This document shows positions 1 through 64,000 of a stretch of DNA of 64,000 bases, one piece after another (the first letter of the stretch is position 1; the number at the start of each line of letters is the position of its first letter). Below the pieces are notes generated by a model. It worked only from the letters and a program-made list of their open reading frames with translations. It was not told the origin of the DNA and did no database searches. Made by a program: the position numbers and the translations under genes. The stretch covers positions 1 to 64,000 of the forward strand of contig JASKKR010000006.1 in assembly GCA_030154085.1 (NCBI GenBank), read 5' to 3'. This DNA is from Candidatus Cloacimonadota bacterium. GTDB taxonomy: Bacteria > Cloacimonadota > Cloacimonadia > Cloacimonadales > Cloacimonadaceae.

Positions 1-442
1 AGACTTGCTCTTGGTTCTTGTCTCGATAGATGAGGTTGATAAAGAAATCAACGTCAGGATGCCCCACGATCGCTCCCAAAAGGGTGTCCTTGAGGTTTCC
101 CAAGGGCATGCGATCAATGTGATCCAGCACAAAATCCACGGTTAGAACAGTCCCGAACCCCGGTTCGCTTGCCATCTTAAATGATCCTCCCACCAATTCT
201 GCATTTTGCTTGAATAGTGGAATTCCCAACCCAACCTTCTTTTCACGTTCTGTTTTGGACGTATAAAAGGGATCTTGGGCTTTTTCCAAGGTGTGCGAAT
301 CCATCCCCTTACCATCATCTTCAACGATAATACGTAAGCGGTTTTGCTGTAAGTTATTGATAACGCGCACCTTGATATTTTTAGCTCCCGCTCTCACGGA
401 GTTCTCAATGATATCTAATAGGTGCAAAGAAATGTCTTGCAT
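1..442 (-). CDS. ATP-binding protein of the hydrogenase cluster (partial, 3' end off the window)
   Basis: The reading frame opens with ATG at 442 and stays open to the window edge, giving about 147 residues. The N-terminus MQDISLHLLDIIENSVRAGA is an N-box of the GHKL/HATPase fold. A G1-type motif VEDDGKGMD and a G2-type motif KVGLGIPLF follow. No phospho-acceptor domain is visible, so this is probably not a classical sensor kinase. Small proteins of this type sit next to NuoE/HydC-like genes in [FeFe]-hydrogenase operons of anaerobes. It begins three bases after the NuoE-like stop, so the two are co-transcribed. A regulatory or redox-signalling role is inferred from context; the substrate is unknown. 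The C-terminus is outside the window. Confidence 0.85.
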   Translation of the reverse strand, partial: MQDISLHLLDIIENSVRAGAKNIKVRVINNLQQNRLRIIVEDDGKGMDSHTLEKAQDPFYTSKTEREKKVGLGIPLFKQNAELVGGSFKMASEPGFGTVLTVDFVLDHIDRMPLGNLKDTLLGAIVGHPDVDFFINLIYRDKNQEQV

Positions 443-445
443 ATA

Positions 446-928
446 TTACTCGTAACGAGAAAGGATTTCTTTGATCTTATCTTTATTGTCGATCCTTCCA
501 AAAGTATCTTCTCCAATGACAAAAACGGGAGCTAGAGAGCACGCGCCCACACAGCGTACCGTACTCATAGTAAAGAGACCATCCTGGGTAGTGTCTCCCA
601 TTTCTATGCCCAATTCTTCAGAAATCATCTGAATCAAGCGGGGAGCTCCTTTCACAAAGCAGGCTGTCCCAGTGCATACATTAATCGTATACTTCCCTCT
701 GGGTTTCATTGTGAAGAAGTTGTAAAAAGTCACCACTCCATAGATTTTACTGGCGGGTACGTTCATTTTTTCAGCGATGAATTCCTGAACCTCAATAGGC
801 AGGTATCCAAAAATTTCCTGTGCAATACGTAAGATCTCGATTAGCGGATTCCGCAGATTCTTTTTCTCTTCGATTACTTCAGCCAGGCGATCATAGAGCC
901 TGTTTTGGTCTTGAGCTACGGGAGCCAT
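446..928 (-). CDS. NuoE/HydC-like [2Fe-2S] thioredoxin-fold subunit of an NAD-linked hydrogenase
   Basis: This 160-residue protein belongs to the NuoE family, which carries a [2Fe-2S] cluster and supports electron transfer between NAD(H) and a partner flavoprotein. The four cluster cysteines are visible as C85 and C90 (NVCTGTAC) and C126 and C130 (RCVGAC). A longer frame runs up to 1042, but ATG 928 is preferred: it has a GGAGGAG ribosome binding site just upstream and gives the normal family length. The longer version would overlap the PHP gene. Its place in an operon with hydrogenase-type regulatory genes suggests the HydC-like subunit of an electron-bifurcating or NADH-dependent [FeFe] hydrogenase. 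The flavoprotein and catalytic subunits would lie beyond position 1. Confidence 0.93.
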   Translation of the reverse strand: MAPVAQDQNRLYDRLAEVIEEKKNLRNPLIEILRIAQEIFGYLPIEVQEFIAEKMNVPASKIYGVVTFYNFFTMKPRGKYTINVCTGTACFVKGAPRLIQMISEELGIEMGDTTQDGLFTMSTVRCVGACSLAPVFVIGEDTFGRIDNKDKIKEILSRYE

Positions 929-957
929 AACTCCTCCTTGTATATCTTTCAATTTTA

Positions 958-1695
958 TTACACTATTATATATCTGCCACCCATCTTTTGAGCAGCAAAT
1001 AGGATTTCTTGAGCCGTGGGTTCTTGCGCATATATTATGCAAGAACCGTGCCTAAGATCTGTCAGATAATGAGCATCGCTGGCCCTGATAAAACTCTTAC
1101 CTACCATCTCAGGATGTTCGGCAAGATACTTTGGCAAATCCAGTCCTGCTGTGATCCCCAGAATCTTAAACTCCGGATATGGGGGCAAAAAACCAAGCTG
1201 AGAGATCACGCTGTTCACTCCGGCATCTATGTGAGCTGGGATAGCCAGCCCCTCGAAAGCTTCAATTTCTTGCACAACCGTGGCGAGATCCCAAGTGCTG
1301 GAATTCATCAAAGCCCTTGGTTCCACTCTTAAAATGTTCTCTTTTTCGTCAATGATTACTTGATCACCAAAATAGTCAGGATCGTTCTTTATGGGAAGCA
1401 AGGAGTCATATAGCTTCCTATCAAAGCGTTGAGCCTTATCTGGATCATCAAAATATGCCAAAATATGAATCTCTTCAACGCTCTGAATCTCGACTCCCCA
1501 CGTAAAGGCCAAACCGTTTTGAGCAGCTACAGCTGCATAGGCTGGACAATTTGCTACGCTATTGTGATCTGTGATCGCAAACCAATCTACACCGATATGC
1601 TTTAGCTCTTGCACGAGAGCCGAGGGTGACATCTCGAGCCCACCACAGGGTGATAACACGCTATGAATATGCAGATCGGCGCGATAGCTGCGCAT
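958..1695 (-). CDS. PHP-domain metal-dependent phosphoesterase
   Basis: This 245-residue protein opens with the PHP signature DLHIHSVLSPCGG and continues with AITDHNSVAN. These supply the first metal-binding His and Asp residues of the polymerase and histidinol phosphatase fold. Later motifs include IPAHID near residue 153 and RASDAHY near residue 204, which contribute further ligands. The protein is a stand-alone PHP domain of the TrpH/YciV class, whose substrates can be nucleotides or phosphoesters; the substrate here is unknown. It lies inside the hydrogenase accessory operon between the DRTGG protein and the NuoE-like gene, an arrangement seen in fermentative anaerobes. No signal peptide is visible, so it is probably cytoplasmic. 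Confidence 0.9.
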   Translation of the reverse strand: MRSYRADLHIHSVLSPCGGLEMSPSALVQELKHIGVDWFAITDHNSVANCPAYAAVAAQNGLAFTWGVEIQSVEEIHILAYFDDPDKAQRFDRKLYDSLLPIKNDPDYFGDQVIIDEKENILRVEPRALMNSSTWDLATVVQEIEAFEGLAIPAHIDAGVNSVISQLGFLPPYPEFKILGITAGLDLPKYLAEHPEMVGKSFIRASDAHYLTDLRHGSCIIYAQEPTAQEILFAAQKMGGRYIIV

Positions 1696-1706
1696 TAGCT
1701 TGCCTT

Positions 1707-2045
1707 TTAACTATTGAGCATCTTATATAAGATGCCGGCGAGAGTGAAGGTGTCGTAGGGACTGCTGATCAGACAGATGCCTTCTTCAAGCGCCTTATCG
1801 CAGACTGCGCTGTCTGGCTGATTTCCTTTGGCAAGGATGATTGCAGGCACTCCAGTCATGGAGGCTACAGCGATTACATTCAAATGTTTCATGATAGTGA
1901 TCCAAGCTTGGTTTGGTTTGGCAGAACCCATTACATCGCTAAGCATATCAGACACATATGCTCCGGATATCTCGATGCTTTCAGGATCCAAGGCGGGAGT
2001 GTGATTTTTGCCGTCGATTGCTGCTAGATATTGTGATAATTTCAT
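1707..2045 (-). CDS. DRTGG-domain-like regulatory protein (downstream copy)
   Basis: This 112-residue protein has the features of a DRTGG-type domain, a small alpha/beta module associated with CBS proteins, phosphotransacetylases and hydrogenase clusters. Recognisable stretches are GAYVSDMLSDVMG, TGVPAIILAKG and the C-terminal ISSPYDTFTLAG. It is a stand-alone domain with no catalytic partner in the chain. A second, divergent copy lies at the start of the same operon (3851-4198). It follows the H-cluster-like protein with 21 bases between them. Its role is probably ligand sensing or scaffolding for hydrogenase expression; this is inferred from context only. Confidence 0.8.
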   Translation of the reverse strand: MKLSQYLAAIDGKNHTPALDPESIEISGAYVSDMLSDVMGSAKPNQAWITIMKHLNVIAVASMTGVPAIILAKGNQPDSAVCDKALEEGICLISSPYDTFTLAGILYKMLNS

Positions 2046-2066
2046 GACCTATATCCTTGATTAAAT

Positions 2067-3338
2067 TTATTCTTCTTCATTTGCAGGATTATTCCGTTTT
2101 AGCACCACACAGTCGTCTAAAGACGCTTTGCCCAGGACAATATCTTCCGCTAAAGCATAGCAGGTAGGGCTTCCACAAGCGCTGCAATTCAAACCCGGAA
2201 GCATTGTCAGAAATTCGTTTATCTTCTTCATTTTTTTGATAGCTTTTTTGATATCTTTATCCAGTTCCATGATTGGCCTGGGGGCTAGCGGAGATACGCT
2301 GAATTCTCCCTCTGCGTGCAACTTTTCAAGCTCTTCAACATGGATGGGTTTGTCCTCGCCTTCTTTACTCATCTTTTTGATGCGACTCATTGCAACAAAA
2401 GGATTTTCCACATTCAGGCATCCACCCACACAGCCGTTTGTACAGCTTCGCAAAACGATATAATCATATTGATCCAGATAGTGATTTTCGACCCGAGATA
2501 GGATATCCATGACATTATCGATTCCGTTAACCGAGAGCGCTCGGATATCATCAGTATCCACCAATTCAGCCTGCACACCTGATAGTGCCCAAGTAAGTCC
2601 GTGAGGATATGTATCAATCTCTTCTGGATTATTTTGGATATCTTTTAGAATATCACGCACTTTACCATAGATCATACCCGTAGAAAATGCTCCATCCTGC
2701 AGATGTTTGTATGCCCCTTCAGGTTGATGCACTGCAGTTACATGAGCCACGCAAGGCACGATGAGGAAAATGCCAATGTCTTCATCGGCAAGATTTTTTT
2801 CCTTGGAAATCTTTTCCCGTAGATACCGAGTCAAGATGCTCATCGGTGCTTCTTGGTGCAATATATTGGGTAAAAGCGATGGATATTTTACTTGGATAAG
2901 TCGCACCACTGCCGGACAATTACTACTGAGGATCGGTCGCTTATCTCGATTTTTGCGGACGTAATCGCGAATGATTGAAATCATGAAGTCCGTCACCATG
3001 GCTTCCTCAGAAACCTCGTCAAAGCCAAGCTTCAAAACAGCTTGTTTAGCAGCAGCATAACTAACATCTTCCGTGAATTGTCCAAAGAAGCTAGACGATA
3101 TAATCGCTACTTTATACTTATAATTCTGAATAATATCCAAAGGATCACTGGAAGGAATGATGGCATGGAATTCGCATGCTGTTACGCAATTTCCACAATC
3201 CACACAGCGATTTGGATCTATATACGCTTTACGATTGCGCACTCGGATCGCTTCTGTAGGACAAACTCGCACACAAGCAGTACAGCCGGTGCAGTTTTCA
3301 TCGAGGATCTGAATGGCGTGAAAGTATTTGCTACCCAT
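2067..3338 (-). CDS. [FeFe]-hydrogenase-like iron-sulfur protein with altered H-cluster motifs (probable sensor)
   Basis: This 423-residue protein has three parts. Residues 16-55 form a two-cluster ferredoxin (C16, C19, C22, C26 and C45, C48, C51, C55). Residues 70-320 resemble the hydrogenase large-subunit H-cluster domain. Residues 385-410 hold a C-terminal four-cysteine iron-sulfur motif. The cysteines that would hold the [4Fe-4S] part of the H cluster are kept: C141 in SSNCP, C196 in VPC, and C299 and C303 in RSCTNGC. The proton-relay cysteine of the usual TSCCP motif is Asn here, and the Lys of the second motif is replaced. A sensory or electron-carrying role is therefore more likely than hydrogen turnover. 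RsbW-like and DRTGG neighbours support a regulatory function. Confidence 0.85.
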   Translation of the reverse strand: MGSKYFHAIQILDENCTGCTACVRVCPTEAIRVRNRKAYIDPNRCVDCGNCVTACEFHAIIPSSDPLDIIQNYKYKVAIISSSFFGQFTEDVSYAAAKQAVLKLGFDEVSEEAMVTDFMISIIRDYVRKNRDKRPILSSNCPAVVRLIQVKYPSLLPNILHQEAPMSILTRYLREKISKEKNLADEDIGIFLIVPCVAHVTAVHQPEGAYKHLQDGAFSTGMIYGKVRDILKDIQNNPEEIDTYPHGLTWALSGVQAELVDTDDIRALSVNGIDNVMDILSRVENHYLDQYDYIVLRSCTNGCVGGCLNVENPFVAMSRIKKMSKEGEDKPIHVEELEKLHAEGEFSVSPLAPRPIMELDKDIKKAIKKMKKINEFLTMLPGLNCSACGSPTCYALAEDIVLGKASLDDCVVLKRNNPANEEE

Positions 3339-3352
3339 TTTGTTTATATCTC

Positions 3353-3844
3353 TTATGAAATGTAAATAAATAATTCTAATAGTGTGGGACTGCCTTTGGC
3401 GGAGACAATATGCATCGCATCACTATTCTTCTTAATATTTGGCAAACCAAGACCAGCTCCAAAACCAAGCTCTCGCACAAGATCATCTGCCGTAGAAAAC
3501 CCTGGAACCATCGCCTGATCTATGTCCTCGATCCCTGGACCATCGTCCTGAAAACGAATGTGAATGAGATCATCATAGACCGCACTATACATGACTCCAC
3601 CTTTGGAGTGAGCCGCCACATTGATTTCTGCTTCATATGATGCCACCGCTATGCGCCGTAAAATCTCTGAATTCACACCCAGTCTTTTCAAAAGATCTTT
3701 TAGCTCGGAAGAGCCTTTGCCAGCGGCGTTAAAATCCTTCTCCGGTATTTCAAAATCAAGATTTACTTCAGCTTCAGTCTTGCGGGATTGGAAGTCTTTT
3801 ATCCGCTCTTCAAACCCTTCTGCGATATACCAATATTCTGCCAT
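3353..3844 (-). CDS. RsbW-like anti-sigma/GHKL ATP-binding protein
   Basis: This 163-residue protein ends in a GHKL ATPase fold. The N-box appears as SYEAEINVAAHSKGG, the G1 box as FQDDGPGIED and the G2 box as GFGAGLGLPNI. The layout matches the serine-kinase/anti-sigma RsbW type rather than a two-component kinase, as there is no histidine phosphoacceptor domain. The N-terminal 50 residues are less conserved and might bind a partner. It lies six bases after the first DRTGG gene and 14 bases before the H-cluster-like protein. In this setting it probably relays a redox or metabolite signal to gene expression; the target is not visible in the window. Confidence 0.87.
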   Translation of the reverse strand: MAEYWYIAEGFEERIKDFQSRKTEAEVNLDFEIPEKDFNAAGKGSSELKDLLKRLGVNSEILRRIAVASYEAEINVAAHSKGGVMYSAVYDDLIHIRFQDDGPGIEDIDQAMVPGFSTADDLVRELGFGAGLGLPNIKKNSDAMHIVSAKGSPTLLELFIYIS

Positions 3845-3850
3845 TAGTCT

Positions 3851-4198
3851 TTAGATCTTGCAGCTACGTAGACCGGCATTAAAGAGCAGACCACTGCTAC
3901 GATAGAGGGTGAATTTTGTGCTGATAATAGGCAATCCTCGCTCCTCAGCCATTTTGATCACTTCCGGTAAAGGTTTTTTCCCTCGTACAAAGACTATACC
4001 GGTTAGATCTATCATATCACTGAGTCGGATCACTTGGTTGTTTGTAAGCCCTGTCAAAAGTAAAGTGGGCTCTTTTGTACACATCAAAATATCAGATATA
4101 AGGTCCGAGGCAAAAGCACACGGAACCTCTCTGTCCAGATCTGCATCGGGGTAGAGAACTTCCCCTTCCAGCAGTTTAGCAACATCTCTTAGAATCAT
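3851..4198 (-). CDS. DRTGG-domain-like protein, first gene of the hydrogenase accessory operon
   Basis: This protein of about 115 residues is a DRTGG-type regulatory domain, with SDLISDILM, LTGLTNNQVIRL and GLPIISTKFTLYRSSG as recognisable stretches. A GTG at 4207 would also open the frame. ATG 4198 is preferred because AGGTGAG lies directly upstream at the right distance and itself contains that GTG. It is the first gene of the minus-strand operon that runs to the left window edge. It is a divergent relative of the protein at 1707-2045, so the operon carries two such domains. The ligand is unknown. Confidence 0.8.
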   Translation of the reverse strand: MILRDVAKLLEGEVLYPDADLDREVPCAFASDLISDILMCTKEPTLLLTGLTNNQVIRLSDMIDLTGIVFVRGKKPLPEVIKMAEERGLPIISTKFTLYRSSGLLFNAGLRSCKI

Positions 4199-4233
4199 GG
4201 ATCTCACCTATTTATTCATTGAAACCAAGCTCA

Positions 4234-4248
4234 GAATATCCTATATTC
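4234..4248. promoter_or_regulatory. Possible operator: inverted repeat upstream of the hydrogenase accessory operon
   Basis: The bases GAATAT, CCT, ATATTC form a perfect 6-base inverted repeat around a 3-base centre. It lies about 36 to 50 bases upstream of the preferred start at 4198 and next to a minus-strand TTGACT element. The position suits a repressor site. It does not match the usual Rex palindrome, and a 6-base inverted repeat in AT-rich DNA can arise by chance. Confidence 0.25.
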
Positions 4249-4810
4249 AGTCAAGGGAAAAGTTAAAAACAAGTTCTTGCCAGATTTGCCTTTAGACAAT
4301 GAGGAATGATTTGCACTTGCAAACCTCTTCTGGAACATTGCACAGTCCACTTCTTCTTGATTTGGGCTAATTCTTGAATAGATCGCTATAGAAATCGTTT
4401 GACTTTTTAGGATCTACATAAGTTTGTCAGATGAAGTTAGAGGAGTGATGTGTATCTACTCTGCATATGCGGAAGTTATAGAGTTATCAAATGGTTTTAT
4501 ATATCCGGAACTTTCCCCTTCTTGAGGCGGGGAGCTCGAGGTTTTTCCAAGTCTGGCATCAACAATCGCACCAACAGTAACTTTGACATTGTGTATACAT
4601 AACTGGCGATTGACCTCCTGATCGGCGAAGATTAAGGACTGCTTTTTCGTGATTAGCTCCTCGTTAAAAGTGTAAGTATTATTATTCTCATATTTAATTT
4701 GTCAAGCATTATTTATATATTTCTTGTCCACTTTCATGTGCAACAGTCTTTGTACGTTGAAGCTTCTTGTCTCGGTGGTCATCATGTATCTTTTTTTGAT
4801 GGTACCAAAA

Positions 4811-4916
4811 TGCAGTTCACAAAGCTGTAACTCCTTATTTTCCCGTTTCTTGCTCACTTCTCAAACGGGCGAGAAACGGGGAAGGCATCAAGATCCCTAC
4901 TTTTGCAAGCATTTAG
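4811..4916 (+). repeat. Dispersed intergenic stem-loop repeat, copy A
   Basis: One of five copies of a repeat of about 100 bases; the others are at 14351-14452, 23790-23878, 36666-36772 and 48789-48892. The conserved start is CACAAAGCTGTAACTCCTTA. A central hairpin pairs 4842-4855 with 4867-4880, giving 14 pairs with two G-U wobbles. The conserved 3' end is GCAAGCATTTAG. This copy lies upstream of the hydrogenase accessory operon in the opposite orientation to the flanking genes. Confidence 0.85.
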
Positions 4917-5019
4917 AGAAGTATATTTCCTCTACCTTGATCGCAATTTGGCTATAAATTACAGGATGATTTTAAGTGCTCAGGCTATGCCTCGCAACTG
5001 AGTTTTCCATAGTCGTTGT

Positions 5020-6096
5020 TCATTTCCATTCATATTTCCCGAGAGTTCCGCGGATGGCATAAAAGATAAACTGTAATGGGAAGACAAAGATCTGTGGAAA
5101 GTATAGGATGCCAATATGGGTCTTTTTCACCAACCGAAGATGACTTTGCGAAAGATGCAATTCCATAAGAAATTTTACTACGATAATGCAGAGCAAAAGG
5201 ATGTCTCCGGCACCTGCAAAGAGGCGAATCAGAGCAGCATAAAATAGCACAAAGTAGACAAATGCAAAAGCAGAGAGCGCTTTGACGTGCGAGGGGTGAT
5301 ATTTAAATTTTGAAGCTCTACGGATGTTTTTGTTATAGCGCTTTTTCCAATCCTTGCCCTCATAGCAATTCACCTGCATCTCTGGGGAGGGATTGTAGAT
5401 CGCCTTGCGTATATGGGGCATCATCTTGATGAGTAAGAGATCATCATCTCCACTGGCAATATGACTTATTCCTTCAAAGCCACCGGACATTTCAAAGAGT
5501 GATTTGCGATAGACCATATTACAAGCGGAGGAAGTAATTGGCTTTCTCCAGCCGATTCCTGCAGCGCCTAAAGCGTAGTAAATGCTGCGTTCGAAATTAA
5601 CGAGAGTCAAGTCCGTGTCTCCTGCAGTGCGATAAATAGTAGTGTATCCCAGAATGTAATCCAGATCAGGCTGCATAACCCGTGCGATTTCCTTCAACCA
5701 TGTAGGAGGCACTTGGCAATCGGCATCAGTAAAAACCAAAATATCGTATTTGGCTACTTCAATACCCCTTTGAATAGCAGCTTTTTTGCCGACATAGCCT
5801 TCAATCTTATCTTGAAAATCTATTACTCGGATGCCAAATTTTCCTTCCCAATTTCTCAAGATCTCCAGGCTTTCATCAGTAGAGTGATCATTTACAATAA
5901 TGATTTCATAATTCGCATCGATTGGTTCCAACTGTGCCAAAGAAGTGAGCAAAGCGGGCAAATTATGGGCTTCATTTTTGGCAGCGATAATGACTGACAT
6001 CGGCTCAGGATCAGCCGGGATCTGAGCTTGAGGGGGCAAGCTGCGTTTCAGACCCAGCTGTACCCAAATCAGAAGCGCAAAATAGAGGAGGCTCAA
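5020..6096 (-). CDS. Family 2 glycosyltransferase, membrane-anchored
   Basis: This protein of about 358 residues is a GT-A fold glycosyltransferase. Visible motifs are SVIIAAKNEAHNLPALL for nucleotide-sugar binding, the DxD-type VFTDADC, and ASGDDDLLL. A hydrophobic N-terminus and two to three C-terminal hydrophobic segments suggest a membrane enzyme with a cytoplasmic active site, as in polysaccharide or glycolipid synthesis. The only usual start is TTG at 6096, which trims the N-terminal membrane helix. The frame stays hydrophobic upstream (FSIIFALL) to the dnaX stop, so the true start may be a rarer codon overlapping dnaX. The sugar donor and product cannot be told. It is downstream of dnaX and probably co-transcribed. 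Confidence 0.9.
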   Translation of the reverse strand: MSLLYFALLIWVQLGLKRSLPPQAQIPADPEPMSVIIAAKNEAHNLPALLTSLAQLEPIDANYEIIIVNDHSTDESLEILRNWEGKFGIRVIDFQDKIEGYVGKKAAIQRGIEVAKYDILVFTDADCQVPPTWLKEIARVMQPDLDYILGYTTIYRTAGDTDLTLVNFERSIYYALGAAGIGWRKPITSSACNMVYRKSLFEMSGGFEGISHIASGDDDLLLIKMMPHIRKAIYNPSPEMQVNCYEGKDWKKRYNKNIRRASKFKYHPSHVKALSAFAFVYFVLFYAALIRLFAGAGDILLLCIIVVKFLMELHLSQSHLRLVKKTHIGILYFPQIFVFPLQFIFYAIRGTLGKYEWK

Positions 6097-6119
6097 AAGA
6101 GCGAAAATTATGCTGAAAA

Positions 6120-7703
6120 TCAGACCAACCTCGCTTGTGTTTGCTCGACGAAATCTTTAATTTCAGGATTATCCTGTGTTATGTCGTCGATAGTTTTGCG
6201 TGGAATATCCACTTTTGTGGGCGCATCTTGCTCGATCAATTCGATATTCAGATGCAGCGCTTTCCCGAAGAAGTCGTTGATGATTTCTTCTATGCGTTCC
6301 TTATTTGTTTTTAAAGTACCGAAATATGTTTTACTTGTGGTGGTAATGTTAATGGCATGTTCTTTGAGACCTACGAGCTTCGCCTTCTCGAATGCGATTC
6401 CTGCAGTTTGACTGCTTTTCTTGATTCTTTGTGAAAGCCTATTCCAGTTGTCACTAAGATTTTGCAAGTTCAATTCAACTTTGGGCGATTCCTGCTCAGG
6501 TTGTGGCATGGAGGCAACTCTTTCAGGTTGCTTTGCCGGTTTTGAAGGGATTTTAGCTGCAGGGGGAGGAGCAGATATCTGATTTGTCTTCAAAGCACTG
6601 ATGAGATCAGAGATCTCGGTTATCTCCTCAAGGCGTGAGAGCTTGATCATCAAAGCTTCAATGAGCAAATGGGGATTGCTGCTTTGGCGAATATCAGCCT
6701 TTGTTTGCATCAATTGACTCATTATGTAGAGTAGATCATTTTGGCTGAATTGCTCGGCAATCTCAGCAAACATAGGTAGCTCATCCTGACTGATATCTCG
6801 AATCTGAACATCAAGCTTAGTCAAGAGGATAATACGCAGGTATTCGAGCATATTTGCAATGAATTCCTGTAGATCAGTCCCCTCTTCGAAGATCTTGTGC
6901 AGTTCTGTGATTAGCGCTTTGGTTTCACGCTTTTTGATCATCTGCATGAAATCGTGATAGACTTGATTTGGGATCATCCCAAAGATCTGGCGGACTTGCT
7001 CGATGGTAATATTATTTTGGCAAAAGCTTATGGTCTGATCCATCAGAGAGAGGGCATCGCGCATTCCTCCATCAGCCTTACGTGCAATCAGATAAAGAGA
7101 TTCGTTGTCTATAGTTATATTTTCTTTGTCGCACAGATCCTTTAACCGCTCAACAATTGAATCCACGGGAATACGTTTGAAATCGTATCTTTGACAGCGA
7201 GATACGATGGTGGCAAGCACCTTATGAGGCTCAGTAGTAGCAAAGATAAAGATGACATTTTCAGGAGGTTCTTCGAGAGTTTTTAGAAGAGCATTAAAAG
7301 CGTTTTTGGACAACATATGCACTTCATCAATTATGTAGATTTTATACTTAGATCCGCTGGCAGCGTAGAGAAGCTCGCGTTGGAGCTCTCGGATATCGTC
7401 AACACCGGTGTTACTGGCACCGTCGATCTCAATCACATCTGGAGAGACTCCACTGGTTATTTCTACACAATTTATACACTCATTGCAAGGATGAATTGTG
7501 GGTCCTTTTTCGCAATTCAGGCTTTTTGCCATGATGCGAGCCAGGGAAGTCTTACCCACGCCCCGGGGACCGGTGAAAAGATAGGCATGCGCAATCCTTC
7601 CAGACTGAATGGCACTTTGCAAGACCTTAGTCACGTGATCTTGCGCATAAACTTCAGAGAAGTTCTGCGGTCTGTATTTGCGTGCAAGTACTATGTAGCT
7701 CAT
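6120..7703 (-). CDS. dnaX: DNA polymerase III subunit gamma/tau
   Basis: The clamp-loader ATPase subunit of the replicase, 527 residues. Conserved motifs are VLARKYRPQNFSEV near the N-terminus, the Walker A GPRGVGKTSLAR, a zinc-binding module with CEKG and CNECINC, and the Walker B/DExx-type IIDEVHMLS. The SRC motif appears in VSRCQRYDF. The C-terminal third (from about residue 390) is Pro/Lys-rich and variable, as expected for the tau part. ATG 7703 is chosen over an upstream frame start because GGAGG lies four bases before it. No obvious slippery A-run with a frameshift signal was noticed. The glycosyltransferase follows directly, with its likely start at or overlapping the dnaX stop. Confidence 0.97.
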   Translation of the reverse strand: MSYIVLARKYRPQNFSEVYAQDHVTKVLQSAIQSGRIAHAYLFTGPRGVGKTSLARIMAKSLNCEKGPTIHPCNECINCVEITSGVSPDVIEIDGASNTGVDDIRELQRELLYAASGSKYKIYIIDEVHMLSKNAFNALLKTLEEPPENVIFIFATTEPHKVLATIVSRCQRYDFKRIPVDSIVERLKDLCDKENITIDNESLYLIARKADGGMRDALSLMDQTISFCQNNITIEQVRQIFGMIPNQVYHDFMQMIKKRETKALITELHKIFEEGTDLQEFIANMLEYLRIILLTKLDVQIRDISQDELPMFAEIAEQFSQNDLLYIMSQLMQTKADIRQSSNPHLLIEALMIKLSRLEEITEISDLISALKTNQISAPPPAAKIPSKPAKQPERVASMPQPEQESPKVELNLQNLSDNWNRLSQRIKKSSQTAGIAFEKAKLVGLKEHAINITTTSKTYFGTLKTNKERIEEIINDFFGKALHLNIELIEQDAPTKVDIPRKTIDDITQDNPEIKDFVEQTQARLV

Positions 7704-7832
7704 ACAACCTCCATGGGACATTGTTTTCACACGGCGGATTTAGGCAAGTAATTTCTACTGGACAAAACCTACCCTTTGCCAGAGATTGATTTTAGTAATA
7801 AATATTATTATCCTATAAGGAGGATATTTTCC

Positions 7833-9056
7833 ATGAAGCTTGAAGGAAAAGTGGTGATTGCACAAGGGGGAGGGCCCACAGCTGTAATCAATCAATCTAT
7901 GGTTGGAGCAGCTTTGGAATCCCGAAAATTCACTCAAGTAAGCCGCGTCTATGGTGCTTTACATGGTGTACAAGGCATAGTGAATGAAGACTTTATAGAT
8001 CTTACTCAAGAAACCACACACAATCTGGAACAGGTGGCAAACACTCCCTCCAGCGCTTTGCTTTCCACACGGGATAAGCCCGATGAAGCATATTGTAAAG
8101 AAATCTTTAAAGTGCTCAAAGCTCATGAAGTTAGATACTTCTTTTATATCGGAGGAAATGACTCTGCCGACACCGTACGCATAGTGAATGAACAAGCTCA
8201 AAAAGCGGAATATGAATTTCGCGCCTTACATATCCCCAAGACTATTGACAATGATCTGGTATTGAGTGACCATACTCCAGGCTATGGATCTGCAGCAAGA
8301 TTTGTAGCTTCAGCTTTTGCCGGCGCAAACTTGGATAATCGCGCTTTACCGGGAGTATACATCGGAGTGGTAATGGGCAGACATGCTGGATTTTTGGCAG
8401 CAGCAGCCGCTTTGGGACAGAAGTATCCAGATGACGGACCTCATCTTATCTATATGCCCGAGCGACCCTTCAGTAGAGAAAAGTTTATCAAAGATGTTAA
8501 AAAGGTCTATGATACATTTGGCAGGTGTGTAGTAGCTGTCTCCGAAGGAATTGTGGATGAAAAAGGTACCCCAATGATCGCCAAGCTCACTAAAAACGTC
8601 GAAACCGATGCTCATGGCAATGTGCAGCTATCAGGAACTGGGATGTTGGGAGATTTGCTCTGTGATCTGATCCGTGAAAAGCTAAAGATCAAAAGAGTAC
8701 GCAGCGATACTTTCGGCTATCTGCAACGCTCGTTTTTGGGCTGTGTATCAGACGTGGATCAGCGAGAAGCCCGCGAAGTCGGTGAACGCGCAGCCCACTA
8801 TGCAATCTGGTATAATCTGGATGGATCAATTTCTATCCAAAGAACCGGATACTATTCTGTAACATACCAATTGGAAAAGCTCGAAGACGTCGCGCGCAAG
8901 ACTCGCATCATGCCAGATAACTATATAAATGCAGAAGGCAATGGAGTCACAGACGAATTCCGCTATTATCTGCGTCCGCTTCTGGGCTCGGGATACCCCG
9001 CTTCGCATCGTCTCAGAGCACCCAAGGTGGGAAAGGTTTTGTTTGCCGAAACCTAA
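7833..9056 (+). CDS. pfp: 6-phosphofructokinase, probably pyrophosphate-dependent
   Basis: This 407-residue enzyme phosphorylates fructose 6-phosphate in glycolysis. GGGPTAVINQS forms the N-terminal phosphate-binding loop. GGNDSADT replaces the GGDGS of ATP enzymes: the Asp after the third residue blocks the ATP alpha-phosphate pocket. PKTIDNDL carries the Lys typical of PPi-dependent enzymes, followed by MGRHAGFLA. The combination points to pyrophosphate as phosphoryl donor, which would make the step reversible and ATP-saving in a fermenter. Start 7833 has AAGGAGGA about nine bases upstream; an upstream in-frame ATG adds a non-homologous 19 residues. It is transcribed away from dnaX and ends at a clear terminator. 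An ATP-dependent clade with similar loops cannot be wholly excluded. Confidence 0.92.
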   Translation: MKLEGKVVIAQGGGPTAVINQSMVGAALESRKFTQVSRVYGALHGVQGIVNEDFIDLTQETTHNLEQVANTPSSALLSTRDKPDEAYCKEIFKVLKAHEVRYFFYIGGNDSADTVRIVNEQAQKAEYEFRALHIPKTIDNDLVLSDHTPGYGSAARFVASAFAGANLDNRALPGVYIGVVMGRHAGFLAAAAALGQKYPDDGPHLIYMPERPFSREKFIKDVKKVYDTFGRCVVAVSEGIVDEKGTPMIAKLTKNVETDAHGNVQLSGTGMLGDLLCDLIREKLKIKRVRSDTFGYLQRSFLGCVSDVDQREAREVGERAAHYAIWYNLDGSISIQRTGYYSVTYQLEKLEDVARKTRIMPDNYINAEGNGVTDEFRYYLRPLLGSGYPASHRLRAPKVGKVLFAET

Positions 9057-9079
9057 TTATTAAGGTCTATCGATGTTAT

Positions 9080-9115
9080 AGCTAAGCTTGGCAAAGGTCC
9101 ACGCTTAGCTTTTTT
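9080..9115 (+). terminator. Rho-independent terminator of the phosphofructokinase gene
   Basis: The 8-base arms AGCTAAGC (9080-9087) and GCTTAGCT (9103-9110) flank a 15-base loop. A run of six T ends the structure at 9115. It lies 24 bases after the phosphofructokinase stop and overlaps the last codons of the convergent amylase gene. The opposite strand lacks a T run, so it should act mainly on the plus strand. Confidence 0.85.
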
Positions 9116-11267
9116 GTATGCACATTGCTCCTGGAGGCAATATTATCCTTGTGCCCTGCACTTGGATCCTTTCGTCGCTGGTAAAAATCAGATCCCCATA
9201 GCTCTTACTTTCTCGGTGCTGGGTGGATAAGTTCATTATGCAAAACACACTCGCATCATCTTGATACCGGCGATAGATGAGTAGATCATCATCAGTATCT
9301 TCAAATAAGAATTCACCTTCACGAAAGAGTTTTTCTTTCTTTCTCAGTGCAATGAGCTCTTTGTAATGCATACGAAGTTTTACTGATATAGGATACTCTT
9401 CCCAACGCCAGTTGAAAGGACGCCGATTGTCTGGATCCTTGCCGCCCATCATGCCGATCTCATCCCCATAGTATATATGTGGAACGCCTACAAAGGTCAT
9501 CTGAAAGAAAACTGCCTGCATCACGTTTAGGATTTCCTCTTTGGCTATTTGGCGAATACGCTGTGTATCGTGGCTACCCAAGAGGTTCATCATAGCCTTT
9601 GAAGCATGTGCGGGATATTCCGCCAAGCCCTCTTCGATTCGGGCACAAAATTGCTCTTTTGAGATAAGACTTTGGATGAAGAATTCAACAACAGGGTTTC
9701 TGAAATAGGCATAATTCATCACGGAATCAAAATAGCGCGGGTCTATCCAATCTTTAGCATTGTGCCAGATCTCCCCTACCAACCAAGCATCCGGTCTTAT
9801 GCTCTTGATTCTTTCTCGGAAAAGCTGCCAGAACCACCAGGGTACTTCATCTGGAACATCCAGACGGAATCCATCCATGCCTATCTCGCTGATCCACCAT
9901 GACGAAGCTTCCAGTATATGGTTCACCAAATCCCAATTTACTTCGGCATGCTTTATATTCCGGATAGAGTTTTCTAGAGGGTGTTGGCGAGCAAGATCAT
10001 AGTTCAGATCCGGCATATCCTTAATACCCCACCAACATTGGTAATATTCACGTGGCTTAAAGTCATCTGGCAGTGGATCAGGTAAGGGCCATTTATACCA
10101 ATCATACCAGTGCCAATAGGGAGAGTTCGGACCCTTAACGACAGTATCACGAAACGCCCAAAAGCTTTCTCCACTGTGATTGTAGGCAACATCCAAGATC
10201 ACTCTGATTCCCCGCGCATGAGCATCCTGAACTAGTTCCTTAAGTTCTTCGCTGCTGCCGAAATGGGGATCTACGCGCATAAAATCCGCTGCATCATACT
10301 TGTGATTCGATTTGGCTTCCCATAACGGATTGAAGTAGATCAGAGTTATGCCAAGGTCTTGAAGATAGTCAAGCTTTGACCGGACACCTGCAATATCGCC
10401 GCCATAGAAGCTCCACCAATCCGGCATTCCTTCTGGCAAGTAAGGGTTTTGTTTTAGTGAACTTATATCATACCAGTCATCCACAAAGTGATAATACTCA
10501 TGATGCGGAGACTGAAGAGTCCCGCTTGCGGGAGGTGTTCGCGAGCCTTCATAATAGAACTCCGAGAAGTCTTGATCATTGCTTTTATCGCCATTGCAAA
10601 AGCGATCCATGAAGATTTGGTATATGATGGCATTATTTAACCAGTCCGGAATTTCGAATATAGGCATATCCCTCGGATTGATCTGTAACCTTTGCTGATC
10701 TGGAAGAGTATCACTGACGCTTCCGGTACCCAGATAATACTTTTCACCTTGGTAACTGATCAAAATACAAAAGCTAAGGCTGTCGGAGATCTCAAGATTC
10801 CTGTGCCAGACATAGTACTCGCGTCCCTGCCCTACAGGATAAAGCGGCAATTCTTGATCGCCAAGGCACAAAGAGATGCTATCTCCCAAGTTTGCATACC
10901 ATAGAAAGCGTAGCTCAACCATATCCTCACGCGGACGCGTCAAGTAAAGATGGGACTTGGCGCCGCCCTCTTTATAGCGAGAAAGAGCTTCTGCAATCGT
11001 ACTCACTTTGTGTTTTTCTGTTACAGAAATGACAGAATTTACCCCGCCAAAAGGATCAGGCTCGAGATTAGGATTTGATGGATCAGCCTGCCAAACACCG
11101 TCAATTATGAACTTATATCTATATCTTCCGGGATTTAGATCTATGTCATAGATATATAAGCCATCATGATCATCCAATGGATAGATTTTCCACTTCGTAA
11201 AATCACCGGCAATGCCCACTTCATAATCACCTGCCGTCAATGGTTGATAGCTAAAGCGGACAATCAA
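9105..11267 (-). CDS. Cytoplasmic GH13 alpha-amylase family hydrolase with N-terminal carbohydrate-binding module
   Basis: This 720-residue protein acts on alpha-glucans or maltodextrins. Residues 1-88 form a CBM48/AMPK-type glycogen-binding module ([21 protein letters not shown]). Residues 90-205 form a second beta domain. The rest is a GH13 barrel with all four conserved regions: [17 protein letters not shown] with the nucleophile Asp, VGEIWHN with the acid Glu, and LLGSHDTQR. The layout resembles neopullulanase or cyclomaltodextrinase. No signal peptide is seen, so it probably works on internal glycogen or imported oligosaccharides. The start is TTG 11267, which overlaps the uvrA stop (TTGA), indicating translational coupling to an unrelated gene. 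Confidence 0.93.
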
Positions 11268-14161
11268 CTGGCGTTCCTTTCTTTTTTCCGACTTACTGTT
11301 TTTGGATGAGGAGGCTCTGGTTGCTGGGCATTCTCTCTGTTATAGTGCACCTTGAGGAATTCCCCCGTAGAGCTTGCGGGACATTTCATGATCTCTTCTG
11401 GTGTACCTTGAGCGATGATCTTTCCCCCTTCAGCGCCACCCTCTGGTCCTAGATCAATCACCCAATCTGCGGATTTGACTACATCCAGATTGTGCTCAAT
11501 CACCAAGACGGTATTACCCATTCGCACCAATTTCTTAAGAACTTTGAGCAGCTTGTTAATATCATCAAAGTGCAAGCCGGTGGTCGGTTCATCCAAGAGA
11601 TATAAAGTCGAACCCGTGGAAGGGCGACTAAGCTCTTTAGACAGCTTGATCCGCTGTGCTTCCCCGCCTGAAAGAGTGGTTGATGGTTGTCCAAGCTTAA
11701 GATAATCAAGCCCCACTTCATGTAAGGTTTTTAGTTTATTCTTAATTGATGGTATGGCATCGAAGAATTCAATTGCTTCTTGCACGTCCATATCAAGAAC
11801 TTCGGCGATGTTCTTCCCTTTATAGCGGACATTAAGGGTCTCCTGATTGTAGCGTTTACCTTTGCAAACCTCGCATGTCACATATATATCCGCCATGAAG
11901 TGCATTTCAATCTGCCTTACACCAGCGCCCTCGCAGGCTTCACATCTACCACCTTTGACATTGAAGGAAAAGCGCCCAGGCTTGTAGCCCCGCAATTTGG
12001 AAGCAGGAAGCTCTGCAAAGAGATTACGGATGGAGTCAAATAGTTTGATATAGGTGCAGGGATTGCTTCTGGGGGTCCTACCGATGGGTTGTTGGTCGAT
12101 GTTGATCACCTTGTCTATATGTTCCAGTCCAGTGATTTCTCGAACCAGACCAACCTTGTGGTTTGTTCGGAAGAAGTGATTATGCAGATACGGTGAGAGA
12201 GTCTGATTGATGAGAGAGCTTTTACCGCTTCCTGAGACACCTGTAATACAGATGAACGTCCCCAAAGGGAGATCAACGTCGATATTTTTTAGGTTGTTAT
12301 GTTGCGCACCTTTGATGCTGATGACTCTCTCGTCGGCTTTGATTCTTTCTTTCGGAATCGGGATGCGCATCCTTCCCGATAGGTAGGCCCCAGTGAGGGA
12401 TTCTGGATTGTTTATGATATCTTCTATCATCCCTTGGGCTACAATCCTACCTCCATGAATGCCTGCTCTGGGTCCAAAATCTACGATCTGATCTGCGCTT
12501 CTGATGGTGTCCTCATCGTGTTCCACCACGATCACGGAGTTCCCAAGATCCCTAAGGTTTTGCAACATGCTCACCAGTTTGGCATTATCTCGTTGATGGA
12601 GTCCGATGGATGGTTCATCCAGGATATACATCACTCCCACCAATTGAGAGCCGATCTGACTCGCCAGCCTGATGCGTTGAGCTTCTCCGCCTGATAACGT
12701 GGGCGATCGCCGGTCCAGCGCCAAATAGTGCAACCCGACAGCATTGAGGAATCCCAAGCGTGCCCGGATCTCTTTGAGTACTTCTTTAGCAATGATTTCT
12801 TTGCTACCGCTGAGCTTGAGTGTCTCAAAGAAATCTAGCGCTTCTCGTACACTCATCGAGGTTATCTCGCTGATGTTTTTGTCTTGAATTCTCACAGCCA
12901 ACGATGATGGTTTCAATCTGCTCCCACCACATTCTGAACAATCTTTATCGCTGATAAATTGCATATACTGTTTACGCATATCTTCAGAATCGGTGTCGTG
13001 CATCCGTCGTTGCAGTTTGGGTATTATCCCTTCAAATCTTGCTAAATAGTTACCGCTACCTCGGGAATTTTGCCATGCTATTTTAAACTTGCGCCCTTTC
13101 GAACCATACAAAATCAATTGTTTAACAATATCGGGCAAATCACGCCAGGGTGTGTGAAGCGAAAAATCATATGCTTTTGCCAAGTTGGAAACCATCTGCA
13201 ATGTCCAGCTACCCTTTTTAGCCGCCAGATTTCCCCAGGGAACAACCGCCCCGTCCATGATTGAACGCTCTGGATCCGGTACTATGAGATCTGGATCAAA
13301 TTCCAACTTGTATCCTAATCCGTTGCAGGAAGGACAAGCTCCAATAGGACTATTGAAGGAAAAACTCTGGGGGCTCAGTTCTTCATAGCCGATGCTGCAT
13401 CTGGCGCAAGAATTTTGGGCTGAAAGTAGATCCTCTTCCTTGCTATCAGGATAGTCTATCTTAACCATTGATTCAGATAGTTTGAGCGCTAATTCGAGTG
13501 AATCCACCATCCGGCTTTGTACCCCCTCTTTAACAACCAAACGATCTACAATCACGTCGATACTGTGCTTGCTCTTTTTGTCCAAAACTATATCCTCATC
13601 TAAGCTGCGAGTCACACCATTGATCATGACTCGGACGAAGCCTTGACTGCGGAGCTCTTCCAGCTCTTCTTTATGTTCCCCTTTGCGATTTTGAACTATT
13701 GGCGCAAGGATCTGTAAACGGGTTCCTTCGGGGTTTTGCATGAGGTGCTCGACCATCTGGTCAACTGTCTCTGAGCCAACGGGCTCTCCACATTGATAGC
13801 AATATTGCTGACCAATGCGGGCATATAACACACGCAGATAATCATAGATCTCGGTGACTGTCCCGACGGTTGAACGTGGATTTTTACTTCCTGCCTTCTG
13901 CTCGATGGATATTGCGGGAGAAAGTCCTTCTATATAGTCAACTTTAGGTTTTTCCATCTGCCCTAAGAATTGGCGAGCATAAGCAGAGAGAGATTCCACA
14001 TAGCGCCTTTGCCCTTCAGCATAAAGAGTGTCAAAAGCCAAGGAGCTTTTTCCACTGCCAGATACTCCTGTAAACACAACCAATTTATTGCGCGGGATAG
14101 ATAATTCTATGTCTTTTAAATTGTGCTCGGAAGCACCTTTAATCACGATATCTGTCTTCAA
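11264..14161 (-). CDS. uvrA: Excinuclease ABC subunit A
   Basis: The damage-recognition ATPase of nucleotide excision repair, 965 residues and full length. It has two ABC cassettes: Walker A GVSGSGKS near residue 34 and again near residue 640, and signature motifs [14 protein letters not shown] and [12 protein letters not shown]. Zinc-finger cysteines appear in [11 protein letters not shown] with ACPSCNGLG, and in RCEACEGAG with [10 protein letters not shown]. The start is a TTG at 14161 with AGAGGT upstream, and the translation from it matches the family N-terminus. UvrB and UvrC are not in the window. The amylase gene overlaps its end. Confidence 0.98.
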
Positions 14162-14916
14162 TTTTTACCTCTATGAATTCATAAAATTCAATGCGCTTAG
14201 TTTGTCAAATGAAAAGCATAAACATGTAATCCGGCTAACACAAAATAATCTTCTGCCGGCTCTACTCATTTTTATTGCGAGCTAATTTTCAAAATCAGTG
14301 ATTAGTTTTTTATTTGCCTACTACCCGATTAGCAGAGGCATTTCCATTGCTCTAAATGCTTGAAAAAGTAGCACACTCCATGCCTCCCCCGTTTCACGCT
14401 CATTTGAGAAGCGGGCAAGAAACGGGATAATAAGGAGTTACAGCTTTGTGATTATGTTCTGAAAGCAATCCTCCTGCAGAATTTTAATCCGCTGCAGGTA
14501 AAGTTTATCTTGACAAATTTAATCTTAAAGAACATTTTGTCAAAAGTTTGATCAGCAATTATCAGCCTCAGTAGGTGGCTGTTGGTTCTTTCTCCCCTTT
14601 ATCAAAGGTGAAATTGGGCAAGCGTCGTATCCATTTGCGCGGTCATATTAAGATATGATCAGAACGTAATCTCGTATCGTAATGAATTGCGAATGAGCCG
14701 GTTGGGGGCAGATAAGTTGGTAAGGGCACATAGGACTTTCTGACTTTTTTTATCAGATAGTCATAATTTGCTTGACACGATAAACCACTTTTTTAAACTG
14801 TAACTTCCAAATCGGCGAGGTCTTTGTAAATAATATATAATAAAGAAGTTAGTTTATTTATAAGGAGAGTGCCAAGCTTTTGAAGAGAAAGGAGAATATA
14901 ACAAAAAAAGATTATT
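14162..14916. other. Divergent intergenic region between uvrA and tetR
   Basis: About 750 bases without a gene. It holds one copy of the dispersed stem-loop repeat on the minus strand (14351-14452). Towards the tetR gene it becomes very AT-rich, with a TATAAT-like box at 14836-14841 that lacks a good -35 partner. A short near-palindrome of TAAA and TTTA follows at 14842-14858 and might serve TetR autoregulation. The remainder shows nothing recognisable. Confidence 0.5.
14351..14452 (-). repeat. Dispersed intergenic stem-loop repeat, copy E (inverted)
   Basis: Read on the minus strand this has the same order as the other copies: CACAAAGCTGTAACTCCTTA, a hairpin with arms CCCGTTTCTTGCCC and GAGCGTGAAACGGG, then TTTTTCAAGCATTTAG. 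It is the only copy on the minus strand and lies between the divergent uvrA and tetR genes. The right arm differs from the other copies at two stem positions. Confidence 0.82.
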
Positions 14917-15516
14917 ATGAATCAAACAAAAGATAAAAAGCAGTTGATCCTCGATGTTGCCACGAGGATTTTTTCACGTTTTGGCTATACCAAGACCTCT
15001 CTGGATGAGATAGCCCAGGATGCCCAAATTGCCAAGGGGACGATATATTATTATTTCCCCAGCAAGGAAGAACTCTTTATGGAAGTGGTGCGGACCCAGG
15101 TGCGGGACTTTGTAGATGAGATGCACAGGAACCTGCTCAAGATAGAAGGTTTTGAGAACAAGCTCCGCTATTTTATGCAAGCTCCGATGACCTATGTCTG
15201 CGAAAAGATGCCGCTATGGATGGAGGGTCTGAGGACCATTCCCTTCGATTTTCAGCATCATTTTGATAAGTTTCGCACCGAGAACAGGGAGCAGATGCTA
15301 AAGCTTTTGCTTGAGATCATGGACGAAGGGATCAAGCATGGGCTGGTCTCGGATCTGGTGCCTCTGGATCGACTCTGTGAAGTGATCAACGATTGGTTTT
15401 TGATGGGTAATCTCTCCATAGTGGTAGTAGATTTTGAAGAACTTTTATCTCGTATCAAGCGAGATCATGAAGTAATCATGCAGTTAATAATGTATGGAAT
15501 TATGAAAAGAGGTTAG
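14917..15516 (+). CDS. TetR-family transcriptional regulator of the efflux operon
   Basis: This 199-residue protein has an N-terminal helix-turn-helix with the TetR pattern ATRIFSRFGYTKTSLDEIA, then IAKGTIYYYFPSKEELF (about residues 40-56). The C-terminal ligand domain is variable, so the inducer cannot be named. It lies three bases before the TolC gene and heads a TolC, membrane-fusion and RND operon, so repression of its own operon is the likely role. The nearest good ribosome binding site (AAGGAG near 14889) is over 20 bases from the ATG, farther than usual. A stop codon in frame just upstream rules out a much earlier start. Confidence 0.93.
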   Translation: MNQTKDKKQLILDVATRIFSRFGYTKTSLDEIAQDAQIAKGTIYYYFPSKEELFMEVVRTQVRDFVDEMHRNLLKIEGFENKLRYFMQAPMTYVCEKMPLWMEGLRTIPFDFQHHFDKFRTENREQMLKLLLEIMDEGIKHGLVSDLVPLDRLCEVINDWFLMGNLSIVVVDFEELLSRIKRDHEVIMQLIMYGIMKRG

Positions 15517-15519
15517 AGA

Positions 15520-16914
15520 ATGAAGAAATGGATAACCCTCATTCTAGGGATAGCATGCAGTTTCGGCTTGGGAGCGATTAGTCTGCAAGAGAGCATTGAG
15601 CTGGCCAGAGAAAATAACAAAAACTTATTGATGGCGGCGGATGATGTGCAGATGGCTGATGCCAAATATCGCGAAGTGCGGGGAACGCTGCTCCCGCAAT
15701 TGAGTTTGGGCGGTCAATATGGCCTCACCAAGACTTATCTGCCGGATAGTGCCTCGGGCGAAATGCCCTCGGTATCTGATATGCTGGATGATGAGCCCAG
15801 TGCTGATGATGCAGACTATCTGATCGGCGATACTTTGGATGGGATCATGGCCCGGCTGATGCCCTCCTCCTCGCAGAAGGAAGGCTCCCTGGCGGCACAG
15901 GTCAAGATGGATCAGGTGCTTTTTCTGGGCGGTAAATTGATGAATGGAATCAAGGCGGCAAAACGCTATCGCAGCATTCAGCGCTTAAATTATGAAGTAA
16001 CAGAGCAGGATGTGATCCTTAAGACTATCAATCTTTTTTATCAGACCATCCTCGCCGGGAAGGTAGTTGAGGTTCAGCGGGAAGCCCTGGAAACCGCCCA
16101 GCGTCATTTAGCGCGGGTGGAATTACTGGGTGAAGAAGGTCAGGTCTCGGAATTTGATCTGATCGGCGCCCGTTTGGAAGTAGCGAAATTGCAGCCTCAG
16201 CTATTAGCGGCGGAGAATCAATATGAGATGGCCCTTGAATCCTTTCGTAATCTGATCGGTTCTGCTGATCCGGATTTGGTACCGGAAGCGGAATTTATCC
16301 TGCCTCAGGTCACGTTGATGGATCTACAAGAAGCACAGGAATTGGGTCTTAAAAATCGCACCGAATTGGAGCTTTTGGATATTGCCACGGAGGTGAAAGA
16401 GATTCAATATAAGACCGAAAAAGGCAATTTCCTGCCCAGTATAGCGCTAAATGCCAGTGCTTCTTTATATACTGCGGCGGATGAATATGCCATTGAGGCA
16501 GATGATTTTGGCACTTCGTATGCTGTAGGTATAGGATTTAGCATGCCTCTTTTTACCGGGCTCTCCAACACCAGCAAGATTGCTTATGCCCGGCATGATC
16601 TGAGCAAAGCCCATTTACAACAGATTCAGACCGAGGAACTGGTCGAGCTGGAGATCAAGCAAAACCATCAAAGATTGCGGCATGCTTTGGAAAATTACGA
16701 TGTGCAAATACAGAATATCCAAATGGCAGAGCGCAATCTGGAGCTGGCGCAATTACGCTATGAAAACAACGTGGGGATTCAGCTGGAAGTTTTTGATGCC
16801 CAGATGACTCTTTCATCGATAAAATTACAATACTATAGTGCGATCTATGAAGTGATCGCCGCAGAACGAGCTTTTAGTAAATCAATCGGACAAAATTTGA
16901 TCGCGGAGAGATAA
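15520..16914 (+). CDS. TolC-family outer-membrane efflux protein
   Basis: This 464-residue protein starts with a Sec signal peptide of about 20 residues (ITLILGIACSFGLGAIS). Two related halves rich in long amphipathic helices follow, ending in QLRYENNVGIQLEVFDAQ and the YYSAIYEVIAAERAF region typical of the outer-membrane efflux protein family. It would trimerise into an outer-membrane channel and periplasmic tunnel. An acidic insertion rich in Asp and Ser (about residues 80-105) interrupts the first half and is unusual. It is co-transcribed with the adaptor and RND pump that follow, giving a complete tripartite exporter. Confidence 0.94.
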   Translation: MKKWITLILGIACSFGLGAISLQESIELARENNKNLLMAADDVQMADAKYREVRGTLLPQLSLGGQYGLTKTYLPDSASGEMPSVSDMLDDEPSADDADYLIGDTLDGIMARLMPSSSQKEGSLAAQVKMDQVLFLGGKLMNGIKAAKRYRSIQRLNYEVTEQDVILKTINLFYQTILAGKVVEVQREALETAQRHLARVELLGEEGQVSEFDLIGARLEVAKLQPQLLAAENQYEMALESFRNLIGSADPDLVPEAEFILPQVTLMDLQEAQELGLKNRTELELLDIATEVKEIQYKTEKGNFLPSIALNASASLYTAADEYAIEADDFGTSYAVGIGFSMPLFTGLSNTSKIAYARHDLSKAHLQQIQTEELVELEIKQNHQRLRHALENYDVQIQNIQMAERNLELAQLRYENNVGIQLEVFDAQMTLSSIKLQYYSAIYEVIAAERAFSKSIGQNLIAER

Positions 16915-16915
16915 G

Positions 16916-17950
16916 ATGAATAGAAAAATATTATTCCTGATCCCGGTGGCAATCCTCTTGCTGGCCTTGAGCGCTTGCGGGGAAAAAGCCGAAGAAGCCA
17001 AAAGCATGGATCAATTACAGCAAGAACTCGGCATCCCGGTGCGGGTACAGAAAGTTAAGAAAACTGATTTTCAGCAAAGCTTGCGCTACAACGCCACTCT
17101 GGGCGGAATCTCGGAAAGCACAGCCCAAGCCATGCTTGCCGATGTGATCACCAAAGTCCACTATAAAGTGGGCGATATGGTGGAAAAAGATGACGTGGTG
17201 GTGGAATTCCCCACAAATTCGCCGAGTGCTCAATATGAACAAGCCCGCACGGCTTACCAAAGCCTGCAAGCCACTCGCGAGCGCATGCGTCGCCTCTATG
17301 AAGAAGGCGCCATCAGTCTGCAAGATTTTGAGAATGTAGACACTCAGCTCAAGGTGGCAAAAGCCAATCTGGAAGCCAGCGAGCAGATGATCAAGGTGCG
17401 TGCCCCGATTAGCGGCATCATCACCAATATCATGGTTACGGAGTCCGAGCGCAGTTTCCCCGGACAGGATCTCTTCACGGTTGCTTCCCCAGATGGCTAT
17501 AAGGCTACTATCATGGTGCCGGAAAGCGATATCAACAGCATTCGCCCCAATAGCCGGGTAACAGCAGAATGGAACGGCATCAGCATCTCGGGCAAAATCT
17601 CAATGATAGCCCGCGCCATGGATCCCGCTACTAAGGCCTTCCGGGTGGAAGCCACCTTCCCCGGTTATAAGAAGGATTTGAACTACGGCGTCACTGCTGA
17701 GATCTCGATCCTGATCAAAGAACAGCGCGGCGTATTCTTGGCTCAAAGACATCAAATTATCAGAGAAAATGGCGATGCTTATCTCTGGCTTGCTGTTGAC
17801 GACACAGCCAAGAAAGTGCCAATCAAGACAGGACTCTCGGATCAATTGAACTATGTAATTACAGAAGGACTTTCCGAAGGAGATTTGATGATCATCGAAG
17901 GTCTGAAATCAGTGAAAGAAGACGCAAAAATACGTATCATCGAGGATTAA
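16916..17950 (+). CDS. RND efflux periplasmic adaptor (membrane-fusion lipoprotein)
   Basis: This 344-residue protein carries a lipobox, LLALSAC, so it is probably anchored by a lipid at Cys21 or nearby. The order is membrane-proximal and lipoyl halves around a short coiled-coil hairpin (about residues 100-145), then a beta-barrel. RAPISGIITNIMV marks the second lipoyl half. It would join the inner-membrane RND pump to TolC. It follows the TolC gene by one base and precedes the pump by three. Confidence 0.95.
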   Translation: MNRKILFLIPVAILLLALSACGEKAEEAKSMDQLQQELGIPVRVQKVKKTDFQQSLRYNATLGGISESTAQAMLADVITKVHYKVGDMVEKDDVVVEFPTNSPSAQYEQARTAYQSLQATRERMRRLYEEGAISLQDFENVDTQLKVAKANLEASEQMIKVRAPISGIITNIMVTESERSFPGQDLFTVASPDGYKATIMVPESDINSIRPNSRVTAEWNGISISGKISMIARAMDPATKAFRVEATFPGYKKDLNYGVTAEISILIKEQRGVFLAQRHQIIRENGDAYLWLAVDDTAKKVPIKTGLSDQLNYVITEGLSEGDLMIIEGLKSVKEDAKIRIIED

Positions 17951-17953
17951 AGA

Positions 17954-20900
17954 ATGTTTTTAGCAGATCTATCCATAGACAGACCCGTTTTGGTCACCAT
18001 GGCCATCATGGTCTTCATCGTCTTTGGTGCCATGGCCTATATGAATATGCCGCTGAATCTATTGCCGGATGCGGAATTGCCCTTTGTCTCGGTGATGACG
18101 GTCTATGCAGGAGCTGGTCCCCGTGAGGTGGAAACTCAAGTAACCGACAAGATTGAGGAGGCGGTGGCAACTGTCCCACAAATTGACTATATCCAGAGCT
18201 ATTCTATCGAAAATATGTCTATCGTATTGGTGGCATTCCAGCTGGATAAAGATATCAACGTGGCAAGTGCTGAAGTAAAAGACAAAGTGGATGCCACTTT
18301 ACGCGATATGCCAGAAGGAGTCGAACGTCCCTCTGTACAGAAGTTTGATTTCAGTAGCTTCCCCTTCATGGATCTGGTTCTTACTGGAGATATGGACCCA
18401 CGCGAGCTCTATGACCTGGCAGATGGTCCTTTAAAGGAGAGAATTTCCCAGATCAAGGGCGTGGCACAAGTAAGCCTCTCCGGTGGCGCAATTCGTGAAG
18501 TCACCGTTGAAGTGCCAAACCGCGTAGTTTTCCAAAACAATGTGTCCTTGGCACAGCTCAATCAGATTCTTGCTGCTCAGAATATGGATATGCCCGCTGG
18601 AACTTTCAGCCGTGGTACGCAAGACTATTCTGTGCGTTTTAAAGGTGAATTTTCAAGTGTAGAAGAGATTGCCAATATGCAGATCCCAACCATGAAGGGA
18701 CCCAAAAAGCTTAATGAGCTGGGTGCAGTGATGGATGCACAGGAAAAGATCACCCAAAAAGCTACCTACTTCAATGTGGCAGAGAAACTGCATAACGACA
18801 ATATCGTGCGGCTCTCCATCACCAGTAGTTCCGATGGGAATGTGGTGAGCATTGCCGAAGAAGTAATCAAAGCTTTACCGGAATTGCGCAAGGACCTGCC
18901 CGAGGGTACCAGTCTGGAGATCATCTGGGATAGCAGCGAATTTACGCTCGCTACCGTGAGTGATACGCTGAATACAATCTGGTTGGGCATCCTGTTGACC
19001 GGCTTGGTCCTCTTCCTCTTCCTGCATGATCTACGCTCGACTTTGATTGTGGCACTCTCCATGCCAATCTCCATCATCTCCACCTTTATCTTCCTGCAAG
19101 CCTCAGGTTTCACCCTGAATATGCTCACTCTAACCGGATTTTCCACGGCGGTGGGCATCCTGGTGACAAACTCGGTGGTGGTGATCGAGAATATTTTCCG
19201 ACACAAGGATATGGGCAATAACAGAAAAGAAGCCTCGCGCATTGGTACATCCGAGATCACGGTGGCGGTGTTAGCTTCAGCTATGACCAACATCGTGGTC
19301 TTTTTGCCCATCGCCTCTATGAGCTCCTTGATTGGTGGATACCTAAAGGAATTTGCCTTGACCGTAACCTTTGCTACGATCTTCTCTCTGATCTCGAGTT
19401 TCACCATCGTTCCTATGCTGGCGTCACGCATTATTCCTAAGGAGAAGCATGACAGCAAATTTGGCTTGAGATTCGATGCCATTTTCGATAAGTTTACGAT
19501 GTTCTATCAACGCTTTATGAGAGGAGTTTTGCGTAGTAAAGGCAGGAGTATTGGAATCCTGGCACTTTCTCTCTTACTACTGCTCGGCTCACTATTATTA
19601 GTCCCAAGTTTAGGCTTTGAACTCATGCCTCAGATGGACCAAGGCGATCTCACCATCAGTATTGAACTACCCGAAGGTGTGAACCTTGATCAAACCACTA
19701 AAGTGGTCAAAGAAGTGAATGAGCGCTTGGCAAAATATGAAGAGATCGAACATGTAGTATCCAGTATCGGAAGTCAAGGTTTCATCGATGTTGCCACCAA
19801 TTTGGCCAGCTCAGATGTGAAGCTAGTTGATGCTGATCTGCGCGATCGCACCACTTTGGAAATGGCAGGCATCCTGACCAAGGAACTGGCAGATATTCCA
19901 AATGCTGTGATTAAAGTGAGCGACCAGAGCGGCATGAGCATGGGCGGCATGGGCGGCAGCGGAGTAAGCTTTTATCTGCAAGGGCAGGATCAGGAAGTGC
20001 TGGAAGCAATGAAGTTTGACGTGATGGATCAAATCCGGGATATCCCCGGCTTGGTAAACATAGATTCCAGCTCGCGCCCCGGTACGGCAGAACTGACCTT
20101 ATATCCCCGTCGTGATCGTATGGCCGAGATTGGCGCCACCGTCTTTGACTTGGCTACGGCACTCAGAACCAGCATCGAAGGCATGGTTACCACATATTAC
20201 CGTGAAGGCGGCAATCAATATGACATCCGTCTGACCTTGCCCGAAGCGGATGTAGATCATCCGGATAAACTGATGAACCTTTCTCTGATCATCAACGGCA
20301 AGCCCTACTTACTTTCCCAATTGGTGGAAATGGACTTTGGCGTAGGTGTGAACCAGAGACTACACATTGATCGCTATAAATCCATCGAGATTTCTGGTAA
20401 TGTGGCAAATGGCTATTCGGCTGGACCAATTCAGACTGAGATTACTCGTCGTGTTGACGAGCTCAATCTGCCTAGTGGTTACCAGATTCGTTGGGGACAG
20501 CAAGCTGAGATGCTAAATGACACTATGACCGATATGATCAGAGCTTTCATTTTAGCAGTTCTGCTCACCTATATGCTGCTAGCAGCAATCCTCGAAAGCT
20601 TTGCTCAACCGCTGATCATCCTTGCCACAGTACCTTTGGCCATCATCGGCGTGATCTTGGCACTATTTATATCTGGCATCAGCATAAACATGTTTTCCAT
20701 GCTAGCCATAATAATGTTAGTTGGCATTGTGGTAAATAACGCTATATTAATATTAGACTATGTTAATATTAAGCGTAAAGAAGGTATGAGTTCGCACGAC
20801 GCACTTTTGGAAGCTGGGAAACAGAAACTGAGACCAATCGTTATGAGTACTATCTCGATCATATTTGGGATGATTCCCATGGCCTTAGGAACCGGTTCTG

Positions 20901-21037
20901 CAGGACGTGAATTCCGTATGTCTATGGGTATCGTATCCATCGGTGGATTGGTCGTTTCTACTCTCATGACTCTGATTGTAATTCCTGCGTTTTACTACCT
21001 TACCACGCGTAACGAAAGGCAAAAAGGAGATGCGTGA
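17954..21037 (+). CDS. RND-family multidrug efflux transporter with altered proton-relay residues
   Basis: This 1027-residue inner-membrane pump has the full HAE-RND layout: 12 predicted membrane segments with two large periplasmic loops. The N-terminus (FLADLSIDRPVLVTMAIMV) and the FSMLAIIMLVGIVVNNAILI region in TM10 are typical. In TM4, AcrB-type pumps have two Asp for proton relay; here the equivalent stretch reads VGILVTNSVVVIEN, with Thr-Asn instead. The TM10 Lys is Asn (VVNNAIL). A Gly/Met-rich stretch near residue 655 (GMSMGGMGGSG) lies in the second porter loop. Coupling ion and substrates cannot be predicted. The operon order is tetR-tolC-adaptor-pump. Confidence 0.95.
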   Translation: MFLADLSIDRPVLVTMAIMVFIVFGAMAYMNMPLNLLPDAELPFVSVMTVYAGAGPREVETQVTDKIEEAVATVPQIDYIQSYSIENMSIVLVAFQLDKDINVASAEVKDKVDATLRDMPEGVERPSVQKFDFSSFPFMDLVLTGDMDPRELYDLADGPLKERISQIKGVAQVSLSGGAIREVTVEVPNRVVFQNNVSLAQLNQILAAQNMDMPAGTFSRGTQDYSVRFKGEFSSVEEIANMQIPTMKGPKKLNELGAVMDAQEKITQKATYFNVAEKLHNDNIVRLSITSSSDGNVVSIAEEVIKALPELRKDLPEGTSLEIIWDSSEFTLATVSDTLNTIWLGILLTGLVLFLFLHDLRSTLIVALSMPISIISTFIFLQASGFTLNMLTLTGFSTAVGILVTNSVVVIENIFRHKDMGNNRKEASRIGTSEITVAVLASAMTNIVVFLPIASMSSLIGGYLKEFALTVTFATIFSLISSFTIVPMLASRIIPKEKHDSKFGLRFDAIFDKFTMFYQRFMRGVLRSKGRSIGILALSLLLLLGSLLLVPSLGFELMPQMDQGDLTISIELPEGVNLDQTTKVVKEVNERLAKYEEIEHVVSSIGSQGFIDVATNLASSDVKLVDADLRDRTTLEMAGILTKELADIPNAVIKVSDQSGMSMGGMGGSGVSFYLQGQDQEVLEAMKFDVMDQIRDIPGLVNIDSSSRPGTAELTLYPRRDRMAEIGATVFDLATALRTSIEGMVTTYYREGGNQYDIRLTLPEADVDHPDKLMNLSLIINGKPYLLSQLVEMDFGVGVNQRLHIDRYKSIEISGNVANGYSAGPIQTEITRRVDELNLPSGYQIRWGQQAEMLNDTMTDMIRAFILAVLLTYMLLAAILESFAQPLIILATVPLAIIGVILALFISGISINMFSMLAIIMLVGIVVNNAILILDYVNIKRKEGMSSHDALLEAGKQKLRPIVMSTISIIFGMIPMALGTGSAGREFRMSMGIVSIGGLVVSTLMTLIVIPAFYYLTTRNERQKGDA

Positions 21038-21546
21038 TGAGCAGAATCATTAAGTTAACCAGTGCTACCATGTTAGTGGTACTCTTTACTGTCGGTTTAG
21101 CAGGATGCTTTGGCAATTTTGCAGCAACACGTAAGATTTATGATTACAATCAAAGTTTTTCTGGCAAATGGCAAAACCAGGTTGTGTTTTGGGTAATGAA
21201 TATTGTGCCAGTTTATCTCGTTGGTGGAGTTCTGGATGTCCTGGTTTTCAATACAATTGAATTCTGGTCTGGGAACAATCCAATTGCTATGGCACCCGGT
21301 GAAGAAGTGATCAAATATTTTTCCCAAGATGGTAAGAATTTAAAGATCACTATCCGTCAGAATGAAGTTATCGTAGAAGACCCTGCAAACCCTGATCAAG
21401 AGTTTGAGCTTAACTACAAACCCTTGGAAAAAGCGTGGTATTATCAATCCGAAACAGGACCAGTAAAAATCGCCAGCCTCTCTGAGGATAAAGCTGATTT
21501 TTATATGCCCTCCGGAAAAGTGCATACCTTAGTAAAACCTCAATAA
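21037..21546 (+). CDS. DUF3332-like lipoprotein
   Basis: This 169-residue protein has a lipoprotein signal with lipobox VGLAGCFG. The middle carries a hydrophobic segment, VVFWVMNIVPVYLVGGVLDVLVFN, abridged here as VVFWVMNIVPVY, followed by TIEFWSGNNP. This pattern matches the DUF3332 family of small envelope proteins of unknown function. ATG 21037 overlaps the pump stop as TGATG and has AGGAG seven bases upstream; a GTG one codon earlier is less likely. Its tight link to the RND operon suggests an accessory envelope role, but the family also occurs elsewhere, so co-function is inferred only. Confidence 0.82.
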   Translation: MSRIIKLTSATMLVVLFTVGLAGCFGNFAATRKIYDYNQSFSGKWQNQVVFWVMNIVPVYLVGGVLDVLVFNTIEFWSGNNPIAMAPGEEVIKYFSQDGKNLKITIRQNEVIVEDPANPDQEFELNYKPLEKAWYYQSETGPVKIASLSEDKADFYMPSGKVHTLVKPQ

Positions 21547-21556
21547 GGAATACGTA

Positions 21557-21787
21557 ATGATCGACAAAACAAAACTCGCAGCCATTCTAGAAAAGGTTCG
21601 CCCCTCCATCCAGGCTGATGGCGGTGACGTGGAACTAGTAAATATCCGCGATGATGACGTGGTAGAAGTACGCCTCAAGGGAGCCTGTAATGGCTGTCCC
21701 ATGGCGGCTCTCACTCTCAAAGCCGGAATCGAAAGAATCATCAAAGAAGAAATGCCTGAGGTCGCAGAAGTGGTCTCAGTGCAGTAA
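21557..21787 (+). CDS. NifU C-terminal-domain protein (iron-sulfur cluster carrier)
   Basis: This 76-residue protein is a stand-alone NifU/NfuA C-terminal domain. It has VRPSIQADGGDVELV and the metal-binding CNGCPMA motif, CxxC. Such proteins carry or transfer [4Fe-4S] clusters to client enzymes. AAGGAA precedes the ATG by six bases. It follows the DUF3332-like gene by ten bases and is the last gene before the terminator at 21805, so it is probably co-transcribed with the efflux operon although its function is unrelated. Confidence 0.95.
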   Translation: MIDKTKLAAILEKVRPSIQADGGDVELVNIRDDDVVEVRLKGACNGCPMAALTLKAGIERIIKEEMPEVAEVVSVQ

Positions 21788-21804
21788 TATTTCCTCGAAC
21801 AACA

Positions 21805-21839
21805 CCCCCCTAAGGCATTTTGCCCAAGGGGGGTTTTTT
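21805..21839 (+). terminator. Rho-independent terminator of the efflux-nifU operon
   Basis: The arms CCCCCCT (21805-21811) and AGGGGGG (21827-21833), with an inner GGC/GCC pair, form a strong hairpin. Six T follow at 21834-21839. It lies 18 bases after the nifU-like stop codon. Confidence 0.92.
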
Positions 21840-22283
21840 CTGGCTAAATGATATAAAATCTGCGGATAAAGCTAGGATGCTGATCATTCAATTATATCAT
21901 CAAGATTATCTATAGTAACTTTTTACTCCGACTATATCACGGATTAGATCCTCAAATACAGAGGCTGCAAAGGGATTATTTGCTTGACAATTTCAGCAAT
22001 TCAGCATTTAAGGCATTATATCAATGCTGAGTTCCTACGTGGCAGAAGGATATCTAATACACTCAATAATCCAGAGTCATGATAGAGTATGGATTACCGT
22101 TGAGAGGTATATATCTTTGCTGGTTGCAATGATAATTTTTGTTTCCTTGTTGTTTGTTGCTTGTACCTGTGAATATGCTTTCGCATTGGACACTACATAC
22201 AGAGGAAGCAAGGGCAACTGGAAGCGCTATAATCAAGTTTATCCTTGGAAGGATAAAACTATGCTTGTATTTTAATAGAGAAA
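21840..22283. other. Intergenic region upstream of the MATE gene
   Basis: About 440 bases with no supported gene. A TTGACA box lies at 21984-21989, and an ATTATA element at 22015-22020 is too far from it (25 bases) to be a standard pair. An 83-codon frame at 22024-22275 contains one hydrophobic stretch but has no ribosome binding site and no family resemblance. Confidence 0.45.
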
Positions 22284-23672
22284 ATGAAAGAAAATAAAAT
22301 ATACGTTTTGGAAAGCATGCCCGTGCCTCGGGCAATAATGAATCTGGCCATCCCCACCGTGCTGAGCATGTTGGTGAGCATCCTATACAATCTCACGGAT
22401 ACTTTCTTTATTGGCAAGTTAAACGATGCCTATCAGGTGGCGGCAGTATCGATTTCAATGCCGCTATTTACGTTGCAAATGGCAATGGCAGGGATTTTTG
22501 GAATTGGTGGCGGTAGTTATCTCTCGCGGCTTTTAGGACAAAGAGATATGGAAGCTGCTAAAGAGGCTTTGGCAACGTCGGTTTTTTCGGCGATGTTACT
22601 AGCGGTTGTCTTGTCGATTGGGGGAATCCTAAGTATCCCTTGGTTCTTTAAACTGGTAGGAGCTACTGGGATTACTCTGGAATATGCCTCCGACTATATG
22701 CTATATATCCTAATTGGTTCTCCCTTAATCCTGTTAAAGTTTACTTTGGTACAATTACTTCGTGCCGAAGGGGCAGCCAAAGAGTCTATGATCGGACTTT
22801 TTATAGGCACAGGCATGAATATCATGCTGGATCCTCTTTTCATCTTTGTCTTTGATATGGGAGTAACTGGTGCCGCGGTAGCTACTGTCTTGGGCAATGG
22901 ATTTGGTTTGCTCTACTATGCACTGTTTTATATCCGCAAGAAGAGTTTGGTAACGCTTACCTTCAAGCATATGCACCTGCGCTGGCAGTGTTACAAGGAA
23001 ATCCTCAAGATCGGAATTCCGGCTTCACTCTCGCAAATAATGCTAAGTGTGGGAAATACTATCGGCTTCCGCTTGGCCTCCGGATATTCGGATTTCCATG
23101 TAGCTTCGATGGGCGTAGCTTCCAGAGTATTTACCATTCCCATCTTCATCTTTATCGGCATTTCAACCGGGATACAGGCTTTAGTGGGCTTTACCTACGG
23201 GGCGCATAATTACCAACGCATGAAAGAGACCATCCGAACCTCTGTATTGATCACCCTGAGCTGCAGTGCAGTACTTACTTTGATTTTTGCTCTCTTCCCC
23301 AGAGAACTGATCATGATCTTCATCAAGGATCAAAACATTGTAGATATTGGTACCTTAATCCTACATGCTTACGTTTTTGCCATCCCGATTGCCTCTGTGG
23401 GGATGATCATGATGACCAGTCTTCAAGCGATGGGAAAAGCTTTGCCTGCTTTGATCGTTTCCCTCTCCCGCCAAGGTATCATGTATATCCCGTCGATCAT
23501 TATCTTAAATAAGCTATTCCAATTTGAGGGTTTGATTTTTGCCATGCCCTTAGCTGATCTTTTAACTACTATGCTGAGTACAACGTTGCTTATAATAATC
23601 ATCAAAAAGCTCGACATTCCCCAGCAAAAAGCTATGGATCTCAAAGCCGAAACTGTTGTAACTGAATCTTGA
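22284..23672 (+). CDS. MATE-family efflux transporter
   Basis: This 462-residue membrane protein has 12 predicted helices in two halves. The N-terminal NLAIPTVLSMLVSILYNLTD followed by TFFIGKLND is the family hallmark. Such proteins exchange cations (Na+ or H+) for drugs or metabolites across the inner membrane. It is a single gene between a gene-poor stretch and the convergent era gene. The substrate cannot be read from the sequence. Confidence 0.95.
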   Translation: MKENKIYVLESMPVPRAIMNLAIPTVLSMLVSILYNLTDTFFIGKLNDAYQVAAVSISMPLFTLQMAMAGIFGIGGGSYLSRLLGQRDMEAAKEALATSVFSAMLLAVVLSIGGILSIPWFFKLVGATGITLEYASDYMLYILIGSPLILLKFTLVQLLRAEGAAKESMIGLFIGTGMNIMLDPLFIFVFDMGVTGAAVATVLGNGFGLLYYALFYIRKKSLVTLTFKHMHLRWQCYKEILKIGIPASLSQIMLSVGNTIGFRLASGYSDFHVASMGVASRVFTIPIFIFIGISTGIQALVGFTYGAHNYQRMKETIRTSVLITLSCSAVLTLIFALFPRELIMIFIKDQNIVDIGTLILHAYVFAIPIASVGMIMMTSLQAMGKALPALIVSLSRQGIMYIPSIIILNKLFQFEGLIFAMPLADLLTTMLSTTLLIIIIKKLDIPQQKAMDLKAETVVTES

Positions 23673-23789
23673 GTTGAGAATTAAGCCCAGCTGTAGCAGT
23701 GCATTATGTTTGTCAAAACTCTATCACCTGCTTTCGAGTAATAGTCCGGATGCATAAATTGAAAAGTTCCGATAGTGGAGGTTTCGGAA

Positions 23790-23878
23790 TGCAGTTCACA
23801 AAGCTGTAACTCCTTATTTTCTCGTTTCTTGCTCACTTCTCAAATGGGCGAGAAACGGGGGAGGCATCAAGTGTGCTG
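23790..23878 (+). repeat. Dispersed intergenic stem-loop repeat, copy B
   Basis: This copy lies between the convergent MATE and era genes. It has GCAGTTCACAAAGCTGTAAC, then hairpin arms CTCGTTTCTTGCTC and GGGCGAGAAACGGG, then GAGGCATCAAGTGTGC. It lacks the GCAAGCATTTAG end seen in copies A and C, so it is 3' truncated or diverged. Confidence 0.85.
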
Positions 23879-23916
23879 CAAAATCGTACGTTAGAGTCCT
23901 ATTTTAAATCGGATAA

Positions 23917-24804
23917 TCATTCAAATCCCAATTCTTTCAAAGCCAGCGGTTTCTTTCGCCAATTAGGATTGATCTTGACAAAGAGATGAATATCCACAGG
24001 AAAATCCAAGAATTCGCTGAGACGAGTCTGCGCATATTCGCGGATCCTTTTGAGGTTTGCCCCACCTTTACCGATGATGATAGGCTTTTGGCTTTGACGC
24101 TCGACCCAAATCACGGCATCAACTATCACTTTCTGAGGAGTTTCTTTATAGTTTTCAATGAGTACAGCTGTAGCATAAGGAATCTCTTCTTCAAAGAGAT
24201 GAAAGATCGCTTCCCGAATAAGTTCTTTGGCAAAGAAACGCATGGGTAGATCAGAGAGTTGGTCTTCATCATAGTAGGGCTCATGGTAGGGAATGTAATA
24301 TATTATGCTTTGTTTTAGCTCCTCAATCCCAATACCAAGTCGGGCTGAGATAAAGTGAGAACGTTCTACGACTGGTGGTAATTTCTGAATGAAGTAATCC
24401 CGATCGATCTCTTCGACAAGGTCTATCTTATTGAAGACAGCGATGACTGGGCATTTTAGATTCTTTATTAGATCCAGCACTTCGAGATCATAGTCCGTAG
24501 GGAAGCTTTGAATCTGGGTCATGAAAAGAAGAAGATCCACGTCTTTAAAGCTTTCGCTGATATATCTTGCCATGCGCTCTTGCATCTCATAACGTGGTTT
24601 GAGATAGCCTGGAGTGTCGATGAAAATGACTTGATGATCTAAAGTATTCCAGATTCCTTTGATGGCATAGCGGGTGGTCTGAGGTTTAGGAGAGGTAATG
24701 GATAGATCTTCTCCCAAGATGCGATTCATCAAGGTGGATTTCCCGGTATTAGGACGCCCAATGATGCTCACGAAACCACTTCTGAAGTTAGCTTTATTTT
24801 CCAT
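23917..24804 (-). CDS. era: GTPase Era
   Basis: The ribosome-assembly GTPase that binds the 3' end of 16S rRNA, 295 residues. GTPase motifs are GRPNTGKST (G1), DTPG (G3) and NKID (G4). The C-terminal KH domain contains IIIGKGGANLKRI. ATG 24804 begins the conserved N-terminus; an ATG at 24834 would add ten unrelated residues and sits two bases from an AAAGGA. A perfect 22-base palindrome lies between these two candidate starts (24811-24832), which may affect translation. It follows the aminotransferase gene in the same orientation. Confidence 0.96.
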   Translation of the reverse strand: MENKANFRSGFVSIIGRPNTGKSTLMNRILGEDLSITSPKPQTTRYAIKGIWNTLDHQVIFIDTPGYLKPRYEMQERMARYISESFKDVDLLLFMTQIQSFPTDYDLEVLDLIKNLKCPVIAVFNKIDLVEEIDRDYFIQKLPPVVERSHFISARLGIGIEELKQSIIYYIPYHEPYYDEDQLSDLPMRFFAKELIREAIFHLFEEEIPYATAVLIENYKETPQKVIVDAVIWVERQSQKPIIIGKGGANLKRIREYAQTRLSEFLDFPVDIHLFVKINPNWRKKPLALKELGFE

Positions 24805-24810
24805 AATCAA

Positions 24811-24832
24811 GGGCGGACAGATCTGTCCGCCC
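24811..24832. repeat. Perfect 22-base palindrome just upstream of era
   Basis: Eleven bases, GGGCGGACAGA, are followed at once by their exact reverse complement. In RNA this can form a strong hairpin between the stop of the aminotransferase gene and the era ATG at 24804. No T run follows, so it is a poor terminator. It may be a translational control element, a protein-binding site or an inserted repeat. Confidence 0.7.
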
Positions 24833-24846
24833 ATATCCTTTGATTG

Positions 24847-26088
24847 TTAAAGGGTTGAGAATACGTCTTTAATGATTTGCACGCATTCTGCCAGTTGTTC
24901 TTTAGTAATCACCAGAGGCGGTGCCAGACGTATAATGTGGCGATGGGTAGGTTTGCAAAGCAGACCTTTTTCTTTGAGCATAAGGCAAATATCCCAGGCT
25001 TCCACACCATCTTTTGGCTCTACCACAATGGCATTGAGCAATCCGCGACCGCGTACCTGCTTGATCATCGGATGCTTCAGAGCTGAAAGTTCGGCGCGGA
25101 AATATTCACCCAATTCATAGGCGCGTTCAGCCAGATTTTCATCACGGACGACTTCGAGAGCAGCTTTGGCTACTGCACATGCCAGCGGAAATCCGCCAAA
25201 AGTTGAGCCGTGTTGACCAGGCTTGAAAAGCAACATGATGTCTTTATCTGCCAAGACTGCCGAGACAGGAATCACTCCTCCTGAAATAGCCTTGCCCAGA
25301 ATCAGTATGTCCGGACGAACGTTGTCATAGTCGCTTGCCAGAAGCTTTCCGGTGCGGGCGATACCGGTCTGGACTTCGTCGGCAATGAGCAGGACATTGT
25401 GCTGTTTGCAGATATCGTAGCAAGCTTTGAGATAGCCATCATCAGGGACAAAGACACCAGCTTCACCTTGGATTGGCTCTACGATGAATGCAGCGACGTT
25501 TTTGCCATTTTCTTCCAGGTATTCTTTGAGCGCTTGAGGATCATTATATGGTACCTTCACTATGCCAGGGAGGAAAGGTCCAAAGCCTTCATAACAATCA
25601 GGATCAGAAGAGGCTGACACGATAGCCAAAGTGCGGCCATGGAAATTGTTCTCAGCAAAGACGATGATCGCATTGCCATCTTCTACACCTTTTGTATTGT
25701 ATGCCCATTTACGAGCAAGCTTCATGGCGGTTTCCACACCTTCTGCACCGCTATTCATCGGTAATACCATGTCATAGCCAAAGAATTCAGTTACGAATTT
25801 TTCAAATTCACCCAGCTTGTTATTGTAAAAAGCGCGAGAAGTAAGAGTAAGTTCTTGGGCTTGGTCGCAAAGAGCTTTGATAATATGAGGATGGCAGTGA
25901 CCTTGATTTACAGCAGAATATGCTGACAAAAAATCGTAATAGCGGTTTCCTTCCGGATCCCAAACAAAGACCCCTTCCCCTTTTGCCAGTACTACTGGCA
26001 GGGGATGATAGTTGTGAGCACCGTATTTTTCTTCCAGCTCCATCGCTTCGCGAGAGCTTATAGTTCCATACGTTAAGTTTTCGGACAT
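24847..26088 (-). CDS. rocD: Ornithine--oxo-acid aminotransferase (class III PLP enzyme)
   Basis: This 413-residue enzyme is a class III aminotransferase closest in pattern to ornithine delta-aminotransferases, which link ornithine to glutamate semialdehyde and so to proline or glutamate. Visible motifs are YDFLSAYSAVNQGHCHP, ENNFHGRTLAIVSAS, IADEVQTGIARTG with the PLP-contacting Asp, and LGKAISGG with the Schiff-base Lys. An amino-acid fermenting lifestyle fits. Related acetylornithine or lysine aminotransferases are less likely given the YSAVNQGH and SRAFYN stretches. It is followed by era in the same direction. Confidence 0.92.
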   Translation of the reverse strand: MSENLTYGTISSREAMELEEKYGAHNYHPLPVVLAKGEGVFVWDPEGNRYYDFLSAYSAVNQGHCHPHIIKALCDQAQELTLTSRAFYNNKLGEFEKFVTEFFGYDMVLPMNSGAEGVETAMKLARKWAYNTKGVEDGNAIIVFAENNFHGRTLAIVSASSDPDCYEGFGPFLPGIVKVPYNDPQALKEYLEENGKNVAAFIVEPIQGEAGVFVPDDGYLKACYDICKQHNVLLIADEVQTGIARTGKLLASDYDNVRPDILILGKAISGGVIPVSAVLADKDIMLLFKPGQHGSTFGGFPLACAVAKAALEVVRDENLAERAYELGEYFRAELSALKHPMIKQVRGRGLLNAIVVEPKDGVEAWDICLMLKEKGLLCKPTHRHIIRLAPPLVITKEQLAECVQIIKDVFSTL

Positions 26089-26413
26089 TATTCCTCCATC
26101 TATTATTTTATCAAATTCACTTATTTTAGGTCACTCATTCCTGATTCTCTTTAACTGTCAAGCACAATCATTAGCTTAGATATTGGGCACATTATCAGAT
26201 ACCATTGAATATATTGGAGTGGAACAAAGCTCCATATTATAAAGGTGGTGCTGTATTATCGAGCATTTGAATGCAGCTCAGAAAACAGATACCTTGTATG
26301 CTTATTTCCGATTTGAGAATGCAACAAACTTTTTCATGAATGAAATGGATATTATTGTGATAATCTTAATTAAGAGGTGGTAAGATAGAGGATAGATGGC
26401 AAAAATAAGAGTA
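26089..26413. other. Intergenic region, nothing recognised
   Basis: About 325 AT-rich bases between the aminotransferase start and the stop of the lipoprotein gene. No gene, terminator or repeat copy is seen. It should contain the promoter of the aminotransferase gene on the minus strand. Confidence 0.5.
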
Positions 26414-26953
26414 TTAATTCGAAGCAGCTGTGAAGATCCGGGTAGTTTGTTTATCAATCTCTATGGGCACGGCTGTTAGGTAATAGATGTTGTTGTGATC
26501 ATCACGAATTCTAAGATCATAATACCCAGGATTAAGGCTACAGACAAAATTATCACCAGTCTGAAGATAATGGTCTAAAAGATTTCCCGAATATGAATTT
26601 GTGCCCGCGGAAGCAACGTATAAAAAGCGAATCTCACGAGGGCTACTATTGTAAAGATTTAAGGAACCGCAATTCGCTTCCAAACTGACATAGCGCGTTC
26701 CCGCAGTGTTAAGCTCAATCTGGATGTCTCCAGGAAGGATGTGCAAACCTTCATAGGAGAGATTGACTACACGAGGGTATGAAACGCTAATATAGATTGT
26801 ATTTCCAGGGCTAATAAAGCGCTTTGAATCATAGTCCAATCTGACCCAAGCCTCTTCACTACTATTGTTTTTAACTGCTATCTCAGCATCAGAATAACAG
26901 GCGCCAATGAAGAGCATCATCAGCGCCATCAAGGACATGATTATAATTCTCAT
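26414..26953 (-). CDS. Predicted lipoprotein of unknown function
   Basis: This 179-residue protein has an N-terminal signal sequence with lipobox LFIGAC, so it should be a lipid-anchored envelope protein. The rest is rich in beta-type residues, with alternating hydrophobics and many Asn, Ser and Tyr, suggesting a beta-sandwich. No family was recognised. It follows clpX by 12 bases, so it may be read from the clpP-clpX operon, although no functional tie is implied. Confidence 0.75.
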   Translation of the reverse strand: MRIIIMSLMALMMLFIGACYSDAEIAVKNNSSEEAWVRLDYDSKRFISPGNTIYISVSYPRVVNLSYEGLHILPGDIQIELNTAGTRYVSLEANCGSLNLYNSSPREIRFLYVASAGTNSYSGNLLDHYLQTGDNFVCSLNPGYYDLRIRDDHNNIYYLTAVPIEIDKQTTRIFTAASN

Positions 26954-26965
26954 GAGTATATTCTA

Positions 26966-28210
26966 TCAGCTTGCAACCTTTGAACTTTTATGACGGACAG
27001 GTTTTACAAAGCTATATTGTGGTTCGCTTTCGCCAGAAACCACTTCTTTAGTGATTATGCATTTCTCAACAGTTTTAAGATCTGGAATTTCATACATAAT
27101 CTTGAGCATAAAGCGCTCCATAATTGAGCGTAAGCCACGCGCGCCAGTCTTTTGATCAATAGCTACGCGGGCTATTTCTTTAAGTGCTTCAGGTTCAAAC
27201 TCCAGTTCAACTCCATCCATACTGAAAAGCTTTTGATACTGTTTGCAGATAGCGTTTTTGGGCTCGGTGAGGATATCAACTAAAGCATCCTCGGAAAGCT
27301 CTTGTAAGGTGCAAATAACTGGCATTCTGCCGATAAGCTCCGGAATGAGGCCATATTTTAGTAGATCATGAGGATTTGTGTGGTCGAAGATATTGTTATC
27401 TGACAGTTTAACTCCCAGATCGACGTCAAATCCTATCGCTTTTTTATCAGTGCGCTCTTTGATTATCTTTTCAAGACCAAAAAAAGCTCCACCCGCAATA
27501 AACAGGATATTTGAGGTATCAAGCTCAATAAATTCCTGTTGTGGATGTTTACGTCCACCTTTGGGAGGAACGTTTACTTTGGTACCTTCAAGTATCTTAA
27601 GAAGCGCTTGTTGTACACCCTCGCCAGAAACATCTCTGGTAATTGAAGGAGTTTCACTTTTACGGGAAATTTTGTCGATCTCGTCAATATAGACAATTCC
27701 GCGTTCAGCTCGAGCGACATCATAATCGGCATTTTGTAGGAGACGTGTAAGAATGTTTTCCACGTCTTCACCAACGTATCCAGCTTCAGTAAGAGTGGTG
27801 GCATCACTGATCGCGAAAGGAACCTGTAAAAATCGGGCCAAGGTCTGAGCTATGAGAGTCTTGCCACTACCTGTCGGTCCAATCATCATTATATTGCTCT
27901 TTTCCAGATCCACATCGTCATCGTGCTTTTGCCAAAAGATACGTTTGTAGTGGTTATATACCGCCACAGAAATAATCTCCTTGGCGCGATCTTGCCCTAT
28001 CACATACTGATCCAAATATTTCTTGATCTGACTGGGAATGGGGGTCTCAAAATCATCGAGGGTTTCAGGGACATCCTTGACATCCACTATTGTGGAACAC
28101 ATGTGAATGCAATCCTCACATATATTACCAGCAATGCCTCGAATGAGGTGTTTGACTTCTGCCTCACTGCGTCCGCAGAAAGAGCAGCTTAGTGTATTCA
28201 TTTTATCCAA
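26966..28210 (-). CDS. clpX: ATP-dependent protease ATPase subunit ClpX
   Basis: This 414-residue AAA+ unfoldase feeds substrates to ClpP. The N-terminal zinc finger is complete (C9, C12, C31, C34). Walker A is GPTGSGKT (111-118), and Walker B is in [10 protein letters not shown]. The IGF loop that docks to ClpP is visible as IGF in [10 protein letters not shown]. The TTG at 28210 has AGGAGA seven bases upstream, inside the clpP end, and is preferred to ATG 28201. It lies two bases after the clpP stop. Confidence 0.98.
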
Positions 28211-28212
28211 AG

Positions 28213-28812
28213 CTATTTCTCCTGAATTTGGGCTCTGCGTTCTATCACTTCATCAATCAGGCCATATTGCTTGGCTTCGGGAGCACTGAGGAAATAGTCT
28301 CTATCTGTATCTTGTTCGATCTGTTCGATAGTGCGCCCCGTGTGATGATGAAGGATTTCGTTCATACGGCCTTTGAGATATAGAATCTCTTTGGCTTGGA
28401 TCTCAATATCCGCTGCACGTCCCTGTGTGCCACCCCAAGGTTGATGGATCATGATGCGGCTATTTGGCAGAGCCGTGCGTTTGCCTGCAGCTCCAGCTGC
28501 CAAAAGCACAGCTCCCATGGAGGCTGCCATTCCGAGGCAGATGGTGGACACAGCAGGCTGGATATATTGCATTGTATCATATATAGCCAAGCCGCTGCTA
28601 ATGCTGCCGCCTGGACTATTGATGTACATATAGATATCTTTCGAAGCATCCTCACCCTCAAGATGTAGGAGCTGCGCTACGACCGTGTTGGCAAGGACAT
28701 CATTGATGGGTCCGCCCACAAAAATAATGCGATCTTTGAGAAGGCGGCTGTATATGTCATAGGCGCGTTCGCCGCGACCTACTTGTTCAATAACCATAGG
28801 TATATAGTTCAT
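28213..28812 (-). CDS. clpP: ATP-dependent Clp protease proteolytic subunit
   Basis: The 199-residue serine peptidase of the ClpXP complex. The catalytic triad is complete: Ser98 in GMAASMG, His123 in MIHQPWGG, and Asp172 in DTDRDYF. INSPGGS is the oxyanion-hole motif. The length is standard. It is placed between tig and clpX, the common order tig-clpP-clpX, which links nascent-chain folding and degradation. Confidence 0.98.
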
Positions 28813-28839
28813 ATTGTCTCCCTAATTTGATACCGGGCT

Positions 28840-30213
28840 TTACTTGTCTTCCTGCACTATTTTTTCATCACTCACAGAGCTTGAAGTAGCCTGGATTTCT
28901 TCCTTTTCAGCTTCCGCTATTTCTGAAGTTACTTCCTCTGTCTCAGCTTCAGTTATTTCCTGAGTATTTTCTTCAGGCTCGGGAACAAAGAAGTTTGCAG
29001 TTTCGGCAAGTTTACGCAGGATGAAGTAGTTCTTCACCCCTATCTTAAAGTCATCGGAAGCAATCTCATCTTTGTGTTTTTCTTTATAAGCTGCTACTGT
29101 ATTGTCTGCAAGAATAGCTTCATGCTCAATGTACTCCTCAATCATCTCGTCTGTGATGTCAATATCTACTTGTTTACGCAGCGCATTTAAGATGTACATA
29201 GTAATCATCTCTTGGGAAATCTGCATCTGATATTGATAATGCAAAAATTGGTGGTACTCTTTCATGGGGTACTTTTCGGCTTCCTGACTAGCAAGATAAT
29301 CGATGGTCTTCATTGGCAAATCAAATTTGTTGTCCACATATAGCTTTGATACAATTGAGTAGTTTTGGATATCGATATTTTTGTGCTCATTGGCAAGGCG
29401 CATGTCTTCGGCTATTTTCTCCCGCATGGAAGCCATATCATCAAATTCCATATCGCGGGCAAAATCGTCATTCAGCTCTGGATATTGGACACGAGTTATG
29501 GAATTTACCATGACACTGACTGGATATTCCACGTCATTATCCAAAGCAATCTGGGCATCTTGACAGACAAGCTTGATGCTGCTTCCCTGCATCTTCGTTT
29601 CAATCACATCACCAGTCTTTTTCCCAATAAGCTCAGGTAGAGCACGACGCTCAGGAGTGGTTCCAGCATATAAATTTGCCTTTTTAGTAAACTTTTCATC
29701 GCCGTTAGTCACGGTGAGTTCAACCTCCAGTTGGTCGTTTTCGACAGCTTCATCCACGTCCACGACCAGACCACTCTGTTGGCGCAATTCTTCCAAATAT
29801 TTATCCACTTCACTCTCAAGAGTGATGGGATTATACGGCACATCGAGATTGTCAATTTGAGTAAATTCAAGCTCGGGCTCATGTTCAATCTCTACCTTAA
29901 CGACCATCTCGGATCCTTTGTCCCAATTGACTTCTTTGACATCCGGGAAGAGAAGGTAATTGATCTCGTGTTCCCGAGTAGCCTCTTCAAAGATATCTGC
30001 AACAGAATCTTTGATAAACTGTTCCTTGAGATAGTCGCTATACATTCTCTCAATGAGACTTAAAGGGGCTTTACCTTTGCGGAAACCGGGAACATCAACT
30101 TGTTTGGCGGCTTTACGAAGATATTTGCTCCAGAGCTCTTCCGCGTCTTCTGGTGGGACAGTCAGTGTGATCTCTTTGGTGACCGCATTGATTGGTTTAA
30201 AATCTACCTGCAC
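28840..30213 (-). CDS. tig: Trigger factor
   Basis: This 457-residue ribosome-associated chaperone has the signature GFRKGKAP near residue 45 that docks to the ribosome. The middle PPIase-like domain (about 150-240) is recognisable but diverged from the FKBP consensus and may lack isomerase activity. The C-terminal helical arms follow. The last 45 residues are a low-complexity acidic tail of Glu, Thr, Ala and Ser, longer than in most homologues. It heads the tig-clpP-clpX operon and is preceded by tRNA-Leu in the same orientation. Confidence 0.95.
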   Translation of the reverse strand: MQVDFKPINAVTKEITLTVPPEDAEELWSKYLRKAAKQVDVPGFRKGKAPLSLIERMYSDYLKEQFIKDSVADIFEEATREHEINYLLFPDVKEVNWDKGSEMVVKVEIEHEPELEFTQIDNLDVPYNPITLESEVDKYLEELRQQSGLVVDVDEAVENDQLEVELTVTNGDEKFTKKANLYAGTTPERRALPELIGKKTGDVIETKMQGSSIKLVCQDAQIALDNDVEYPVSVMVNSITRVQYPELNDDFARDMEFDDMASMREKIAEDMRLANEHKNIDIQNYSIVSKLYVDNKFDLPMKTIDYLASQEAEKYPMKEYHQFLHYQYQMQISQEMITMYILNALRKQVDIDITDEMIEEYIEHEAILADNTVAAYKEKHKDEIASDDFKIGVKNYFILRKLAETANFFVPEPEENTQEITEAETEEVTSEIAEAEKEEIQATSSSVSDEKIVQEDK

Positions 30214-30247
30214 TTTATTCTCCTTTTGTTATCAAAAACGATTAGGA

Positions 30248-30334
30248 TGGTGCGAAAGAGGGGACTCGAACCCCTACAGGAGTGAACCTACTGGATCCTA
30301 AGTCCAGCGCGTCTGCCAATTCCGCCACTTTCGC
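30248..30334 (-). tRNA. tRNA-Leu (anticodon UAG)
   Basis: On the minus strand the acceptor arm GCGAAAG pairs with CTTTCGC, followed by the discriminator A and an encoded CCA at 30250-30248. The anticodon stem CTGGA/TCCAG encloses the loop CTTAGGA, giving anticodon TAG at 30300-30298, which reads CUA. A long variable arm is present, as expected for leucine. The T arm GGGGTTCGAGTCCCC is canonical. Confidence 0.97.
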
Positions 30335-30392
30335 ATCTAATACCTTGTGTATTTATACAAGAAAAGACAGTTTTTTGGACTGCAATAATTTG

Positions 30393-31226
30393 TCAAGTTA
30401 TCAGTGGCATGTTATCAATCAGTCTGGTCTTGCCAAACCATGCGGCAACCATGATTCGACTATCTTGACCTACATGATCAACATCTGAGAGATCTTTGCT
30501 GTTTACGATCTTTACATAATCTGGTTTTGCACCGGCAGAGATCAATCTATCAGTTATTTCGGTAACAAGCTCATGAGCTTGTCTCTGCCCCGCCGCTACT
30601 TGCCGGCTTGCGTGCAACATAGCTTGGTATATAGCTACAGCGTTTTTACGTTGGTCTGCATCCAGATAAACATTACGGCTGCTCTTTGCCAGTCCATCAT
30701 CCTCGCGGACAATCGGACAACCAATGATCTGGACATCGAGATTCAGATCCTCGACCATCTTACGCAGTATAATAAGCTGCTGAAAGTCTTTCTCTCCCAT
30801 ATACATTCTATGAGGTTTGATAATGTTTATCAGCTTTAAGACCACAGTGCATACTCCACGGAAATGACCGGGACGACTTGCCCCACATAGTATCGTCGAT
30901 AGCTTTTCAACTTCCACCCAGGTAAGATATCCAGGAGGGTACATTATGGCATCATCAGGGGAAAAGACATAATTCACTCCCCTCTCTTCCAAGAGCGCAA
31001 GATCACGCTCAAGATCTCTGGGGTATGTCTGAAGATCTTCATTAGGACCAAACTGAGCCGGATTGACAAAAATGGAGACGACAGTGATGTCGTTATCTTG
31101 TTTTGCGCGTTCCACCAAGCTGAGATGTCCCTCATGTAAATATCCCATGGTAGGGACAAAGCCCAATTTTGAGCCATGGGGATGCTCAAGCCCCTTCATC
31201 TGTTCAAGCGATTGTATAAGCTGCAT
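30393..31226 (-). CDS. panC: Pantothenate synthetase
   Basis: This 277-residue enzyme condenses pantoate and beta-alanine with ATP to make pantothenate, the coenzyme A precursor. The ATP-binding motif PTMGYLHEGHLSLV, the YMGEKDFQQ motif and the KMSKS-like SSRN stretch are present. ATG 31226 overlaps the panD stop as TGATG. The coupling to panD joins beta-alanine supply to its use; panB is not in the window. Confidence 0.97.
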   Translation of the reverse strand: MQLIQSLEQMKGLEHPHGSKLGFVPTMGYLHEGHLSLVERAKQDNDITVVSIFVNPAQFGPNEDLQTYPRDLERDLALLEERGVNYVFSPDDAIMYPPGYLTWVEVEKLSTILCGASRPGHFRGVCTVVLKLINIIKPHRMYMGEKDFQQLIILRKMVEDLNLDVQIIGCPIVREDDGLAKSSRNVYLDADQRKNAVAIYQAMLHASRQVAAGQRQAHELVTEITDRLISAGAKPDYVKIVNSKDLSDVDHVGQDSRIMVAAWFGKTRLIDNMPLIT

Positions 31227-31582
31227 CAACTTATCGTCTTAATCTTGTTATCTTTACCAAGCACCACTATGCGTGGCTTATGACCGATCATTTCTCGTTC
31301 ATCTAACATGCCATAGCTCACCACGATCACTTTATCCCCTTCTTGAGCAAGACGGGCTGCTGCGCCATTGATACCGATCATGCCACTGCCTTTTTTCCCT
31401 TTTATGACATAAGTGCTGAAGCGCTCACCATTTGTGATGTTAAACACTTCCACTTTTTCAAATTCCTGTATTCCACTGGCTTCAAGCAGGACTTCATCGA
31501 TTTCGATGCTGCCATTATAGTTTATATCGCAACGTTTCACCGTTGCCCGGTGAAGCTTTGCTAAGAGTATCTGCCTTAGCAT
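31226..31582 (-). CDS. panD: Aspartate 1-decarboxylase precursor
   Basis: This 118-residue pyruvoyl enzyme makes beta-alanine from aspartate. The self-cleavage site Gly24-Ser25 is visible in NYNGSIEID. ATG 31582 is chosen over an earlier ATG at 31594, because the codons of the latter contain the GGAG ribosome binding site, and 31582 gives the standard N-terminus MLRQILLAKLHRA. Other conserved parts are GERFSTYVI and INGAAARLAQ. It precedes and overlaps panC. Confidence 0.97.
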   Translation of the reverse strand: MLRQILLAKLHRATVKRCDINYNGSIEIDEVLLEASGIQEFEKVEVFNITNGERFSTYVIKGKKGSGMIGINGAAARLAQEGDKVIVVSYGMLDEREMIGHKPRIVVLGKDNKIKTIS

Positions 31583-31884
31583 TTTAGTCTCCATTTTTAA
31601 TGTGTTTTATACACGATATTCTAAATACATGCTTTTGTCAACTTATTTCGAATCTTTGCTGACCACAAAGCCTGATTATACAAGCCTGAGAGCTCGCATC
31701 TCATAAATTTGGACCCTTTCTACAAATCAACAAGGAATCCCCCACATCAGCTTTGTAAAACTTCTTTTATCTTAATACAATATAATCCATTAGCCCGTTC
31801 ATCCAAGGATATCCTGATCTCGCTATCAGGAATGGGATAAAATCGGATTCAGGATAGATAAAGCTCAAAGGGACAACGATTCAT
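31583..31884. other. Intergenic region upstream of panD
   Basis: About 300 bases. A hairpin with 7-base arms TCCTGAT (31812-31818) and ATCAGGA (31825-31831) lies after the acyltransferase stop on the minus strand, but no T run follows. No gene is seen; the promoter of panD-panC should lie towards the left. Confidence 0.45.
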
Positions 31885-32628
31885 CTACATATCCCTGAGT
31901 GCTAAAGCAATCTCATCACGGATTTTGGTAGCAAGAGCATATTTGTCATGATAGATAGGTTCATCCGGTGAGATAGGTTTGAGAATGCGCATCTTAAGAT
32001 TTACCTTATGGATACCATGGTCTATCTCGTAAACCTTCCAGCTATTCTTAATTGCAATGGGAACTATGGTCGCTTCTGCCATCATCGGCAGTTTAAAGCT
32101 CCCTACATGGAAATTTCCCACCTCATCTCCCTTACTGCGAGTACCTTCCGGAAAGATTACCATCGGGTATCCTGCCTTAATGACCTCTGCGCTTTTTATG
32201 AAAGATTCCATGGCTTTGCGAGCAGAGCCACGATCGATAAACACACAGGGGATCTCTTTCATCCACCAGGAAAGCACCGGAATCTTAAAGAGTTCCTTCT
32301 TAGCGATAAAGCCCATAGGTTTATCAACAAAACCCAAAACCAGCGGGATATCAAACATTCCCTGATGATTTGCCACAAAGCAGATCCGATTGTGCTCGGG
32401 AAGCAATTCTTGACCGGATATCTGAACTTCGGAACCCGTGCTAAGGACTATGCGTCGTCCCCAATAACGTGCGCTAAACCATACAAGTCTCCGATATACT
32501 TTTCGGGGCAAGAATAATTTGCAAAAGATCAACAAAAAGTACAGCAGCAAGAACAGCAGCATAAAGATGAAGAACCATATTTTCCAAAGGATAGATTTCA
32601 CAAGACCTCCAAAGCTTACTTCACCCAT
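31885..32628 (-). CDS. plsC: 1-acyl-sn-glycerol-3-phosphate acyltransferase (PlsC family)
   Basis: This 247-residue membrane enzyme adds the second acyl chain to lysophosphatidic acid in phospholipid synthesis, or a related acyl transfer. A hydrophobic N-terminus of about 40 residues is followed by the catalytic HX4D motif in ANHQGMFD and the substrate motif FPEGTRSKG. The start overlaps the upstream deacetylase gene by 13 bases. It is probably co-transcribed with that gene, so a role in modifying envelope lipids is possible. Confidence 0.93.
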   Translation of the reverse strand: MGEVSFGGLVKSILWKIWFFIFMLLFLLLYFLLIFCKLFLPRKVYRRLVWFSARYWGRRIVLSTGSEVQISGQELLPEHNRICFVANHQGMFDIPLVLGFVDKPMGFIAKKELFKIPVLSWWMKEIPCVFIDRGSARKAMESFIKSAEVIKAGYPMVIFPEGTRSKGDEVGNFHVGSFKLPMMAEATIVPIAIKNSWKVYEIDHGIHKVNLKMRILKPISPDEPIYHDKYALATKIRDEIALALRDM

Positions 32629-34052
32629 TCATCATATATATCGCTTAGGCTTGTGACCCAAGCTCCAGCTGCCTTAGCATTGCGGATAGTTCTCCAATAA
32701 AGTTTCCCCCACATGGGGTAATCGATCGGATCAAAAGTAGTATTGTGCCACAAAACGGAAAGGTGTGATTGATAGCGAGAAGAGAATTGGATGAGACGCT
32801 TTATACTCCTGTGAGCGGAAGAGTAGCTCTTGTTCATAGCTTTGCGCGAGTTCAAGCTAGTATCCATAACGATCAGTGGAATCTCCAATACCCTGAAGGG
32901 GCGGTTTTCGGCTATATTGAAAGGATAGAAAGGGAATGATATACCTGCCCGGAATCCTATATTTTCCCAATAGCCCAGTGTGCTGTCATATTGGATACCT
33001 TTAGATTCCAGGATAGCAAAGCTTTTTTGATATTCAAAATGCAGATAGTGCGTGCGAAATCCCCGAGGCTTAAATCCGAGATCCCTCAAGTTTTTAAGCT
33101 CCCTTTCCAAAACATCGGGATCAAAAGCGGATTCCGGTGATCCGTGCAGACCAATATCTTGATCTGCCAAGAGATTCACGATCTCTTCCCGGTAGGTATC
33201 TGAAGTAATATAATTCTGCCGATCGTCCTCATAATTTGACGAACCCATTAAAAACCAAGTAGATTTCACTCCCAGTTTCTGCTCTTTTTGCTTGATCTTG
33301 CTTAATAGTTTGAAATGGTTATAGATTAGTTTCTTATGGATAAGGTGCCCGATGATCTTATAGATTGCGGCAAAGGGGCGGGTGTGTAGACTATGCAGAT
33401 TATACCGCATAACCTTGCGAAATGTCTGGGAATCCCAAAAATTCCAATAGTCTATGTCATGTGAAATACCCATCGAAAAACGGAATTCCTTCTTCCAATT
33501 CACATCTCGCACATACTCCGGTAAGACACGATCCAATGCAGATAGGATGATGCGAATATACACGTCCACAACCGGGGTTTCAGCGAAATCCCACTGATAT
33601 TGCAAGCTTTGTTTATATTCAAATCTGCTCTGTGTAATACCTCTTTGCGTGAAGACATATTCATGCCAGCAGGTGAGAAAATAAAATCCTCCAGCAATCA
33701 CATCTTTGCGCAAAACGCAGGTTTCATCAGTGAAAGAGTAGATGCTGCCGACTTGAGAAAAGAGAAACGGGATATGATGCCCTTGAAACTTACAGAAATT
33801 TACTTTTTCAAGGGGATAAAGATCCTGCCTTTCAAAGAAATCAGCGGTTTCAGGATCATACAGGATGCGCATCGGATACTCTCTGTCTGGCGGTGGACCA
33901 TAGTAAAGGTGTGCAGCCTCAAAGTGAGTTCCATAGATAAATTTGGGATTAAGCCGCAAAATATAACAATAGGTCCGCAGCACAAACTCCGCCTTGGGAA
34001 TATAGTGCTGCGGCAAGTTTAAGAGTATGTTTATGTTGGGATATTTTTCCAT
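32616..34052 (-). CDS. Polysaccharide deacetylase-like (CE4-type) protein
   Basis: This 478-residue protein has an N-terminal half (1-190) of unknown fold and a C-terminal NodB-type barrel. The Asp pair is visible in GISHDIDYW near residue 197, and a metal-site motif in IGLHGSPESAF near residue 300. TRHYLHF- and LSVLWHN-like stretches fit the later deacetylase motifs. No signal peptide is seen, so cytoplasmic action on a lipid-linked sugar is possible. Similar two-part proteins occur near envelope polysaccharide genes. It begins 16 bases after lon and overlaps the acyltransferase. The substrate is unknown. Confidence 0.8.
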   Translation of the reverse strand: MEKYPNINILLNLPQHYIPKAEFVLRTYCYILRLNPKFIYGTHFEAAHLYYGPPPDREYPMRILYDPETADFFERQDLYPLEKVNFCKFQGHHIPFLFSQVGSIYSFTDETCVLRKDVIAGGFYFLTCWHEYVFTQRGITQSRFEYKQSLQYQWDFAETPVVDVYIRIILSALDRVLPEYVRDVNWKKEFRFSMGISHDIDYWNFWDSQTFRKVMRYNLHSLHTRPFAAIYKIIGHLIHKKLIYNHFKLLSKIKQKEQKLGVKSTWFLMGSSNYEDDRQNYITSDTYREEIVNLLADQDIGLHGSPESAFDPDVLERELKNLRDLGFKPRGFRTHYLHFEYQKSFAILESKGIQYDSTLGYWENIGFRAGISFPFYPFNIAENRPFRVLEIPLIVMDTSLNSRKAMNKSYSSAHRSIKRLIQFSSRYQSHLSVLWHNTTFDPIDYPMWGKLYWRTIRNAKAAGAWVTSLSDIYDEWVK

Positions 34053-34067
34053 CTGGAATAGCTACTT

Positions 34068-36386
34068 TTAGTTCCGCATAATTACTTGTTTAAGTACTTG
34101 TGACACATCGCTAACGAAGCTAATATCCATTCCAGATAGTATTTCTTCGGAAAAATCTGCGATAGTCTCGCGGTTATCTTCCGGAATAATAAGCTTTTTG
34201 ATGCCGGCACGTTTAGCTGCCAGAATCTTTTCTTTTAGCCCACCGATAGGCAAAACTCTGCCAAGCAGAGTCACTTCACCCGTCATAGCAACATCATGCT
34301 TAACTTTCTTTTGCATAAAGAGCGAAGCCAGGGCTGTAGTGAGTGTAATTCCAGCTGAGGGACCATCTTTAGGTACTGCTCCTGCTGGGAAATGAATATG
34401 GATGTCATAGGAGCTAAAATCTTTGGGATTAATCTTGTATTGTGCGTGGTTTGCTTTGAGATAGCTCAAAGCTATCCGGGCAGATTCCTTCATCACTTCG
34501 CCTAAAAGTCCGGTGAGAATCACTGCTCCTTTACCCGGCATCCGAGTGGTCTCACAAAAGAGGATCTCACCACCATAGCTGGTCCACGCCAATCCAGTGA
34601 CAACTCCGATCTCAGGTTTACGATTTGCCATTTCATGGTTAAACTTGCGTGGTCCCAGATATTTGGCAATATCCTTATCGGAAATCCTAACTGATTTGAT
34701 CTCTTCGGAGGCTACCCTGAATGCGATCTTACGAAAGATAGAACCGATCCTGCGCTGTAAATCTCGCACTCCAGCTTCTCGCACATAGTACCTAATCAGT
34801 TCTTGCAATGCGCTTTTATAGAACCTAATATCCACTTTTGAGAGACCATTGTCTTCCTTTTCACGAGGAATTAGATAGTTTCTGGCAATGGCGATCTTGT
34901 CATGCTCCAGATAACTTGTAAATTCGATAATCTCCATTCGATCTCGCAAAGCTGGCGGGATTGTATCCAAGGAATTTGCCGTGGTAATAAACATCACTTC
35001 CGATAGATCAAATGGTAAATTTATATAGTTATCTACAAAACTGTTGTTCTGCTCAGGATCCAAGACTTCCAAAAGAGCTGAGGCGGGATCACCGCGAAAG
35101 TCTCTGCCCAATTTGTCAATCTCATCCAGCATAAACACTGGGTTTGCCGTGCCTTGCCGTTTGATCTCGGTGATGATTTTCCCCGGCATCGCACCAATAT
35201 AAGTGCGTCTATGTCCGCGAATTTCCGCTTCATCATGTATACCACCTAAAGACATACGGATAAACTTGCGATTAAGCGCATTCGCCATAGAGCGTCCGAT
35301 CGATGTTTTACCTGTACCGGGAGGACCCACAAAGCAAAGAATAGGTCCTTTAAGCTGACCCTTAAGCTTCTTCACGGCAATATATTCCATGATTCTTTCT
35401 TTGGGCTTTTCCAAACCATAGTGATCTCGCGCCAGAATACGTTCTATCTTCTTTAGATCAAGGTTATCTTTGCTGTATTTGCGCCAGGGCAGATTCACTA
35501 TCCAATCCAGATAATTGCGGATAACTCCATATTCGCTTGATGCCGGCTGCATAACAGAGAGTCGATCAAGCTCATCTTTGGCGACATCTTTGACATAGTC
35601 CGGGAGGTCATTCTTCTCGATCAATTCCTGCCACTTGAAGATCTCCTTGCTAACCTCATCAGTTTCACCTAATTCTCGGCGAATAGCTTCCATCTGTTCT
35701 CGCAGATAATAACGCCTTTGATCCTCATTCATCTCTAGCTGAATGTTGTTGCGAATGTGATTTTCCAGGCGCATCTGCCGAATGAACTCTGCAAGTAAAT
35801 TGTTCAAATACTTAAACCGCTGTTTGACATCTACCAGTTCCAAAATCTTCTGTCGATCAGAGACTTGCAAATCTAAGTTCCCCGCGATTATATCTGCCAC
35901 CCTACCAGACTGCTTGATACTTGCAAGCCCAGAAATCATCTCCTTGTTGAGGAGGCTGCTTTCTTGGGCAATTTTTTCCAGCAATTCCAAGGCTATAGTC
36001 CGATAGGCATCAATCTCCATATCTTCCTCTTGAGGCTCAGGAATCACCTCCACATCGACCATCATAAATGGCTCGCGCTGAACCATTTTTTGCATGCTGA
36101 TACGCGAAGTCCCCTGCAGAAGAAGGGATATACTCCCATCCTGATTGCGTAGCATACGGAGTATAGTCACGGCTGTCCCGACAGATTCAATCTGGGTATT
36201 ATCGCCCTCAGATCCTTTGTCCAAAAAGAATGCTAATAATTTATCATGGGAAAGCGCATGATCTATCACCAATTTGGATTCCTCATCTGTCACAACAAGT
36301 GGCATGAGCAGATAGGGAAACATTACCACGTTACTCATGTGCAAGACAGGCAATGTCCGAGGAATCCGGTTATTAAAATCTTCCAT
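34068..36386 (-). CDS. lon: ATP-dependent protease Lon
   Basis: This 772-residue protease degrades misfolded and regulatory proteins. The order is an N-terminal LON substrate domain (1-200), a coiled-coil helical region, an AAA+ module with Walker A GPPGTGKTS near residue 350 and FMLDEIDKLG, and a C-terminal protease. The catalytic dyad is visible: Ser in KDGPSAGIT near residue 673, and Lys in GGLKEKILAAKRAG near 715. The ribosome binding site GGAG precedes the ATG. It heads a run with the deacetylase and acyltransferase genes. Confidence 0.98.
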   Translation of the reverse strand: MEDFNNRIPRTLPVLHMSNVVMFPYLLMPLVVTDEESKLVIDHALSHDKLLAFFLDKGSEGDNTQIESVGTAVTILRMLRNQDGSISLLLQGTSRISMQKMVQREPFMMVDVEVIPEPQEEDMEIDAYRTIALELLEKIAQESSLLNKEMISGLASIKQSGRVADIIAGNLDLQVSDRQKILELVDVKQRFKYLNNLLAEFIRQMRLENHIRNNIQLEMNEDQRRYYLREQMEAIRRELGETDEVSKEIFKWQELIEKNDLPDYVKDVAKDELDRLSVMQPASSEYGVIRNYLDWIVNLPWRKYSKDNLDLKKIERILARDHYGLEKPKERIMEYIAVKKLKGQLKGPILCFVGPPGTGKTSIGRSMANALNRKFIRMSLGGIHDEAEIRGHRRTYIGAMPGKIITEIKRQGTANPVFMLDEIDKLGRDFRGDPASALLEVLDPEQNNSFVDNYINLPFDLSEVMFITTANSLDTIPPALRDRMEIIEFTSYLEHDKIAIARNYLIPREKEDNGLSKVDIRFYKSALQELIRYYVREAGVRDLQRRIGSIFRKIAFRVASEEIKSVRISDKDIAKYLGPRKFNHEMANRKPEIGVVTGLAWTSYGGEILFCETTRMPGKGAVILTGLLGEVMKESARIALSYLKANHAQYKINPKDFSSYDIHIHFPAGAVPKDGPSAGITLTTALASLFMQKKVKHDVAMTGEVTLLGRVLPIGGLKEKILAAKRAGIKKLIIPEDNRETIADFSEEILSGMDISFVSDVSQVLKQVIMRN

Positions 36387-36936
36387 TTTGCACTCCTTGA
36401 TTTATCTTTTCATAACTAAGTTTATAATATTGATAAAGCTTTTTAGCTAAAAGGCAAGAATCTATCTGATTATGTTTTTGACAAGAAATATTTTGCTTTA
36501 ACACAATCATGAAAAGTCCTATTACACATCTATGAAATCAATAGTAGTTAAGTAAGATTCCGGTTTTTTGTCTTTAGATATATGTACTTATGCTTACCTC
36601 AAACCTAAAGGTTTTTGGACTTCACTCCATCCTCGATTCTTTCAGCTACCATATACAAATCCAGAACGCACTTCACAAAGCTGTAACTCCTTATTCTCTC
36701 GTTTCTTACTCACTTCTCAAATGGGCGAGAAACGAGGAAGGCATCAAGAACCCTACTTTTGCAAGCATTTAGCAAGGGTATTTACTTGATTGAGCATTAA
36801 AGATTTTAAGGCAAAATCGACCAAATCGATGGATTTTATAAACAAAAAATTCCAGCTCTCGCAACAATGCATAGATATGGTTGATGGACATTTCTCAAGA
36901 TTTCATTCCTGCACAATTTCTAATCAAAAAGAATGA
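36387..36936. other. Intergenic region upstream of lon
   Basis: About 550 bases with one dispersed-repeat copy (36666-36772). Very AT-rich sequence next to lon should hold its promoter; no CIRCE-like heat-shock operator was found by eye. No gene is supported. Confidence 0.5.
36666..36772 (+). repeat. Dispersed intergenic stem-loop repeat, copy C
   Basis: This copy shares with copy A the whole length from TTCACAAAGCTGTAACTCCT to CTTTTGCAAGCATTTAG. The hairpin arms are CTCGTTTCTTACTC and GGGCGAGAAACGAG. Relative to copy A, the second pair of the stem changed from C-G to T-A on both sides, a compensatory change that supports selection on pairing. It lies between lon and the DUF445-like gene. 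Confidence 0.86.
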
Positions 36937-37518
36937 TTAACCTCCTATAATCAGATACAGGATCATGTTCTCCACACCAATAATGAAATTGATTATCAAA
37001 AACAAATAGACAAGATACTTGTGTACATATCGATTATAGTATTTGCGAAAGAAATCCATGGAAAACTGGAAGTCATAATCATCTATTCTGTGTTCAACTC
37101 GCCATTGTTCCAGCAAGCGGGGAACCATCTTACGAAGGAATCTGGATACTATGGCGGAAAACCCATCCACAATCTTTTTGCGGATGCCTGCCTTTATTTT
37201 TTTGGGAATTATAATCCACGAATCCACAAAATCTGTCTTTCCCCAGAGAAATGAACGCACTATATCTTCCCACTTTGCCAAATATCCATCCTTTATATCG
37301 GGATTTTCAGCCTGCCTCAAATAATCATGAAGAATAAAGCGCACTTTTTCAAACAACCAATCCCGCTTACGCACTAAATAGCCGGGCGTAAATATGCAGC
37401 GTTTGCCAAAAACAACTCTTGGTTTGGGATTGAACAAGAACCATCTTAATAAATATATTACTGCCAGTCCAAGAGCCATATTATAGACGATAAAGAGTAA
37501 TGACCTTAAAAAGAGCAT
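36937..37518 (-). CDS. DUF445-like membrane protein
   Basis: This 193-residue protein has a hydrophobic helix at each end (residues 5-25 and 168-190). The stretch VFGKRCIFTPGYLVRKRD resembles the first cytoplasmic motif of the DUF445 (YheB-like) membrane family, but the protein is about half the usual length. The middle is basic and helical. Its ATG overlaps the stop of the TPM gene as TGATG, so the two are coupled. Function is unknown; an envelope scaffold is one possibility. Confidence 0.6.
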   Translation of the reverse strand: MLFLRSLLFIVYNMALGLAVIYLLRWFLFNPKPRVVFGKRCIFTPGYLVRKRDWLFEKVRFILHDYLRQAENPDIKDGYLAKWEDIVRSFLWGKTDFVDSWIIIPKKIKAGIRKKIVDGFSAIVSRFLRKMVPRLLEQWRVEHRIDDYDFQFSMDFFRKYYNRYVHKYLVYLFLIINFIIGVENMILYLIIGG

Positions 37519-38288
37519 CAGAAACCTCCCCCGGCTCCACCACCACCGGATCTACCTCCGCCGAAACCACCAAAGCCGCCGAAGCCGCCGCCACCGAGAG
37601 AACCCCCTCCACCACGATATCCTCCGCCACCTCCGCGGCTAAAGATCAGTATCCATAAAAGTACATTGAGAATTCTACCTCTGGTGACAATCATTAGAAT
37701 GATAAACACTACCAGGATGATGAGCCCGGTCAAGGGAGACCCCTCCCCTTGGTTGCTACGTACTCGCTGAGAATATTCTGATATACCTGTCAGCGTCACA
37801 CCCTTTTCTTTCGCAATTGCCGACATCAATCTGAGGCTGCCTTGGGTAAAAGCAGCGTCCCAATCCTCATTCCCTCGCTGAAGATACGATGTCATCTCTT
37901 GATATACGTTGTAAGCATATGCATCAGTGATATATCCTTCAGCACCATAGCCTACTTCGATGCGTAATCTTCTCTCTTGCACAGCAGCAAAGACCAATAC
38001 TCCCTCATCTCTCTGATTGCCTATCCCCCATTCTTCATATAAACGTACTCCAAACGTTGTCTCGTCTTCTCCACCGATATTAGCAAAGGTGGCAACTGCA
38101 AGTTCAACTCCGGTTTTTTCCTTGAGTTCTATTGCCCAATCATTAAGGCGTGCACGTGTGCTAGGGCTGAGGACACCCGCAAAATCATTTACAAAACCTT
38201 TAGCTTGGGGGATTTGAATGTTCTGAGCTGCAAGCAGCCCAAACAGTAGCGTCAGTATTACAAAGGGTAATATCCGTCTAAACTTCAT
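37518..38288 (-). CDS. TPM-domain (YgcG-like) membrane-anchored protein
   Basis: This 256-residue protein starts with a signal peptide ([18 protein letters not shown]), then a TPM domain (about 25-165) with [17 protein letters not shown], a membrane segment ([17 protein letters not shown]), and a Gly-rich tail of more than 30 residues ending GGGF. TPM-domain proteins are linked to membrane-protein quality control or phosphatase-like activity, but the role is uncertain. ATG 38288 is preferred, since the longer frame begins with residues antisense to the ribBA end. It overlaps ribBA by 11 bases and is coupled to the DUF445-like gene. Confidence 0.88.
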
Positions 38289-39510
38289 GAAGTATATGTC
38301 CCATTTTGTTTTTTTTGGTTCTAAGATAGTACTCATTTTCCTTCTGCGGGTGTATCTCAATCGGCTCTCGAGAGACAATCTCAAGCCCGTATCCGCTTAA
38401 GCCGACTATCTTCTTTGGGTTGTTTGTCAGTAGTTTTATCTTTCTGAGACCTAATTCCTTGAGGATCTGCGCTCCAATTCCATAGTCTCTGAGGTCTTCT
38501 GCAAAACCAAGAGCCAGATTCGCTTGGACAGTGTCGGCACCATTGTCTTGCAAATGATATGCTTTGATCTTATTTAAGAGCCCAATGCCGCGACCTTCTT
38601 GGCGCATATATAGAATCACACCCCTCCCTTCGGCAGCAATCAGCTCAAAACTCTTGGCAAGCTGCTGTCCACAATCACAACGAATGGAATGCAATGCATC
38701 TCCAGTCAAACACTCAGAATGTACTCTGACAAGGACAGGCTCGCTTCCGCTAATATCTCCCATGACGAGAGCAACGTGATGCTCACCTGAAATATCACTG
38801 GCAAAAGTGATGATATCAAAATTGCCATATTCGGTGGGTAACTTGGCTTTTGAGACTTGATGAACCAGCTTTTCTTTCTTACGCCGATAGTGGATGAGTT
38901 CTTCAATGCTGATGATCATCAGATCATGCTCTTTAGCAAAAGCGATGAGATCATCCAAACGCGCCATCTCACCATCATCGCGAATGATTTCACAAATTAC
39001 ACCGGCAGGATTAAGCCCCGCCATCATCGCTAGATCGACAGCCGCTTCAGTGTGCCCAGCACGTTTGAGTACCCCACCCTTTTCGGCAATCAGGGGAAAG
39101 ACATGTCCTGGACGCATAAATTCTTCTGCTCTGCTATTTGGATCTGCTAAAGCTTTTATGGTCATCGCGCGTTCTTTGGCTGATACACCGGTACTGGTAC
39201 CTTCAAATAGATCTACGGAGATTGTGAACTTGGTGCCTTGCCGTTCGTTATTGCTGTGAGTCATCAAGGGAATGTCCAATCTTTGCGCATATTCAGCAGT
39301 CAAGGGTGCGCAAAGAATCCCTTTCCCCTTACTGATCATAAAGTTTACTTTCTCTGGGGTAACTAAATCTGCTGCCATCAGCAGATCTCCCTCATTCTCG
39401 CGATTTTCGTCATCAACTACGATGATCATCTTGCCGTCTTTAATTGCGGCAACGGCATCCTCAATGGAGCCAAAAATGCTTTTCGATTCGTTACTATTTT
39501 TTTCTACCAC
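38278..39510 (-). CDS. ribBA: Bifunctional 3,4-dihydroxy-2-butanone-4-phosphate synthase / GTP cyclohydrolase II
   Basis: This 410-residue enzyme supplies both riboflavin precursors. The N-terminal RibB half has [12 protein letters not shown] and [10 protein letters not shown], and the C-terminal RibA half has the zinc-binding cysteines in [18 protein letters not shown] and [10 protein letters not shown]. The start is GTG 39510, with AGAGGA about nine bases upstream, and overlaps the RluA-family gene. No FMN riboswitch is seen upstream, and ribD, ribE and ribH are absent from the window. Confidence 0.97.
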
Positions 39511-40538
39511 TGTTTATTTTCCTCTAATATAATATTATATGGATGCTGATCCGTGTCAATAGCAAAATACTTTTCCAACCAGTCCAAAGTATATATCATA
39601 TCATCTGGCAAAGGAGCCTCAAGATCAATCAACTTGGCTGTAATCGGTTGCACAAATTTCAATCTCCAGGCGTGCAATGCCTGCCGCTGCAAATGAGTTG
39701 TGAGCAGTTCTGTGGCTTTGCGCTTCATGTTCTGGGGCAGTAGGGCATGAACTTGCTGACGACTATTATACAAAAGGTCTCCCAAGATAGGGAAGTGCCG
39801 ATGCGCAAAATGGACACGGATCTGGTGCATACGCCCAGTCTCAAGCTTAACTTTTACCAAGGCAAAATAATGATAATATTTAATTACCTTGTAATGCGAA
39901 ATAGCCAACTTACCATCATCGGCGACACACATCTGCCTGGGATTGTTTAAAGAGCGCCCAATGTGAGTGCGGATCGTGTCTTCGGAAGGATCAGGAATAC
40001 CACAACTGATCGCAAGATAGGTCTTTTCGATCTCACGGCGGGCAAACATATGATTAAGCTCTACCTGGGCTTGATCTGTCTTTGCTATAATAATCAGCCC
40101 CGAGGTGCCTCGATCCAATCGGTGAACTATTCCCGGACGATTGGGATCCCTACCGCTGGAAAGATTGCCAGCAAATCTGTGTAAAATCGCATTGACCATG
40201 GTGCCATTGGGGTTGCCATGCCCTGGATGTACAATCATGCCAGCAGCTTTGTTGATCACGGCGAGATCATCGTCTTCATACACTACATCCAAGGGAATAT
40301 CCTCAGCTTGCATATGAAAATCAGGCGGTTCAGGAAGAAAGATCTCTATCTTATCTCCTTTGGATAGGAGAAAGCTTTTTTTTACCGGGATATTGTTGAC
40401 CAAGACTTTATCTTCGGCAATGAGGCTTTCGATAAAGCTGCGCGAAACTAGCTCTTGCAAACGCAGGTTTGCGAGATGTTTATCCAAGCGGATAGCTTCA
40501 TCACTGTCGAAGATGATTCTAATGTTGTTCTTTTGCAC
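39504..40538 (-). CDS. rluD: RluA/RluD-family 23S rRNA pseudouridine synthase
   Basis: This 344-residue enzyme isomerises uridine to pseudouridine in RNA. An S4 domain (about 17-75) is followed by the catalytic motif [13 protein letters not shown], in which Asp is the nucleophile. The RluD assignment rests on the S4 domain and length, and the exact target positions are uncertain. The start is GTG 40538, inside the end of the HAMP-PAS gene. A C-terminal extension of about 30 residues follows the catalytic domain. Confidence 0.93.
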
Positions 40539-41262
40539 CAGTGAGTTCCACTATGAAAACGCCCCCAGATGCGATTCCTTTGCGATTGCGAATGATTGAT
40601 CCCTTGATCGAAGCAGTTTGTGTGGATCCTTCGGACTCCACTTTTTTGTCATATAGATTGTTCCCATAGCGCAAAGATTCTGCTATGATATCAAAAATCT
40701 GGGCATAAAATTCGTCCTTGATAATCACTTCGTTGAGATTGCTGGTTTCGGAGATGTTTGGGAAACTGCGCCTAAAGACATCATTCATATAGACTATGTC
40801 ACCATTAATATTGGCGATCATCACCATCTGGGGAAGGAGATTGATTAGCTGATTGATACGTTGATGATGTTCGAAGATTTTGTCAGCTTTCATAGCATCA
40901 AAGCGAGAAATGATATCCAGCATTCGTTCAAGAGATAAGACCAATTCTTGAAAATCCTGATCTCTTTCAAAACGCGTAGGATCAATATCCAATTGGTAGT
41001 TTCCGTTGGAGATCTCATCGATGAGATCTTTCACACGCCGCACAGCACGAGAAAGCCTATATGGAAGGTAAACAAAAAGGATAGCTGAATAAACAAAGTT
41101 CAGGAAGAGAAAAACAATCATGATGGATTGGATATCACCGGCTAAAATATACAAATCTGTAGCATGTGAGATAGTGAAGAGCACTATCAAGAATTGCACA
41201 ACATTCATCATAAAAAGAATGCTTAACATCCTATGATAACGTCTTTTCATGGATCCTTTCAT
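40519..41262 (-). CDS. Membrane HAMP-PAS protein without an output domain
   Basis: This 247-residue protein has two membrane segments (about 14-34 and 46-67), a HAMP-like linker (68-125) and a PAS domain (135-240; INLLPQMVMIANINGDIVYMNDVF). It stops there: no histidine kinase, GGDEF or methyl-accepting region follows. It could sense a small molecule or redox state and act by protein contact. AGGAGGG lies seven bases before the ATG, and the gene starts within two bases of the RCK gene end, so the two are probably made together. This pairing suggests control of ion transport, which is an inference. Confidence 0.82.
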   Translation of the reverse strand: MKGSMKRRYHRMLSILFMMNVVQFLIVLFTISHATDLYILAGDIQSIMIVFLFLNFVYSAILFVYLPYRLSRAVRRVKDLIDEISNGNYQLDIDPTRFERDQDFQELVLSLERMLDIISRFDAMKADKIFEHHQRINQLINLLPQMVMIANINGDIVYMNDVFRRSFPNISETSNLNEVIIKDEFYAQIFDIIAESLRYGNNLYDKKVESEGSTQTASIKGSIIRNRKGIASGGVFIVELTGAKEQH

Positions 41263-41263
41263 C

Positions 41264-41968
41264 CTAATCCCTCCTAGTTGTCGTCTCGTAGATCAGTTTG
41301 TCTACATTCCCTTTTGGTCCCATCATGATGAGAACATCACCCTCATTAATTCTGTCATTCGCTCCAGGCATATCGTTGATGAGCTGTTCTACTACATTTC
41401 TTCCATCTTCAGTCACAGAAAATGAGCTATACTTGATTGCAATAATATTTACCCCCCAATTACTGGGTAGGGAAAGCTCTTGCAGGTCTTTCCCCACAAA
41501 TTCTCGAGGTGCAAGCATTTCCATGATGACATGCCCGCTGGAGAGGCTAATATATTCGCGAACGTTTTTGGAGATAAGAGTTTTAGCCAATTGGGTGCCG
41601 ACGATCTCTTCCGGGAGCAGAATGTTCTGAACGCCGATGAGCTCCATGATCCTACCATGAAGGCGATTTTCGACCTTGGCATATATAATACCCACACCAA
41701 TCTTGCGTAAGATAGCACCTGTGAGGATGCTTTCTTGAATATTGCTACCGATGCCAATAATTACAGCATCAGCTTCATTTAAATTTAGAGACCTTAGCGC
41801 ATGTTCATCCGTGGAGTCCATGCAGATGGCAGATCCGACTTGCCCAGAGACTTCGTCAACTAAGTCTTGATCTTTGTCTATAGCAATTACTTCCATACCA
41901 CTTTCGGTAAGGATGTTCGCCACAGTCATCCCAAATCTGCCCAAACCAATTACGGCATATCTGGCCAT
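41264..41968 (-). CDS. TrkA/KtrA-type potassium-channel regulatory protein
   Basis: This 234-residue cytoplasmic protein has an RCK_N Rossmann domain with GLGRFGMTVA (8-17) and acidic Asp30 in IDKDQ for nucleotide binding, then RCK_C (about 145-230). It would gate a Trk/Ktr-type potassium transporter in response to NAD(H) or ATP, but no transporter gene is in the window. A HAMP-PAS membrane protein follows directly. Confidence 0.93.
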   Translation of the reverse strand: MARYAVIGLGRFGMTVANILTESGMEVIAIDKDQDLVDEVSGQVGSAICMDSTDEHALRSLNLNEADAVIIGIGSNIQESILTGAILRKIGVGIIYAKVENRLHGRIMELIGVQNILLPEEIVGTQLAKTLISKNVREYISLSSGHVIMEMLAPREFVGKDLQELSLPSNWGVNIIAIKYSSFSVTEDGRNVVEQLINDMPGANDRINEGDVLIMMGPKGNVDKLIYETTTRRD

Positions 41969-41994
41969 TATCGCTCCTTAGCCGAGGAGTTTAT

Positions 41995-42141
41995 CTACTC
42001 TTCAGCAAAATTGAGTTTTACTTGTATTTTGCGCATAGAAAGCGCAGATTTCAAAGTGGATGGACTATGAGTCCTAATTAGATCAAAATAGGCTAGAGCT
42101 TCAATACTCTTTGTTAAACTGCTGTATCGAGACTTAGGCAT
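41995..42141 (-). CDS. Small 48-residue ORF between adk and the RCK gene
   Basis: An ATG four bases from the adk stop opens a 48-codon frame that ends in TAG at 41995. The protein is basic, with MPKSRYSSLTKSIEALA at the start. The frame fills the gap between two same-strand genes, and the stop is followed 27 bases later by the RCK gene start. The ribosome binding site is weak, with GGA about eight bases upstream. No family was recognised. It may be a real small operon gene or spacer. Confidence 0.35.
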   Translation of the reverse strand: MPKSRYSSLTKSIEALAYFDLIRTHSPSTLKSALSMRKIQVKLNFAEE

Positions 42142-42143
42142 TT

Positions 42144-42776
42144 TCAATCCAGATGGAGATCAGAGAGGATTTGCTTTTGAATCTCCGCGATCGATCTTTC
42201 GGCAGGTAGAACGATTAGAACACCTCTCTTTTCAAAGAAATCCTTGAGCACAAAAGTCTCTTCAAAAAATGCTTGTACCCGCTTTTCTACGGCTTTGGGG
42301 CTGTCATCCGAGCGAGTGATCAAGACCCCGCCACACAGATCACACACGCTATCCTTTTTCGGGGGTTCATTTGTGAGATGATAATTCGTCCCGCATTGAC
42401 TGCACACACGGCGCCCTTTGATCCTATCGATGGCTACGCTTTCTTCGAGATCAAGATAATAGACTCTCATGACCCGGAAGTTTTGCACCAAATACTCAGC
42501 TTGACTTAGATTGCGAGGGAATCCATCAAAGATGATCCCGGAACAATCATCGGAAACCGCATCCTGAATCAGAGCAAAGATGATCTTATCCGGAACTAAG
42601 TCCCCAAGTTGGATCGTGCTTTTCACTTGTTTTCCAAGATCGGTATCCTTAGTCCCCTCTTTACGCAAGAGATCCCCGATATTGATATGCTGATAGCCAG
42701 TTTTGACAGCCAGAAGCTTTGCCTGAGTGCCTTTTCCACTTCCCTGAATACCCATAAATACTATGGCATCTATCAT
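42144..42776 (-). CDS. adk: Adenylate kinase
   Basis: The nucleoside monophosphate kinase balances ATP, ADP and AMP; 210 residues. The P-loop GIQGSGKGTQ is present, as is FDGFPRN for AMP binding. The LID carries a zinc site of the four-Cys type: CSQCGTNY and CDLCGG. ATG 42776 has AGGTG just upstream; GTG 42782 overlaps that site. It precedes the 48-residue ORF. A nearby kinase of the UMP-CMP type is excluded by length and LID. Confidence 0.95.
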   Translation of the reverse strand: MIDAIVFMGIQGSGKGTQAKLLAVKTGYQHINIGDLLRKEGTKDTDLGKQVKSTIQLGDLVPDKIIFALIQDAVSDDCSGIIFDGFPRNLSQAEYLVQNFRVMRVYYLDLEESVAIDRIKGRRVCSQCGTNYHLTNEPPKKDSVCDLCGGVLITRSDDSPKAVEKRVQAFFEETFVLKDFFEKRGVLIVLPAERSIAEIQKQILSDLHLD

Positions 42777-42826
42777 ATTCACCTCAATAGAGCAAGAGTC
42801 CTTGATAACCTCTATCTGTCAAGCAA

Positions 42827-43246
42827 TTATCCCCGCTCCGTTTCACGATGGACAGGATTGGACTTGTCATAATCTGCCTCCACAATCACATATGCTACGG
42901 CATAATCCTTTTCATGACTGAGGGATAGATATATTCTACTTAGATCATGACCTCGAAAATAATCCCATGTGGTGCCAGACAATTCTATATCAGGCTTACC
43001 TTTATCATCATTAACTACTTGGATCTCTTTGAAAGAGATGCCCTGCCCCCATCCGGTTCCCAGGGCTTTCATAAAGGCTTCTTTGGCAGCAAATCGCACG
43101 GCAAAACTCTGAGCAGGATTCGCTTTGTTACGGCAATATTCACGCTCAGTCGCACTAAAGACCTTTTCAAAGAATCGTGGATTGCTCTCCAAAAGCCGAG
43201 CGATTCGTTCTACTTTGATAAGATCTACACCGATGCCAAAGATCAT
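42827..43246 (-). CDS. acpS: Holo-[acyl-carrier-protein] synthase
   Basis: This 139-residue phosphopantetheinyl transferase activates ACP with a group from coenzyme A. GIGVDLIKVERI at the N-terminus and RFAAKEAFMKALG carry the Mg-binding Asp and Glu. It overlaps the ogt gene end by four bases. The last 15 residues are extra to the family core. Confidence 0.95.
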   Translation of the reverse strand: MIFGIGVDLIKVERIARLLESNPRFFEKVFSATEREYCRNKANPAQSFAVRFAAKEAFMKALGTGWGQGISFKEIQVVNDDKGKPDIELSGTTWDYFRGHDLSRIYLSLSHEKDYAVAYVIVEADYDKSNPVHRETERG

Positions 43247-43710
43247 TCTTTTGCCCCATAGCGCTTTTCAAGCCCCAAAAGGAAACGTTTCGTCGCAATC
43301 CCTCCGCTAAAGCCACCAAGGCTGCCATTGGAAGCAATGACGCGGTGACAGGGTATGATTATAGGGACAGGATTGGCGCGCAAAGCATTGCCCACAGCGC
43401 GAGCAGAATGTGGACGCCCAATGCGTGTTGCTAACTCTTGATAGGAGATGGTCTCGCCATACGGAATCTTCATCAGTTCTTCCCAGACCATGAGTTGAAA
43501 GGGAGTGCCTGTGGCAAAGAAGGCAAGGTCAAATTCCCGTCTTGTACCAGCAAAATATTCATCCAGTTGCTTTATTATTTCTCTCTCAAAATCATTTTCC
43601 ACCAGATGATTCAGTGGTTCATCACAGAACGAGAGACGATTGATAGTTTCTTCCTCAATCTCGATCTCAAGGCACACAGCTTCGTTTTTATAATACAGAA
43701 TTCTCAGCAT
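43243..43710 (-). CDS. ogt: Methylated-DNA--protein-cysteine methyltransferase
   Basis: This 155-residue repair protein removes alkyl groups from O6-methylguanine in a suicide reaction. The acceptor Cys is in IPCHRVIASNGSLGG, with the Arg-finger helix AVGNALRANP just before it. The N-terminal domain lacks the Ada metal site. It heads a run with acpS and adk after the rplS terminator. Confidence 0.95.
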   Translation of the reverse strand: MLRILYYKNEAVCLEIEIEEETINRLSFCDEPLNHLVENDFEREIIKQLDEYFAGTRREFDLAFFATGTPFQLMVWEELMKIPYGETISYQELATRIGRPHSARAVGNALRANPVPIIIPCHRVIASNGSLGGFSGGIATKRFLLGLEKRYGAKE

Positions 43711-43720
43711 ATACTTCCTT

Positions 43721-43759
43721 TAAATACAAAGCCCCTTGATACACGAAGTCCAAGGGGCT
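43721..43759 (-). terminator. Rho-independent terminator of the rpsP-rplS operon
   Basis: On the minus strand the arms AGCCCCTTG and CAAGGGGCT (43759-43751 and 43738-43730) enclose a 12-base loop. A T-rich tail, TTGTATTTA, follows at 43729-43721. It lies 21 bases after the rplS stop and 11 bases before the ogt start. Confidence 0.88.
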
Positions 43760-43779
43760 AAGCTAGTGTTCATAGGTAA

Positions 43780-44133
43780 CTAAGCAGTGAATCTTCTGCG
43801 TTCTTTGATTCTGCCGGCCTTGCCCTTGGCTTGTCGTAGATAGAAGAGCTTTGCTCTGCGAACCTGGCCGTGGCGGACAATCTCAAGCTTGTCGATATTA
43901 GGTGAGTTTTGAGGGAAAATCCTCTCCACTCCCACTCCGCTTGAAACTTTGCGAACGGTGAAGGATTTGGAAATTCCAGCACCGCGCTTTTGAATCACGA
44001 TACCTTGGAATATCTGGATACGTTCTTTGTTACCTTCTTTAATTTTATAATGGACTTTCACAGTATCACCTACACGGTACTCCGGAAAGTCGGTTCTGAT
44101 TTGGTCTCTGCCGATCTGTTGCAGAATATCCAT
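43780..44133 (-). CDS. rplS: 50S ribosomal protein L19
   Basis: This 117-residue large-subunit protein starts at ATG 44133 with GGGAGGAA five bases upstream; a longer frame to 44211 has no homology at its front. Conserved stretches are [43 protein letters not shown] and RRAKLFYLR. It is the last gene of the operon and is preceded by an unusually long 258-base spacer after trmD. Confidence 0.97.
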
Positions 44134-44391
44134 TTGGGTTCCTCCCATATATATACTCGGAGAAGTGAGACCCGGGACTGCGTAATGCGGCGCAAAGTAC
44201 AGCTCATTCATCGCCGTTTTCTGCGCATAAAAACGGTTCCTCGCTGTTACCAGAACCTGTCAATCTCGCCATATGGCAATCTATGATCACCGCAAAAGCG
44301 GCTTAGTTCCGCAATACACAATATTTTGTTTGGATCTCAGCTTTCCTGATTGGTTATCGGTTCCCTTGCGGGGAATCAGCCCATAGGCTGG
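44134..44391 (-). ncRNA. Structured leader between trmD and rplS (candidate L19 leader)
   Basis: The spacer of 258 bases stands out in an operon whose other genes almost touch. On the minus strand it contains several possible hairpins. Examples are AGCC/GGCT, TTCCC/GGGAA, an enclosing CTGATT with AATCAG, and CCGTTTT with AAAACGG near 44236-44214. Ribosomal-protein autoregulatory leaders of L19 are known in other phyla. The fold here was drawn by eye, and whether it binds L19 is unknown. Confidence 0.4.
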
Positions 44392-45060
44392 TTACAATAA
44401 ATCTGGTCTACGACTTCGGGTCAGGATCTCAGCTTGAGCTTCAGCCCAGCTTTGGATCTTTGCATGATTTCCGCTCTTTAATACTTCCGGAACTTCTTGT
44501 TTCATAAATACATCCGGTCTGGTATAACAGGGGAAACCCAGCTTCCCTCGGTAGAAAGAATCGCTTTCAGCGCTTGAGATATCACCCAAGACACCATCTT
44601 GAAGCCTGGCTATGCCGTCGATAAAGACTTGAGCCGCCAATTCTCCTCCACTAAGGACATAATCTCCGATCGATATTTCATCAGAGACTGCCAAGCGGCG
44701 AATGCGCTGGTCAATCTCTTTATAGTGCCCGCAGATCAGGATTATGCGCTCTTCATGTGCATAATCACACAGGATTTTTTGCTTCAATCTGCGTCCTTGA
44801 GGAGTAAAGTAGATCACTGGGGCTGGACCATCCTTGAGTCGGCTTAGGATCGCGTCCCAAAGAGGTTGAGGTGTAGCCACCATCCCGGCAAAACCACCAA
44901 AGGGATAGTCATCTACCTTGCGGTGTTTGTTTTGGCTATGCTTGCGTATATCATCTGTCTGAACTTCAAGCGCGCCCTTTTGGATTGCCCTTGCAACTAT
45001 GCTACTTGCCAGAAAGCTTTCAAAAGCTTCCGGGAAAAGGGTCAGAACATCAACTCTCAT
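44392..45060 (-). CDS. trmD: tRNA (guanine-N1)-methyltransferase
   Basis: This 222-residue SPOUT-fold enzyme methylates G37 of tRNA, which keeps the reading frame. The knot residues are visible in LICGHYKEIDQR and SIGDYVLSGGELAA. The N-terminus MRVDVLTLFPEAFE is typical. It overlaps rimM by 11 bases in the conserved rpsP-khpA-rimM-trmD-rplS order. Confidence 0.97.
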   Translation of the reverse strand: MRVDVLTLFPEAFESFLASSIVARAIQKGALEVQTDDIRKHSQNKHRKVDDYPFGGFAGMVATPQPLWDAILSRLKDGPAPVIYFTPQGRRLKQKILCDYAHEERIILICGHYKEIDQRIRRLAVSDEISIGDYVLSGGELAAQVFIDGIARLQDGVLGDISSAESDSFYRGKLGFPCYTRPDVFMKQEVPEVLKSGNHAKIQSWAEAQAEILTRSRRPDLL

Positions 45061-45604
45061 CTTCCAAAGCCATCAGCTGCCCGGCTTCCATCTTCAAACC
45101 TGAAGCAAAAAGCAGCTCTTCCATGTTTTGCAAAAAGATCACGCCTTCCGGTTCAGGGAGCGATGATAGGTAATAATCCACCATCGGCACCATAATCTCC
45201 ACATCCAAAGCTGTAGATATCACCAGTACGTCTTGGGCGCCATTGAAAAATTTATCCACAACACAACCGAGCATTTGCTCGTTGTAGACCACGTCCAAGC
45301 CGATAAAAGATATATCTTCCTCTTCTTCTTGGTAATCTTGATCTTCTATCGCCAAGATAACTTCTTTGTGGAGCCTACGCTCTTCGGCAACGCCATCTTC
45401 AGCAAATTTCACCAAAGTTTTCTTATCGCTTTGCTTTCTATCACTGATAGTTACGTAAAACACTCTATTTTCTTCAAAGATCAAATATAGGTCGACAATA
45501 TGGTCAAACTCTGCCCTAAAGCTCGGTTTGATCATCACATGATGCCAACCTTCGCTATCTGTGCCACCCAACCTGCCGATACCGATGAGGTGAGGGGCAT
45601 TCAT
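45050..45604 (-). CDS. rimM: Ribosome maturation factor RimM
   Basis: This 184-residue assembly factor for the 30S head has the N-terminal domain (IGIGRLGGTDSEGWH) and a C-terminal PRC-barrel (GLDVVYNEQMLGCV; VMVPMVDYYL-like). Its tail is longer than usual by some 15 residues. It abuts the khpA gene and overlaps trmD. Assignment is supported strongly by operon position. Confidence 0.92.
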   Translation of the reverse strand: MNAPHLIGIGRLGGTDSEGWHHVMIKPSFRAEFDHIVDLYLIFEENRVFYVTISDRKQSDKKTLVKFAEDGVAEERRLHKEVILAIEDQDYQEEEEDISFIGLDVVYNEQMLGCVVDKFFNGAQDVLVISTALDVEIMVPMVDYYLSSLPEPEGVIFLQNMEELLFASGLKMEAGQLMALEDES

Positions 45605-45835
45605 TTACTCAATGATTTCCAGTTCTGCACGCTTCCCTTGTTTAGTCGATACCGCATTGATGATGGTGCGGATAGCACTAGCTGTGCGACCACGTTTTCC
45701 AATTACTTTTCCAATATCACTTTTAGCTACACGTAATTCGTAAAGAGTAATCTTGTCTCCGTTAATCTCGGTGATAGACACTTCACTGGGATCGTCCACA
45801 AGAGCTTTTACCATGAATTCAATGAGATCTTTCAT
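45605..45835 (-). CDS. khpA: KH-domain RNA-binding protein KhpA
   Basis: This 76-residue single KH domain has the GXXG loop in IGKRGRTASAIRTII. Such proteins bind RNA with KhpB and affect cell envelope growth and translation in other bacteria. It sits between rpsP and rimM, the usual place. Confidence 0.95.
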   Translation of the reverse strand: MKDLIEFMVKALVDDPSEVSITEINGDKITLYELRVAKSDIGKVIGKRGRTASAIRTIINAVSTKQGKRAELEIIE

Positions 45836-45854
45836 GCTTCACCTCGGATCTGTC

Positions 45855-46130
45855 TTATTCTGCTTTGGCTATTTTGCGTTCATGCCAGATCTGCATGATA
45901 CCGGCTTTGCGCAACAATGAACGTACGGTATCAGTTGGTTGTGCACCAACGGAGAGCCAGTATATAGCACGTTCTGTATCAATATTGATCTTGGAAGGGT
46001 CCGGCTTGGGGTCATACCAACCTACGCATTCCAGATATTTACCTACCTGTTTCACGCGTGAATCCACGGCAACAATACGGTAAAAAGGTTGATTGCCTGC
46101 TCCCATCCTTCTCAGTCTCAGCTTGACCAT
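45855..46130 (-). CDS. rpsP: 30S ribosomal protein S16
   Basis: This 91-residue small-subunit protein has MVKLRLRRMGAGNQPFYRIVAVDSR at its front, abridged as MVKLRLRRMGAGNQPFYR, and WLSVGAQPTDTVRSLL further on. It is the first gene of the minus-strand operon. A minus-strand TTGACG box at 46202-46197 with weak -10 sequence may be the promoter. Confidence 0.98.
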   Translation of the reverse strand: MVKLRLRRMGAGNQPFYRIVAVDSRVKQVGKYLECVGWYDPKPDPSKINIDTERAIYWLSVGAQPTDTVRSLLRKAGIMQIWHERKIAKAE

Positions 46131-46298
46131 TATTTCTCCTTGTTATTATCAATTAGATTATTCTATAAGATATCACTATTTTCCAAGTGCTTTTCTCGTC
46201 AAGTCTTTTTTACTTTTCCACTTAGAAATCTACCCTTCCTCTCATGTCAAAAAGCTACCTTTATATCAACTAAGCATGATAGATTTACCCGATTTATC

Positions 46299-46326
46299 TT
46301 GACGAAATGCATCTGCAATGTATTTT
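46299..46326 (+). promoter_or_regulatory. Putative promoter of asnB
   Basis: TTGACG (46299-46304) is followed 16 bases later by TATTTT (46321-46326). The start ATG is at 46357 with AAGGAG between. The fit to the housekeeping consensus is fair. Confidence 0.4.
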
Positions 46327-46356
46327 TGCCAGCGTAGATCTCAAGGAGTAATTTAT

Positions 46357-48321
46357 ATGTGCGGAATTGCCGGAATATATAGCTTTGATAAAAAGAATAA
46401 AATAGATCTGAATCTTTTGAAGAAGATGACCACCCTCATCAAGCATCGGGGACCATATGATGAAGGCTATTTGATCGCAAATGATCCCGATAGCAAGATG
46501 CTCGCTTATTGCGGAAATGATAGCACTGATGCCATAAAAAGTAAGTTGCCTTATTGCCGGGATGAAATTCCGGCACACGTTGGCTTTGGTTTTCGTCGTC
46601 TACCCACAGTCGAACTCTCAGACTGGGGACATCAACCCATGTATGACCCGAATCTGGGCATTGGCATCGTCTTTAATGGCGAGATATATAATCACTATGA
46701 GCTTAGAGATGAACTCAGCTCCATGGGCTATCGCTTTGGGGGACACAGCGATACTGAGGTGATTATAAAATCCTACCATGCTTGGGGCATAGATTGTGTA
46801 CAGCGTTTTCTGGGAATGTGGGCATTTAGTATCTGGGATACCAAGACCCAGACTCTTTTTTTGAGCCGAGACAGATTTGGCATCAAACCTCTTTATTACG
46901 CACAAGATAAAGATTTTTTCTATTGGGGTTCAGAAATAAAAGAGATCCTGGCTGCACCCATTCCAAAAACCCAAAACCTCGCCATGATCTGGCGCAGCAT
47001 GAAAGTAAACGCAATGATGGTCTATGATGATGAAACCTACTGGCAAGATATTCACTCGCTAAAACCAGGGCACAATCTCATCGTCCGGGGTTCCAAGATA
47101 CAAATTCAGAAATACTTTGCTCTGGAACCAGAAGATTTTGAGCAAAGCACTCTTAGTTTCGAAGAAGCCTCCGCCGAATATTACAGACTCTTTTTAGATA
47201 GTCTCAAGATGCAAGTTCGCAGTGATGTTGAAATCGCCGCTTCACTTTCCGGGGGGCTTGATTCCAGCGCCATCGTCTGCCAAGCGGCTCAGCTTTTGGA
47301 CTATCCACTGCGCTGCTTTTCTACATATTATGAAGATTTCCCTGCTCTGGATGAACGCCCATATATCGAGATCATCGCGGCTAAAACTGGAATCCGTACA
47401 AATTACATAGCCCCCACAGCAAGCGATGCTATGGCTTGGTGGCAAGAAGCCACCTATCTCAATGACCTTCCGATCGCATCAGGATTTGTGAGCCAATATG
47501 CACTGATGAAAAATGTTCATGAATCCGGGCTCCGCATCCTGCTCTCTGGTCAAGGCTCAGATGAAATGTCAGCCGGCTACCGCCATGCAGGATATCGCTA
47601 TTTTGCGGATCTCCTGCGCGGTATGAAGTTTGTCAAATTTGCCTCCGAAATCCGCCACTATCTAAGCAAAAACCCCGCTGCCAATCTACAATATTTTGGT
47701 AAGACTGCTCTTTCAGCCTTCGCCAGAGAATCAACTGTATATAATTTAGAAGCCAATCGCTATCGCTTTGAGCCTTTTGCAGATGATTTTGTAGCCGATG
47801 CAAAAAGTCAAGCTCAAGGACATCTCATGCAAAAAATAGCAGATATCCCAGCTTCGCGACTCAGCAACTTCCTGTATAACATGATGCAGAATACCTCCCT
47901 TGGTACTCTGCTGCACTTTGAGGATAGGATGAGTATGGCACATAGCGTCGAAAGCAGAGTTCCTTTTCTGGATCACCGACTAGTAAAACTCGTTTTTAGC
48001 TTGCCCTCAGATTATAAGATTCGACCTCCCTATCATAAAGCTATTCATCGCCATGCTCTCAAAGATTGTGTCCCCATGGAAATCGCACAACGAAAAGATA
48101 AAGGCATTTTCGGAAGTCCATTTCAAGAGAATTGGATGCGCAATGAATTAAAAGCTTACATCCAAAGTATCATATATAGCCATGAATTCCGCAATCGTGG
48201 GATCTGGAACCTCCCCAAAATACACGAACGCTGGCATAAATATCTCAAAGGTAGTAATACTGACGCCGAGATGCTCTACAACGTTGTATCCCTTGAGTTA
48301 TGGTACAGAAGTTTTGCTTAG
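46357..48321 (+). CDS. asnB: Glutamine-hydrolysing asparagine synthase
   Basis: This 654-residue enzyme makes asparagine from aspartate, ATP and glutamine. It has the N-terminal nucleophile Cys (MCGIAGIYS), GFRRLPTVELSDWGHQP in the glutaminase domain, and the PP-loop SLSGGLDSSAIV in the synthetase. ATG 46357 exposes this Cys and has AAGGAG upstream; the frame start at 46318 would add 13 residues ahead of it. Some homologues of this length amidate cell-surface sugars instead, so a biosynthetic role in polysaccharides is an alternative. Confidence 0.94.
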   Translation: MCGIAGIYSFDKKNKIDLNLLKKMTTLIKHRGPYDEGYLIANDPDSKMLAYCGNDSTDAIKSKLPYCRDEIPAHVGFGFRRLPTVELSDWGHQPMYDPNLGIGIVFNGEIYNHYELRDELSSMGYRFGGHSDTEVIIKSYHAWGIDCVQRFLGMWAFSIWDTKTQTLFLSRDRFGIKPLYYAQDKDFFYWGSEIKEILAAPIPKTQNLAMIWRSMKVNAMMVYDDETYWQDIHSLKPGHNLIVRGSKIQIQKYFALEPEDFEQSTLSFEEASAEYYRLFLDSLKMQVRSDVEIAASLSGGLDSSAIVCQAAQLLDYPLRCFSTYYEDFPALDERPYIEIIAAKTGIRTNYIAPTASDAMAWWQEATYLNDLPIASGFVSQYALMKNVHESGLRILLSGQGSDEMSAGYRHAGYRYFADLLRGMKFVKFASEIRHYLSKNPAANLQYFGKTALSAFARESTVYNLEANRYRFEPFADDFVADAKSQAQGHLMQKIADIPASRLSNFLYNMMQNTSLGTLLHFEDRMSMAHSVESRVPFLDHRLVKLVFSLPSDYKIRPPYHKAIHRHALKDCVPMEIAQRKDKGIFGSPFQENWMRNELKAYIQSIIYSHEFRNRGIWNLPKIHERWHKYLKGSNTDAEMLYNVVSLELWYRSFA

Positions 48322-48788
48322 ACAGTTGTATTAAATACGTTTTCCTCACAGTTGATGCTTAATATAACCGCTTAGTTTGTGCTTTTGGGGCAGATGTATC
48401 TATGTCAAAGGAACGGGGACTGCTTACTATCTATAACTTGGTTTAATTGTGTCAAGTTAAGACAACATGAAGATTATATTTATGCTTCTTTTGCCGCGCG
48501 TGCCTAATATCACCATTTTCCACATAAGACTACTAGCTGAAGATAAGATCCAAACTACCGTTAATGCTTCGGAGGGAAATTATTCCAACTTTATTCAACC
48601 TGAGAGCTACAATGAAAGTATCGAGATCATCATCAGAAAGCTAAATATCGGCAGTTTGAGACTCACTAATGCAGGTATTGCACATACAAGATGATGCTGA
48701 GAAGTAGTTAATTAGGCTCTGATCTTTTCACATTAGTAAAAGTGTTCTCGAAATAAAGAGTCAGCGATAAATCAGGAAGTTAACTTTA

Positions 48789-48892
48789 CCACAAAGATGC
48801 GTAAGTCATTATTTTCTCGTTTCTTGCCCACTTCTCAAATGGGAGAGAAACGGGGGAGGAATCAAGTGTGATAGTTTTTCAAGCACTTAGGC
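48789..48892 (+). repeat. Dispersed intergenic stem-loop repeat, copy D
   Basis: The most diverged copy. It starts CCACAAAGATGCGTAAGTCA, keeps arms CTCGTTTCTTGCCC and GGGAGAGAAACGGG, and ends TTTTTCAAGCACTTAG. It lies between the convergent asnB and beta-propeller genes. Confidence 0.8.
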
Positions 48893-48945
48893 AGTTATTT
48901 TTGGTTCGATTTCGAAGGAATAAAAAAGATATTTACCATGCTATG

Positions 48946-48978
48946 GAAAAGCCAGGCTCCCACCCAAAGGCGGGAGCC
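48946..48978 (-). terminator. Rho-independent terminator of the beta-propeller gene
   Basis: On the minus strand the arms GGCTCCC (48978-48972) and GGGAGCC (48961-48955) form a stem with a 10-base loop. TGGCTTTTC follows. It is 28 bases after the stop of the beta-propeller gene. Confidence 0.75.
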
Positions 48979-49006
48979 CATACTTCATCTTTATAGGCCC
49001 AAATAG

Positions 49007-50245
49007 TTAGTTCAAGACAACGAATTTGCCGCTGTGTTGTTGATTTGGAGAAGTAATTTTTAAGAAATACATACCTGCGGGAAAGTGTGAAGCATCAAGC
49101 TTGAGTTCAGTTCCTTCGAGCTCGTAAGTTTCCACTTTTTGTCCGCGAACATTATATATACTCACCTGAGCTTTTGAGGCACTATCTCTTTTGATAACAA
49201 TATGATCAGATCGATGAGCGGGGTTGGGATAAGGTTTTAGCGGAGCGTTGACCACCAGGTCATCCGTAGTACTAACTGAGCTTGTTTCCTCCAGTTTCAT
49301 ATCCGTGGGCATCATTCCAACCGTGAATTCCTTCGCAATGCTCAGATCAGAATTGAGAATTTTGACAATAGCGTTTGAACCCCAGTTTGGCGTCAAAACA
49401 GCCAGTTTATTCTGTGTTCCTGCCACCGCAGAAGCTCCGATTTGGAAAGGATTTTGGGCGTTATATATCATACTAAAGTCTTCCGTATCATATGCATAAA
49501 GACTCATCCCAGAACTATCTGCGACCCAAGCTATCCCTTCCGAATCAATATAGATATTACCAGGAGTACCTCCCAGAGCTATGGTATGAATGATCTCATC
49601 TGTAGAAGTATTGATCACATCTACTTGACCAGGGGCATCAGTCCAGTTCCCTGTGCAAGATACATATACATACTCTCCTTGAGCCGTGAGATATTGGGGA
49701 TTTAGTCCTGTCTCGATTAAGTTGATAGTTTCAAATGATTCAAGATCAATCACACTGACAGAACTGCCCACATAATTTTGGGCATAGTTTCCAGAATTGC
49801 TAACATAAAGTTTATTCCCTGCGATTACCAGAGCCTCCGGAGCAAAACCTACGTTCACTTCTGCATGGACTATCCCGTTGAAGGCGTCCATTTTATAAAC
49901 CTTGGAGGTAAAAAGTCCGCTGATGTAAAGATATCCATCATGATAGATGGCGTCCCAGGGATTGGAGCCCAATTCCACCAAATAGTTTCCCAATTGAGCA
50001 CCGGTGGATTTATCCAGCTTCTGAATTGCATTGTCCCCACTATTTACAACCCATAGGACGTCCTCACCAACAATTACTTTGTTTGGAACATAGCCCAAGA
50101 TGGCAAAAGTATTTTGCACGAGATCAGTTTCAAGATCTATGCGGCTTAGAGTACGTGATTGTGAATTGACCACCCAGATGAGATCAGCGTTGAGGATGTT
50201 TACACACAGCATCACTGCGATCAGGATAAGTAGCTTTGTTTTCAT
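49007..50245 (-). CDS. Secreted YncE-like beta-propeller with type IX-like C-terminal sorting domain, under a cobalamin riboswitch
   Basis: This 412-residue protein has a signal peptide (LLILIAVMLCVNILNA), a beta-propeller of repeated blades (about 20-325; repeats of the VSNSG and VVNSG type), and a C-terminal sorting domain of about 80 residues. The last part shows YPNPAHRSDHI, VSIYNVRGQKV and FPAGMYFLKI, hallmarks of type IX cargo. ATG 50245 has AGGTGA upstream; the longer frame runs into the riboswitch. Similar propellers occur in B12-uptake loci of Bacteroidetes, so binding of corrinoid at the cell surface is a hypothesis. No btuB-like gene is adjacent. Confidence 0.85.
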   Translation of the reverse strand: MKTKLLILIAVMLCVNILNADLIWVVNSQSRTLSRIDLETDLVQNTFAILGYVPNKVIVGEDVLWVVNSGDNAIQKLDKSTGAQLGNYLVELGSNPWDAIYHDGYLYISGLFTSKVYKMDAFNGIVHAEVNVGFAPEALVIAGNKLYVSNSGNYAQNYVGSSVSVIDLESFETINLIETGLNPQYLTAQGEYVYVSCTGNWTDAPGQVDVINTSTDEIIHTIALGGTPGNIYIDSEGIAWVADSSGMSLYAYDTEDFSMIYNAQNPFQIGASAVAGTQNKLAVLTPNWGSNAIVKILNSDLSIAKEFTVGMMPTDMKLEETSSVSTTDDLVVNAPLKPYPNPAHRSDHIVIKRDSASKAQVSIYNVRGQKVETYELEGTELKLDASHFPAGMYFLKITSPNQQHSGKFVVLN

Positions 50246-50319
50246 TTTGTTCACCTCGAATAATATTGTGACTTGAGATGAACTATTCCAAGGCAAACCC
50301 CTCACTCCGTGGGTCGCTT

Positions 50320-50490
50320 TGATACTTGCTGGCAGGTTTCCTGGCTCACAGCGGCTGCTTCCCTGAGGAAGCCATGAGATGCCTTCCCATCCCAAAATGA
50401 TAGTGACATCTCAAACCTTATGCTGCATACAGTGGCGGAGGCCGCTTCGTTTACGAATTCCCTATTACCGTATTTGCACCATCAAGTCAC
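50320..50490 (-). promoter_or_regulatory. Cobalamin riboswitch
   Basis: Read on the minus strand the B12 box AGCCAGGAAACCTGCC lies at 50346-50331. Upstream it has GGTGC (50480-50476), AATAGGGAA, GCCACTG and GGGAAGGC in the right order for the cobalamin family. It lies in the leader of the beta-propeller gene, whose ATG is 75 bases further on. The bases between (50319-50246) may form the switching part. A minus-strand TTGACA at 50523-50518 and TAAAAT at 50502-50497 could be the promoter, with a short 15-base spacer. Confidence 0.93.
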
Positions 50491-50846
50491 GCATTCATTT
50501 TAGAATCCTAGGCTTCCTGTCAAGTAAAATCGCCTTATAAGATCTTATACACACATTGCAAAGTGACAACGAAATCTGCAAATTGTGCAGCGAAATCTGC
50601 AAACTGTCGCATCGTAGGACATCCTTGCTCATCCTTTCCAAGACCCCTTTGAGTAGTTTTTGACAGGCTTTCTGCAAATCGGATCACCGAAAATTGCAAA
50701 TTGTGACAGGATAACTGCATGCTCCGATGCGTGACAAAACAGAAATGGAAAGAAAGCTTAGATTCTCTTGACTACAATCTTGAAGACCAGCAGATAAAAT
50801 TCTTCAAATTGAGCTTGATTATTTGTTCTTAAGATCGAATATGATT
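50491..50846. other. Intergenic region between riboswitch and accessory island
   Basis: About 355 bases with short degenerate repeats (50565-50720) and a 14-base palindrome at 50536-50549. No supported gene. It marks the change from core to accessory genes. Confidence 0.5.
50565..50720. repeat. Short degenerate repeats with core ATCTGCAAA
   Basis: The core CGAAATCTGCAAA occurs twice about 21 bases apart (50570-50582 and 50591-50603). Looser forms are CTTTCTGCAAAT near 50668 and CGAAAATTGCAAATTGTGAC near 50688. The unit is about 20 bases long and imperfect. No repeat-spacer regularity suggests CRISPR. Confidence 0.5.
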
Positions 50847-51287
50847 TTAGCAGAAGACAGTTGAGTTGTGAACCGGCTGTGCTTTGTATTGTTCTGCCTG
50901 CTGTTTGCGGATCTGGTTATTGGCCATGTCGATAAAGAACTGAGGTATCTCGCCCCTGAATTCCCGACAATCAAAGCCCATACGCTCGAGTACGGTTCTG
51001 ATTTCAGCATCTTTCCTACGCTGTGCTTCAAAGGGATTCTCATGTTCGGTTTCATCATCCTGATTCCCAGACCTCACTCTGTTATCAAGCATACTCGGAT
51101 GCAGCGGCATGTTGCGCATGGCTTGCCTAGTCATCTCTTCGATGATTTGATCCGGATCAGGTGGCGGTGCTTCCAGCATGGGTGGGCTATTGAACAACGA
51201 TTCCTTGTTTTCCAGTTCATCTGGCACTTCCGGTCTTTTCGCATGTTGCCTCAGGAGCGCATCCACCGATTCCTGGGCAGACATCAC
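50847..51287 (-). CDS. Hypothetical protein, possibly the remnant of a gene broken by an in-frame stop
   Basis: This 146-residue protein is hydrophilic and charged, with a Pro-rich stretch (LEAPPPDPDQ) and a C-terminal helix rich in Gln and Arg. No family was recognised. The same frame stays protein-like upstream of GTG 51287: it runs from ATG 51365 (MAVPIEHPEEKLVYE), is cut by a TAG at 51320-51318, then continues RDKERSAQKW into the ORF. This suggests either a nonsense mutation at codon 16 or a real start at 51287 or 51284. It lies at the edge of the accessory region. Confidence 0.45.
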   Translation of the reverse strand: MMSAQESVDALLRQHAKRPEVPDELENKESLFNSPPMLEAPPPDPDQIIEEMTRQAMRNMPLHPSMLDNRVRSGNQDDETEHENPFEAQRRKDAEIRTVLERMGFDCREFRGEIPQFFIDMANNQIRKQQAEQYKAQPVHNSTVFC

Positions 51288-51566
51288 CCATTTCTGAGCG
51301 CTGCGTTCCTTATCCCGCTATTCATAAACAAGTTTTTCTTCAGGGTGTTCAATAGGCACTGCCATTCGCTTATGTAGCTGTTTGACCTAATGTGTCGGCA
51401 GCCAAATACGCTTTTGTGATAATACTTTACATCTAACTGGTTACTTATTAGCACTTCTTGAGGTATATCCTGCGTCTTCATGCCTCTCCGGGTTCTATGG
51501 ATTTTGGTAGCTCAACAGAGTTCATGTATTGATTGCATAAAGTAGAAGCTCTCACTTCAAACCAAA

Positions 51567-52121
51567 TTAACGAATAAGGGCTAACTGCAAAGCATTTAGA
51601 ATTCTTTCAAACTCACCGAAATCATAAGTAAACTTACTGCCGCCCTTGCTCTGGATATCTAGCAAATGGCTAGTGAATTTGTTGTATTCACTGTTTAACT
51701 GGTGGTTTAAAGTGACGATCTCTTGATCTATATTAGCTATGGAATCTACTTGGATCATGATGTTCTGCATCTCTTCATACATCTCAGGGATAAGATTAGG
51801 GTATTTCGCACCTAGTTCATTCTTGGACAAGATCAGCTTTTTCTTAAGACTTATCAGGGATCGGAATATATCAATCTTTATGTCAATAAGAACCTTGTCA
51901 TACTCATATTTCTTGATCATTTCATGCTTGTACGCTTCTAATTGCATTGAGTACTCAAGCTTTGCTTCTTCAATTCTTCTTGTAATATCCCCGATATCTT
52001 GTTTTGTGGCTAAGTTTTCAGCTCTACTCTTCATATAAGTATAAAACCAGTACAAGAAAAAGGGGATAGCGATAGTGATCAGCTTTGATGCTATATTAAA
52101 GACTGACTCCATTTTTTCCAT
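51567..52121 (-). CDS. Membrane-anchored coiled-coil protein next to a SIR2-like gene
   Basis: This 184-residue protein has one membrane segment (about 9-30), then NLATKQDIGDITRRIEEAK, a common motif after the membrane helix in small coiled-coil proteins of defence and phage loci. The rest is largely helical with heptad patterns. No catalytic motif is seen. It starts eight bases after the SIR2-like gene and shares its orientation, so the two may form a pair: an effector and a membrane-tied partner. The function is unknown. Confidence 0.7.
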   Translation of the reverse strand: MEKMESVFNIASKLITIAIPFFLYWFYTYMKSRAENLATKQDIGDITRRIEEAKLEYSMQLEAYKHEMIKKYEYDKVLIDIKIDIFRSLISLKKKLILSKNELGAKYPNLIPEMYEEMQNIMIQVDSIANIDQEIVTLNHQLNSEYNKFTSHLLDIQSKGGSKFTYDFGEFERILNALQLALIR

Positions 52122-52128
52122 CCTTTGT

Positions 52129-52650
52129 TTATTGAATTACTCTCGCCTTAGAGTATTTTGTGTCGTTGATCTCGCCATGAATATGCCATACTGAGAATAA
52201 CTCATCTTTAAACTCATACTTCCGAAACAAGCTGTGTATTTCTTCATTGGTGCTTCTCGTATTTTTACATGCCTCTCGAAAGTCAGATTGATGGTTAATT
52301 TTCTCAGCATATGCTTTTTCCAAGGTATACTCATAATTTGTGGTCAATACATTCCGATACTTAGTATTTCTGGCGATCATCCGGTGAGTATCTCTGACTC
52401 GAATCTTCCCAAATATCTCTGCAGTTTTCGTCTTCAACACTCTGACAGCTCTATTGTAAGAATTGCCCTTTGTCGTTAGTATTTCTTCAAATGCCAGGGG
52501 AAAAGGTTTGAAGGGATTACTAAGATCAATACTTCCCGAACCTAGTTTTGACAAATCCTGCAGAAGGTTACCCCAGGAGTAGTCCGAATCGCAAAAAACT
52601 CTGTTGATGCCATTACCAACCAGCAACGCTTTCTCAGTTTTGTTTGTCAT
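52129..52650 (-). CDS. SIR2-like domain protein, short or C-terminally truncated
   Basis: This 173-residue protein resembles the N-terminal part of SIR2-like effectors. It has VGNGINRVF (11-19) for nucleotide binding, LTTNYEYTLEKAY (near 102-114) with the conserved Asn, and WHIHGEIND (near 151-159) with the conserved His. The chain stops about 14 residues after this His, while the fold usually continues for 80 or more. SIR2-like proteins of phage defence deplete NAD+ on infection. AAGGAAG lies before the ATG. It is downstream of the type III-like genes. It may be a truncated, inactive relic or a minimal variant. Confidence 0.72.
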   Translation of the reverse strand: MTNKTEKALLVGNGINRVFCDSDYSWGNLLQDLSKLGSGSIDLSNPFKPFPLAFEEILTTKGNSYNRAVRVLKTKTAEIFGKIRVRDTHRMIARNTKYRNVLTTNYEYTLEKAYAEKINHQSDFREACKNTRSTNEEIHSLFRKYEFKDELFSVWHIHGEINDTKYSKARVIQ

Positions 52651-52677
52651 ACAATACTTCCTTAATGTGTAATGATA

Positions 52678-55542
52678 CTATATCAAAGCCCCATTCCTGA
52701 GCTTTCTGAACCAAGATTCGAATCCATCCGCTCTCAGCAGGAAGAAGGAGTAGTGCTGATCCTTCGTTTCCCGGCTGGTTAGTCGCAGATCGATCGGATT
52801 GGCTCGTTTGAGTTCCTTGTTAAGCTCCTCAAAGTGGCTGGAACCGTGCTCATCCTTAGCATTGGTCACTTCTTCAAAATCGTCATCGGCTTTTATCTCC
52901 ACGACGCATACCAGTTCCCTGATACCTTGATCCTGCAAATCTATCAGCTTTCTTTTATCTGAATCATGCATGTTCTTACCACAATTCGTGAGATAACGGG
53001 CCAGATCAATACGGATAAAGAAATCCGGGTTGAAGAATCTCCGGACTCTGTCTTTCCCCTTTTTCCAATATTCATAGCCAAGCGAGTAAAAACCCATGTC
53101 CGGGGATTTGATCCAGCTATCCAGATAGGCCGCATGCTTGATCAGGCCGATAATGAAGTTGGTCTCAGGGATGTGGGAACAAACCACGCAGTTTTGGGGC
53201 GTTTTAAAGGCGCTAAGATTGACGGTAAAGAATCTCTTGCCCTCAAATGGTTTCTGGATCAGATCGGTATCCAGATCGGATATGCCAGTATCAAAGATCG
53301 TGGTTTGATCAGCAGATTTGCCTGATATTAGGGCAAGTTCACTGATGAAAATGTGATACTCATTCGATAGCTCTTTTTCCCAATCATCAGAGACAAACAG
53401 CGAACTGCTTTGATCCAGTGCTCCTGCTCGGACGCTGCTGGCGTTTATCTCCAGAGTTCGCAAGGCAGTAGCCAGATTGACTTTTCTATCAAATCTGATA
53501 CTCTTCTCACCTCGGGGCAGGAAGCTGTTGAAATAAAGCTCCACAGCCTTCTTGTTCTCGTTTGTGAGCGCTTCTTGCGTGATACCGGCATCATTCATGG
53601 CAGCACGGATGGCTTCTCTGATATAATCACGGTTAGTGAGTTGTGACAGATCAAGAGAACTATCCAGGTTAAGACGCTGGTTTTCAAACTCCACATTCTT
53701 CATCTTCCTGAAAACGCTGAGAACTACTTCATCCAAAGAGCTGAAGTCCTTGGTCAGAGTGAAAGTCTTTTCCCCATGTAAATATTGCACATCCGCCGTC
53801 ATAGAACTGGTCTGAGGCTTCAACGTCAAAGACCGGTTTGATTCCTGTTCCGGCTCTTTATCCACGATTTCTTTTACCAAGTCATAATCCAGGTTGAACA
53901 AAGTGAAATGATGATTAAATCTGGGGCTCTCGTCCATAGAAGTAAACACTTTAGAAGATACGATCAAATCACATTCACGCACCTCATCCAGGAGATTGCG
54001 CACCGTCTCGCCAAACTTCTCATGATTGGTGATCACCACTTCGGGGTAGTTGCCCTTGAGCTCAAAATACGAAACCTGACGAGGTAGCCTGAGCCCTCTT
54101 CCCAAAACTTGAGAGATCAGCAGCTTGGAGTTGAACACCTTCTCCTGCATGGGAACGATCTGGAACACATTGTCCACATCCCACCCTTCGGAGAGTTTAT
54201 TTACCGCAAAGATGAATTCAGTCCTTCCCCCGGTCTTGGCGGGATCAGTCTCCTCGATCCTGTTCAATTGATCCAGGTAGTCTTCCCGATTGGCTGAGGA
54301 TGTAGCTACAATCACCACTTTGTCATTACGTAGCAGACCTTCGATAGCGTTCACGGTTTGGCCTTGATACAATGGATCATGCTTTGAAAGATAGCGGCTG
54401 TATACAGTGTAGAACTTATCTGCATTATCCTGAGCAGCTTTTTGAGTGTTGTTGATAAAGATGCTTATGGGTTTTACCTTCCCTCCGTAGGAATAGCGAT
54501 CCTTATTATCGAGATGAGTCTGGATGATCTGCTCATATCTCTGATCCTGAGTGAGATCGGAATCATCATCCGAGGTCTTGATCTTCAGCAGAGGATTGAT
54601 TTTCTTGATGATCCCCTCCTCCAGGGCGTCCTTGATCGAATAATCAAAGATCACGTCAGGGAAGAAATCGTTCTGGTTATAAGGCGTCCCCGTGAAGCCA
54701 ATATGGCGCTTGATCTTGGTTTCCTCACTCAGTTTCTGGTCTTCCAGAAGATTGTCCCGCAGAAACTTCATCCACAAGCGCTCATTCTTATCTTCGCCTT
54801 TACCGTAATTCATACCATCGAAATCAAAAGCTATTCCGGCGTCGCCAAACTTCAAGTGGGAATAGGCATGGTGCACTTCATCACTCAAAACCAGTACTTC
54901 TTCGGTATGCTTGAAGAGCATATCCGTGATCGCATTCTCGCCTTTGGTATAGACTGCGTTGATATTCTCGATGACGATGCTATAATCATCAACAATGTCA
55001 TTGGCGTTGCACAGGCTTACCTGTATGTTTCTGTATTTCTCCGGCAGTTTTTCCCTCAAGGCCAATCCCTTGGGAGAGAACATATAATCTCTGAACTTCT
55101 CTGTGAGCCCCTGTTCGATCACGGTGGAGGGAGGTCCCAATACCAGCACCCGCTTCACCTTCCCCAGGAGGATGGAAAGATAGGCGATGGCAAAGATCAC
55201 GTAGGATTTTCCTGCTCCAGTGGCCATGTAGCAGACCCCGGAGAGCTTGCCGGGCAGAGGTATCTGGGACAGCAGAGTACTTTCTGAGGCAAATCTCTGG
55301 CGAATGGCTTCCTTCTTTTTGAAGTTCTGCCTTGCCAGGTCTTCTATGGAATCGTAGCGTCCGCCCCAGAGATAGACCATGATCTGCCGAATGGCATCAA
55401 ACTGGTATTTCCTGCCGGAGGACAGAGCTAGTACATAATCCTCGATCTCGGAAAAATCGAACTTGCCGATGTCGTATTTCTTGGGATCGATATCCAGGGT
55501 GAGTTCGGATAAGCTGATCTTATTTCGGTATTGCCTTGCCAT
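52678..55542 (-). CDS. Type III restriction Res-like DEAD/DEAH helicase with C-terminal nuclease
   Basis: This 954-residue protein has SF2 helicase motifs: ATGAGKS (107-113), DEVH (221-224), GFTGTPY (282-288) and QVLGRGLRLPR (478-488). A C-terminal PD-(D/E)XK-type nuclease is suggested by NPDFFIRID near residue 838 and VVEIKADDD near 882. The size and layout match Res subunits of type III restriction-modification enzymes. Those use ATP to track on DNA and cut when two unmodified sites face each other. It starts one base after the methyltransferase stop, so the two are made together. Confidence 0.93.
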   Translation of the reverse strand: MARQYRNKISLSELTLDIDPKKYDIGKFDFSEIEDYVLALSSGRKYQFDAIRQIMVYLWGGRYDSIEDLARQNFKKKEAIRQRFASESTLLSQIPLPGKLSGVCYMATGAGKSYVIFAIAYLSILLGKVKRVLVLGPPSTVIEQGLTEKFRDYMFSPKGLALREKLPEKYRNIQVSLCNANDIVDDYSIVIENINAVYTKGENAITDMLFKHTEEVLVLSDEVHHAYSHLKFGDAGIAFDFDGMNYGKGEDKNERLWMKFLRDNLLEDQKLSEETKIKRHIGFTGTPYNQNDFFPDVIFDYSIKDALEEGIIKKINPLLKIKTSDDDSDLTQDQRYEQIIQTHLDNKDRYSYGGKVKPISIFINNTQKAAQDNADKFYTVYSRYLSKHDPLYQGQTVNAIEGLLRNDKVVIVATSSANREDYLDQLNRIEETDPAKTGGRTEFIFAVNKLSEGWDVDNVFQIVPMQEKVFNSKLLISQVLGRGLRLPRQVSYFELKGNYPEVVITNHEKFGETVRNLLDEVRECDLIVSSKVFTSMDESPRFNHHFTLFNLDYDLVKEIVDKEPEQESNRSLTLKPQTSSMTADVQYLHGEKTFTLTKDFSSLDEVVLSVFRKMKNVEFENQRLNLDSSLDLSQLTNRDYIREAIRAAMNDAGITQEALTNENKKAVELYFNSFLPRGEKSIRFDRKVNLATALRTLEINASSVRAGALDQSSSLFVSDDWEKELSNEYHIFISELALISGKSADQTTIFDTGISDLDTDLIQKPFEGKRFFTVNLSAFKTPQNCVVCSHIPETNFIIGLIKHAAYLDSWIKSPDMGFYSLGYEYWKKGKDRVRRFFNPDFFIRIDLARYLTNCGKNMHDSDKRKLIDLQDQGIRELVCVVEIKADDDFEEVTNAKDEHGSSHFEELNKELKRANPIDLRLTSRETKDQHYSFFLLRADGFESWFRKLRNGALI

Positions 55543-55543
55543 A

Positions 55544-57703
55544 CTATCTCTCCAGGATTATGATCTTACTTTCGTTGCCATGCCGGTCGATCACGATCAC
55601 CGCCACTTTATCGGTTAGCTTATCCACGTTGATGATGCCATCGTCTTTGATGTCCTTGCGGTAGACCGCAGCTTCCATGGTGAACATCTTGCCGTCGTAG
55701 TTCTTATCGATCAGCACCATGGCCAGGGCGTCCAGACCTTGGATCTCATTACCGGCTTTGTCGGTGATGGCTGTCTCAAGATCAGATATCACTAAACCCT
55801 GAGGATGCCATTTGAGCTTACATGTTACTTCCTGGTTAAAATAGAAACGAGTGGATGAGATGAGTTTATTGATCTCGGAAGAGCTGCCCGGCTGCTCGGA
55901 AAGCTGCTGGGAGCGGCTGATCTCTTCCAATATCTTGTATGGGTAGCTCAGGATCTTGAAGCTAACTGTATTGCCCTGGGAGGTTCTATAATCCCAGTCG
56001 CCAACCCGGTCACAGGTCTCCGGGGCAATGATATAATAGTTACCCTTGAGCTTGCCACCCTCTGCTTCAGCCAGGCCTTTCAGGTATTCCTTATCGATCT
56101 TGATATTCTTCAGGTAGTCGTCTTCCCAGATGGGATAGATCTCCACCGGATCGCCATCTTTCAGACCATAGATATTGGGCAATTTGTACTTTGCCAGCTC
56201 CTCAGTACTGCGCTCCTGGATGTTGAACAGAGTTAGTATGAAATTGATGTAGGCTTCCTTGTGCTGCCTTAGGTTAACAATCCGGCTGAAGTCGAAGCTA
56301 CCAACTGAGGCAATGATAAAGGGCCTAGCGTTCTTACCGTATTTATCACCTTTACTATCATTGGAACTAAGTTTCTTTGAATCAGCGATAGTTAAAATCC
56401 GTTTTTGCATCGTATATATAGAATGCTTGCCAAAGTCTCCCGTTATCCATCTTCGTCCAAGTTTTTCAGCTACTGCAGCAGTAGTTCCAGAGCCGCCAAA
56501 TACGTCCAAAACGAGATCGTTCTCTTGAGTAGATCCATTCATTATTCTTTCAAGCAGTATCTCAGAGTTTTCAGTAGGATAGAATGTATTGTGTGTCTCA
56601 TAGCTTTTAATATCTGTCCAGTTTGAGTTTAGTAGCACAAAGGGTTCTTTTAGATACTCTGGCATACCTACAATCTTATTTCCTTCAGTATCAATGTAAG
56701 ATCTTCTTTCGTTAATTCGAATATCTCCTTGAGCATCTAGTTCCGAAATTCTGTCTTGAGCCAAGCCCCAATGTTGTCCTTTTGGCGGGTATAGTGTTTT
56801 CCCTAAAAAAACTCTAGGTCTGATATCCCGATTTTTTCTCTCTCCTGGCATATCGAGAGATATCCACCTTCTTTCCTCATCTTCTATTGGTTTAGTATTC
56901 TGATTAAGGACAAAGCTCGGTGATTTTGAGTAGAAAAATACCGAATCTGTTGCTGTTGGGAACTGAGAAGTTTTGCCCTTAGGGACATATCCTCTGCGAA
57001 TAATGATCTCATTCCTGAAATTGTTTTTTTCAAAGACCTCGTCCATGATGATTTTTACGTAGTGCCCGAAGTGATAATCTATACGCACAAATATGCTTCC
57101 GTCTTCTGATAATAACTCCCTTAGAAATAGGAGACGTTCTCTTAAGGCCTCAACATACTCAGAACCTGCTAATTTTGCACTGTAGCTCATTATTCCATCA
57201 CCTGCACCATACTCATCACTAGTCCCAAAAGGCGGATCGATATAAACCAGCTTGACCTTGCCTTTGACCTTGTCTTTGATCAGGGGGTCCTGATTCAGGT
57301 AGCAAGCTTTGAGAAAGAGCAGATTGTCACCCTGGACGATCAGGTTGCGCCAGTCATCTTCGCCCCGCTTCTGCTTCTCCAGAATATCGAAGATCTCTTC
57401 CTGGGTGTCACCGTTGTGCTTGAAATCCTTGCCATCGAAATAGCGTAGGATCTGCAGAGGTGAGCTTTCACCCAGGAGCGCGGCTGAAGCGAGGATGGCC
57501 GGTTCGCTGCGTTTACCCTCATAATCCAGAATGGGGATTTTGTATTTATCAAGCCGTCTATAATCGAACTCACCGGCTTGGGCGAGCTTGTCAAAGAACC
57601 CGGGGGCGATCTTTTTTACTATTTCCAGCGGAAACTCGACATTCTCATTGATGCATTTGGCGATGATCTCTTTTTCTTGGTCGGATAGATGGATCTTGCT
57701 CAC
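55544..57703 (-). CDS. Type III-like (Mod) adenine DNA methyltransferase
   Basis: This 719-residue protein is a beta-class amino-methyltransferase, in which the catalytic motif precedes the SAM motif. Motif IV is IDPPFG (155-160), and motif I is LDVFGGSGTTAA (399-410). The YPTENSEILLERIM stretch (375-388) is motif X-like. The region between (230-370) should recognise the DNA target. A C-terminal part of about 270 residues (450-719) is longer than in many Mod subunits and may bind Res. The GTG start at 57703 has GGAGG in the end of the previous gene. Target sequence and modified base are not known; N6-adenine is likely. Confidence 0.93.
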   Translation of the reverse strand: MSKIHLSDQEKEIIAKCINENVEFPLEIVKKIAPGFFDKLAQAGEFDYRRLDKYKIPILDYEGKRSEPAILASAALLGESSPLQILRYFDGKDFKHNGDTQEEIFDILEKQKRGEDDWRNLIVQGDNLLFLKACYLNQDPLIKDKVKGKVKLVYIDPPFGTSDEYGAGDGIMSYSAKLAGSEYVEALRERLLFLRELLSEDGSIFVRIDYHFGHYVKIIMDEVFEKNNFRNEIIIRRGYVPKGKTSQFPTATDSVFFYSKSPSFVLNQNTKPIEDEERRWISLDMPGERKNRDIRPRVFLGKTLYPPKGQHWGLAQDRISELDAQGDIRINERRSYIDTEGNKIVGMPEYLKEPFVLLNSNWTDIKSYETHNTFYPTENSEILLERIMNGSTQENDLVLDVFGGSGTTAAVAEKLGRRWITGDFGKHSIYTMQKRILTIADSKKLSSNDSKGDKYGKNARPFIIASVGSFDFSRIVNLRQHKEAYINFILTLFNIQERSTEELAKYKLPNIYGLKDGDPVEIYPIWEDDYLKNIKIDKEYLKGLAEAEGGKLKGNYYIIAPETCDRVGDWDYRTSQGNTVSFKILSYPYKILEEISRSQQLSEQPGSSSEINKLISSTRFYFNQEVTCKLKWHPQGLVISDLETAITDKAGNEIQGLDALAMVLIDKNYDGKMFTMEAAVYRKDIKDDGIINVDKLTDKVAVIVIDRHGNESKIIILER

Positions 57704-57704
57704 T

Positions 57705-60700
57705 TTATTCCTCCAGGGCTTTTTCCAAATATTTGTTCAGGGTGCTTATCTTGGTCTGCGCCGGGTCTGAGGGCAGCAGATTGAATTTATTTATGCGTAG
57801 GAACTTGTAGCCATAGCTCTCAAGTTCCAGCTGGCGGGTGAGGTCATATTCCAAATACTGGGGATCGTGGGGGGAATTGGGGTCAAAGTGATATTCAAAG
57901 CCGTCATATTCCAGGATCAATGACCGTTCTTTACCGCCCTGGCTGTGGGTCAGGAGGAAATCCACCCGGTATTTGGGGATATAACGCTGGTATTGCTCTT
58001 CCAGATACTTGCCGATTTCGAACTGCGCCACCATCTTGATCTTATCCTTGTGCTTCTGGTAAAACTCAGTTTGCGTGATCAGACGATACAGCTCTTTCTC
58101 TGCTTCAGATTCGAATATGCCCTCATCCTCAATATAGTTGTCCCGTGTGTTTTCCAGTTGCTCATGATAATGTTGCAGAGCAGCGCCCAGAGTTGTATCG
58201 TTATACTTTTCCAGGGGCATGCTATGCACAAAGACCATGGTATCCTTGGCACGGGAAAAGCCCACGTTGAGACGTTGCATCTTCAGTTTGCGGATATTGT
58301 CGGCTGTGCCGCCCACCACAGGATAGATGGTCCTCAGGTCGGCTGTCTTATATTTATCGTCCTGAACGAAGGAATAGAAGATCACGTCCCGTTCCTCGCC
58401 CTGGACATCGCCCACAAACCAGACCTTCAGATTATTATCAGCCTTCAAATGGGTAATATAGTTCTTGTTACGGAATTCCTTTTCCATCCTGGCCTGCTGT
58501 TCTTTGAAAGAGCAGATCACGCCGATAGAACCCTTGAAGTTTTGCTCGTGCAGTTGTTTCAATTCATCCATGATCACTTCGATCTCATCAAGGTTTACGT
58601 TTGAGGCTGAATGCGTCTTAGTTTCCACTCTGATGAATCTGAGTACTTGCTTGATGGGTTTGGTCCTGATCCGGTTGATGATCAGATCGATACTGTTTTG
58701 TTTGTAAAAGAACTTGGCGGAATAGGAGATGATCTCCTGGAAACTGCGGAAGTGAACATCAAGGGCAGAGCTGTAATTGGCCATCGCACGGCAGAAAGCC
58801 AGGGTGGAAGTTCTGATGCTGAAGGTTTTCAGCCATTCGATGTTCCCGGCTGAGGGCAGAAAAATCCGGGAAGTCTCCTCCTCATCTTCATCAACAGAGG
58901 CCTTGCTGACCTCGCGGCTCAGCCTGTCAGTATCTTCATCTGAGACATGGAAGTTTTGATCTTTGCTATAGCTGCGGATGATCTCCTTGAAATAGGCACT
59001 GGCATAATGCTCTGCCACGTTAACCGCGCTGACCGCGCCATATTGGAGTTCGTCTCCAAATATGATCACCTGTTTGGCCCGCAGGATCAGCGATAATGAA
59101 TCCGCAATCGAGACCTGGGAAGCTTCATCGATGATCAGGTAATCAAAGATATCCTCCTCCATGGGAAAGTAATCCGTGATCAGGCTGGGTTGGGCGATCA
59201 CGCAGGTTAGATGCTGGTTCATCACACTGGTTTGTTCTGAGGAGAGGCGTTTTTTAGTGAGGATCGAGGTCTGCATCCGGCTGATATCACCGGTGTAGTT
59301 TAGCAATTCTGAATAGCGCTGATCGTTTTGATATTCATGTCTCTGATGGACAAGGCGATAGAATTCCTGAATGTCCTGTTGTGCAGGTTTACTTGCTCCC
59401 GATAAGGCAGCCAGAACATTCTGGAGCTGGATCATCCTGAGCGTCTTCTCGAACTTTTCGGCGGGGACCTGCTTCCACTGGCTCAGATCGTGCAATCCGA
59501 TGCCCAGATGTTCCAGCCAGGCTGGGTATGTATCATATAGTTTATCAAACCAATCCCAGTCAGTATCCTGAATCTTGCTTACTACCTCATGCGCTCTTTT
59601 TAATCTGGTATTAATCAGGGGAAGAGCGCTGACATCGGTTTCCAACATGGCTGCCAGCTCTTCAATCAGGCTGTTTGCCAGGCCAGTCTCGTTCTGAGAT
59701 CCTAATAGGTCAACTCCAGTTACAAGGTCCTGCAATGTGAGGTCATCTTTCTTTTTTCCGGTTTGATCGGCTATGGTTTGGATAAGCTCAGCATGATCTA
59801 TCTGCCCGAGCTGCTGAAGGTTGCTCTTAATACTTTCAAAGCTGACTCTTTTGTGCTCAGCTAGCAGATAAGCATCTGTGAATTGGGAGTCGCTTGAGTT
59901 TTGAGCCAGTTTCTTTTTGATTTCATCCAGGTATTTTCTGGCTTCCTTAATCTTTCTCGTCTTGAAGACCTGGTCACAGAACTCCGGGTGATCCTGTTCA
60001 AGGGCATGTTCCGCCTCTTCGCGTTTCTTTTTACTTTCCTTGCCAGCCAGTAATCCTCTGTGCTTTTCGATATCATTTAGCAGAGCCGATAGCGATTCCA
60101 ACTCATCTGCCCGGGGAAGATACTTATCCCCCCAGCGCAACTTGATGGGTTTCAAATCATCTTGGAAAACACTGAAATCGCTTTTTATTGATATGGCTAA
60201 TGATCTGACTATCTGGCTAAAGCTCTCCAGTGAAGATAGATCTACGCTTTCAGGAGCGGCGGTGGTCGGTATGGTCTTATCTTTGTTTAGATGCTCCAGT
60301 GCTTTTCTATAGGCCTCGTACCTTTCCCTTTTCTGGAAATACTCGTACATGTGCTGATAACTGAGGGGGAAATCAATCTCCTGCAACTGTTTGAAGAATC
60401 CGAGCAGATCGGATGCGTCCAGTTCGGTAAAGTTAGATAAAAGAATCTCGCTCTCCGGGAGTTGGAGATCCTTTTCCAGATCGAGGTATTCGGAGATGAG
60501 ATCATTCGAAACCAAAGCCGAGTCAAATTGCTTCCAATAGACTTGGTTCTGCTCTTTGATCCTATCCAGAGTCTCCTGTAGTTTTTGCTCTGTTGCAGTA
60601 ATGTTAATTCGCTGAACCCTATTGGCGGCTCCGTTGAAAGCTGGATTAGCCAGAGTCTGAGCGGGTGGATTGGCGATTCCATCGCTTGCCTTGTCCATTC

Positions 60701-62111
60701 TGATGATGGCTGGCTTCCCTGTTTGATTTAAGCTTCTGAACTTGGCAGTCAGATAACCTTCGATGACATCCAGCGCTTGTTTCTTGTGTGAAGTGATCAA
60801 AACGCTTTTACCCAAGCCTGAAGCCATATAGACAAGCGCAGAGATCGTGTGTGATTTCCCGGTACCGGGAGGGCCTTCCACCACGATTATCCGGTTCTTC
60901 TCATTTTGAGCAGCCAGCAGGATCTTCTTCTGAGACTTGTTTAGGGGGAAGGGATTGTCATCGACAATGTTCCAGACATCCCGGGGAGGGTATTTATCCC
61001 GGTATTGCTGTTCTATTTCTTTTTGCGTAGAGGGAACATTGGAATTTATGTATTGGTCTATTAAATTGAGGAATTTCTGCCCTACTGAAGAGTCCGATAG
61101 TGCCAGTAATTCTGAGTAATCCAGGAGGTTGTTGGAGTCCTGTTTTACGATCTGAAATCCCACCCGGGAGGATATCTCTGGATAGTTGGGCAAAATTAAG
61201 CTGGGGAACTTGTCCTGCATCAGAAAATCCTGGGGGCCGTGGTAGATGGTATTTAGAAAGCCATTCAACTGACGTATGGTAGCCAGTGCGTTACTCATTT
61301 CTTCAGCACGTGGTAATGTCAGTACATCTTGGGGCTTGTTGGCGTTGATAGCTGGTGTATTCAAGTAGATGATCTTCTGGGTCTGCACCAGACTAATGGA
61401 AGCAAATTGGTTGTCAATGCTCAACTCAACAAAGTAGAGGGGATAGCTGCCAGCTTCATTACTGATTTGGTGGGCAAAGAGATAGACTCTGTCCAGACCA
61501 ATCTTCCTATCCAAATCCCTCAACTGGGCAAACAAGTCAAACAGGACCAGTGTATACTCGGAATTCTTGATGATCTGCAGGACTGCCTCTTTAAAGTGCT
61601 CAATATCAGTGGTGACGTTTATCTCACGTTGGATGCTGTCATAGATAAGTTGCTCATTGATGCTGGGGTTGAAGCTTGTTTTAGGCTGATATGAAGTTCC
61701 ATGCAGATTTTGCAGTTCGGCTATCTTCTGGGCTTGCATGTTGTATTGTATAGCCTGGACTTTGGAGCGAAGATCCAGATTGAACTGCCTGAGAGCATTG
61801 TTGGTTTCTTGATTTGCCGGGTCACAGGTCTCTGGTAATCTGGAAAACAGGCCTTTGGCTTCCCTGGAAACCTCATCAATAAATGCCCTTCTATCCAAAG
61901 AAATGCTGTGCTCTTCAGGATGGATTGAAAGATTTATCCTTTTACCATCCTTTATCTCATTTAACAGGTTTTGGGCGACTTCAGGAAAAAAGGGAATATC
62001 CAGCGTCTTGTCGTCATTGCTCCAGGCAAAGTTTATCCTGGTATCAAAGCGGAATCTGGTCTCGTTGTAGGTAGAGTAGTAGTTTAAGATGCTCTTGGCT
62101 AGGTTCTTCAC
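57705..62111 (-). CDS. Large SF1 (UPF1/DNA2-like) helicase with C-terminal PD-(D/E)XK-like nuclease
   Basis: This 1468-residue protein has an N-terminal domain of about 390 residues with no recognised fold, then an SF1 helicase. Walker A is GPPGTGKS (413-420). A large helical insertion (about 530-980) separates it from LIIDEASQVS (near 990) and IIFGDELQYG. The late motif LNVGFSRAKD lies near residue 1285. The C-terminal 110 residues hold a Vsr/PD-(D/E)XK-like nuclease: YRVDFLL near 1384 and LILEYDGFEYH near 1400. Start GTG 62111 has GGAGG nine bases away. It is the first of three coupled genes with the type III-like Mod and Res. Confidence 0.9.
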   Translation of the reverse strand: MKNLAKSILNYYSTYNETRFRFDTRINFAWSNDDKTLDIPFFPEVAQNLLNEIKDGKRINLSIHPEEHSISLDRRAFIDEVSREAKGLFSRLPETCDPANQETNNALRQFNLDLRSKVQAIQYNMQAQKIAELQNLHGTSYQPKTSFNPSINEQLIYDSIQREINVTTDIEHFKEAVLQIIKNSEYTLVLFDLFAQLRDLDRKIGLDRVYLFAHQISNEAGSYPLYFVELSIDNQFASISLVQTQKIIYLNTPAINANKPQDVLTLPRAEEMSNALATIRQLNGFLNTIYHGPQDFLMQDKFPSLILPNYPEISSRVGFQIVKQDSNNLLDYSELLALSDSSVGQKFLNLIDQYINSNVPSTQKEIEQQYRDKYPPRDVWNIVDDNPFPLNKSQKKILLAAQNEKNRIIVVEGPPGTGKSHTISALVYMASGLGKSVLITSHKKQALDVIEGYLTAKFRSLNQTGKPAIIRMDKASDGIANPPAQTLANPAFNGAANRVQRINITATEQKLQETLDRIKEQNQVYWKQFDSALVSNDLISEYLDLEKDLQLPESEILLSNFTELDASDLLGFFKQLQEIDFPLSYQHMYEYFQKRERYEAYRKALEHLNKDKTIPTTAAPESVDLSSLESFSQIVRSLAISIKSDFSVFQDDLKPIKLRWGDKYLPRADELESLSALLNDIEKHRGLLAGKESKKKREEAEHALEQDHPEFCDQVFKTRKIKEARKYLDEIKKKLAQNSSDSQFTDAYLLAEHKRVSFESIKSNLQQLGQIDHAELIQTIADQTGKKKDDLTLQDLVTGVDLLGSQNETGLANSLIEELAAMLETDVSALPLINTRLKRAHEVVSKIQDTDWDWFDKLYDTYPAWLEHLGIGLHDLSQWKQVPAEKFEKTLRMIQLQNVLAALSGASKPAQQDIQEFYRLVHQRHEYQNDQRYSELLNYTGDISRMQTSILTKKRLSSEQTSVMNQHLTCVIAQPSLITDYFPMEEDIFDYLIIDEASQVSIADSLSLILRAKQVIIFGDELQYGAVSAVNVAEHYASAYFKEIIRSYSKDQNFHVSDEDTDRLSREVSKASVDEDEEETSRIFLPSAGNIEWLKTFSIRTSTLAFCRAMANYSSALDVHFRSFQEIISYSAKFFYKQNSIDLIINRIRTKPIKQVLRFIRVETKTHSASNVNLDEIEVIMDELKQLHEQNFKGSIGVICSFKEQQARMEKEFRNKNYITHLKADNNLKVWFVGDVQGEERDVIFYSFVQDDKYKTADLRTIYPVVGGTADNIRKLKMQRLNVGFSRAKDTMVFVHSMPLEKYNDTTLGAALQHYHEQLENTRDNYIEDEGIFESEAEKELYRLITQTEFYQKHKDKIKMVAQFEIGKYLEEQYQRYIPKYRVDFLLTHSQGGKERSLILEYDGFEYHFDPNSPHDPQYLEYDLTRQLELESYGYKFLRINKFNLLPSDPAQTKISTLNKYLEKALEE

Positions 62112-62127
62112 TCTCTGTCGCCTCCGT

Positions 62128-62304
62128 CTATCTCATTGTTCCCAAAATATCTGCAAGTACTTGGATAAGGCTGTAAGCATGCTGAATTGAAGAATTGCAT
62201 GGAAACAAAATCCTGATAGGCTCACTGGTAACAATGCGCACTAATCCTCCCGGTTCAATACCCTCAATCAGGGCTCCTGCCTTCATGTCTTCTAATCTCA
62301 TCAT
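62128..62304 (-). pseudogene. 58-codon ORF resembling the N-terminus of an SNF2-type helicase
   Basis: The frame opens with two ATG codons and reads [18 protein letters not shown], then LVRIV. This resembles the first residues of SNF2-like helicases found in defence systems (a pattern of RLEDLKPG, then GI and a VxVV strand). After about 30 residues the likeness is lost, and TAG ends the frame at 62128, 16 bases before the large helicase. It could be a relic of a deleted helicase gene or a small gene that heads the operon. Confidence 0.45.
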
Positions 62305-62404
62305 CCTGATTCCCTATAAAAGAACTAGATGATCCGCCTAACACTCCCAAGGTCTGATCAGTTGCCTCTTTCAAGCGTTTAGTCGCATCATTAATTTCGG
62401 CCAT
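62264..62404 (-). CDS. Small 46-codon ORF overlapping the helicase-like fragment
   Basis: ATG 62404 opens a frame that starts [18 protein letters not shown], has a run of Ser near residue 26, and ends with TGA at 62264. It is protein-like in composition and has GTGGA just upstream. It overlaps the 62128-62304 frame by 41 bases, which is much for two real genes. A single frameshift would join the two into one chain of about 90 residues. Support is weak. Confidence 0.25.
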
Positions 62405-62586
62405 TCCACGCCAAAAGTCAAACAATCATATTAGCTTCTTCTGTCAATGAGAAAATCCTTTTCCACCCTAGCAGAAAGGATCATTCGTGTTTGATTCTCA
62501 TTGAACTTTGAAATGTCTTATATCTCGAATTATGATCCAGATCAGAGATCCTCCGCTGAAGAATACCTTTCCATACTTTGCTTTTT

Positions 62587-63309
62587 TTAGCGATCAGATA
62601 GTCTAACAAAATGCTTCATGAAAGACGATGTGAGCTCAAAAATAAACTCAATCTCAAGCTCCATGACCCTGTCGTCATGCTTGATATAGGTGTTTTGATA
62701 CTTGGTATAGTACTCCACGAGTTTCTGAAACATATTGGCGAATTCTTTCGATCCTCCCTTCGAGATAACCATTGACCCAACTTCATTGATTTGGTTCTCC
62801 AATGACTTAGAATTTCCAAAGATTTCTTGCAGTAGCAATTCAAGAGACAGCCTTAGGTCATCAAGAGAATTCCTAAGAAACACGCCATTATTGAATTTGT
62901 CCAAGGCATACAAGTAGTTTTGCTTTGACTTTGCATAAGGTTCCAGCCAGTGCTTGGTTTCTTCAATCAGTATCTCGTTGATGCACTCAGAACCCTGAAA
63001 CAAACCGCCATATCTTGATATTAGTTTGATCTTCAAGTCTTTGATCTTCGGATCATCAGACCACTTATCTAGTTCACACAACTCTTTGATAATTACGTAT
63101 TGTTGCTCTGGCTTGAAAGCCTGGAGATTTTTTAGGAGTGCCGTTCGCTTGTTTGGACTATCGAAAAAAGGATAGGTACCATAAGGTATATCAACGTTGT
63201 AGTCTACAGCGTATGCTGCGCAGTATTCTGCAATATTTGAACCGGTCAAACCTGCATTTGTGTCTGCGAGAATATCGCAAGCGTGGGACAAGAATGTGAT
63301 TGGTATCAT
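62587..63309 (-). CDS. AbiJ/HEPN-like abortive-infection protein (tentative)
   Basis: This 240-residue protein begins FLSHACDILADTNAGLTGS and continues FFDSPNKRTALLKNLQAF, patterns of AbiJ-type N-terminal modules. The C-terminal part is helical, with LRNSLDDLRLSLELLLQ and YIKHDDRV, as in HEPN-like domains that often act as RNases in abortive infection. A canonical R-X4-6-H motif is not obvious, so activity is uncertain. ATG 63309 has GAGG nearby. It is separated from the helicase operon by some 475 bases with two small frames. Confidence 0.65.
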   Translation of the reverse strand: MIPITFLSHACDILADTNAGLTGSNIAEYCAAYAVDYNVDIPYGTYPFFDSPNKRTALLKNLQAFKPEQQYVIIKELCELDKWSDDPKIKDLKIKLISRYGGLFQGSECINEILIEETKHWLEPYAKSKQNYLYALDKFNNGVFLRNSLDDLRLSLELLLQEIFGNSKSLENQINEVGSMVISKGGSKEFANMFQKLVEYYTKYQNTYIKHDDRVMELEIEFIFELTSSFMKHFVRLSDR

Positions 63310-63329
63310 AGTCGCCTCATAGTTTCAGA

Positions 63330-63593
63330 TTACCGATGGGTAACTCCCTTTCGTTGTTTAATGGCATCACAGACCGTATCTGGAAGATTAGAGTATGGTA
63401 CATTGAGTACTTCACATGCTTCTCTCCACGATATGCTCCCTAAGTAGTGACGTGAGATTTCTTGAACTGTCTTCCTGCTCATATGGGGTAGACTCAATGC
63501 AAAATCAGCATCCTTAATAGGATCTGTTCCATCTTTGTTCATAAGGATTAATGCGTATTGTTTGGTCCCAGCATACTTAGTCTCCCTTTTCAT
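63330..63593 (-). CDS. Small protein of unknown function
   Basis: This 87-residue basic protein has AAGGAG seven bases before its ATG and ends 20 bases before the AbiJ-like gene. The C-terminal half (MSRKTVQEISRHYLG, then ISWREACEVLNVPYSNL) could form a helical DNA-binding fold, but no family was recognised. Its position suggests an antitoxin-like or regulatory partner of the AbiJ-like protein; that is a guess from context. Confidence 0.6.
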   Translation of the reverse strand: MKRETKYAGTKQYALILMNKDGTDPIKDADFALSLPHMSRKTVQEISRHYLGSISWREACEVLNVPYSNLPDTVCDAIKQRKGVTHR

Positions 63594-63627
63594 TTTATCT
63601 CCTTAATAAGATTGATTTTGACTAATC

Positions 63628-64000
63628 TCATAGTTGAAACTCCAGGCTGATTAAGCCAGTCTGGGTAATCATGCTCAAGTCGTACTGGCATCTTGGCTGA
63701 CCATAGATATCTCGGACTATTGGAACTGGCATGCCCTTAGGGATCAAAGCGTAATTGTGTCTTGATGTTATTTCTTCTTTGAAGGTGTTGATCAAGGTGT
63801 CGCCTGTTTCTGCAGCTAGTGAACATAAGTAGTCCTCGCTGGAGAGGCAGGAGAAATCTATGCTCAACAAGACGGCTTCACGGAGGGTCTTTGCCCCAGC
63901 CGGGATCAATCCACAAAGTTCCTTTATCTTCTCATCCGGCATATTCATCGTGTTCAGGACAGCTGAATAGATACTTCTTGGCGTCCAGGATTCATACTCA
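63628..64000 (-). CDS. Unknown protein, N-terminus outside the window
   Basis: The frame is open from the window edge at 64000 to the stop at 63628, and translation runs YESWTPRSIYSAVL into NMPDEKIKELCGLIP. It ends TQTGLISLEFQL. An internal ATG at 63948 is probably not the true start, because the reading upstream is equally protein-like. No family was recognised. It may be the 3' end of a larger gene of the same accessory region. Confidence 0.65.
   Translation of the reverse strand, partial: EYESWTPRSIYSAVLNTMNMPDEKIKELCGLIPAGAKTLREAVLLSIDFSCLSSEDYLCSLAAETGDTLINTFKEEITSRHNYALIPKGMPVPIVRDIYGQPRCQYDLSMITQTGLISLEFQL

Follow-up and report, generated by a model that had tools for sequence, protein, structure and literature searches.

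The closest described counterpart of the system reported here is BtuG, which captures B12 in the femtomolar range at the Bacteroides surface and caps the transporter BtuB (PMC6143338, PMC10404256). Wexler et al. 2018 reported it as a lipoprotein that occurred, among 313 gut genomes, in Bacteroidetes only (PMC6143338). B12 capture by a propeller lid has so far been described as a Bacteroidetes trait; within the literature that we searched (subscription papers lay outside the search) no work joining BtuG with Cloacimonadota or Cloacimonetes was found, and papers on Cloacimonadota that were examined for B12 transport contained nothing relevant. Here, we analyse a locus from this phylum, whose members are common in anaerobic digesters, in which a cobalamin riboswitch precedes the gene of a secreted beta-propeller. 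We consider it highly probable that this gene is part of a corrinoid-scavenging module, in which a B12-switched propeller, anchored through the type IX secretion system (T9SS), serves BtuB; in this bacterium, the propeller most likely takes the place of the B12-grabbing BtuG.

The window (i.e. the whole stretch of 64,000 nucleotides that was analysed) carries a complete cobalamin riboswitch aptamer (RF00174, model positions 1-189) at 50498-50314 on the minus strand. Its score over the full length (71.3 bits, E = 1.3e-15; cmscan with all Rfam families) exceeds the curated gathering threshold of 31.5 bits, which places it within the family, and its B12 box reads AGCCAGGAAACCTGCC. No other cobalamin riboswitch was present in the window, and none was recovered elsewhere in the genome (1.95 Mb, 99.75% complete), which was searched in full. 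The aptamer, first recognised in a sequence-only reading of the window, is thus confirmed as genuine by the covariance model. It ends 68 nt before the ATG (50245-50243) of the propeller gene (50245-49007, minus strand; Shine-Dalgarno GAGGTGA), a monocistronic gene that encodes a secreted BtuG-like beta-propeller of 412 aa (P0001); a TTG at 50395 (ORF of 462 aa) was rejected as the true start, as this frame overlaps the aptamer. Since a terminator-like hairpin (48980-48953, minus strand; 12 pairs, 8 of them G-C, followed by a T-rich tail) stands 3' of the gene, and the downstream neighbour (asparagine synthase, 46318-48321) is encoded on the opposite strand, the riboswitch can control the propeller gene only. 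The same reading had held that the propeller, ending at a terminator, was the only gene within the reach of the riboswitch and had no transporter gene beside it; both statements were borne out, the latter within the window.

The flanks of the locus differ from those of its relatives. Directly upstream of the riboswitch lies a defence-type island (52129-62111, minus strand) with a SIR2/AbiH-like fragment, a type III-like restriction enzyme and methyltransferase, and a large helicase-nuclease-like protein, where relatives carry other genes. Downstream, the propeller is followed in the genus by a conserved row of PAS-like, PTS IIA-like, 321-aa outer-membrane-like and tRNA synthetase-like genes (names assigned by eye), and the absence of this row at 49007-48321 indicates that the locus was rearranged.

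The encoded protein begins with a signal peptide (residues 1-20, 50245-50186; ...ILNA-DLIW, with a helix at 2-15 in the structural model) that lacks a lipobox, continues with a seven-bladed propeller with velcro closure (residues 21-320, 50185-49286; strand order from AlphaFold2, and Foldseek) and ends in a T9SS type A C-terminal sorting domain (residues 339-410, 49231-49016; all on the minus strand). The sorting domain was detected by both TIGR04183 (E = 2.4e-15, 56.3 bits against a cut-off of 23) and PF18962 (E = 1.4e-14, 54.6 bits against a cut-off of 27) and, together with matches to YVTN/YncE-type propellers, it substantiates the type IX-sorted propeller of the sequence-only reading. It is present in 60 of the 67 family members, only 13 of which have a cysteine close to the signal-peptide cleavage site; P0001 itself has neither the lipobox nor the lipoprotein export signal of BtuG. 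The translocon and sortase of the system are represented in the genome by SprA (493.8 bits, cut-off 200) and PorU (606.9 bits, cut-off 420), and the T9SS would deliver the propeller to the cell surface and anchor it there.

The survey of the phylum comprised 125 Cloacimonadota genomes, in which 103 strong homologues of the propeller were found and 101 of which contain a cobalamin riboswitch. A riboswitch lies on the same strand 68-147 bp upstream of 38 of the homologues and 2.2-8.8 kb upstream of a further 31; for 21 it is located on another contig or position of the genome, and 13 belong to genomes without a detected riboswitch. Considering that a 2 Mb genome carries one or two riboswitches, the linkage cannot be due to chance. 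Other families of the phylum (L062, L063, L064, L135, L140) have the order riboswitch, btuF, btuC, three divergent genes, btuD, btuB and propeller, with the last two genes adjacent or overlapping; as the divergent genes separate btuD-btuB-propeller from the riboswitch, such loci document co-location and not direct control. The divergent genes (Rrf2-like, IscS-like and NifU-like) recur between btuC and btuD in many B12 loci of the phylum (L062:4872-7120, L063:6939-9192, L064:4389-6641, L099:3507-5814). In the window's own family we found the order riboswitch-btuB-propeller (L065 and L103), tandem arrangements with separate riboswitches for btuB and the propeller (L066, L067, L070) and, in genome G036, the two genes in different places (L049, L105), each preceded by its own riboswitch. 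The relative Candidatus Syntrophosphaera thermopropionivorans W5 likewise has this propeller gene after an aptamer of similar type (L134). Family-wide, the propeller thus occurs, as BtuG does, in a B12-riboswitch locus next to btuB; here, the riboswitch is present and btuB is situated on another contig.

The sequence-only reading had advised looking for the same pair elsewhere in the phylum and had staked its case on homologues being linked to B12 genes or riboswitches at all; the pair recurs in 38 genomes, and the link of homologues with riboswitches and btuB holds across the phylum. These data also contradict an accidental meeting, by which a riboswitch left behind by a lost btuB operon would precede an unrelated surface protein. 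Such a history would agree with the departure of btuB and the restriction-modification and helicase cluster that is now found upstream; the recurrence of the pair at 68-147 bp and the preserved pairing of the expression platform with the Shine-Dalgarno region speak against it, and we reject it as scarcely credible.

The remote BtuB that had been thought possible does exist, on contig C35 (73110-75263, equivalent to L087:8111-10264). It is a 717-aa protein with plug and barrel domains, the genome's only match to the BtuB of a relative, and 10 of its 11 PDB matches are BtuB or BtuB-complex chains (the best being Escherichia coli BtuB and B. theta BtuB1-3), by which this TonB-dependent receptor is closest to B12 receptors. 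The same contig carries btuF-btuC at about 90.65-92.42 kb. No riboswitch was detected in front of this btuB by a permissive scan, and no B12 box was seen there, which we count against the scavenging module. In G036, btuB (L105) has the same surroundings (elongation factor P and two ABC exporters, named by eye) and a riboswitch in front, unlike the btuB of the present genome, where the riboswitch was either lost or never gained. It appears from the sequences that the capture protein is B12-regulated here, whereas the transporter is not.

Among the B12 users of the genome are methylmalonyl-CoA mutase (a B12-dependent enzyme of propionate metabolism) and a B12-binding radical SAM protein, while CobS was not found in the genome, which fits a corrinoid scavenger. 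A further gene (L090:4034-6324, contig C1) encodes a protein with a B12-binding domain (PF02310) behind a gene of 518 aa, and the two are a candidate lysine aminomutase pair.

We reason that, at low intracellular B12, the propeller mRNA would be translated and the protein exported, and that corrinoids captured by the surface-exposed propeller would be handed to BtuB and then to BtuF and BtuC, the uptake supplying methylmalonyl-CoA mutase and the other B12 enzymes. The propeller could instead bind another ligand needed at low B12 (a metal or a cobalt chelate) and merely be co-regulated with B12 uptake. YVTN/YncE-type propellers are functionally diverse, and some members of the family match the NCBIfam models AztD and L-NosZ (at the level of the general family only); nevertheless, we judge this very improbable, because the receptor encoded beside the propeller matches B12 transporters, the ABC genes nearby belong to the BtuF/BtuC type, and the genome has two plug-domain proteins in all, BtuB being one of them.

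The AlphaFold2 model, built with 67 family members (mean pLDDT 94.2), has the strands of seven blades, the last of which (313-319) closes the first blade, an architecture like that of 3DSM and 8BMX. When the model was compared with the PDB by Foldseek, an archaeal YVTN surface-layer propeller (1L0Q; TM 0.66 of target) ranked first by E-value, and ranks 2-17 were taken entirely by BtuG chains and their relatives (including the BtuG-type 3DSM); cyano- or adenosylcobalamin is present in the majority of these structures. Isolated BtuG propeller chains in these ranks reached TM-scores of 0.75-0.80 of target (rmsd 2.8-3.9), and the non-BtuG propellers that followed had lower ones. By sequence, 1L0Q was the best single match (3e-11), and BtuG1 chains stood behind it both in the single-protein (4e-8) and in the profile comparison (4e-21; 78.3 bits, against 106.6 bits for 1L0Q). 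The best match by sequence and by Foldseek E-value is 1L0Q, although BtuG is closer by TM-score; the likeness may thus reflect either orthology with BtuG or the parallel recruitment of a YVTN propeller, and we count the rank of 1L0Q among the points against the module. Hence, we call the protein BtuG-like, and not BtuG, as it lacks the lipoprotein feature and may have a separate origin.

Conservation within the family is uneven between the two faces of the propeller, the loops of the D-A/B-C face being more conserved than those of the opposite one (Mann-Whitney p = 0.0003); N27, N55, S69, N95, N182, Q184, C197 and W201 are among the residues with the highest conservation. In BtuG2, Trp194 is a pocket residue (PMC10404256); it was aligned in a B-C loop, for which reason we take the D-A/B-C face to be the corrinoid-binding face in BtuG. 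The conserved face of P0001 would thus be the one that carries Trp194 in BtuG2, an agreement that we claim at the level of the face and not of single residues. Family members are acidic overall (median net charge -19); in P0001, however, the acidic loops occupy the face that is less conserved, so that the charge test mismatches the simplest expectation from BtuG2 and counts against the module.

These observations bear on whether the propeller binds corrinoids at all, or acts in B12 uptake as a structural lid or assembly partner, with BtuB alone as the binder. The linkage to btuB, which exceeds that to any other gene, and the stable complexes that BtuG forms with BtuB (PMC10404256) would suit a non-binding lid, as would the fact that P0001 and BtuG could be compared face by face and not contact residue by contact residue. 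We hold such a lid to be unlikely, since cobalamin is the ligand in the ligand-bound structures that come closest by fold, and N27, N55, S69, N95, N182, Q184 and W201 are positioned on the face inferred from Trp194 of BtuG2. On balance, we favour reading the propeller as a BtuG-like lid of BtuB that captures corrinoids and is anchored by the T9SS and not by a lipid. The participation in corrinoid capture, possibly with a remote BtuB, that the sequence-only reading had suggested is therefore supported by the linkage to btuB and riboswitches and by closest structures that are mostly BtuG-cobalamin complexes.

The comparison of related aptamers points to a mechanism for the switch (all positions on the minus strand). 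The 5' strand of the aptamer (GUGACUUG, 50490-50483) can pair through ACUUG with CAAGU in P1 or, alternatively, as a whole with CAAGUCAC of the expression platform. Directly behind the aptamer, the sequence comparison within the genus delimits a hairpin (CCCACGGAGUGAGGGG, 50313-50298), whose CGGAG is complementary to CUCCG in the aptamer loop L5 (50436-50440) and may form an L5-L13 kissing loop with it. By complementarity, the switch strand (GUUCAUCUCAAGUCAC, 50283-50268) has two alternative partners, the aptamer 5' strand and the Shine-Dalgarno region (GAGGUGAAC, 50257-50249), the latter being fully complementary to GUUCAUCUC. In one genus group, represented by 26 aptamers, the 5' strand GUGACUUG(A) and (U)CAAGUCAC of the platform are perfect complements, as are the adjoining GUUCAUCUC and the Shine-Dalgarno region. 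A second group (n = 11) has a different 5' strand (GAAUAGAUGGUGCUACUU) and a platform changed in step (AAGUAGUUCAUCCCUAUUC), and in L078 the two strands take a third form (AUGACC with GGUCAU). A switch strand prefers its own aptamer to those of the other genus group, as the mean duplex energies of native pairs (-20.6 and -15.5 kcal/mol) and cross-group pairs (-12.6 and -10.2 kcal/mol) illustrate.

Energy folding of the platform alone gave a structure no better than shuffles (z = -1.0, which again counts against the module), and the window's platform contains a second possible anti-Shine-Dalgarno strand (GUUUGCCUUG); thus, the switch model rests on comparison and not on energy. In this model, the aptamer 5' strand would hold the switch strand in the absence of B12 and translation would be on; with B12, the 5' strand would be drawn into P1, and the freed switch strand would cover the Shine-Dalgarno region and turn translation off.

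A scan of GTDB genomes with the profile of the propeller family yielded 79 loci. The direct order riboswitch, btuB, propeller was encountered in records titled Zixiibacteriota, Calditrichota, KSB1, WOR-3, GN15 and FCB group (e.g. L160: riboswitch 6559-6767, btuB 6791-9013, propeller 9010-10323), and a riboswitch was contained in the available stretch of 15 of the 21 scanned loci from outside Cloacimonadota. These titles are the depositors' and can err, as two Cloacimonadota-like loci titled Armatimonadetes or Armatimonadota illustrate; the naming of the Cloacimonadota relatives likewise follows such titles. A record titled WOR-3 (L172:5043-7514) has two family propellers in tandem after the riboswitch and btuB. 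A wider proposal would be that a separate YVTN lineage serves as a T9SS-delivered, B12-capturing lid of BtuB across FCB-related phyla, and that in the genus only the lid is under B12 control, by means of the switch strand; we put this forward tentatively, as a possibility that we rather doubt.

If the reading of P0001 as a corrinoid-capturing lid is true, the lid strategy extends to Cloacimonadota and several uncultured phyla, with the anchoring exchanged (T9SS for lipid) and the partnership with BtuB kept, and a function is given to a phylum-wide protein that is annotated merely as a T9SS sorting-domain or YncE-like protein. As methylmalonyl-CoA mutase is present and CobS absent, corrinoid capture may set the dependence of these bacteria on their neighbours. 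Beyond the initial interpretation, the analysis establishes the linkage to btuB within the phylum and across phyla, identifies the remote BtuB and the T9SS machinery, assigns a BtuG-type fold and proposes a model of the switch.

Measured against known systems, P0001 shares the seven-bladed propeller superfamily with Escherichia coli YncE (PDB 3VGZ), a weak match by sequence (E = 0.005). With the archaeal surface-layer YVTN propeller 1L0Q it has the repeat type in common; 1L0Q, however, is an S-layer protein with a PKD domain and no link to B12, and is more distant by TM-score (0.66, against 0.75-0.80 for BtuG). BtuH and BtuJ/DUF4465 of Bacteroidetes have a like role in accessory surface capture of B12, but their domains differ from P0001 and neither was seen in this locus. 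The fullest likeness is to BtuG1/2/3 of Bacteroides thetaiotaomicron (PDB 3DSM, 8BMX, 8OKV, 8BLW, 8PTD), with which P0001 shares a seven-bladed propeller of YVTN/YncE type, a gene beside btuB (in relatives), control by a cobalamin riboswitch and a predicted surface exposure. It departs from them in its identity (15-20% over the structural alignment), in the T9SS type A sorting domain that it carries instead of a lipobox and lipoprotein export signal, and in the host range of its family, namely Cloacimonadota and their relatives.
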